From: an uncultured Bacilli bacterium
Lineage (GTDB): Bacteria > Bacillota_I > Bacilli_A > RF39 > UBA660
Length of the DNA stretch: 36,759 nt
Reading direction: 5' to 3'
Assembly (NCBI GenBank): GCA_947628895.1
Contig: CANRBS010000008.1
Coordinates: 1-36,759 of the forward strand
The position numbers and the translations under genes were made by a program. Under the pieces are notes generated by a model. That model had not been told where the DNA came from and searched no databases. It worked only from the letters and a program-made list of their open reading frames with translations. Below are positions 1 to 36,759 of the stretch, piece after piece. Position 1 is the first letter of the stretch. Every line of letters begins with the position of its first letter.

Positions 1-37
1 GATATCTCCTTCCTTTATCTTTTGTTTGGCTATTTTA

Positions 38-66
38 ATTATACCACCTTTTTATTTATCAGTCAT
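38..66 (-). promoter_or_regulatory. Candidate sigma-A promoter for a minus-strand gene starting left of the window
   Basis: Minus strand ATGACT-17 nt-TATAAT (positions 61-66 / 38-43), with a strong SD (AAGGAAGGAG) near position 10 leading out of the window. Confidence 0.5.
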
Positions 67-80
67 TATGTTTAACATAA
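66..80. promoter_or_regulatory. 15-bp palindrome TTATGTT-T-AACATAA, candidate operator in the divergent promoter region
   Basis: Perfect 7-bp inverted repeat with 1-nt centre. It abuts the -35 of the leftward promoter and lies upstream of a TATAAT (104-109) that serves the ABC exporter and lacks a good -35. Confidence 0.5.
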
Positions 81-139
81 CTTTTCAAAAAAAGAAGTGT
101 TTTTATAATTTATGGCTAATTATATAGTAGGAGGACAAA

Positions 140-2203
140 ATGAATAAAAAATTAATAGTAAAGCAAAATAGCTCAAAAGACTGTGCAAGTGCATGTCTAC
201 TTTCAATAATGAAATACTATAATTATGAAGTTTCACTTGATGAATTATCTTACATATTAAAAACTGATAGTCAAGGAACAAATGCTTTTAACCTAATAAA
301 TGGTGCAAGAGAATTTGGATTTGATGGTTATGGTATTCATTATAGTTATGAAAATATTATTAATAATAATGTAGAATTTCCAATAATATGTCATGTAAGG
401 AAAAATAATAATTATCATTTTATAGTAGTATATAAAATTAAGAATAAATATTTAGAAATAATGGATCCCTCTTCAAACATATATAAAATGAATAAAAATG
501 ATTTTAAAATGATTTATTTAAATACGGCTATTGTAATATTTCCAATTAAAGAATTTAAAGAAAGTTCTAATCATAAAAATTTATTTGAATTTATGTTTGA
601 CTATATAAAAATAGAAAAAAATACTATTATTAAAATAATAATATTATCTATAATTATTACATTATTATATGTCATTAGTAATTTATTCACCTCTATATCT
701 ATTGACAAAATTATACCTAATTTTAACTATACAATATTTTGCTTTATTACTATTATATTCTTATTAAATTCTTTATTAAAAAACACTTTACTATACATTA
801 AAAATAAATCACTAATTGATGTAGAAAATAATCTTTATTCTAAATTTAATATAGATGTAATAAGAAAACTTTTTGCCCTCCCTTATCAATTTTTTAAAAA
901 TAAATCTACTGGTGAAGTAATTAATAGAATTAATGATGTTAAATTATTTAAAGATTTAATTACTAAAATTATTGTTACTATTTCAATGGATATTATACTA
1001 ATAATTATAAGTATGATAATACTATTAATTATTAACCACAAAATATTTATTATTAATTTAATTCAATTAGTTTTATATTTTTTAATAGTTATTGTTTATA
1101 AAAGAATATTTATTTATGAAGTTGAAAATATATTAATAAGTGATGCTTTGTTTAGTAAAGATTTAAGTGAAAGTATTAATGGTTATGAAGTAAATAAAAA
1201 TCTAAATTTAATTAAAGGAAAAGTAATGTCACTTGAAATTAAATTTAAAAGCTATATAAATAAAACAATTTCTTTTAATAGTAAATTAAATACACAAGAA
1301 TTACTAAAAAATATTATTGTTGATATAACTAATATTTTATGTATATTTATAGGTATTATTTATGTTTATAAAAAATATATGACTATAGGAGAATTTATAT
1401 TATATAATTCAATCATTTATTATTTTAATGAACCAATAAAAAATATATTAGATTTAAGTTTAAATTTTAATTATTTAAATAACATATATAGAAGAATAAA
1501 TGACTTATTAATTATGAAAAGTATTAATTATAAAGAAAGTAATTATAATTTAAAAGGAGATATAATTATAAAAAATTTATCCTACTCTCATAATAAAATA
1601 AATAATTTATTTGAAAATATTAATTTAGAAATTAAATATGGAAGTAAATTTTTAATATATGGTAAAAGTGGTAGTGGTAAAAGCACATTAATTAAAATAA
1701 TTCTTAAATATTTAGAAGATTACAAAGGAGAAGTATACATTAATAATATAAATATTAAAGACATTGAGTTTAATTTAATGAATAATATAACTTATGTTTC
1801 ACAAAATAACTATTTAAATAATGATACGATTAAAAATAATATAATTTATGATAGAAATATAAATGATGAAGAATATGAAAATATATTAGATATTTGTAAT
1901 TTAAAATATTTAAGAGATAGTAAAAAATTAAGAAATAATTTTATTATTGAAGATAATGGATTTAATATATCTGGTGGTGAAAAACAAAAAATAATTTTAG
2001 CAAGAGCACTTCTAAATAATAGTAATTATTTAATTCTAGATGAAGCTTTAAGCGAAGTTGGTTTAAATGAAGAAAAAGAGATAATTAATAAAATATTTTG
2101 TATTTATCATGATAGAACTATTATTTATATTTCACATAAAAAAGAAATAATTAATTTATTCAAGGATAAATATAAATTAGAAAGGAGTAAGGTTTATGAT
2201 TGA
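140..2203 (+). CDS. Bacteriocin/peptide-processing ABC exporter with N-terminal C39 cysteine peptidase
   Basis: N-terminal C39 motif (KQNSSKDCASACLLSIMKYY; catalytic His in NNYHFIVVY, Asp in EIMDPSS), transmembrane segments, Walker A GKSGSGKST, signature ISGGEKQ, Walker B YLILDEA; SD TAGGAGGAC. Confidence 0.93.
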   Translation: MNKKLIVKQNSSKDCASACLLSIMKYYNYEVSLDELSYILKTDSQGTNAFNLINGAREFGFDGYGIHYSYENIINNNVEFPIICHVRKNNNYHFIVVYKIKNKYLEIMDPSSNIYKMNKNDFKMIYLNTAIVIFPIKEFKESSNHKNLFEFMFDYIKIEKNTIIKIIILSIIITLLYVISNLFTSISIDKIIPNFNYTIFCFITIIFLLNSLLKNTLLYIKNKSLIDVENNLYSKFNIDVIRKLFALPYQFFKNKSTGEVINRINDVKLFKDLITKIIVTISMDIILIIISMIILLIINHKIFIINLIQLVLYFLIVIVYKRIFIYEVENILISDALFSKDLSESINGYEVNKNLNLIKGKVMSLEIKFKSYINKTISFNSKLNTQELLKNIIVDITNILCIFIGIIYVYKKYMTIGEFILYNSIIYYFNEPIKNILDLSLNFNYLNNIYRRINDLLIMKSINYKESNYNLKGDIIIKNLSYSHNKINNLFENINLEIKYGSKFLIYGKSGSGKSTLIKIILKYLEDYKGEVYINNINIKDIEFNLMNNITYVSQNNYLNNDTIKNNIIYDRNINDEEYENILDICNLKYLRDSKKLRNNFIIEDNGFNISGGEKQKIILARALLNNSNYLILDEALSEVGLNEEKEIINKIFCIYHDRTIIYISHKKEIINLFKDKYKLERSKVYD

Positions 2204-2327
2204 TAATAATGAATTATTGACTATATATGGTGGTTCAAAAATAATTGCTGGTGGTATAATAATTGGAATAATTGTTTTTTTTATAGGTATAATTGATGGA
2301 TATTATAGACCAGAAGATTGTGATTAG
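2196..2327 (+). CDS. Double-glycine leader precursor peptide 1 (43 aa; putative bacteriocin component), not in ORF track
   Basis: MIDNNELLTIYGG|SKIIAGGIIIGIIVFFIGIIDGYYRPEDCD. SD GGAG at 2184-2187; ATGATTGA 8-nt overlap with exporter stop; C39-type leader ELLxIYGG. Confidence 0.85.
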   Translation: MIDNNELLTIYGGSKIIAGGIIIGIIVFFIGIIDGYYRPEDCD

Positions 2328-2487
2328 CGATATAGAATTATTAAACATTTATGGAGGTGGTGAAAGTATAAGTGCAACACTCTTAAATGCAATTATAAGA
2401 GGACTTAATACTTTATATGAACTAGGAAGGTCACTTGGAAGCACAATTAGAAGAATTAGAGAAGATAAATTATGTGAAATAAGCTAA
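2320..2487 (+). CDS. Double-glycine leader precursor peptide 2 (55 aa from GTG 2320; track start at TTG 2293)
   Basis: MISDIELLNIYGG|GESISATLLNAIIRGLNTLYELGRSLGSTIRRIREDKLCEIS. Leader aligns without gaps to peptide 1 when GTG 2320 is the start; GTGATTAG overlap with the upstream stop. Confidence 0.82.
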   Translation: MISDIELLNIYGGGESISATLLNAIIRGLNTLYELGRSLGSTIRRIREDKLCEIS

Positions 2488-2508
2488 CTTAAAAATAAGT
2501 TAGCTTTT
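2481..2508 (+). terminator. Intrinsic terminator-like hairpin of the exporter/peptide operon
   Basis: AAGCTAACTTA-AAAA-TAAGTTAGCTT (11-bp stem, 4-nt loop) at the stop codon of peptide 2. Confidence 0.75.
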
Positions 2509-2510
2509 AA

Positions 2511-2538
2511 AAAAAAATCAAGAAATTTCTTGATTTTT
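2511..2538 (-). terminator. Intrinsic terminator of pilin-like gene
   Basis: AAAAATCAAGAAATTTCTTGATTTTT palindrome with a T-run on the minus strand. Confidence 0.75.
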
Positions 2539-2542
2539 ATTG

Positions 2543-3271
2543 TTAAATAGCTTCATTAGTAATTATTTTTGCATGTAAACCATCATCTAATTTATATAAT
2601 CCTAATACTCTCCAGTTAGCTTTAGAACTACCATATTTTAAATAATTATTAACATTATCACCAGATATAATGCAAGCATCTACTTCTACTCCGTTTGCTA
2701 CAAGTCCAGTATTATTTGCATTACATTGACAACTTACAACATTACCACTTTCAGTCATAGTTTGACCTGTAAATTGTTTGTTATTAAATCCATCACATAT
2801 AGAATCTACTAATTTTGGTATTTCTGTTTGAGTTCCGCCTCCACCAGATCCACCACCACTAAGTGTATCTCTAAATGTACCAGCTATACCAATACTTTCT
2901 TTTCTTAAAATAACTTTTTCATTATTCATAGATTCTTTACTAACAGGATCAATCATACATCCTTTTTCTGTTTGACCTTTTGAACTTCCAACACATGCAT
3001 CTTTACCTGAAGTAACATCAACTGTTAAATAATTTGATTCAATTAATTCATAAACATAAACTTCAACTTCAGAAATACCATTAAATATTTCTTCGTTATT
3101 ACTTCCATATAATTCTGCTGCAGATACAATATAAGCTATTTTTTCTGCTCTTAGTCTTTCATTAATATTATTATTAATTGTTATTACACTAGGTACTATA
3201 ATTAAACTTAATACAGCAATAATTGCTATAACTACAAGTAATTCTGTTAAAGTAAAACCTTTTTTATTCAT
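2543..3271 (-). CDS. Type IV pilin-like protein with Gly-rich linker and C-terminal domain
   Basis: MNKKG/FTLTELLVVIAIIAVLSLIIVPS class III prepilin signal; GGGSGGGG linker. Start at the MNKKG Met rather than the tracked 3328. Confidence 0.8.
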   Translation of the reverse strand: MNKKGFTLTELLVVIAIIAVLSLIIVPSVITINNNINERLRAEKIAYIVSAAELYGSNNEEIFNGISEVEVYVYELIESNYLTVDVTSGKDACVGSSKGQTEKGCMIDPVSKESMNNEKVILRKESIGIAGTFRDTLSGGGSGGGGTQTEIPKLVDSICDGFNNKQFTGQTMTESGNVVSCQCNANNTGLVANGVEVDACIISGDNVNNYLKYGSSKANWRVLGLYKLDDGLHAKIITNEAI

Positions 3272-3320
3272 ATAAATAACCTCTATTCTATATACATTAT
3301 AATAGAAATAAGATATATTT

Positions 3321-3914
3321 TCAAGCATTTTTATTTAGAATATTTTCTATTATTTCATACACTCTATCTTTTCCTATTTTACTTATACTAGAAAAGTTTA
3401 ATATTTCATCTCCTAAAGCAGGTTCTAAAGTCTTTTTTATCAATTCATCTTGCTTTTCTCTAAGTCCTCTATTTACTTTATCATATTTAGTACATATTAT
3501 TGTAACAGGAAGATTATAATACTTTAAAAATTTATACATAAGTAAGTCATCTTCAGTTGGTTTATGTCTATAATCTATAAGTAAAAAAACATGTTTTAAA
3601 TTTTGTCTTTGTTTTAAATATTCTTCAATCATTAATCCAAATTTTTCAGTTTGTTTTTTACTTGTTTGAGCATACCCATATCCAGGAACATCTACTATAT
3701 AAAATTCATTATTAACAAGATAAAAATTTAATGTTTGAGTTTTTCCTGGTTTGCTACTAGTTCTTGCCATATTTTTTCTATTTATAATTGTATTTATAAA
3801 ACTACTCTTACCAACATTACTTCTACCAAGTATTAAAAACTCACTTTTCTTATCATCTGGATATTGACTAATTCTAACTGCAATTATTGGTTCATTAACA
3901 CTAATTACTTCCAT
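3321..3914 (-). CDS. engB: Ribosome biogenesis GTPase EngB/YsxC/YihA
   Basis: G1 GRSNVGKSSFIN, G3 DVPGYGYA, TKYDK; start at internal Met preceded by AAGGTG. Confidence 0.93.
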   Translation of the reverse strand: MEVISVNEPIIAVRISQYPDDKKSEFLILGRSNVGKSSFINTIINRKNMARTSSKPGKTQTLNFYLVNNEFYIVDVPGYGYAQTSKKQTEKFGLMIEEYLKQRQNLKHVFLLIDYRHKPTEDDLLMYKFLKYYNLPVTIICTKYDKVNRGLREKQDELIKKTLEPALGDEILNFSSISKIGKDRVYEIIENILNKNA

Positions 3915-4875
3915 GTTTTTCACCTTCTTCCATATATTCTTTACAACAATTAGATAAATCTTTTAATAAGTTATCAACAACACTTCTATCTTCTGTTCTA
4001 ACTCCACTTGCAAATTTATGTCCACCACCATGATATTTAGCTGCTATTTCATTTATAACAGGTCCCCTACTTCTAATATTTACTCTATATTGATTATTTT
4101 TTTCATCTTTTGAAACAAAAGTCCACACTATAACTTCATTAATATTATTAAAATCATTTATCATATTTGAAGCTGAAGAAAAGTCTGCATTAAAAGATGA
4201 AATTACATCTTCATCTATTTCTATATGTGCAAAGCCATATTTATCTACTTTTAAAGTAGAAGCAATATATCCCATAAGTCTTACTTCACTAAGTGGTTTT
4301 AAATAAAATTTTCTATATAAATCTTCTATATTTAATTTATATTTTTTTATAAGTGAAGATACTAAATCAAATGTTTCATAATTAACTCCGTATAAAAATC
4401 TATTAGTATCACTTACTATACCTATAAATATATCACTAGCAATTAATTCATTCATTTTTAATTTTGTATTTTCTATTAGTTTTAATACACATTCACTGGC
4501 AGAAGATGCAGTATCATCTATATATTCTACATCACTAAATGTATCTACTTTTGGATGATGATCTATTTTTACTAAATTTTTAAATGATTCAAAGTTTTCA
4601 ATATCAACTCTTCTTTTATCAGGAGTATCAACTACAATTAATAAACTATTTTCATAATCAAAATTTGTAACTTTATCAACTCTACCAAAATATTTAAATT
4701 TTGATACTGTTGTTCCAACTGCATAAACGGCTTTTTCAGGAAAAGTAATTTTAATAGACTCTTTTAAAGCCATTTGACTTCCAAAAGCATCAGGATCTGG
4801 TCCAATGTGTCTTGCTATATAAATTGTTTTATATTTTTTTATTTCATTATAAATTGCTTTGTAAATATTATTCAT
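3901..4875 (-). CDS. nrnA: DHH/DHHA1 phosphoesterase, NrnA-like (oligoribonuclease/pAp phosphatase)
   Basis: RHIGPDPDAFGSQ, VVDTPD, KIDHHP, C-terminal GGGHKFASG. Confidence 0.88.
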   Translation of the reverse strand: MNNIYKAIYNEIKKYKTIYIARHIGPDPDAFGSQMALKESIKITFPEKAVYAVGTTVSKFKYFGRVDKVTNFDYENSLLIVVDTPDKRRVDIENFESFKNLVKIDHHPKVDTFSDVEYIDDTASSASECVLKLIENTKLKMNELIASDIFIGIVSDTNRFLYGVNYETFDLVSSLIKKYKLNIEDLYRKFYLKPLSEVRLMGYIASTLKVDKYGFAHIEIDEDVISSFNADFSSASNMINDFNNINEVIVWTFVSKDEKNNQYRVNIRSRGPVINEIAAKYHGGGHKFASGVRTEDRSVVDNLLKDLSNCCKEYMEEGEKHGSN

Positions 4876-4898
4876 TATATTCTCTTTTCTATTTTTAA

Positions 4899-6077
4899 TT
4901 ATTCATTTATTAAATTATAAGTATCTTTTGCTATCATTAATTCTTCATCAGTTGGAATTACATAAACTTTAATAGTTGAATCATCACTACTAATTTCTCC
5001 ATCAATTCCTCTTTGACTATTTTTTTCTTCATCTAATTTAATACCCATAAATGAAAGTCTTTTAATGATTAAACTTCTCATTAAATCACTATTTTCACCT
5101 ACACCTGCAGTAAATACAATAGCATCAGCACCTTCTAATTTAGTATTATACATTGATATATATTCAGCTACTTTATTTGCATACATATTAAGTGCAGTAA
5201 TACATCTTTCATCTTTATTATTGTATCCTTCTTCTACATCTCTCATATCACTAGATACACCAGTTAAACCAAGTACTCCACTTTTTTTATTTAAGTCATT
5301 CATAACTTCATCAAATTTTTCTTTAGTTTGACTCATTACATATGGAAGAAGTCCTACATCAATATCTCCACATCTAGTACCCATAATAACACCTGCAATT
5401 GGAGTAAATCCCATAGAGGTAGCAATACTTTTACCATCTTTAATAGCACATATACTAGCTCCATTTCCTATATGACAACTAATAATTTTTCTATCTTCTC
5501 CCAATAATTCATTCATTTTAGTTGCAATGTATCTATGACTTGTACCATGGAAACCATATCTTCTAACTCCATAATTTTTATACCAATCATATGGAAGAGC
5601 ATATAGATATTCTTCTTTAGGCATAGTTTGATGGAATGCAGTATCAAAAACAGCTACCATTTTAGTATCTGGTAATACTTCCATAAAGCTTCTAATACCA
5701 ACTAAATTTGCTGGATTATGAAGTGGTGCTAGAGGTGTTAACTCTTCTACAGTTTTTAAAACGGATTCATCTATAATAACACTTTCTGTGTATTTATCTC
5801 CACCATGAACAATTCTATGTCCTACTCCATCTATTTCATCATAAGATTTAATAACTTTATAATTAATTAACTCTTCTAATAAAATTTTAACAGCATCAGT
5901 GTGACTCTCTAACTTAGCTTCTTTTTTATCCTTATTTCCATTATATTTAATAGTATAAAAACTATCATCAAGACCTATTTTTTCAAAAGTCCCACTAATC
6001 ATTACTTTTTCTTCTGGTAATTCTATCATAGTAAATTTTAAAGAAGAACTACCTGCATTAACACTTAATATTTTCAT
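4899..6077 (-). CDS. ackA: Acetate kinase
   Basis: MKILSVNAGSSSLKF, HRIVHGG, FDTAFHQTMP, YGFHGTSHRY, HIGNGAS, FTAGVGENS. Confidence 0.97.
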   Translation of the reverse strand: MKILSVNAGSSSLKFTMIELPEEKVMISGTFEKIGLDDSFYTIKYNGNKDKKEAKLESHTDAVKILLEELINYKVIKSYDEIDGVGHRIVHGGDKYTESVIIDESVLKTVEELTPLAPLHNPANLVGIRSFMEVLPDTKMVAVFDTAFHQTMPKEEYLYALPYDWYKNYGVRRYGFHGTSHRYIATKMNELLGEDRKIISCHIGNGASICAIKDGKSIATSMGFTPIAGVIMGTRCGDIDVGLLPYVMSQTKEKFDEVMNDLNKKSGVLGLTGVSSDMRDVEEGYNNKDERCITALNMYANKVAEYISMYNTKLEGADAIVFTAGVGENSDLMRSLIIKRLSFMGIKLDEEKNSQRGIDGEISSDDSTIKVYVIPTDEELMIAKDTYNLINE

Positions 6078-6125
6078 TTTATAAAACTCCTTCTTTCTAA
6101 CGATATTATTATAACAAAGAAAATA

Positions 6126-6162
6126 AAAAAAGTGAATGTTTTATTATTTCTTCACTTTTTTA
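6126..6162 (-). terminator. Candidate terminator hairpin downstream of ackA
   Basis: AAAAAAGTGAA...TTCACTTTTTT inverted repeat. Confidence 0.5.
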
Positions 6163-6296
6163 TTATTTTGTTTATCACTATATTTTTCAATTTTATTATA
6201 CTCATCATCTTCTAGCTCATAGTATTCTTGATTTCTAGTATTAATACATTTCATTTTATATAGTAATTTATTTTTAGTACTAAATTTATTATTCAT
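6144..6296 (-). CDS. Small hypothetical protein (50 aa), not in ORF track
   Basis: MNNKFSTKNKLLYKMKCINTRNQEYYELEDDEYNKIEKYSDKQNNKKVKK; weak GGTGA upstream, alternative ATG at 6302. Confidence 0.4.
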   Translation of the reverse strand: MNNKFSTKNKLLYKMKCINTRNQEYYELEDDEYNKIEKYSDKQNNKKVKK

Positions 6297-6354
6297 AAGC
6301 ATAACTATTCACCATTAAATATTATGCTAAATATTAATAAATTTATGCTATATT

Positions 6355-6385
6355 TATTAAAAAACTTACTAGATACTAGTAAGTT
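6355..6385 (-). terminator. Terminator of frr
   Basis: AACTTACTAG-ATA-CTAGTAAGTT hairpin followed on the minus strand by a T-run. Confidence 0.7.
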
Positions 6386-6911
6386 CACTTTCTTTTTCTT
6401 TAAATTTATCATCTACTATTTTATTATATTTATCTATTAAATCTTGTACTGTTTCAAGACATAAATCTTTTTCATCTTCTCTTAATTCTTCATTTTTCTT
6501 TATTTTATTATTTTCATCTTGTCTTATATTTCTAAGAGCAATTTTTGCTTCTTCTGCCATTGTACTTGCTTGTTTTACATATTCTTTTCTTGTTTCACCT
6601 GTAAGTTCAGGAATAGTTAACATTATTACTTCACCATTGTTAGTTGGTGCTATACCTAAATTTGCTTCATGAATAGCTTTTTCTATATTCTTAAGAGCAG
6701 ACTTGTCAAATGGTTTAATTGAAAGCACTCTTGCTTCTGGTATAGAAATAGTTGCAAGAGATTGAATTGGAGTTAAAACTCCATAATAATCAACCATAAT
6801 TCCATGTAAAATATTAGGATTAGCTCTTCCAGCTCTTATTGTTGTATATCTACTTTCTAATGTTTCTATTACTTTATTCATTTTATTTTTAATTTCTAAT
6901 TCATCTATCAT
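6369..6911 (-). CDS. frr: Ribosome recycling factor
   Basis: RAGRANPNIL, YYGVLTPIQSLATISIPEARVLSIKPFDKSALKNIEKAI; SD GAGGGAAAAT before Met5 of the track ORF. Confidence 0.96.
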   Translation of the reverse strand: MIDELEIKNKMNKVIETLESRYTTIRAGRANPNILHGIMVDYYGVLTPIQSLATISIPEARVLSIKPFDKSALKNIEKAIHEANLGIAPTNNGEVIMLTIPELTGETRKEYVKQASTMAEEAKIALRNIRQDENNKIKKNEELREDEKDLCLETVQDLIDKYNKIVDDKFKEKESELTSI

Positions 6912-6994
6912 ATTTTCCCTCACTTACAAGTTTATTATATAATATTTTTATTTAATAAACAATCATTATAATTAATTTTTTTATTAATATGATA

Positions 6995-7063
6995 TTATTT
7001 ATTTATTTTTATTTGTTGTATCTTATCTGATACAAATTGTTTCATTTTTTTTAGTGTTTTCAT
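6995..7063 (-). CDS. Tiny cationic amphipathic peptide ORF (22 aa), not in ORF track
   Basis: MKTLKKMKQFVSDKIQQIKINK preceded by a strong SD (GGGGGTAAATAAA-ATG). Confidence 0.45.
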   Translation of the reverse strand: MKTLKKMKQFVSDKIQQIKINK

Positions 7064-7121
7064 TTTATTTACCCCCAAAAGTTAATTTATTATGGCAGTA
7101 TTAAACCACCTAATATATTTT

Positions 7122-7136
7122 ATTAACTTTGTTAAT
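7122..7136. promoter_or_regulatory. 15-bp palindrome ATTAAC-TTT-GTTAAT upstream of the 22-aa ORF
   Basis: Perfect 6-bp inverted repeat with 3-nt spacer in the intergenic region. Confidence 0.35.
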
Positions 7137-7157
7137 TTTTTTACATAATATTTACCT

Positions 7158-7183
7158 AAAAAAAACTATCTTTTAAAAGATAG
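7158..7183 (-). terminator. Terminator of pilin copy 1
   Basis: CTATCTTTTAAAAGATAG perfect palindrome followed on the minus strand by T8. Confidence 0.8.
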
Positions 7184-7192
7184 CATTTTTAA

Positions 7193-7648
7193 TTAATTAC
7201 AAGTTCCCAATTTTTCATCAAGATCACTAAATTGAGCTGAGGCTGATTTAGATCCTCCAGCATTTTTACTTGATACTAAATCATCAATTTTAATTGCTGT
7301 ACTATTAGATGCACTTCCAGCTTCAAGTTGATATGATTCATCATATACTTGGAAATGTACTATATCACCAGCAGCTGAGAATTTAATATAGTAATTCATT
7401 GATTTTCCATCAAGTTTTAATGGATTCTTTGCACTTGAATAACAAACTCCAACTCCACTTCCACTAATTGAATCATTTACATATTGTGTTTTTGCTGTTT
7501 GGAATATTTTTTGTGCTTCTGTTACAAATGTATTTTCTTTTGCTTCTCTAAACATTTCAAGTACATTTGGTAAAGCTATAATTACTAAAATTGCTAAGAT
7601 TGCTATTACTGCTAGTAATTCTACTAATGTAAATCCTTTCTTTTTCAT
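7193..7648 (-). CDS. Type IV pilin-like protein, tandem copy 1
   Basis: MKKKG/FTLVELLAVIAILAILVIIALPNVLEMFREAKENTF prepilin signal with E5; SD before ATG. Confidence 0.92.
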   Translation of the reverse strand: MKKKGFTLVELLAVIAILAILVIIALPNVLEMFREAKENTFVTEAQKIFQTAKTQYVNDSISGSGVGVCYSSAKNPLKLDGKSMNYYIKFSAAGDIVHFQVYDESYQLEAGSASNSTAIKIDDLVSSKNAGGSKSASAQFSDLDEKLGTCN

Positions 7649-7691
7649 TTTTCACTCTTCCTTTCTTATAGGTTTTCCTATCATATATAAA

Positions 7692-7721
7692 ATTATATCA
7701 TTTATATTTTTTATGTGTCAA
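7692..7721 (-). promoter_or_regulatory. Consensus sigma-A promoter of pilin copy 1
   Basis: TTGACA-18 nt-TATAAT on the minus strand. Confidence 0.8.
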
Positions 7722-7763
7722 TATTTTATAATAAATTATAACTTAATTTACAATTTTTTTACC

Positions 7764-7811
7764 AAAAGAAAAAGATAAATTTAAATAATTAAATTATTTT
7801 GATTTATCTTT
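7764..7811 (-). terminator. Terminator-like hairpin of pilin copy 2
   Basis: AAAGATAAAT...ATTTATCTTT stem with inner AAATAATT/AAATTATTT pairing, T-rich on the minus-strand 3' side. Confidence 0.55.
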
Positions 7812-7828
7812 AAAACTTATAAATTTAA

Positions 7829-8290
7829 TTATTCAGCTGGACAAGCAGCTAATGTTAAACTAGCATATTGAACAGAATTTGTTTTACCATTAGCAGCATT
7901 TTTGCTTGATACTAAATCATCAACTTTAATAGCTTTTACATTTTCTGCATCACCTGCTTCAAGTTGATATGATTCATCATATACTTGGAAATGTACTACA
8001 TCACCAGTAGCTGAGAATTTAACATAATAATTCATTGATTTTCCATCAAGTTTTAATTGATGACCTGCACTAGCACTTGAATAACAAACTCCAACTCCAC
8101 TTCCATTAATTGAATCATTTACATATTGTGTTTTTGCTGTTTGTAATATCTTTTGTGCTTCTGTTACAAATGTATTTTCTTTTGCTTCTCTAAACATTTC
8201 AAGTACATTTGGTAAAGCTATAATTACTAAGATTGCTAAGATTGCTATTACTGCTAGTAATTCTACTAATGTAAATCCTTTCTTTTTCAT
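7829..8290 (-). CDS. Type IV pilin-like protein, tandem copy 2
   Basis: Same N-terminal signal as copy 1; diverges in the C-terminal tail. Confidence 0.92.
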   Translation of the reverse strand: MKKKGFTLVELLAVIAILAILVIIALPNVLEMFREAKENTFVTEAQKILQTAKTQYVNDSINGSGVGVCYSSASAGHQLKLDGKSMNYYVKFSATGDVVHFQVYDESYQLEAGDAENVKAIKVDDLVSSKNAANGKTNSVQYASLTLAACPAE

Positions 8291-8334
8291 TTTTCACTTT
8301 CCTTTCTTATAGGAGTTTTCCCTATCATATAGAA

Positions 8335-8364
8335 ATTATATCATTTATGTTTTTTGTGTGTCAA
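8335..8364 (-). promoter_or_regulatory. Consensus sigma-A promoter of pilin copy 2
   Basis: TTGACA-18 nt-TATAAT on the minus strand. Confidence 0.8.
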
Positions 8365-8410
8365 TATTTTATAATAAATTATAATTTAATTTACAATTTT
8401 TTAGCAAATA

Positions 8411-8435
8411 AAAAACTTAAGTTTTTACTTAAGTT
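8411..8435 (-). terminator. Terminator of pilin copy 3
   Basis: AACTTAAG-TTTTTA-CTTAAGTT hairpin followed on the minus strand by T-run. Confidence 0.65.
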
Positions 8436-8443
8436 AATTACTA

Positions 8444-8902
8444 TTAATCAGCACAAGTAGCTAATTCTAAATTAGCATATTGAACAGAATTTGTTTTACC
8501 ATCAGCTTTATTTTTACTTGAAACTAAACTATCTACTTTAATAGGATCAGTTCCATCAGCTTTACCTGCTTCAAGTTGATATGATTCATCATATACTTGG
8601 AAATGTACTACATCACCACTAGCTGAGAATTTAACATAATAATTCATTGATTTTCCATCAAGTTTTAATTGATGTTTTGTACTAGCACTTGAATAACAAA
8701 CTCCAACTCCACTTCCGTTAATTGAATCATTTACATATTGTGTTTTTGCTGTTTGTAATATTTTTTGTGCCTCTGTTACAAATGTATTTTCTTTTGCTTC
8801 TCTAAACATTTCAAGTACATTTGGTAAAGCTATAATTACTAAGATTGCTAAGATTGCTATTACTGCTAGTAATTCTACTAATGTAAATCCTTTCTTTTTC
8901 AT
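8444..8902 (-). CDS. Type IV pilin-like protein, tandem copy 3
   Basis: Same N-terminal signal as copies 1 and 2. Confidence 0.92.
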   Translation of the reverse strand: MKKKGFTLVELLAVIAILAILVIIALPNVLEMFREAKENTFVTEAQKILQTAKTQYVNDSINGSGVGVCYSSASTKHQLKLDGKSMNYYVKFSASGDVVHFQVYDESYQLEAGKADGTDPIKVDSLVSSKNKADGKTNSVQYANLELATCAD

Positions 8903-8947
8903 ATTTCACTCTTCCTTCCTTATAGGTTTTCCTATCTTTATGTATTG

Positions 8948-8977
8948 ATTATATCAAATTTTATTTATATATATCAA
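8948..8977 (-). promoter_or_regulatory. Promoter of pilin copy 3
   Basis: TTGATA-18 nt-TATAAT on the minus strand. Confidence 0.7.
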
Positions 8978-9032
8978 TAGTTTTATTATTATTTTTTAAA
9001 TACTTTACATTATTAAGACAAATTAAAAGAGA

Positions 9033-11399
9033 CTATTTGTCTCTTAAAATTGCGGTATGTTTTTTAACTACATTTTCTATTATCTTATCAAATAATGGAT
9101 TTACATCATCATCACTTAATGTTTTATCATTACTTTCAAAGTATAAATTATATGCTATAGATTTTTTATCTGTATCTATTTTATCTCCTTCATAATAATC
9201 AAATACTTCTACTTTACTTAATAATTTACCACCAGCTTGTCTAATAGTAGAAATAACTTGATCATTTGTTACTTCTTTAGAAAGAATAAATGCAACATCT
9301 TTTGAAATACCTGGGAATTTAGAAAATTCTTTATATTTCATTCTACCTGTTTTATTTTCAAATAATGTATCTAAATTAATTTCAACAACATATACTTCAT
9401 CTTTACATATTTTAGGATGTACTTCTCCCATTAAACCAACAATTTTTCCAGATACATTAATATATACGGTTTTAGTTGGATGCATTTCTTCTGGAAGTTC
9501 ACCTAAAACAAATGAATATCTATTTTTATAACCTAAATAATCAAGTAATTCTTCTACTATACCTTTTACTGTATAAAAATCATAATATTCTTTATCAAGT
9601 CCTTCCATATAATTTCCAGTAAGTAAACATGCAAGTTTATTTTCTTCTATATATTCACCATTTATAGAACTAAAACCTCTACCTATTTCAAATATAGATA
9701 AATCTTTTATATTTCTTGATTTATTATAATTATAAACATCTAACAAAGATGTAATTAAACTATGTCTTAAAACTACTCTATCTTCACTTAATGGATCTAA
9801 TACTTTAATAAGTCCAAATTCATCATTAGTAAATTTAAATACATCATCTACTTTAATTAATGAATATGTAATTACTTCATTAAGTCCTAAACTTATCATT
9901 TCATTTCTAATTACTCTATCTCTATTATTATAAATTGATGGTGTACTTTCAAATACTGGAAGTGTACTATTAATATTATCAACACCATATACTCTAGATA
10001 CTTCTTCTATTAAGTCTTCTTCAATACTTATATCAGTTCTTCTAGTTGGTACAACTACTCTAAATTTATGATTTTTAACTTCTACTTCAAAATTTAATTT
10101 TTCAAATACAGTTTTTACATCAGTATCTGTTAAATTATATCCAAGAACACTATTTATTTTATCTAGTGTAATGTTAATAACTTTTTCATTTCTATCAAGT
10201 GTATTATATTCAATTCTACCATCTAATACTTCACCATGTGCGAATTTAGAAAGTAAATTACAACTTCTTTCAACAGCCATATAACATCTATTAACATCAA
10301 GTCCTTTTTCATATCTAATACTTGCTTCACTTCTAATTAATTTTTTAGATGTTTTTCTAATATTAGCTGGATTAAATATAGCACATTCAATTACTACATT
10401 TTTAGTATTTTCATCTATTTCAGTATCAAGTCCACCCATAACTCCAGCAAGACCAATTGGTTCTTTACCATTAGTAATAATTATATCTTCACTTGTAAGT
10501 ATTCTACTTTGATTATCTAAAGTTACTAAAGTTTCTCCATCTTTTGCGGTTCTAACTGATATAACTTTACCTAATTTATCAGCATCATAGAAATGAAGTG
10601 GTTGTCCTGTTTCTAACATTACATAGTTAGAAATATCAACTACATTATTAATACTTCTAATTCCACATGCCATTAATCTATTTTTCATAAATAATGGACT
10701 TTCTTCTATTTTAATATTATTTACTCTTTTAAGTAAGAATGTAAAACAATTATCTGTATCAACTTTTAGAGTTAATAAATCGTTTATATTTTTATCTATA
10801 TGTTCATAAGTTAAATCAGGTAAGTTTACTTTTTCACCAGTTATTACAGCACTTTCATATGCAAGACCTAACATACTAAGTAGGTCTGCTCTATTTGCAG
10901 TTAATTCAAAATCAATTATTTCATCATCTAATTCTAAATATTTAATAGCATCTTCTCCAATTGGTGAATCAAGTGGTAACTCATGTATTCCATTAATATC
11001 TTCTTCTTTTAGATATTTATGTTCAATTCCAAGTTCAGCAATAGAACAAATCATTCCATTTGATTCCATACCTAAAATGTTTGTTTTCTTAATAGTTCCA
11101 CCTGGTAAAACTGCTCCATCTAAAGCAACTATTACTTTTATACCTTCTCTTACATTAGGAGCTCCACAAATGATATTTAATTCTTCAGTTCCAATATTTA
11201 CTTTACAAATATGTAAGTGATCACTCTCAGGATGATTTTTACAAGAAACAACTTCACCTATTACAAGTTTATTTGCATTAATAAGTGGTCCCATACTTTC
11301 ATATTCATTTCCAAGTTTAAGCATTTTATCAGCAAATTCTTTAAAATCAATCTTATTAATATTAGTATAATCACTTATAAACTTTTTACTTAATATCAT
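9033..11399 (-). CDS. pheT: Phenylalanine-tRNA ligase beta subunit
   Basis: tRNA-binding domain, GRAD-type ELTANRADLLSMLGLAYE, NVVDISNYVMLETGQPLHFYDADK, C-terminal FDX-ACB domain (FSKFPGISKDVAFIL). Confidence 0.96.
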   Translation of the reverse strand: MILSKKFISDYTNINKIDFKEFADKMLKLGNEYESMGPLINANKLVIGEVVSCKNHPESDHLHICKVNIGTEELNIICGAPNVREGIKVIVALDGAVLPGGTIKKTNILGMESNGMICSIAELGIEHKYLKEEDINGIHELPLDSPIGEDAIKYLELDDEIIDFELTANRADLLSMLGLAYESAVITGEKVNLPDLTYEHIDKNINDLLTLKVDTDNCFTFLLKRVNNIKIEESPLFMKNRLMACGIRSINNVVDISNYVMLETGQPLHFYDADKLGKVISVRTAKDGETLVTLDNQSRILTSEDIIITNGKEPIGLAGVMGGLDTEIDENTKNVVIECAIFNPANIRKTSKKLIRSEASIRYEKGLDVNRCYMAVERSCNLLSKFAHGEVLDGRIEYNTLDRNEKVINITLDKINSVLGYNLTDTDVKTVFEKLNFEVEVKNHKFRVVVPTRRTDISIEEDLIEEVSRVYGVDNINSTLPVFESTPSIYNNRDRVIRNEMISLGLNEVITYSLIKVDDVFKFTNDEFGLIKVLDPLSEDRVVLRHSLITSLLDVYNYNKSRNIKDLSIFEIGRGFSSINGEYIEENKLACLLTGNYMEGLDKEYYDFYTVKGIVEELLDYLGYKNRYSFVLGELPEEMHPTKTVYINVSGKIVGLMGEVHPKICKDEVYVVEINLDTLFENKTGRMKYKEFSKFPGISKDVAFILSKEVTNDQVISTIRQAGGKLLSKVEVFDYYEGDKIDTDKKSIAYNLYFESNDKTLSDDDVNPLFDKIIENVVKKHTAILRDK

Positions 11400-11400
11400 T

Positions 11401-12441
11401 TTACATCTCCTTTCTATCAAAATTCTTTAAGAATCTATAATCATTTTGATATAACAATTTTAAATTAGTAATTCCATATTTTAACATTGTAACTCTTTCA
11501 ATACCAACACCAAATGCAAATCCTTGATATTTAGTATGATCAAATCCACAATTTTCAAGTACGGTTGGATGAACCATACCACAACCTAGTATTTCAATCC
11601 ATCCAGTACCTTTACACATAGAACATCCTTTTTTATTACAATTAAAGCAAGATACATCTACTTCATAACTAGGTTCAGTAAATGGGAAATAACTTGCTCT
11701 AAATCTAATTTCTCTATCTTTTCCAAACATTTTTTTAGCAAATAATTCTAATGTTCCTTTTAAATCAGATAAAGAAATATCTTCTCCTACAACTAAACCT
11801 TCTACTTGAGAAAATTGATGAGAGTGAGTTGCATCGTCATCATCTCTTCTATATGTTTTTCCAGGACAAATTAATTTGAATGGTTTCTTTTCTGTATTTG
11901 CAAGCATACTTCTTACTTGCATTGCACTTGTATGAGGTCTTAGTAGCATTTCTTCAGTTATATAAAAACTATCTTGAGCATCTCTTGCTGGATGTGAAGG
12001 TGGTAAATTTAATAACTCAAAGCAATTTGCATCAGTATCTATTTCAGGTCCATCTACTACATCATATCCCATAGAAATAAATAAATCTTCTATTTCTTCC
12101 CGCACAATATTTAATGGATGTTTAGTACCAGATTTTCTTTTTTTACTAGGAAGTGTAATATCAATTTTATCACTTTCTAGTTTTTTATTTAATTCTTCAT
12201 TTTTGATTTCTGTTAATTTATTTTCAAATAATTCTTGTAAAAAGCTTCTAACTTCGTTACTTTTACTTCCTACTTCTCTTTTTTCTTCTGGTGATAAACT
12301 ACCCATAGATGCCATTATTTCATTAAATGCACTTTTTTTACCCATATACTTTGATTTAACATTGTTAAGAGCATTTTCATCTTTTACATTTTTTATTTCT
12401 TCTTCTGCATCAACTTTTATTTGTTCTAGTTTCTCTTTCAT
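11401..12441 (-). CDS. pheS: Phenylalanine-tRNA ligase alpha subunit
   Basis: [69 protein letters not shown]. Confidence 0.97.
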
Positions 12442-12454
12442 TTAATTTCCTCCT

Positions 12455-12660
12455 TAAAATAAAAAGCCATAAACTAAGGACGAGTTTACCCGTGGTACCA
12501 CCTTAATTCATGACTATTAATCATCTTAAATTCCTTAACGCGGAATACGTATCTTTTTATATGAAGGTGAATTCATGAATATTCATTAATTGATATTTCA
12601 GCGGACAATCAACTCTCTTATAATGAATTAAATCATTACTACTTCTTCACAAAAGCTAAA
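12455..12660 (-). ncRNA. T-box riboswitch leader of pheST
   Basis: Minus-strand AAGGTGGTACCACGGG T-box motif (12489-12504), terminator TAAACT...AGTTTA + T-run, candidate TTC (Phe) specifier in GAATTCACC near the 3' side of Stem I. Confidence 0.9.
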
Positions 12661-12663
12661 GAT

Positions 12664-12692
12664 ATTTTAACATTAATTTTTTTAAAGTTCAA
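12664..12692 (-). promoter_or_regulatory. Promoter of the pheST T-box transcript
   Basis: TTGAAC-17 nt-TAAAAT on the minus strand. Confidence 0.6.
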
Positions 12693-12711
12693 TTACTTTT
12701 TGTTTATTTTT

Positions 12712-15117
12712 TTATACTTCTGCTATATATTCAAGTAATTTAATGAACATTTTAATAAATATTTTTGAAAGTCCTTTCTTTTCAAGTTTTCTAATAGCAA
12801 TTCTTTTATCTTTAATTTGCATATCACTAAATAATATTTTATCAAGTTCTACTTTTAACTCAGTAGTTACACTTAAATCACTTATGATACTTTCTAAATC
12901 TTCATTAATAGCTCTTGATGCATCTATTTCTATATCATTACCTTTACAATATACAAATACTTTACTTGTAGTATTAATATTTTCAAATTCTATTACAAAG
13001 TCATTATCTTCTATATAACTTTTATATTCTACATTAACTTCATCACTAAATACTTGAACACCTTTAGTAAATTTAGTATTTCTAAATCTTATAACATAAT
13101 TTCTTTTTTCTGGAATAACTCCTTCTTTTCCATCTTTTGGTTCAATTGATACTGAAAAATCATTTTCTTTATAATAATAATTTATTTCAGTAGTTTTAAA
13201 ATCACCTTGTTTATATTTATTTGTACATCCATCATCTTCATATAATTTGTATGTATTACTTCTACCTGGGAATATATGAATTTCTAATGTTTTTGGAAGT
13301 GCCGTATCATTTAAATTATCAGGGTCTAATACAGCCATTGGTATAATAGCTCCCATTCTTGCAAATACTGGATAATCTTCATCTTTATAGAATGTTACAT
13401 AGCGTCTTCCGCCAGTAAACTTTTTACCAGTTTTAAATTCATACCAAGTACCTTTTGGTAAAAATATTCTATGAACAACCCTACTCATAACTGTATCTTT
13501 TTGAGTTACTATAGGGGAAACGAATAACTCACTACCAAAGTAATATTCATTTTTATATAAAGGTTCATCATAAGTTTCTGGATATTTATAATAAAGTGGT
13601 TGAATTAATGGAGCTCCAAAAGATGAATATTTATAACTTTCAGAATATAAATAAGGTATTAATTTATGTCTTAAATTTAAATAATCTTTAACTATACTAA
13701 ATGTTTGAGCATCCCACTTCCATGGTTCTCTTTTATAATATTTACCTGCCTCACTAGCAAGACGCAATATTGGGCTATAAACTCCTAATTGAATATATCT
13801 TACATATAATTCAGCATCTTCACTACCACCTTTATATCCACCTATATCATGACTCCACCAAGATATTCCTAAATTTGCAGCAGTAGCATTAAAGAATGGT
13901 AAAAATCTTAATGTTTTCCAACTTATATTAGTTTCTCCTGAATATAAAACAGAATATTTATGAGGTGCTATACCAAAATTACGACTTAAAATAAGAGGTC
14001 TTCTTTTTTCATTTATATAGAAATTTTTAAATAAATAATAATTCATTGTAAAATCTCTAAGTAAATTATCTTTATTATTATCATCTACCCATAAGAAATC
14101 TACTCCACTATCTAAATATGGATTAATTATTCCTCTTAAAAATCCATCCATTAAATTAGAATTATAAACATTAAGTGGTATGTTTTTATCTTGATCAACT
14201 TTATAAATATTAGCAAAATTTTTATGATTAACTTCTTCTACACTTAAAATACCTTCAGTTTTTATATTTGTTCCTAAAAATATATGATTTTTATTTAAGT
14301 AAGTATGAAGTGCTAGTGAATTTGGAAATATTGTTTTATCAAATGAAAAACTAATATCACTATATTTATTTTTTACTCTTGAGTAACTTCCTAATAATAG
14401 TACTGAAAATGGTATATCATTTTTTCTAAATGAATTTACTATTTTTTGAATACCTTCTTCAGAATAACTTTCATTTTTAGCCCACCATACTCCAAGAGCA
14501 TATCTTGGAATAAGTGGTGGAAGTGCCGTTAAATTAAAGTAATCTCTTAAACTAGTACCAAAATCATTATCATATACAAATAAATATGTATCTATATTTT
14601 TATAGTTAGGAGCAATTATATTACCATTTTGATCAATTATTGGTGTTCTAGAGTCATCAAATGATGTAAATCCATCTAAAGAAAATAATCCTTTATCTAA
14701 TTGAACATTAGATTTCATATCATCTAAACTATAAGCCGTACCTTTTAAATTTCTTGCTTCAGGATGATTAAAGTACCAAGTTTTTTCTGTATCAGTTATT
14801 GTTACTTTAAAATATTGATCTGGAACTAATTTATTACCAATAAAAGGTCTTTCTTTATGATATTCAAGTATAAATTTATCATTTCTTATAATTAATATTT
14901 CTGTATCTTCTTCTACTGTAACTTTTGGTTGACCAAAAGATCTATTACTTGCAAAAAAAGTAGGATAATCATTAAATTCACCAGTATCACTATATTCTAA
15001 CCTTATTAAAGTATTAGAAAGTATACTTATTCTATATCTGCTTCCTCTATAAACATATGATGCTGGGGTTTTACTTTTAGTTAAATCTACTTTAAAATGA
15101 GCTCCTAAATCATACAT
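12712..15117 (-). CDS. Glycoside hydrolase family 31 (alpha-glucosidase-like)
   Basis: PRYALGVWWAKNESYSEEGI, VDFLWVDDNN, WWSHDIGGYKGGSEDAELYVRYIQLGVYSPILRLAS. Confidence 0.88.
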   Translation of the reverse strand: MYDLGAHFKVDLTKSKTPASYVYRGSRYRISILSNTLIRLEYSDTGEFNDYPTFFASNRSFGQPKVTVEEDTEILIIRNDKFILEYHKERPFIGNKLVPDQYFKVTITDTEKTWYFNHPEARNLKGTAYSLDDMKSNVQLDKGLFSLDGFTSFDDSRTPIIDQNGNIIAPNYKNIDTYLFVYDNDFGTSLRDYFNLTALPPLIPRYALGVWWAKNESYSEEGIQKIVNSFRKNDIPFSVLLLGSYSRVKNKYSDISFSFDKTIFPNSLALHTYLNKNHIFLGTNIKTEGILSVEEVNHKNFANIYKVDQDKNIPLNVYNSNLMDGFLRGIINPYLDSGVDFLWVDDNNKDNLLRDFTMNYYLFKNFYINEKRRPLILSRNFGIAPHKYSVLYSGETNISWKTLRFLPFFNATAANLGISWWSHDIGGYKGGSEDAELYVRYIQLGVYSPILRLASEAGKYYKREPWKWDAQTFSIVKDYLNLRHKLIPYLYSESYKYSSFGAPLIQPLYYKYPETYDEPLYKNEYYFGSELFVSPIVTQKDTVMSRVVHRIFLPKGTWYEFKTGKKFTGGRRYVTFYKDEDYPVFARMGAIIPMAVLDPDNLNDTALPKTLEIHIFPGRSNTYKLYEDDGCTNKYKQGDFKTTEINYYYKENDFSVSIEPKDGKEGVIPEKRNYVIRFRNTKFTKGVQVFSDEVNVEYKSYIEDNDFVIEFENINTTSKVFVYCKGNDIEIDASRAINEDLESIISDLSVTTELKVELDKILFSDMQIKDKRIAIRKLEKKGLSKIFIKMFIKLLEYIAEV

Positions 15118-15131
15118 AATTGTCTCTCCTT

Positions 15132-16898
15132 TTATTGATTAGTATTATTTAATTTTACCATCCAATTCTTATATACTTCGCAGTTAGCACTAGTTGGTGG
15201 AGGGTCTGCTTTCTCCATTTTCGCAATCATTGGAATTTTAAATATTCTTCCAAATGCTACACAAGTTCCTGCTTGTAATGTTTTTTGTTTTTCTATAATA
15301 TCTTCACTCATATTTGGTACACTTTTGGATATGTATTCAAGATCCGCTGGGTGATTTATTTTAAATATAATAAAGTTTGCACATTGACTTATAACATTTT
15401 CATTTAAGTCTGTTGGTCTTTGAGTAATTATAATAAGTAGAAGTCCATATTTACGACCTTCTTTAGCAATTCTCTCAAATATATTATATCCAAATAGCTG
15501 TTTATCATCACCTTCTAATACATATCTATGTGCTTCTTCTAAAATCATATGTATTGGAAATGATGCTCTATCTTTAAGTCCTCTTGTAAATTTCATAAAC
15601 ATACGTGCAAATATTTTAACTATTGTTCTTGCAAATCTATCATCTACATCTTCTAAATTAAAATTAACTATTTGACATTTTTTATTACCACTAATTTGAA
15701 TTTTCCTAACATATTCATCAACAGTTGTATAACCTTCTGCAGTAAAGAAACTACCATTTGGTCTATTTACTAAATCATGTAATTTTACTTTTAAACTCAT
15801 AGCTGAATCATACATTGCTTCATTAAGTAAATATCTTTCACTATATAATGTAAAGTTAAGAGCAACTTCTAAATCATGAAGTGAATAATATACTCCTTCA
15901 GCTTCATAATTCCATTTTCTATTTTCATCTATATATTGTTTTATATAATCACTAATAATTTTATGTTCTGCAAATCTACCTTCACTATCTATATCAAAAC
16001 AATTTCTAAATTTACGAGTAAATCCTATACCAGGTACCTCTGCATCAAGTGATAACTCTGGTGTATTTGTTTCACTTAATATTTCAAATATTTGATCTCT
16101 AATTCTTGCTGCCGTTTGATTTGTATACATAATAGATATAATTGCTTTTGCTAAAATATGATTTTTAAAGTCAGCGGCCTCTTTATCTTCACGAGCAAAC
16201 ATTTTAGCATAAGTAAGTGCTGAATCTACCATAGCTATTTGTGAAAAACTTGTTGCTTCAAGTAAATTTAAAATATCTTCAAGTTCAAGTAAACATACAG
16301 GAATATTTAATTTTTCATAAGGTTTATTTAAGTTAGTTGTTATTACTTTAAATGAATAATATTCATTATTTTTATTTAAACTTTGAAATGCATTTATATA
16401 TTCACCATATGAATCAAATATAAAAAAGTTAGCTTTATATGGAATAATATTAGAATTAGGAAATATATTTTGAATTATTCTACATATACCATAAGTTTTA
16501 CCACTACCAGTATTACCAAATATAGCACTATGATTTGAAAATAATTCATCAATACTAACATTTAATGGAAAATCATTATATAAAGGGGAAACACCAAGTC
16601 TAATACTTTCTCCTTCAATACCAGTAAGTATTTTTAATTCTTGTTCATTTATTATTCTTACTTTAGCATTTAAACTAGGTTTTTTAATAAGTCCACCAAT
16701 AAAATCATTTTCAGTAAGTTCACCTAAAAATGATACTTTAATTGTATCTTCATTTATTGAATCAATTTCTCCTAATATTTTCTTATTTTCATCTTCAAAA
16801 ACTACATGCAAATTTATTAAATCATTTATTTCAGTTGCATCTTTATTAATTTCTAAAGTTGCAGAGTTTTTACTTATTGTCAATATTTTTCCTAGCAT
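15132..16898 (-). CDS. HerA/DUF87-type ATP-binding protein (helicase/translocase-like)
   Basis: Walker A FGNTGSGKTYG, Walker B HMILEEAHRYV, IITQRP; start at MLGKILTIS. Confidence 0.82.
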   Translation of the reverse strand: MLGKILTISKNSATLEINKDATEINDLINLHVVFEDENKKILGEIDSINEDTIKVSFLGELTENDFIGGLIKKPSLNAKVRIINEQELKILTGIEGESIRLGVSPLYNDFPLNVSIDELFSNHSAIFGNTGSGKTYGICRIIQNIFPNSNIIPYKANFFIFDSYGEYINAFQSLNKNNEYYSFKVITTNLNKPYEKLNIPVCLLELEDILNLLEATSFSQIAMVDSALTYAKMFAREDKEAADFKNHILAKAIISIMYTNQTAARIRDQIFEILSETNTPELSLDAEVPGIGFTRKFRNCFDIDSEGRFAEHKIISDYIKQYIDENRKWNYEAEGVYYSLHDLEVALNFTLYSERYLLNEAMYDSAMSLKVKLHDLVNRPNGSFFTAEGYTTVDEYVRKIQISGNKKCQIVNFNLEDVDDRFARTIVKIFARMFMKFTRGLKDRASFPIHMILEEAHRYVLEGDDKQLFGYNIFERIAKEGRKYGLLLIIITQRPTDLNENVISQCANFIIFKINHPADLEYISKSVPNMSEDIIEKQKTLQAGTCVAFGRIFKIPMIAKMEKADPPPTSANCEVYKNWMVKLNNTNQ

Positions 16899-16976
16899 AC
16901 TAAAAACCAACCTCTCTATTTTATAAATATATTTTAACAAATAAATAATAAAAAATAAAGATTAATTAATAAATTT

Positions 16977-17168
16977 TTAATTGTTTTTTATTTCTATATT
17001 TATAAATTTATTATAACCTTTTATATATGCCACATCATAAAGTTTAGACATAATTATTTTTTCATCAATTTTTTTAAATTTTTTTACTTTATTTTTTTCT
17101 TTATCAATAAGAGCATCTTTTATTCCTTCATTATAACCAAGTGTATATGCTTTAATATATTTATACAT
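16977..17168 (-). CDS. Hypothetical small protein (63 aa)
   Basis: MYKYIKAYTLGYNEGIKDALIDKEK...; SD AGAGGAGGTAAAA directly upstream of the internal Met. Confidence 0.65.
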   Translation of the reverse strand: MYKYIKAYTLGYNEGIKDALIDKEKNKVKKFKKIDEKIIMSKLYDVAYIKGYNKFINIEIKNN

Positions 17169-17249
17169 TTTTACCTCCTCTAATATATAATTAGCCACAA
17201 CTTTAAAAAACACTTCTTTTTTTAAAATTAATCAAAAAAAATAGTCTTT

Positions 17250-18725
17250 TTATAAGACTATTGCTATTAAATTATTACTTCCTTTATTAACCATTTTTGT
17301 AATAGTTTGTGAAAGTTTATATTTAGATGTATCAGGTAATAAAGATAATTTTGCTTGTATGCTTTCTTGAACTATTGCTTCTAAGCTTCTTCCAAATATT
17401 TCACTTTGCCATATCTTTTCAGGATTATCTTTATCTTGCATTATATGATCAATTAATTCTTTACTTTGCATTTCACTACCTATTATTGGTTCAAAACTAC
17501 TTTCTACATCTACTTTTACTAAATGAACACTAGTTGCTTTAGCTTTTAATTTAATTCCAAATCTTCCACCTTGTTTAATAATTTCAGGTTTTTCAAGTAC
17601 CATATCTTTGACTCTTGGCTGAACTATTCCATAACCAGTTTGATAAACTTGTTTTAATGCACCTTTAATATTTTCATATTCATTTTTACCTTCACTTAAA
17701 TCTTGGAATACTTTAAGTAAGTCACCTTTTGATGAAATATTTGCTCCTACAAGTTCTTTTAATATATCATTATATAATTCCTCATTTGCATCAAGTGTAA
17801 TAGTCACTTCACTATTATCAGTATCTAAAGAACTAATATATGCTTTTGTAATTTCTACATTGTCTTCTAAAGTTAAATTTATATTTTCAGCATCTCTTAA
17901 TTTATCAACATTTACAATAGATTCTTTCATTTTTGAAATAAATTTTTGTTTTAATGGATGTTGTGGACTTAATACCCCTACCCAATCTGGAATATTAAAT
18001 TCAATATGGTCAATTGGAAATTCATATAATGCTTCTTTTAAAATATTTGTAATATCTGTTTCTGTCATCTCATCTACACTAATAGGAAGTACTGGAACAT
18101 TATATTTTTCATGCATACTTTTAACAAGATTAGTTGTTTCAAAACTATTTGGATGTATTGAATTCATAATAACTATAAATGGCTTATTAATAGTTTTAAG
18201 TTCATTTATCACTTTTTCTTCTGCATCTACATAATTGCTTCTTGATAATTCTCCAATTGAACCATCAGTTGTAACTACAATACCAATAGTTGCATGATCT
18301 TTAATAACTTTTTCTGTTCCAATTTCAGCAGCTTCTACAAATGGAAGTTCTTCTGTAAACCAAGGTGTTTTTACCATTCTAGGATTTCCAAGTTCATCTT
18401 GATATCCTATTGCATCAGGTGTTATAAAACCAACACAATCTACTAATTTTATATTAGTATTTAACCCTTCAATATTTATATTTGCACCACTACTTGGAAC
18501 AAATTTTGGTTCAATAGTCATAATTGTTTTACCAGAAGCAGTTTGTGGTATTTCATCCATACATCTTTTCTTTTCAATTTCATCATCCATATAAGGAAGA
18601 ATTAAAGTTTCAATACATTTTTTAATAAATGTACTTTTTCCTGTTCTAACAGCACCTACTACACCTAAATATATTTCTCCACCTGATTTTTTATTAAGAC
18701 TTTGTAAAATTTGTGTTTTATCCAT
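17250..18725 (-). CDS. spoIVA: Stage IV sporulation protein A (spore coat morphogenetic ATPase)
   Basis: GGEIYLGVVGAVRTGKSTFIKK, DEIPQTASGKTIMTIEPKFVPS, VDCVGF; SD GAGGG before MDKTQI. Confidence 0.95.
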   Translation of the reverse strand: MDKTQILQSLNKKSGGEIYLGVVGAVRTGKSTFIKKCIETLILPYMDDEIEKKRCMDEIPQTASGKTIMTIEPKFVPSSGANINIEGLNTNIKLVDCVGFITPDAIGYQDELGNPRMVKTPWFTEELPFVEAAEIGTEKVIKDHATIGIVVTTDGSIGELSRSNYVDAEEKVINELKTINKPFIVIMNSIHPNSFETTNLVKSMHEKYNVPVLPISVDEMTETDITNILKEALYEFPIDHIEFNIPDWVGVLSPQHPLKQKFISKMKESIVNVDKLRDAENINLTLEDNVEITKAYISSLDTDNSEVTITLDANEELYNDILKELVGANISSKGDLLKVFQDLSEGKNEYENIKGALKQVYQTGYGIVQPRVKDMVLEKPEIIKQGGRFGIKLKAKATSVHLVKVDVESSFEPIIGSEMQSKELIDHIMQDKDNPEKIWQSEIFGRSLEAIVQESIQAKLSLLPDTSKYKLSQTITKMVNKGSNNLIAIVL

Positions 18726-18787
18726 AATAACCCTCTTTCTAGCCATTTAGTAATATTTATGTAATAGATTTTAAAATATGATAAAAT

Positions 18788-18811
18788 AAAAATCACTTTC
18801 GTGATTTTTAT
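18788..18811 (-). terminator. Terminator of secA-like gene
   Basis: AAAAATCAC-TTTC-GTGATTTTT hairpin. Confidence 0.6.
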
Positions 18812-21354
18812 AATGCATAACCATATTCATCTGTTAAATCAGAAGTATTTCTATTAATTTCATAACTTCCATAAGTTAAATTTGGTTTCATAGCATAAGT
18901 CATAAATTCATTCATAATTGTTGGCATTAATTCCATAGAAAATTCATAATTAGCTTTAGTTTCGTATACTTTTAATGGATCTTCACTAGAAACTGTATAA
19001 GATAGCATTTTTTGTAGTTCATCTAATCTATCCATTTCACTTGTCCAATAATCATCTATAATTTTTAACATTTTAACTCTTATATCTTTAACATATTCTA
19101 CATATTGTTCACCTGTTTTATTTTTATTTTCATTATACCAACTAATATACATAGCATTTATCATTTTATTTAAAAATTCATTTGAATTTTTAGAATAGCA
19201 AGATCTTACATCAATTAAATGTCCAACTAGACCTTCCATTTCATCTATTGATTTGTTTCTAATCAAATATTTACAATAATCAGGTATTACTTTTAATTTT
19301 ATATAATTTAATAAATCTATTGGCTCTGAATTTAATATAGCTTCTCTTTTTTCATAAATAATATTCCTATGATTGTTTAATATTTTATTATATTTTTCTT
19401 TTATTCTTCTGTTTTGTTTATTTTTACTATCCATAAGACTTTGTGCTTTATTTACTAATTTTATTATTTTTGCATTTTTTATTCTTCTATCTTTAGCAGT
19501 AGAATATAAACTTTTAAATGCTTTTAATCCTCTACAATAAGATAATATTTCATCATCTAAGGACATAAAATATTTACATTTACCAGGGTCTCCTTGCCTT
19601 GCACATCTTCCTATTAATTGCCTATCAATTCTTTCACTAATGTTTTTACTTGTTCCAATTACATATAACCCTACATTTTCCACTTCTTTACCAAGTTTAA
19701 TATCAGTTCCTCTTCCTGCCATATTAGTAGAAATAGTTACCATATTTTTTTGTCCTGCATTAGCTATAATTCTATTTTCTTCTTCTTCATTCTTTGCATT
19801 TAATAATTGATGTGAAATACCACAGTCTGTCAACAATTTTGATAATTCTTCACTTTCTTTTACACTAGTAGTTCCAAGTAATATAGGTTGTCCTCTTCCT
19901 TCTTTTTTACATCTTATAATTTCTTTTACAATAGCTATATATTTATCATTAGAACTTACATATAACTCTTCTTCTTCAATTTTTCTTCTTACTTCTTTTC
20001 TAGTTGGTACTTCATAAGTTTCAAGACCATATAATTCTAAAAATTCCTCTCTATCACTTGTTCCAGTCATACCACAAACATGTGAATATAATTTTAAAAA
20101 ATCTGGATAAGTTATCATTGCTTTAACTTTAGACCTTTTAGTAAAATTTAATTTATAAGGTGAATTATTCTTTTTAAGTTCATATTGTTCTTTTGCTTCT
20201 ATTGCATATTGTATATCTCCAACATATTTACTTGTTTTTTTAAATCTTCCAATATTTGTATCAATTAATGTTATTTTCTTTGTCCCTTTTTCTTCTCCAT
20301 CAGTAAGTAAATATTCTTTTCCATTTATAAATGAATGTTTTGCTTTTATACAATTAATAATAGCATCATAAATATAATTATATTCTATTTGTTTTATAGG
20401 AGAAGATTCATCAAATCCTCGAAATAATTTATCTTCTAATTCATCTTTTAAATAAATTTCTCCAGTTTCCTTAATATATAAATAATCTTCATAAAAATCA
20501 TTATTTTCTTCTTTTCTTTCTACTACTAATCCTCTAAGTGGATGATCAATATCAGGAATTATACTATTTGGTTCACCATTTAATAATTTAGTTGCCTCTA
20601 TATAATAATTTTTAATTTTATCTTCTGTTTTATCACTATCTATACTTGAAGTTGATAAAATTAAAGGTGTTCTTGCTTGATCAAATAATATATCATCAGC
20701 TTCATCAATAATAGCATATCCAAATTTTCTACTCATTACTTTATTACTTTTATCAAGTACTACATTATCATCTAAATAATCAAATGCAATTGTTCTTGCT
20801 GTAGCATAAATTATATCACTCTTATATGCGGCTTTACTTTCTAATTTTGAATTTTTTCTTGTTACAAAGCCACAAGAAAGTCCTAGTAATTTAAAAACAT
20901 TTTCATTATCTAATTTATCTCTTTTAGCAAGAGCATCATTAGAAGTCATTATATGAACTGAAGTCCATTCATTTTTATCAAGTGAAGAAGTGGCTTCTAA
21001 GGCATTTAAATATGCAATTAAAATCTGTACAAGTGATTTTCCTTCACCTGTTTTCATTTCTGATATTATACCATCATTCATCGCGGAGGCAGCTTCTATT
21101 TGTACATCATATGGCTCTTTTCCTGTCACTCTTCTAGTAGCTTCTCTTACAACAGCTAATGCTTCAATTAATATATCATTAATAGTTTGTCCACCGCGAA
21201 GTCTTCTTCTAAATTCATTAGTTTTATTTATAAAATCTTGTTGAGTCATTCTTATCATATCTTCTCTTCTAGAATTAACACCTTCAACAATTGATCTTAT
21301 TCTTTTTCTATTTCTTTTTGTATAATTACCAAATATTGTTTCTAATAATGCCAT
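18808..21354 (-). CDS. SecA-family preprotein translocase ATPase, divergent (SecA2-like?)
   Basis: SEMKTGEGKSLV, TSNDALAKRD, AIIDEADDILFDQARTPLILS, GMTGTSDREEF, STNMAGRGTDIKLG, RQGDPG; no C-terminal Zn-binding tail. Confidence 0.9.
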   Translation of the reverse strand: MALLETIFGNYTKRNRKRIRSIVEGVNSRREDMIRMTQQDFINKTNEFRRRLRGGQTINDILIEALAVVREATRRVTGKEPYDVQIEAASAMNDGIISEMKTGEGKSLVQILIAYLNALEATSSLDKNEWTSVHIMTSNDALAKRDKLDNENVFKLLGLSCGFVTRKNSKLESKAAYKSDIIYATARTIAFDYLDDNVVLDKSNKVMSRKFGYAIIDEADDILFDQARTPLILSTSSIDSDKTEDKIKNYYIEATKLLNGEPNSIIPDIDHPLRGLVVERKEENNDFYEDYLYIKETGEIYLKDELEDKLFRGFDESSPIKQIEYNYIYDAIINCIKAKHSFINGKEYLLTDGEEKGTKKITLIDTNIGRFKKTSKYVGDIQYAIEAKEQYELKKNNSPYKLNFTKRSKVKAMITYPDFLKLYSHVCGMTGTSDREEFLELYGLETYEVPTRKEVRRKIEEEELYVSSNDKYIAIVKEIIRCKKEGRGQPILLGTTSVKESEELSKLLTDCGISHQLLNAKNEEEENRIIANAGQKNMVTISTNMAGRGTDIKLGKEVENVGLYVIGTSKNISERIDRQLIGRCARQGDPGKCKYFMSLDDEILSYCRGLKAFKSLYSTAKDRRIKNAKIIKLVNKAQSLMDSKNKQNRRIKEKYNKILNNHRNIIYEKREAILNSEPIDLLNYIKLKVIPDYCKYLIRNKSIDEMEGLVGHLIDVRSCYSKNSNEFLNKMINAMYISWYNENKNKTGEQYVEYVKDIRVKMLKIIDDYWTSEMDRLDELQKMLSYTVSSEDPLKVYETKANYEFSMELMPTIMNEFMTYAMKPNLTYGSYEINRNTSDLTDEYGYAL

Positions 21355-21406
21355 ATTTTCCACCTATTCTTACTATAGTATAATATAACATTTTTATTAA
21401 TCTTTT

Positions 21407-21919
21407 TCAATTAAATTTAACTATAATTGAAAGTATTATATCAGCAATAAAACATATAAAAATAATTATTGTTATAAAATTTGGTATTTTCTTAATAATA
21501 TTCTTACATAGCGGATTAATTATATAAATAAATATAATTGACAAAATTCCCCATATTAAACTTATAGGTAAACATATATATTTTCCAAAATGTAATGGTA
21601 AATCACTATAATCCCAATATACCATATTAAGTAATTTCTCTATTAAGTTTCCACTAATATATTCAAGTAATGTTAAAATACTTGTTACTATAAAAAATAT
21701 GATTATTGTTTCAACTATTTTATTCATATGTAAATTTTTAAACAATTTTTCTGATAAAAATATAATTATCAAGGCACCAAGTCCATAAAGTGGTGTCCAA
21801 GGTCCATAAAGAATACCACTAGTAAATCCATCATCCATTAAAAAGGAAAGAGAGGTTTCCATAATATATCCAAGTATTGAATAAAAGAAAAATATAGTTA
21901 AATAGTACATAATATTCAC
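21407..21919 (-). CDS. Membrane protein, putative ABC-transporter type IV (CmpB-like) family
   Basis: FFFYSILGYIMETSLSFL...GILYGPWTPLYGLGALI pattern; multiple TM segments. Confidence 0.7.
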   Translation of the reverse strand: MNIMYYLTIFFFYSILGYIMETSLSFLMDDGFTSGILYGPWTPLYGLGALIIIFLSEKLFKNLHMNKIVETIIIFFIVTSILTLLEYISGNLIEKLLNMVYWDYSDLPLHFGKYICLPISLIWGILSIIFIYIINPLCKNIIKKIPNFITIIIFICFIADIILSIIVKFN

Positions 21920-21946
21920 CTTTAATATTATGTACTATTTTAAATT

Positions 21947-24832
21947 TTATAAACTAAGTAATATCATATTATATATAATTAATTGATATGTATTATTTCT
22001 TCTTTCTACCCTCGCGGTTATTTTATATATATTATTTCTAGTTATTTCATTTAATTTTTTATATTGTTCTGGAAATATAACCCCTTCTACTAAATCATAT
22101 TCATCACTTAATTTTAAGAAAGACATTTTTTCATTATTTTTAGTTTTAATTGTATTAATACTTTCTACATATAAAATAGTAGTTATAGCTTTATCAAAAT
22201 AATTTTTAAAATTCTTAAGTGTTATCATATTACTTCTATCATATTTAGTAACTGGATGCCGTGATAAATAAAATCCATAATTTTTAATTTCATTATCAAT
22301 AGATTCTTTATCAGTATAATCACTTGTATTTACTAATTCTGGTTTTATATCTAATGTTACATTTAAATCTTTACATAATGTTACATAATTTATTATTTCA
22401 TCAAAAGATAATACTAATTGTTTTTTATTTATATTAAATCTATCAAAGGCGCCACATTCAATTAAAGCAATTACTACTTTTTTATTAATGCTTTTTCCAT
22501 AACATCTAATCATAAAATCATAAAATGATGTAAATTCTCTCTTTTTTCTTTCCTCTTCTATTTCACTACTAACATTTCTAGCTATAGATTTAATTATACT
22601 AAATGGTAATACTAGCTTTTTATTATGAATCTTAAATTCATAACTAGATATATTTATATCAATATTTTCAAAATCAATATGAAGTAAATGAGCTTCATCA
22701 ATATATTCTTTTAGTTTTTCACTAGATGTATTCATATTAAGTAAGTTCTTCATAAAATATACTGTATAATTTACTTTTAAATATGCCATTTGAAATGCTA
22801 CTAGAGAATATACTACTGAGTGTGATTTATTAAATCCATAATCAGAAAATTTAATTATTAAATCATATAATTCTAAAGCAATACTTTTATCATATCCTTT
22901 ATTTATTACACCATTTATAAATTTATCTTTTTCACTTTCAATAATTGAATATTTCTTTTTAGACATTGCTCGCCTTATAATATCAGCTTCTGCATAAGTA
23001 TAACCTGATATTGTTCTTAGAATTTCTAATACTTGTTCTTGATAAATTATTATTCCATAAGTACTTTTTAAAATAGGTTCTAATTCTTTAACTAAATATG
23101 TTATTTTCTTTTTACCTTTTTTTCTTAAGATATATTCATTTATCATTTCTCTTGGTCCTGGTCTATATAATGCAATTGCATCTACCAAAGTATTAAAATT
23201 ATCTACTTCAAGAGATTTTAAAAAGTTTTTCATACCAGAACTTTCAAATTGAAATATTCCTGTTGTATATGCGGTTTTAAATAAATTTAATGTTTTTTTA
23301 TCATTTAAATCAATATTATTTATATCAATAGATATATTATCATTTTTAATATCATTAATTATATTTGATATTGTATTTAAGTTTTTAATAGATAAGAAAT
23401 CCATTTTTAATAGACCTAAAGACTCTATATGTTCCATACTATAACCAGTAAGTATTACATTATTGCTTTTATATAAAGGCATTAGAGTATCCAAATCAAC
23501 ATCACTAATTACAACACCAGCTGCATGCATACTAGTATTCTTTTTAAGTCCACAAAGTTTATTACATATTTTTATTAAGTTCTGAGCACTTTCATTTCTT
23601 GATACAATATTCATAAATTCTTGATTATTTTTTAAAACTTGAAAATTCTTTTCATCTTTAATAGTTTTACATATTCTATCTATTAAAGTATTATCCATTT
23701 TTAATACTCTTGCTACATCTCTTATTATTTGTTTTGGAAGCATTGTATTAAATGAAATAATCCTTGCTGTTTTAGTTTTACCATATTTATTTACTACATA
23801 ATCTATTACAACTTCTCTTTTAAGATTATCAAAATCTATATCAATATCTGGCATAGTTACTCTATCAGGATTTAAAAATCTTTCAAATATTAAATTGTAT
23901 TTAAGTGGATCTATATTAATTATACCAAGAGCATAATTAACTAAAGATGCAGCACCACTACCTCTTCCAGGACCTACTAGAATATTATGTTTTTTAGCAA
24001 ATAAAACAAAATCATAAACTATTAAGAAATAATCTACATAATGCATTTTTTCTATTACACTAAGTTCATACATTAATCTATTTTTATAAATGTCACTTAC
24101 ATTTCCATTTAATCTTTTTTCTAATCCTTTTTTAGATAAAGCTTTTAAATATGCTAGTGAATTATCATTATATACTGGTATATGATATTCACTTTTCTTA
24201 AGTTCAATATTTATTAAATTAGAAAATTTATATGTACTTTCTATATAACTAGAATCAGTTATGTTTTTAAAATCCGTATCTTCTATTTCAATTTCTTCAT
24301 CAATAGTTTTATTTTCATCTATATACTTTATATATTTAAAATATTCTTTATCACTAGAATTAAAATATCTAATTTCATCTATATAAACTGTATTTTCTGT
24401 AAGTAACTTAGCAGTTTGTAATTCAGTATCATTTTTATATTTAATAAATAAATATATAAAATCTTTAAATTTAGAATAATCTTGATAATTTACTACTATA
24501 ATTAAATCATTATTAAATTGTTTAATAAAATCTAAATCTATTGTATCTAAATTTCTTTTAGTAACTATTTTACATAAAGAAATATATCCATCATAATTCC
24601 TAGCATATATAAGTATATCACTTTCATTTATATTAATTTCTATTCCAATTATTGGTTTAATATTATTATCTTTGCATTTATTTATAAATTCATAAGAAGA
24701 AAACATATTTTTATCAGTTATTCCAAGAGTATTAATATTATTTTCTTTTGCGAATGAAATTAACTCATCTATTTTGATAAGACTATTCATTAAATCATAT
24801 TCAGTTTTAATATTTAATGGAATATATTTCAT
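21947..24832 (-). CDS. dnaE: DNA polymerase III subunit alpha (DnaE type)
   Basis: PHP-like N-terminus, VGPGRGSGAASLVNYALGI, PDIDIDFD, IYQEQVLEI, FNKSHSVVYSLVAFQMAYLK. Confidence 0.95.
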   Translation of the reverse strand: MKYIPLNIKTEYDLMNSLIKIDELISFAKENNINTLGITDKNMFSSYEFINKCKDNNIKPIIGIEININESDILIYARNYDGYISLCKIVTKRNLDTIDLDFIKQFNNDLIIVVNYQDYSKFKDFIYLFIKYKNDTELQTAKLLTENTVYIDEIRYFNSSDKEYFKYIKYIDENKTIDEEIEIEDTDFKNITDSSYIESTYKFSNLINIELKKSEYHIPVYNDNSLAYLKALSKKGLEKRLNGNVSDIYKNRLMYELSVIEKMHYVDYFLIVYDFVLFAKKHNILVGPGRGSGAASLVNYALGIINIDPLKYNLIFERFLNPDRVTMPDIDIDFDNLKREVVIDYVVNKYGKTKTARIISFNTMLPKQIIRDVARVLKMDNTLIDRICKTIKDEKNFQVLKNNQEFMNIVSRNESAQNLIKICNKLCGLKKNTSMHAAGVVISDVDLDTLMPLYKSNNVILTGYSMEHIESLGLLKMDFLSIKNLNTISNIINDIKNDNISIDINNIDLNDKKTLNLFKTAYTTGIFQFESSGMKNFLKSLEVDNFNTLVDAIALYRPGPREMINEYILRKKGKKKITYLVKELEPILKSTYGIIIYQEQVLEILRTISGYTYAEADIIRRAMSKKKYSIIESEKDKFINGVINKGYDKSIALELYDLIIKFSDYGFNKSHSVVYSLVAFQMAYLKVNYTVYFMKNLLNMNTSSEKLKEYIDEAHLLHIDFENIDINISSYEFKIHNKKLVLPFSIIKSIARNVSSEIEEERKKREFTSFYDFMIRCYGKSINKKVVIALIECGAFDRFNINKKQLVLSFDEIINYVTLCKDLNVTLDIKPELVNTSDYTDKESIDNEIKNYGFYLSRHPVTKYDRSNMITLKNFKNYFDKAITTILYVESINTIKTKNNEKMSFLKLSDEYDLVEGVIFPEQYKKLNEITRNNIYKITARVERRNNTYQLIIYNMILLSL

Positions 24833-24886
24833 AGTAAACCTCAATAATATTTTAACACTTATTATATTATTTAGTAAATGAAAAAA

Positions 24887-24907
24887 GCACTAATTTTGAA
24901 GTGCTTC
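24887..24907 (-). terminator. Terminator hairpin at the end of the 451-aa gene
   Basis: AAGCACT...AGTGCTT inverted repeat. Confidence 0.6.
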
Positions 24908-24914
24908 TATTTTA

Positions 24915-26270
24915 CTATGATAAACTATAAACATCAAATAATACTAATTCTTCATTATTATCAAATGATATATATATTCTATGTATATCATTAACATCAT
25001 TAATAGCAATATTTTCTATAGAAATTTTAGTAACTTTATTATTTGAATGTAATTTTCCATCAGCTATATTAAATAAATAATTATCAGTTGTTAATAAATA
25101 ATCACCAAAAGAATATTTTACTTTATAACTAGTATCTTTATTATCCATATAGATAGAATAATCATTTAAGTTAATTTTTAAATTATATTTAACTTTATCA
25201 TAATTTTCTTCACCAAACGAATTTCTTTCATATACTTTTCTTTCATATGTATCAAAAAGTTTATTTTCTTGTATATTATATAGTTTACCATCAGTAGTTT
25301 CTGCTACTGGAAAATTATCATTAACATAATATATATTTACAAATTTATAATCTAAATTCATTTTTTCATATACAAGATCTGACTTATTTTTATAAACATT
25401 TCCATCTTTATCTAAGAAATACATTTGAAATTCATCATTGTCTTCATATTCTCTTAAAAATACCCTATCTATATTTTTAGCTAGTAAAGTTTTAGAAATA
25501 CCAGCATTTTTATTACTTAAATATACATTATTACCATTTAATTCTAATTCATTATTTTTAAATTTATAATTTAAATTTCCGCTTAAAAGTTTATAATTAT
25601 TATTATCAGTAGTATAATATTTTTTCTTTATTAATGAATTTATATTTGTTTGATCAATATTTATAGCATCTGCTCTACTAGATGCAGCATCTTTTGTTGA
25701 ATAGTCTACAATATTTTTAGCATAAAATATTCCATCACTATCTTTTGAAATTTCAACAATATTATCATTATTTAATAAATAATAAGGACCATCTTGAATA
25801 ACTTTATTTGTTTGAATATTTTTAACACATATAAAATTATCACTTATTTCTTCTTTATCAAATATATTTTCTAAATCATTTTGATCTGTAAATATAATTG
25901 ACATAGCATCTTCAACTATATTTTTAGAATAACAAGTATTTTTATCAAAATTTAAATAACTTAATATTAAATTCTTTTTAGTATTTGTATCTGCACTATT
26001 AATGCTATCAAAATAATTAAAATCAAAATGTAGAGCAATATCATATCCATTAAATTCTAATTCACCTAATTCTTCTTTTGTGGTATAAGCAGCATAATCT
26101 ATATTATTTGTTTCACACATTGATTTAAGTTCTTTATTATAATCACTATTTTTTAAATTGTATTTACAATCTACATTTTCATCACTTTTTTGAAATATAC
26201 CTATAGCTCCTAATATTAAAGTAACAATAAGTACTGCTGAAATTACTCCAACAACAATTTTATTTTTCAT
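24915..26270 (-). CDS. Hypothetical membrane-anchored exported protein (451 aa)
   Basis: N-terminal TM helix (KIVVGVISAVLIVTLILGAIGIF) then long Asn/Asp/Tyr-rich ectodomain; no family recognised. Confidence 0.7.
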   Translation of the reverse strand: MKNKIVVGVISAVLIVTLILGAIGIFQKSDENVDCKYNLKNSDYNKELKSMCETNNIDYAAYTTKEELGELEFNGYDIALHFDFNYFDSINSADTNTKKNLILSYLNFDKNTCYSKNIVEDAMSIIFTDQNDLENIFDKEEISDNFICVKNIQTNKVIQDGPYYLLNNDNIVEISKDSDGIFYAKNIVDYSTKDAASSRADAINIDQTNINSLIKKKYYTTDNNNYKLLSGNLNYKFKNNELELNGNNVYLSNKNAGISKTLLAKNIDRVFLREYEDNDEFQMYFLDKDGNVYKNKSDLVYEKMNLDYKFVNIYYVNDNFPVAETTDGKLYNIQENKLFDTYERKVYERNSFGEENYDKVKYNLKINLNDYSIYMDNKDTSYKVKYSFGDYLLTTDNYLFNIADGKLHSNNKVTKISIENIAINDVNDIHRIYISFDNNEELVLFDVYSLS

Positions 26271-26297
26271 AATTCACCTCTTTTTAATTCTTTAATT

Positions 26298-26753
26298 TTA
26301 AGAATAATAATTATCATCTACTTTGCTAAAATCTACATTATCAATTTCATTTATTACTTCTAATTGATTTTCAATAATTTGTTTTAATCTTCTTTTTAGG
26401 ATATTGGTATTTCTTCTTAATTGGTCAGCATGATTTTGAGCTTTTTCTGCTTTTAATAATGCATCATTTATTATTCTACTTGCATTATGTCTAGCTTCAC
26501 TTACTAGTGCTTCAGCTTCTTTTCTTGCACTATTTTTAATTTGATCTCCTGCACTTTCTGCAGTATATATTGCTCTATTCATAGTATCTTCAATTCTTTG
26601 ATAATATGAAATTTGTTCTAATAATTTTTTATTTTCTTCTTCAGTTTTTTTACTTTTATTAAGTAAACTTTCATAGTTTTTGATAATTTCATCCAAGCAA
26701 CTTTGTACTTGATATTTATCATAACCACGAAAAACTGTATCAAACTTTCTCAT
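26298..26753 (-). CDS. divIVA: DivIVA-domain cell division protein
   Basis: FDTVFRGYDKYQVQSCLDEI N-terminal motif plus coiled coil. Confidence 0.9.
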   Translation of the reverse strand: MRKFDTVFRGYDKYQVQSCLDEIIKNYESLLNKSKKTEEENKKLLEQISYYQRIEDTMNRAIYTAESAGDQIKNSARKEAEALVSEARHNASRIINDALLKAEKAQNHADQLRRNTNILKRRLKQIIENQLEVINEIDNVDFSKVDDNYYS

Positions 26754-26776
26754 GCTCCACCTCTAAAATATTATTT

Positions 26777-27169
26777 TTACCAATCTCCTAAATCATCTTT
26801 TTTTGAACTTTTTTTAGTATCATCTTCACTTATATTGCCCTCTATTTCAAACCCCTTTGGTGCACATATAACAATTCCTGGACCTAATTTTTCCATAGTA
26901 CCATCAATTGCATATATAATACCATTTAAGAAATCCATAATTCTTTTAGATACATCAGATGTTACTCTTTTAAAATTAACAACAACTTGATTTCTAGTCT
27001 TCAAGTAATCTGCTATTTGTTGAGCTTCAGAAAAAGCTCTTGGTTCAACTAAAATAGTTTTATTTTTGTATTCTTTACTACTAGTTTTAGTAGTTTCTTT
27101 TACTTCTTCGTATTCATCTTCTTCATCAACTTCAGTTGTTAAGATTTTCTTCAATGATTCAAATGCCAT
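26777..27169 (-). CDS. sepF: Cell division protein SepF
   Basis: KTILVEPRAFSEAQQIADYLKTRNQVVVNFKRV...RIMDFLNGIIYAIDG. Confidence 0.93.
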   Translation of the reverse strand: MAFESLKKILTTEVDEEDEYEEVKETTKTSSKEYKNKTILVEPRAFSEAQQIADYLKTRNQVVVNFKRVTSDVSKRIMDFLNGIIYAIDGTMEKLGPGIVICAPKGFEIEGNISEDDTKKSSKKDDLGDW

Positions 27170-27397
27170 AATCTTCCTCCTTTAGTCTACTACGATTTAA
27201 TTTTATCACATAAATAAATTTGTATCAACAAAAATTTTAAGTTTATTTTGTTTTATTATATTTTTATTTAAAAAGTTAAAAATTTTTATTTTTTTTACAT
27301 TTTTACTATTTTTTCTTTATAAAATTAAAAATTCACTTTACTTAAATCAAAATTTATGTTAAATTATATTTGGCTTAAAAAGAGGAGGCAAGTTTAA

Positions 27398-27565
27398 ATG
27401 GCAAAAAATTTATCAAATAGAAAAAATATGAGTTCACAAAATAGACCATTTTCAGAAAAAGCTACTAAAAAAACTCAAAAAGTTAATTTACAAACAGTAG
27501 TAGTAAATGGTAAAAAAGTAAGACTTTCTACAAAAGAAATCAGAACAAACAAAAAGAATAAATAA
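27398..27565 (+). CDS. rpmB: Short bL28-like ribosomal protein (55 aa), not in ORF track
   Basis: MAKNLSNRKNMSSQNRPFSEKATKKTQKVNLQTVVVNGKKVRLSTKEIRTNKKNK matches the NLQ-x-VVVNGK-V-x-x-STK-x-IRT-x-KK core of bL28; perfect SD AGGAGG. Confidence 0.75.
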   Translation: MAKNLSNRKNMSSQNRPFSEKATKKTQKVNLQTVVVNGKKVRLSTKEIRTNKKNK

Positions 27566-27567
27566 AT

Positions 27568-27588
27568 TTAGGGAAACCTAATTTTTTT
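27568..27588 (+). terminator. Intrinsic terminator of bL28-like gene
   Basis: TTAGG-GAAA-CCTAA followed by T7. Confidence 0.75.
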
Positions 27589-27600
27589 ATTCTTATTTTT

Positions 27601-28479
27601 TTATTTAATAATTTCTTGTTCAAGTACTAAATCAATATTATATTGTTTTTTAACTTCTTTTTTAATCTTTTTTATTAATTTTATAACATCACTACTTTTA
27701 GCAGTTCCATCACTAACTATAAAATTGGCATGTTTAGGACTAACATAAGCACCACCTATTTTATAATTTTTAAGTCCTAAATCATCAATTAGTTTCCAAG
27801 CTGCAGCACCTGTAGGATTTCTAAATACACTTCCATTTGATGGATGTGTTAAATCTTGAGATAAAATTCTTTTTTTAGTATTTTCAAGTATTATTTGTTT
27901 TAACTTTTCACTATCATATTTTTCTAATTTAATTTTACAAGATAATATAATTTTATCTTTTTTAGTTTTTAGTATTGAATTTCTATATTCAAATTTAAAG
28001 TCTTTATTATTTAATTCTATAATTTTTTCTCCATCAAATACTCTAGCACTAATTAATACAGCACTTATACTACTATTGTATGCCCCTGCATTACCTACTA
28101 TACTTCCACCAATAGAACCTGGAATTCCACTTGCAAATTCTAATCCTTTATATCCCATGTAAGATACTTCTGTTGCAAGTTTATTTATCATACAACCACT
28201 TTCTGCATATAAAATATTATCTTTAATTTCATATTTATTAAATTTTTCTAAACTAATAATTATTCCATCATAATACTCAGGAAGAATTATATTAGATCCA
28301 TTACCAATAACAAAATATTTATAATTATTTTGTTTAATTATTTTATATGCAGCTATTAGTTCACCCTCATTATTTGGTTTAATCATAGCAAAACAACTAC
28401 AATCAAATCTAAATGTATTATAGTCTTTTAAACTAGCGGTTTCTATTAATTCACAAATTTTACTTAACTCTTTAATCAT
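27601..28479 (-). CDS. murB: UDP-N-acetylenolpyruvoylglucosamine reductase
   Basis: YFVIGNGSNIIL, GLEFASGIPGSIGGSIVGNAGAY, HPSNGSVFRNP. Confidence 0.96.
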   Translation of the reverse strand: MIKELSKICELIETASLKDYNTFRFDCSCFAMIKPNNEGELIAAYKIIKQNNYKYFVIGNGSNIILPEYYDGIIISLEKFNKYEIKDNILYAESGCMINKLATEVSYMGYKGLEFASGIPGSIGGSIVGNAGAYNSSISAVLISARVFDGEKIIELNNKDFKFEYRNSILKTKKDKIILSCKIKLEKYDSEKLKQIILENTKKRILSQDLTHPSNGSVFRNPTGAAAWKLIDDLGLKNYKIGGAYVSPKHANFIVSDGTAKSSDVIKLIKKIKKEVKKQYNIDLVLEQEIIK

Positions 28480-29015
28480 TTACTTAAATACTCTTCAATA
28501 CTTTCTCTACCTATAATATATGATGATATTTTACCATTTGTTATTTTAATTAAAGTTATATCATTTATTTTAAGTTCACTCACATTTTTAGCTTTTTTAT
28601 TAGCTTCTTCACTTTTATATTTACTATTTTCTTTTTTACTCATATCTACTTTATATACAGGAATAGTTTCATCTTCTATCAAATAATTAATATATGGATC
28701 ACTAGTATAATCACTTTCATAATTATCAAATAATACGAAATAATTTTTATCACTTCTATTAAATACTGTTCCAATTGGTATAAATTCATAATCAATTTCA
28801 GTACTTCCTTTTACAGGAGCTGTATATCCTCTTTCAAATACACCTAAATATTTCATACCAATTACTAATAAATAACATACTCCCATAAATACAAATACAC
28901 CAAGTAAAGTATACATAAATGACTTAATTGTATCTCCTGTAGTTTCCTCTTTTTTATCTTTATTTCTTACTCTTTTTTGAGTTTTATACTTAATTTGCAT
29001 CTTATTTTTTGCCAT
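28476..29015 (-). CDS. Hypothetical single-TM membrane protein, possibly thioredoxin-fold-like ectodomain
   Basis: Basic cytosolic N-terminus, TM FMYTLLGVFVFMGVCYLLVIGM; start at MAKNKMQ with GGAG upstream; overlaps murB start. Confidence 0.6.
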   Translation of the reverse strand: MAKNKMQIKYKTQKRVRNKDKKEETTGDTIKSFMYTLLGVFVFMGVCYLLVIGMKYLGVFERGYTAPVKGSTEIDYEFIPIGTVFNRSDKNYFVLFDNYESDYTSDPYINYLIEDETIPVYKVDMSKKENSKYKSEEANKKAKNVSELKINDITLIKITNGKISSYIIGRESIEEYLSK

Positions 29016-29073
29016 TTTACTCATCTCCGTACTAAAATTATAGCATATTTTTGCTATTTGTACCATTTATTTG

Positions 29074-29102
29074 TTGATTTTTCTATATATTTATTATATA
29101 AT
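29074..29102 (+). promoter_or_regulatory. Promoter of rpsD
   Basis: TTGATT-17 nt-TATAAT. Confidence 0.7.
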
Positions 29103-29119
29103 TTATTAAGTATTTAAGT

Positions 29120-29221
29120 GGCAGTACTATATATAGTTATAATGTGTTTCTTGAAAATAATGAGTAACTTCTGCCAAAGCGAAAGTCTAATAGAAACTCC
29201 CTATAATAAAAATATAGTGCC
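29120..29221 (+). ncRNA. Structured rpsD 5' leader (candidate S4 autoregulatory element)
   Basis: Long-range helix GGC-[AGT bulge]-ACTATA ... TATAGT-GCC enclosing ~80 nt, between promoter and rpsD SD. Confidence 0.7.
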
Positions 29222-29258
29222 TTTTAATACAAATATTTTGTAAAGGAGGTAAAATACA

Positions 29259-29858
29259 ATGTCAAGATATACTGGACCTGTGTATAAAAAATCAAGAAGA
29301 TATGGTTTTTCTACTCTTGAAACTGGTAAAGAATTAAGACGTAAACCTACTGCTCCTGGAATTCATGGAACTAGTAGAAAGAAACTTAGTGAATATGGTG
29401 TTCAATTACAAGAAAAACAAAAAGTAAGATTTTTATATGGACTTTCTGAAAAACAATTAAGAAAGACATTTGATGCAGCTGGTAAAATGCAAGGTATTCA
29501 TGGTTATAACCTACTTGTTTTACTAGAAAGCAGACTTGATAACTTAGTTTATCGTATGGGATTTGCTAAAACTAGAAGAGCTGCTAGACAACTTGTTAAT
29601 CATGGACATATATTAGTTGATGGTAAAAGAGTTGATATTCCATCTTACAGAGTTAAAGTTGGAAGTACAGTTTCTGTTAAAGCTTCTTCAATGGATCATC
29701 CAGTTGTTAATGAATGTTTAAATATGGATATTAATATTCCATCATTCGTAACAGTTGATAAAGCTAAAAAATCTGGTGTTTATGTTAGATATCCAGAAAG
29801 AGAAGAATTAAATGCTGATATTAATGAAGCTCTAATTGTTGAATTCTACAATAGATAG
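29259..29858 (+). CDS. rpsD: 30S ribosomal protein S4 (uS4)
   Basis: [79 protein letters not shown]. Confidence 0.98.
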
Positions 29859-29860
29859 TA

Positions 29861-29893
29861 AAAAACCAAGCATTTCAAAATGTTTGGTTTTTA
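29861..29893 (+). terminator. Terminator of rpsD
   Basis: AAAAACCAAGCATTTCAAAATGTTTGGTTTTT hairpin. Confidence 0.75.
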
Positions 29894-29899
29894 TTTTAA

Positions 29900-29925
29900 A
29901 AAGAGTACTAATTTTTATAGTACTC
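29900..29925 (-). terminator. Terminator of folD
   Basis: GAGTACTA...TAGTACTC hairpin, T-run on the minus strand. Confidence 0.65.
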
Positions 29926-30791
29926 TATTTTAATTCTAATTTTTTACTTTCTTCCTCTACTTCATTCATCATTTTATAAGCTGTTACTGTGTTTTTTAGA
30001 AGCATTGATACAGTCATTGGACCAACACCTCCTGGAACTGGTGTTACATATGAACATTTTTCTTCAACATTAGGGTTAACATCTCCATATATTTTTCCAT
30101 CTTCACGAGTAATTCCAACATCAATAATAACAGAACCTTCTTTTACCATATCTTTATCAATTAAATGTTTTTTACCTACTGCTACAATTAAAACATCTGC
30201 TTTCTTTGTATATTCTTCTAAATTCTTAGTATGAGAGTGACATGCTATTACTGTTGCATTTCTTTTTAAACATTCTAGAATTAAAGGTTTACCAACTAAG
30301 TCACTTCTTCCAACTATTACTACGGTTTTACCATCTAAATCTATTTTATAATAATCAAATATTTCAAGTATTCCTTTAGGTGTACATGGAATTAATGAAG
30401 AATTCCCACTCATAAGTCTTCCCATTGATATATCAGTAAGTCCATCTACATCTTTGTTTGGATCTATTGTATTTAATATTTTTCTTGCATTAAATTTCTT
30501 TGGTATTGGAAGTTGTAATATAATTCCATTAACTGTTTTATCTTCGTTTAATTCTTTTATTTTATTTATTATTTCTGTTTCTTCAGAATTTTCATCATAA
30601 TTAAAATGCATCATACTAATACCAACAAATTCACAAGCTTTCTTTTTATTATTAACATATACTTTACTAGCATCATCATCCCCTACTGTTACTACAGCTA
30701 GAACTGGTGTTTGAAAGTATGAATATAAATCTGATTTTAAATCTTCTTTTATTTTTAAACTTAAGTTTTTACCATCCATTTTTATCATCAT
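29925..30791 (-). CDS. folD: Methylenetetrahydrofolate dehydrogenase/cyclohydrolase
   Basis: GILQLPIPKKFNARKILNTIDPNKDVDGL, VVIVGRSDLVGKP, TPVPGGVGPMTVSMLLKNT; SD AGGAGA. Confidence 0.96.
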   Translation of the reverse strand: MMIKMDGKNLSLKIKEDLKSDLYSYFQTPVLAVVTVGDDDASKVYVNNKKKACEFVGISMMHFNYDENSEETEIINKIKELNEDKTVNGIILQLPIPKKFNARKILNTIDPNKDVDGLTDISMGRLMSGNSSLIPCTPKGILEIFDYYKIDLDGKTVVIVGRSDLVGKPLILECLKRNATVIACHSHTKNLEEYTKKADVLIVAVGKKHLIDKDMVKEGSVIIDVGITREDGKIYGDVNPNVEEKCSYVTPVPGGVGPMTVSMLLKNTVTAYKMMNEVEEESKKLELK

Positions 30792-30792
30792 T

Positions 30793-31455
30793 TTATTTTG
30801 TCTCCTCATAGTCTTTCAAAAATCTTATCTTTAATATTACTTGATCTACAATTGGTTTATCATATTCATCTGTTGCTATTTTGGCAATTTTATCAAGTAC
30901 ATCATAACCATTTAAAAGTTTTCCAAATCCTGCATAAGATCCATCTAAAAATTGTGAATCTTCTTGTACTATAAAGAATTGACTTGAAGCAGAATTCATT
31001 GTTTCTTCAGTTTCTTCTTCACCTTCTGGTGCTCCTCTTCTTGCCATAGATAAAATTCCTCTTGTATGTGATAAATCATTAGGAACACCATTTAAAGAAA
31101 ATTCTCCTTTAATTTCTTCATCACTTCCACCACTACCAGTAGCAGTTGGATCTCCAGTTTGAATCATAAATCCATTAATAACTCTATGAAAAGTTAAATT
31201 ATCATAGAATTTTTCACTAACTAACTTTTGAAAATTTTCAACAGTTATTGGTGCAATTTCTGGATATAATTGTGCTACCATTATTCCATAATTCTTAACT
31301 TCAATCATTACCAAATTAGTTTTCTCTTCACTCAAAACATATTTAGTATTTTCAATTTCATATACATTATCTTTTAATGTATAGTTTGAAGAACTACAAG
31401 CACCAAGTAAAATACATGAACTAAATACAGCAAATATTTTTAATATTTTTTTCAT
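30793..31455 (-). CDS. Cyclophilin-type peptidyl-prolyl cis-trans isomerase, lipoprotein
   Basis: Lipobox LLGACSSS; FHRVINGFMIQTGDPTATGSGG; SQFFIVQED. Confidence 0.92.
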   Translation of the reverse strand: MKKILKIFAVFSSCILLGACSSSNYTLKDNVYEIENTKYVLSEEKTNLVMIEVKNYGIMVAQLYPEIAPITVENFQKLVSEKFYDNLTFHRVINGFMIQTGDPTATGSGGSDEEIKGEFSLNGVPNDLSHTRGILSMARRGAPEGEEETEETMNSASSQFFIVQEDSQFLDGSYAGFGKLLNGYDVLDKIAKIATDEYDKPIVDQVILKIRFLKDYEETK

Positions 31456-31540
31456 CTTATCACCTCACAATTTTATTTTACAAAATTTATTATTAAAAGT
31501 CCATTAAACTCTGTTAATTATTTGTGAAAAATAAAGTAAA

Positions 31541-31569
31541 AGAATTATTAAGTACTACTCAATAATTCT
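31541..31569 (-). terminator. Terminator-like hairpin of rpe
   Basis: AGAATTATT...AATAATTCT inverted repeat. Confidence 0.5.
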
Positions 31570-31571
31570 AA

Positions 31572-32207
31572 TTATAAATTTTTTAATATTTTAGTGTTGT
31601 TGATTACATCTTTATGGATAAATGATGCTGATACTAACATATCTACTCCAGCGGTTTTACATAAAAAACCTGTTTCATCATTAATACCACCATCAACTGA
31701 TATTATAGTTTTTGTATTTTGTCTTATTATTTCATCTTTTAATTCTTTTATTTTATTTGGTGTATTTTCAATAAAAGCTTGTCCACTACGACCAGGTTCT
31801 ACTCCCATAATCAAAACTTGATCTAGATCTTTTAAATATGGAAATAATACACTAACATTTGTATTTGGGCAAATAGAAATACCAACTTTTAAACCATAAT
31901 TTTTTACATTATTTATCATTTCTTCTACATCTTTAACAGCTTCATAGTGAAATGTTAAATAGCTTGTATTTAAAAGAGCATAATCTTCAATATACTTTTC
32001 TGGATTACTAACCATTAAATGTACATCTAGTGCTAATCGTGAATAGCTTGTAAATTTCTTTACTTCTCCAAATGTCCATGTTTTATTTTCAACAAATTTA
32101 CCATCCATTATATCTATATGTATAAAGTCAGCAGATGAATTATCTAACTGTTTTACGATATCTTGTGGTTTAATACTACTAGATAATACTGATACACTTA
32201 CTTTCAT
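31572..32207 (-). CDS. rpe: Ribulose-phosphate 3-epimerase
   Basis: FIHIDIMDGKFVEN, DVHLMVSNPEKYI, VLIMGVEPGRSGQAFI, ISVDGGIN. Confidence 0.95.
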   Translation of the reverse strand: MKVSVSVLSSSIKPQDIVKQLDNSSADFIHIDIMDGKFVENKTWTFGEVKKFTSYSRLALDVHLMVSNPEKYIEDYALLNTSYLTFHYEAVKDVEEMINNVKNYGLKVGISICPNTNVSVLFPYLKDLDQVLIMGVEPGRSGQAFIENTPNKIKELKDEIIRQNTKTIISVDGGINDETGFLCKTAGVDMLVSASFIHKDVINNTKILKNL

Positions 32208-33034
32208 TTTTTTATTTCCTCCATAAATTTAACATAATTATCATGTCTCCATTTTGGTATTTTATTTTTATTTATTTGTTTTATTACTTCACATCCATCT
32301 TCTTTTATATGTAAACATGTTTTATATTTACAATCTAATTTAAAATCAGGATAGTAATTTTTAATTTCTTTTCTATCAATGTTAATATCTAATGAACTAA
32401 ATCCTGGAGTATCAGCAATTAACCCTCCATTTACTTCAAGAAGTTCTACAAGTCTAGTTGTGTGTTTTCCTCTTCCAAGTGACATAGACACTTCTCCAGT
32501 TTTTAAGTGAAGAGATGCATCTATTCTATTAAGTAAACTACTTTTACCACTTCCTGTTTGTCCACATACCGCGATAACTGAATCTTTTAATTCCTTCTTT
32601 ATTTTTCTAACTTCTTTATTATAATAAACTTTAATATTTAACTTTTTATAATATTTTAAATATTTTTTAATTTCTAATTTTTCTTTTAATGAAATCATAT
32701 CTGTTTTAGTTACTACAATAATTGGTTCTATATTATTACAATTCGCTATTACTAAAAATTTATCTATTAAATAAGTAGAAAAAGCTGGAATAGACGAACT
32801 CATAACAATAAGTAATTTATCTATATTAGCAATTAGTGGTCTTTCCAGATAATTCTTTCTTTTTTCTACGGTTTCTATTGTATTTGTTTTTATATCTACA
32901 AATACATTATCACCAACAACTGGGTTTATATTTTCGTTTCTAAGTTTCCCCCTAGTTTTAGTATCTATAATAGTATTATTTTCTAATAGAACTTTATGTA
33001 TCGCCGCATTAATACATATTATTTTACCATTCAT
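32204..33034 (-). CDS. rsgA: Small ribosomal subunit biogenesis GTPase RsgA
   Basis: Circularly permuted GTPase: TKTD, CGQTGSGKSSLLNRI, DTPGFSSLDI, C-terminal Zn motif CKYKTCLHIKEDGC. Confidence 0.95.
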   Translation of the reverse strand: MNGKIICINAAIHKVLLENNTIIDTKTRGKLRNENINPVVGDNVFVDIKTNTIETVEKRKNYLERPLIANIDKLLIVMSSSIPAFSTYLIDKFLVIANCNNIEPIIVVTKTDMISLKEKLEIKKYLKYYKKLNIKVYYNKEVRKIKKELKDSVIAVCGQTGSGKSSLLNRIDASLHLKTGEVSMSLGRGKHTTRLVELLEVNGGLIADTPGFSSLDINIDRKEIKNYYPDFKLDCKYKTCLHIKEDGCEVIKQINKNKIPKWRHDNYVKFMEEIKK

Positions 33035-33048
33035 ATTTATCTCCTATA

Positions 33049-34893
33049 CTAGTTACCAGCATTTTCAGGTGTAGTTGTTTGTGTATCAGTTTCTGTTGTT
33101 CCAGTATTACCATCATCTGGAGTTTCAGGTGTATCCTCACCATCAACTACATCTGTATCAGGTAATGGCTCTTCTTCTGGTACTCTACTTACTGTGATTA
33201 TTAAACTTGCACCTGGAGTTACAACTGAACCTTCTGCTCTACTTTGTTTTAGTATTGTTCCCTCTGGTAAATCTTTATTATCTTGATAAACTATTTCTAA
33301 CTTTAATTCATGCTTTTCTGCATATTCCTCTATTTTACTAATAGTATAACCTTTTGTAAAATTAGGATATTTATATTCAACTTCAGGAATAAATATTGTA
33401 ATTGGATCTCCTAGTTTACTAGATTCACCAGCTTTTGGTTCTGTTCTTAAAACTGTATCTTCTTTTGCTTTTTTATCATTTTCACTTACTTTTTCAGTTT
33501 CTACAGTTACATTACATTCACATTCTGCTTCTATTTTGCCTTTTGCTTCTAAATAATTTTTTCCTGTGAAATCTTCTAATACATATTTTCCTTCTCCTGA
33601 TGAAACATAAAGTGTAATTTCTGTACCTGATTTTCTTTTAGTTCCTATTTCAGGAGTTGTTCTTACAACTAACCCCTCTTCAATAGTATCACTTGATTCA
33701 TATTTATAGTCTTCAAGTACCTCAAATCCAGCATCAATAAGCTCATTAGTAGCATCTACTATGCTTTTTCCACTAACATCTGGAACAATTTTACTCTTAA
33801 CTTCACCTTTTTCTAAATAAACTGTCATTACTACAGTTGTTACTAATACTAAAGCAGTAAAAATACTAACTAAAGCAATTAATAATTTATTTTGACTCTT
33901 TTTAGCTTTTTTATTTTCTTTTTCCATTTCTAATTCTTCTTGTTCTTTTAATTTCTTTTTCTCTTCTTCTTGCTTTCTTAATTTTTCTAAATCATCATCT
34001 AATTTTTTAGTTTCATCAAGCTCATTTTCAGGATATTTATATACGTATCTTTTTTCATCTTTTCTTGATTCATCTAAAGCAGTTAATAAGTCTTCATGCA
34101 TAGCTCTTGCATCTGCATATCTATTTTTAGGATTTTTAGCTGTTGCTTTTATTATTACATTTTCAATTGATTGTGGAATTGATGGATTAGATTTTCTAAC
34201 ACTAGGAAGTGGTTCCTTTAAATGTTTAAGTGCTATTTCTACAGCATTATCACCTTTATATGGAACAAGTCCAGTTAATAATTCATACATCATTATACCC
34301 ATTGAATAAATATCACTTTTAATAGTTGAACCTTTACCTTGAGCTTGTTCTGGTGGTAAATAATGAACTGTTCCCATTACTGAATTAGTTTGTGTTAGTT
34401 GTGTTGAATTTAAAGCAGTTGCTACACCAAAATCAGTTATTTTAATCATTCCATTTGATAATATCATTATATTTTGTGGCTTTATGTCTCTGTGGATAAT
34501 ATAAGCATCATGTGCATGAGCCATTCCATCTGTTAGTTGAAGCATAATATCAACTACTTCTGTAATAGATAAATGTCCCCTTGATTTTAAAACTTGTTTT
34601 AAAGTTTTTCCATCAACATATTCCATTACTATATAATATTGACCATCATCTTCTCCAACATCATACATTTCAACTATATTAGGATGAGAAAGACTTGATG
34701 CTGATAAAGCTTCTCTTTGAAATCTTCTTACAAATTTTTCATCATTTGCAAGATCTCCTCTTAAAACTTTAACTGCTACATTTCTATCAAGTATAGTGTC
34801 ATGTGCTAAATAAACATTAGCCATTCCACCTTCTCCTAATGTTTTAATAATTTGATATCTATCGTTAATTTTTGCTCCCTTTACTATCACACT
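33049..34893 (-). CDS. prkC: Ser/Thr protein kinase with PASTA repeats (PrkC/Stk1 type)
   Basis: LGEGGMANVYLAHD, HRDIKPQNIM, ITDFGVA, TM helix, PASTA repeats; alternative GTG starts 34893-34905. Confidence 0.95.
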   Translation of the reverse strand, partial: SVIVKGAKINDRYQIIKTLGEGGMANVYLAHDTILDRNVAVKVLRGDLANDEKFVRRFQREALSASSLSHPNIVEMYDVGEDDGQYYIVMEYVDGKTLKQVLKSRGHLSITEVVDIMLQLTDGMAHAHDAYIIHRDIKPQNIMILSNGMIKITDFGVATALNSTQLTQTNSVMGTVHYLPPEQAQGKGSTIKSDIYSMGIMMYELLTGLVPYKGDNAVEIALKHLKEPLPSVRKSNPSIPQSIENVIIKATAKNPKNRYADARAMHEDLLTALDESRKDEKRYVYKYPENELDETKKLDDDLEKLRKQEEEKKKLKEQEELEMEKENKKAKKSQNKLLIALVSIFTALVLVTTVVMTVYLEKGEVKSKIVPDVSGKSIVDATNELIDAGFEVLEDYKYESSDTIEEGLVVRTTPEIGTKRKSGTEITLYVSSGEGKYVLEDFTGKNYLEAKGKIEAECECNVTVETEKVSENDKKAKEDTVLRTEPKAGESSKLGDPITIFIPEVEYKYPNFTKGYTISKIEEYAEKHELKLEIVYQDNKDLPEGTILKQSRAEGSVVTPGASLIITVSRVPEEEPLPDTDVVDGEDTPETPDDGNTGTTETDTQTTTPENAGN

Positions 34894-35629
34894 AATCACC
34901 ACCAAATTTTACACAAGCAATAGTTATATTATCAGTTCCACCCCTCATGTTTGCTTTTAATATCATCTTATTTACTTGTTCTTCAAGTTCTAACTCATTA
35001 TCATTTAAAACCTTTTCAATCTGTTCTGTAGTTAACATATTTGTAAGTCCGTCACTACATAAAAATACCCCATCTACATCTCTTTCTACATCAAAAATAT
35101 CCATTTCTATTTGTTCTGCTGCTCCAAGTGCTTTCATAAGTACATTTTTTTGTGGATGTACTTTAGCAGCGGCCTCTGTAAGTTCCCCATTTTCAAGTAA
35201 AATATTTACAAGTGTATGATCTTTTGTTACTTTATATAATTTTCCTTTTTTATACACGAATCCACTTGAGTCTCCAATATTTCCAAATAACAAGAAATTA
35301 TCTGTTATAATTGAACAAACACAAGTTGTTCCAAGACCACTAGCATCTATATGTTCTTCTGCATATTTTAATATTTTAATATTTATTTCATCTATTATTT
35401 CTTTTAACCATATAACTGCTTCTTCTTTACTTCCAATACTAGATAGTTCACTAAATCTTTTTGATAGTTCATTTACTACAAGTGAACTTGCTACTTCTCC
35501 AGCTTTATGTCCACCCATTCCATCAGCAACGATAACAAGCCATTCTTTACTTAAGTTTTCAACAATAGTAACACTATCTTCATTATGACTTCTTACCTTT
35601 CCAGGATCTGTTTGATAGTATGCTCTCAT
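34892..35629 (-). CDS. prpC: PP2C-family Ser/Thr phosphatase
   Basis: TDPGKVRSHNEDSV, VADGMGGHKAGEVAS, GDSSGFVYK, FLCSDGLTNM, GGTDNITI. Confidence 0.96.
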   Translation of the reverse strand: MRAYYQTDPGKVRSHNEDSVTIVENLSKEWLVIVADGMGGHKAGEVASSLVVNELSKRFSELSSIGSKEEAVIWLKEIIDEINIKILKYAEEHIDASGLGTTCVCSIITDNFLLFGNIGDSSGFVYKKGKLYKVTKDHTLVNILLENGELTEAAAKVHPQKNVLMKALGAAEQIEMDIFDVERDVDGVFLCSDGLTNMLTTEQIEKVLNDNELELEEQVNKMILKANMRGGTDNITIACVKFGGD

Positions 35630-36651
35630 TTTTCACATCCTTCTTCTCTTGCTCGCAATTGTCCACAAGCAGCAGACAAATTACCACCCATTTCTTTTCT
35701 TATTGTTACATTTACATTATTCGATTTAAGTATATCATAAAATCTTTTAATTTTAAAGTCATTACTTCTTTTAAATTCAAAATGTGATGTCTCATTATAT
35801 GGAATTAAGTTAACATACATAAGTTTATTTTTAACAAGACCAACTAATTCATTAGCACACTCTTCACTATCATTTATTCCACCTAACATTATATATTCTA
35901 TAGTAACTCTTCTATTAGTTTTAGAAATATAATAATCAACCGCTGTCATTACTTCCTCTATTTTATATGCTTTATTTACTTTCATTATTCTATTTCTTAT
36001 TTCATTATTTGGAGCATGTAAACTAATTGCCAAGTTTACACCAGTTTCTAAATCTGCAAATTCATATATTTTTGGTACTAATCCACATGTAGATATAGTT
36101 AAATGTCTTTGACCAATATTAATCATTTTATTATTTGTAACTACACTTATAAATCTTTTAATATTTTCAAAATTATCAAAAGGTTCACCAATACCCATTA
36201 CAACTATTGATGATATTCTTATTTTTTCATAATCACTAACACATAAGACTTGACCCACTAGTTCACTTAATTTTAAATCTCTTACTTTTTTAAGTCTTCC
36301 ACTTTCACAAAAAGCACATCCCATATTACATCCAACTTGACTAGATACACAAAGAGAATACCCATAATCATGATTCATAAGTACACATTCAATTTTATTT
36401 TTATCATTTAATTCTAATAAATATTTATTAGCAAGTTCACTCTTTTCTACTTTAATTATTTTTAAATCTTCTATATAAACATTTTCATTTAAAAATGAAA
36501 TTAATTTTTTACTTAAATTAGTCATTAAATTAAAATCTTTTACGGTCTTTTCATATATCCATTCTATTATTTGAGTAGCATTAAATTTTTTAAATCCATT
36601 ACTCACTAAAAAACTCTCTAACTCTTCTAATGTAAAATCATAAATATTCAT
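35626..36651 (-). CDS. rlmN: Dual-specificity 23S rRNA/tRNA methyltransferase RlmN
   Basis: Radical-SAM CNMGCAFCESG, MGIGEPFDN, SLHAPNNEIRNRIMKVN, AACGQLR. Confidence 0.95.
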   Translation of the reverse strand: MNIYDFTLEELESFLVSNGFKKFNATQIIEWIYEKTVKDFNLMTNLSKKLISFLNENVYIEDLKIIKVEKSELANKYLLELNDKNKIECVLMNHDYGYSLCVSSQVGCNMGCAFCESGRLKKVRDLKLSELVGQVLCVSDYEKIRISSIVVMGIGEPFDNFENIKRFISVVTNNKMINIGQRHLTISTCGLVPKIYEFADLETGVNLAISLHAPNNEIRNRIMKVNKAYKIEEVMTAVDYYISKTNRRVTIEYIMLGGINDSEECANELVGLVKNKLMYVNLIPYNETSHFEFKRSNDFKIKRFYDILKSNNVNVTIRKEMGGNLSAACGQLRAREEGCEK

Positions 36652-36715
36652 AATACCACCTACATACTAATTAATTATAACACAAGAAAAATGAAAAATA
36701 AATTTTTCATATGAG

Positions 36716-36739
36716 TACCTATCGGTACTCTTTTTTGAT
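36716..36739 (+). terminator. Terminator/attenuator-like hairpin at the right edge
   Basis: GAGTACC-TATC-GGTACTC followed by T6. Confidence 0.5.
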
Positions 36740-36759
36740 ATACTAAAAACATGAATAAA

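What the first reader, a model, noticed from the sequence alone, without database searches (positions are those of the whole stretch)
2196..2487. Two-peptide double-glycine (class IIb bacteriocin-like) system with a hidden 43-aa precursor
Behind the C39-ABC exporter lie two tiny genes. Peptide 1 (2196-2327) is missing from the ORF track: MIDNNELLTIYGG|SKIIAGGIIIGIIVFFIGIIDGYYRPEDCD. Peptide 2 (best start GTG 2320) is MISDIELLNIYGG|GESISATLLNAIIRGLNTLYELGRSLGSTIRRIREDKLCEIS. Leaders are both 13 residues and align without gaps (MI-x3-ELLxIYGG). Predicted cores are complementary, one neutral/acidic and hydrophobic and one cationic and amphipathic. Each has a GxxxG motif (GIIIG; GRSLG), a feature associated with two-peptide class IIb bacteriocins. 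Leader processing and the bacteriocin role are inferred from the C39 exporter family.
Basis: partly seen in the sequence, partly recalled or inferred. Interest (0 to 1): 0.85.

Follow-up and report, generated by a model that had tools for sequence, protein, structure and literature searches.

The report
Order-wide two-peptide bacteriocin-like gene pair
Two overlooked mini-genes behind a peptide exporter are real and strongly conserved; nearly every sampled genome of this bacterial order carries the same pair, which looks like a two-part membrane-active peptide whose halves each keep one invariant cysteine, but no activity has been shown.

Summary
Peptide A (2196-2327) and peptide B (GTG 2320-2487) lie directly behind an intact C39-ABC exporter. 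They are not chance ORFs. A profile of B hits 271 of 288 genomes of the order. In 109 of 115 fetched loci the order is exporter > A > B on one strand, and both genes are under purifying selection. Sampled genomes of the same class outside the family essentially lack them, as do the plasmid and phage collections.

GG leaders, a C39 exporter, two adjacent peptides and conserved GxxxG motifs fit a class IIb-like two-peptide bacteriocin. Three corrections apply. (2) Charge complementarity is not conserved. (3) The strongest feature was missed: a C-terminal cysteine in 111/112 A cores (the exception is truncated) and 111/111 B cores, which suggests a disulfide-joined heterodimer.

In other genera the cassette adds a ~140-aa membrane protein (59/109 loci) and a small one-TM protein C (41/109). 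The end of C resembles the C-terminal half of B (HHalign E 2.5e-7; shuffled controls far lower), suggesting immunity by mimicry. The window's genus lacks both. Antimicrobial action, the disulfide and mimic immunity are inferred.

The parts
130..134 (+). ribosome-binding site (GGAGG) of the exporter
   Evidence: read directly from the sequence
140..2203 (+). C39 peptidase-ABC exporter, 687 aa (PCAT1/ComA-like); expected to remove GG leaders and export
   Evidence: Pfam Peptidase_C39 6e-31, ABC_membrane, ABC_tran; closest solved chains PCAT1 4ry2 E 1.6e-84 and ComA 8hf7 4e-82; orthologues in 16 of 17 genus relatives, counting one contig-end fragment
2182..2187 (+). ribosome-binding site (AAGGAG) of peptide A, inside the exporter gene
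   Evidence: read directly from the sequence
2196..2327 (+). peptide A precursor, 43 aa: leader MIDNNELLTIYGG, core SKIIAGGIIIGIIVFFIGIIDGYYRPEDCD
   Evidence: 112 homologues; AlphaFold monomer one helix 4-41, mean pLDDT 72
2286..2300 (+). conserved GxxxG of A (G31-I-I-D-G35)
   Evidence: G/G in 108 of 112 homologues
2319..2321 (+). invariant C-terminal cysteine of A (C42)
   Evidence: 111 of 112 cores; the exception (G032) is truncated
2320..2487 (+). peptide B precursor, 55 aa from GTG: leader MISDIELLNIYGG, core GESISATLLNAIIRGLNTLYELGRSLGSTIRRIREDKLCEIS
   Evidence: 111 homologues; AlphaFold monomer helix 18-48, mean pLDDT 67
2425..2439 (+). conserved GxxxG of B (G36-R-S-L-G40)
   Evidence: G/G in 111 of 111 homologues
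2473..2475 (+). invariant C-terminal cysteine of B (C52)
   Evidence: 111 of 111 cores
2483..2504 (+). possible end-of-operon hairpin GCTAACTTA-AAAA-TAAGTTAGC; no C gene follows
   Evidence: seen by eye; the terminator scan did not call it

Best explanation
A conserved, apparently vertically inherited two-peptide secreted system of the class IIb bacteriocin type. The C39-ABC exporter cuts both precursors after GG and exports the cores. A is a hydrophobic transmembrane helix ending in DGYxRPxxC. B is an amphipathic helix with LGRxLGxxIRR and a C-terminal Cys. The two helices pair in a target membrane through their GxxxG faces and are probably joined by a disulfide between the two C-terminal cysteines, forming a pore or depolarising complex against competing bacteria. 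In many other genera a small one-TM protein (C) encoded just after B, which repeats B's C-terminal motif, would protect the producer by occupying A in B's place. The window's genus has the bare exporter-A-B form. Shown: the genes, their conservation, linkage, motifs and cysteines, and the C-B similarity. Inferred: export, cleavage, pairing, disulfide, killing, immunity.
For: B profile in 271/288 genomes of the order. Exporter > A > B in 109/115 loci. 13 of 17 B-negative genomes have no C39 exporter, only 4 have a strong one. Invariant motifs and cysteines. Purifying selection. A, B and exporter distances correlate: Mantel r 0.41, 0.34, 0.28, p 0.001. A-relatives above cut-off for TIGR03949. 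D gene in 59 and C gene in 41 of 109 loci. C resembles B: HHalign probability 93, E 2.5e-7, 25 columns; score 29.3 against at most 14.8 in 120 column shuffles, and 12.7 for the reversed C profile. Layout of known class IIb clusters and small one-TM immunity proteins such as CbnZ, 42 aa (PMC6957408). Helical monomer models.
Against: No activity, secretion or disulfide data. No immunity candidate in the window's genome or genus. Near-universality in an order is unusual for bacteriocins, which are usually patchy (own knowledge). Window peptides match no bacteriocin model above cut-off. The invariant Cys could have another role. AlphaFold models are monomers of moderate confidence; the heterodimer was not modelled. 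C-B similarity covers only 25 columns and could be convergence on a GxxxG helix.
Confidence: 0.58

Rival explanations
1. Signalling pair: A and B are secreted pheromones sensed by a membrane kinase, used for density sensing or competence.
For: C39 exporters such as ComA export pheromones; GG leaders of this kind are shared with ComC-type peptides (weak). Near-universality and purifying selection suit a housekeeping signal.
Against: No kinase or regulator gene appears in the conserved cassettes. The genus's HATPase_c_5/LytTR pair sits in its own agr-like locus with an AgrB-like gene; that kinase and the AgrB-like gene were not seen beside the regulator in the window's genome (L152), and G005 and G009 have A and B but no match to either regulator family. 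Very hydrophobic paired helices with GxxxG are not typical pheromones.
Confidence: 0.13
2. Self- or host-directed membrane peptides: the pair inserts in the producer's own envelope, or acts on host cells or other non-bacterial neighbours, as an order-defining trait rather than a weapon between bacteria.
For: Near-universal in the order and often at a fixed address (rpsU downstream in 50 of 96 loci with enough sequence). No separate immunity gene in the window's genus, as expected if the producer is not harmed.
Against: Many other genera carry a candidate immunity gene and an accessory gene, the layout of known bacteriocin clusters.
Confidence: 0.17
3. Class IIb bacteriocin in the ordinary sense, with two separate linear peptides; the cysteines stay reduced or form homodimers, and C is an unrelated immunity protein that only shares a GxxxG helix.
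For: All general class IIb structural features. No thiol oxidase gene was recognised in the cassettes.
Against: A Cys at the same place in every intact core of both families is hard to explain if it does nothing. C-B similarity exceeds all shuffles, and the C profile finds B itself in the genus.
Confidence: 0.12

Closest known systems
Two-peptide class IIb bacteriocins (lactococcin G, plantaricin EF/JK, carnobacteriocin XY; NCBIfam TIGR03949 lactobin A/cerein 7B)
   Same: Two adjacent GG-leader peptides, C39-ABC exporter, helical cores with GxxxG, in other genera an accessory gene and a small one-TM protein in the immunity position; relatives of A exceed the TIGR03949 cut-off.
   Different: Different core sequences; an invariant C-terminal Cys on each chain; nearly universal and apparently restricted to one order; window form lacks accessory and immunity genes; activity unknown.
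CbnZ, immunity protein of carnobacteriocin XY (PMC6957408)
   Same: C is also a small protein (about 40-60 aa) with one TM segment encoded directly after the two peptides.
   Different: C carries the C-terminal motif of peptide B. Whether CbnZ resembles CbnX or CbnY was not tested here.
PCAT1 / ComA C39-ABC exporters
   Same: Full-length alignment, intact C39 domain.
   Different: Substrates differ; below the curated cut-off of TIGR01193 (371.9 vs 523.85 bits).

Membership tests
class IIb two-peptide bacteriocin | two different peptides encoded side by side in one operon | tested here: met
   exporter > A > B on one strand in 109 of 115 loci
class IIb two-peptide bacteriocin | double-glycine leaders with a C39-ABC exporter | tested here: met
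   GG at the site in 108/112 A and 107/111 B; C39 exporter next to them
class IIb two-peptide bacteriocin | GxxxG or GxxxG-like motif in both cores | tested here: met
   108/112 A and 111/111 B
class IIb two-peptide bacteriocin | dedicated membrane-associated immunity protein | tested here: inconclusive
   candidate C in 41 of 109 loci of the order, function unproven; none in the window or its genus
class IIb two-peptide bacteriocin | accessory secretion gene in the cluster | tested here: inconclusive
   D (about 115-170 aa, one TM) in 59 of 109 loci but no Pfam or NCBIfam match above cut-off; absent from the window's genus
class IIb two-peptide bacteriocin | antimicrobial activity that needs both peptides | not testable with these tools
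   needs peptides and indicator strains
NCBIfam TIGR03949 (lactobin A/cerein 7B) | score above curated cut-off 21.5 bits | tested here: not met
   window peptide A: no match; relatives of A in other genera: met, 24.2-32.8 bits
NCBIfam NF038034/NF038035 (lactococcin G beta/alpha) | score above curated cut-off 37 bits | tested here: not met
   window A 9.4 bits; the individual relatives of A scored reach at most 20.8 bits

The most novel reading that the evidence does not exclude
A core-genome, order-defining heterodimeric peptide whose two exported helices are covalently joined by a disulfide between their C-terminal cysteines, with self-protection by a membrane-anchored decoy (C) that copies the C-terminal half of peptide B: a stated mechanism for two-peptide bacteriocin immunity, which the literature read here calls unsolved.
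Probability: 0.28. Interest if true: 0.82.

Novelty: new variant of a known kind. Interest (0 to 1): 0.6.

Why it matters
If true, it would add a two-peptide bacteriocin-like family fixed in nearly a whole order of uncultured bacteria (likely RF39, inferred), where bacteriocins are usually patchy. How immunity proteins of two-peptide bacteriocins work is described as a mystery (PMC6957408). The C-B similarity makes a concrete mechanism, decoy mimicry of one partner, directly testable. The invariant cysteine pair is a testable point that motif-based descriptions of class IIb do not include.

Tried and rejected
Literal sequence search of papers for ELGRSLGS, IDGYVRP and similar: nothing. RF39 plus bacteriocin: 27 papers, none of the 12 listed describes this system by title or abstract start. 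IIBacFinder atlas (preview only, PMC12648078) covers gut class II bacteriocins at scale; the underlying paper is not held, so this family may already be in its lists. PHROGs and PDB: no relatives beyond the GG leader. Plasmids and phages: no match. Viral contig scan: the alignment was too variable to search. Abp118 as an outside control for mimic immunity: peptide not found in the plasmid set, so the generality of mimicry was not tested. One column-shuffle run gave an anomalous score of 132, cause not traced; it was repeated on trimmed columns, 120 shuffles, maximum 14.8. Considered and rejected: chance ORFs (conservation, selection); leader-only similarity (core motifs are as conserved as the leader); horizontal mobile element (often at a fixed address by rpsU, or by rpe in the genus; not on plasmids or phages).

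Full report
Peptide A (2196-2327) and peptide B (GTG 2320-2487) are present as described behind an intact C39-ABC exporter at 140-2203. A has a good ribosome-binding site inside the end of the exporter gene. B starts in an 8-nt overlap with the stop of A, as expected for translational coupling. The window is contig 8 of a 1.46-Mb draft genome with 76 contigs, and the exporter sits at the contig edge, so the upstream side can only be seen in relatives.

The pair is not a chance ORF. Exporter orthologues occur in 16 of 17 genus relatives, counting one fragment at a contig end, and the same two peptides follow. A profile of B found 271 of 288 genomes of the order, 100 of 104 genera. In a class-wide sample it found 51 of 54 genomes of the family but only 4 of 341 outside it, all weak and leader-sided, in one other family. 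I fetched 80 more loci, about one per genus. In all, 109 of 115 loci have exporter > A > B on one strand; the other six lack a part within the stretch fetched. Of the 17 genomes without B, 13 have no C39 exporter either and only 4 have a strong one. Synonymous changes exceed non-synonymous ones per site in A, B and the exporter. Distances of A, B and exporter correlate.

Conserved parts. A: F28, G31, D34, G35, P39, C42. B: G36, G40, R44, R45, C52 (window numbering). The GxxxG that matters in A is GIIDG (108/112), not GIIIG (50/112 have any GxxxG there); B's GRSLG is invariant. Each core has a Cys near its C terminus: 111 of 112 A, the exception being a truncated gene, and 111 of 111 B; 104 cores of each have exactly one. 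The Cys background in the window's large ORFs is about 1.2%. Charge complementarity is not conserved. Monomer models show a long helix in each, at moderate confidence.

In other genera the cassette is larger. A gene of about 115-170 aa with one TM segment (D) lies between exporter and A in 59 of 109 loci. A small one-TM protein (C), mostly 38-62 aa, begins 6-16 nt before the end of B in nearly all of the loci that have it, 41 of 109. C ends in a GxxxG-R motif. HHalign aligns C with the C-terminal half of B (probability 93, E 2.5e-7, 25 columns). The reversed C profile scores 12.7, and 120 column shuffles score at most 14.8 against 29.3. The C profile also finds B itself in the window's genus, and no free-standing C in the window's genome. 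This exporter-accessory-peptide-peptide-small TM protein layout is the one described for two-peptide bacteriocins, whose immunity mechanism is called a mystery (PMC6957408). In about half of the loci the cassette lies before rpsU. In the genus of the window it often follows rpe; in the window itself rpe is 29 kb away, so the locus has moved.

How it most likely works. The exporter cuts after GG and exports both cores. A spans the membrane. B is an amphipathic, usually cationic helix that packs on A through GxxxG. The paired C-terminal cysteines suggest a covalent heterodimer. The result would be a pore or depolarising complex in competitors. C would block A in the producer. The steps after gene conservation are inference. 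The signalling rival is weakened by the lack of linked regulators, by the fact that the genus's kinase/LytTR pair belongs to its own agr-like locus, and by two genomes that keep A and B without matches to either regulator family. A self- or host-directed role remains open because the window's genus has no immunity candidate.

Membership. The system works like a class IIb bacteriocin. General structural features are met, but activity is untested, the immunity gene is not found in the window's genus, and the window peptide is below the TIGR03949 cut-off, although relatives exceed it. I therefore call it class IIb-like, a new variant, rather than filing it as a proven member. The atlas behind PMC12648078 may contain some of these peptides; its lists could not be read.

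Taxonomy. Named relatives are uncultured Bacilli/Tenericutes MAGs, among them isolates labelled Lapin and goat omasum.

Noticed in passing
L153 3568-6345, L154, L155, L157, L160; window genome L152: An agr-like locus (LytTR regulator, ~430-aa HATPase_c_5 kinase, AgrB-like gene on the other strand) lies before csp/hpf/secA in many genomes of the genus. In the window's genome only the LytTR regulator was seen next to the cold-shock genes.
   Followed up: partly
window 7193-8902 (-) and 2543-3328 (-): Three tandem, nearly identical pilin-like genes with an N-terminal methylation motif and different C-terminal ends, plus a fourth pilin-like gene convergent with peptide B.
   Followed up: partly
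window 17250-18746 (-): Complete SpoIVA (all three Pfam domains) in a 1.46-Mb draft genome, suggesting sporulation ability.
   Followed up: partly
window 18808-21363 (-): An 851-aa SecA-like protein with weak preprotein-binding scores, possibly an accessory SecA.
   Followed up: no
class search: G039, G422, G481, G535: Weak leader-only hits of the B profile in 91-141-aa ORFs of another family; GG-type leaders on longer proteins (compare NCBIfam MPN313) may be exported by related C39 transporters.
   Followed up: no
G214, G280, G106, G070 (loci L077, L130, L096, L151): Some cassettes hold extra A- or B-like small ORFs, suggesting duplication of the pair.
   Followed up: no
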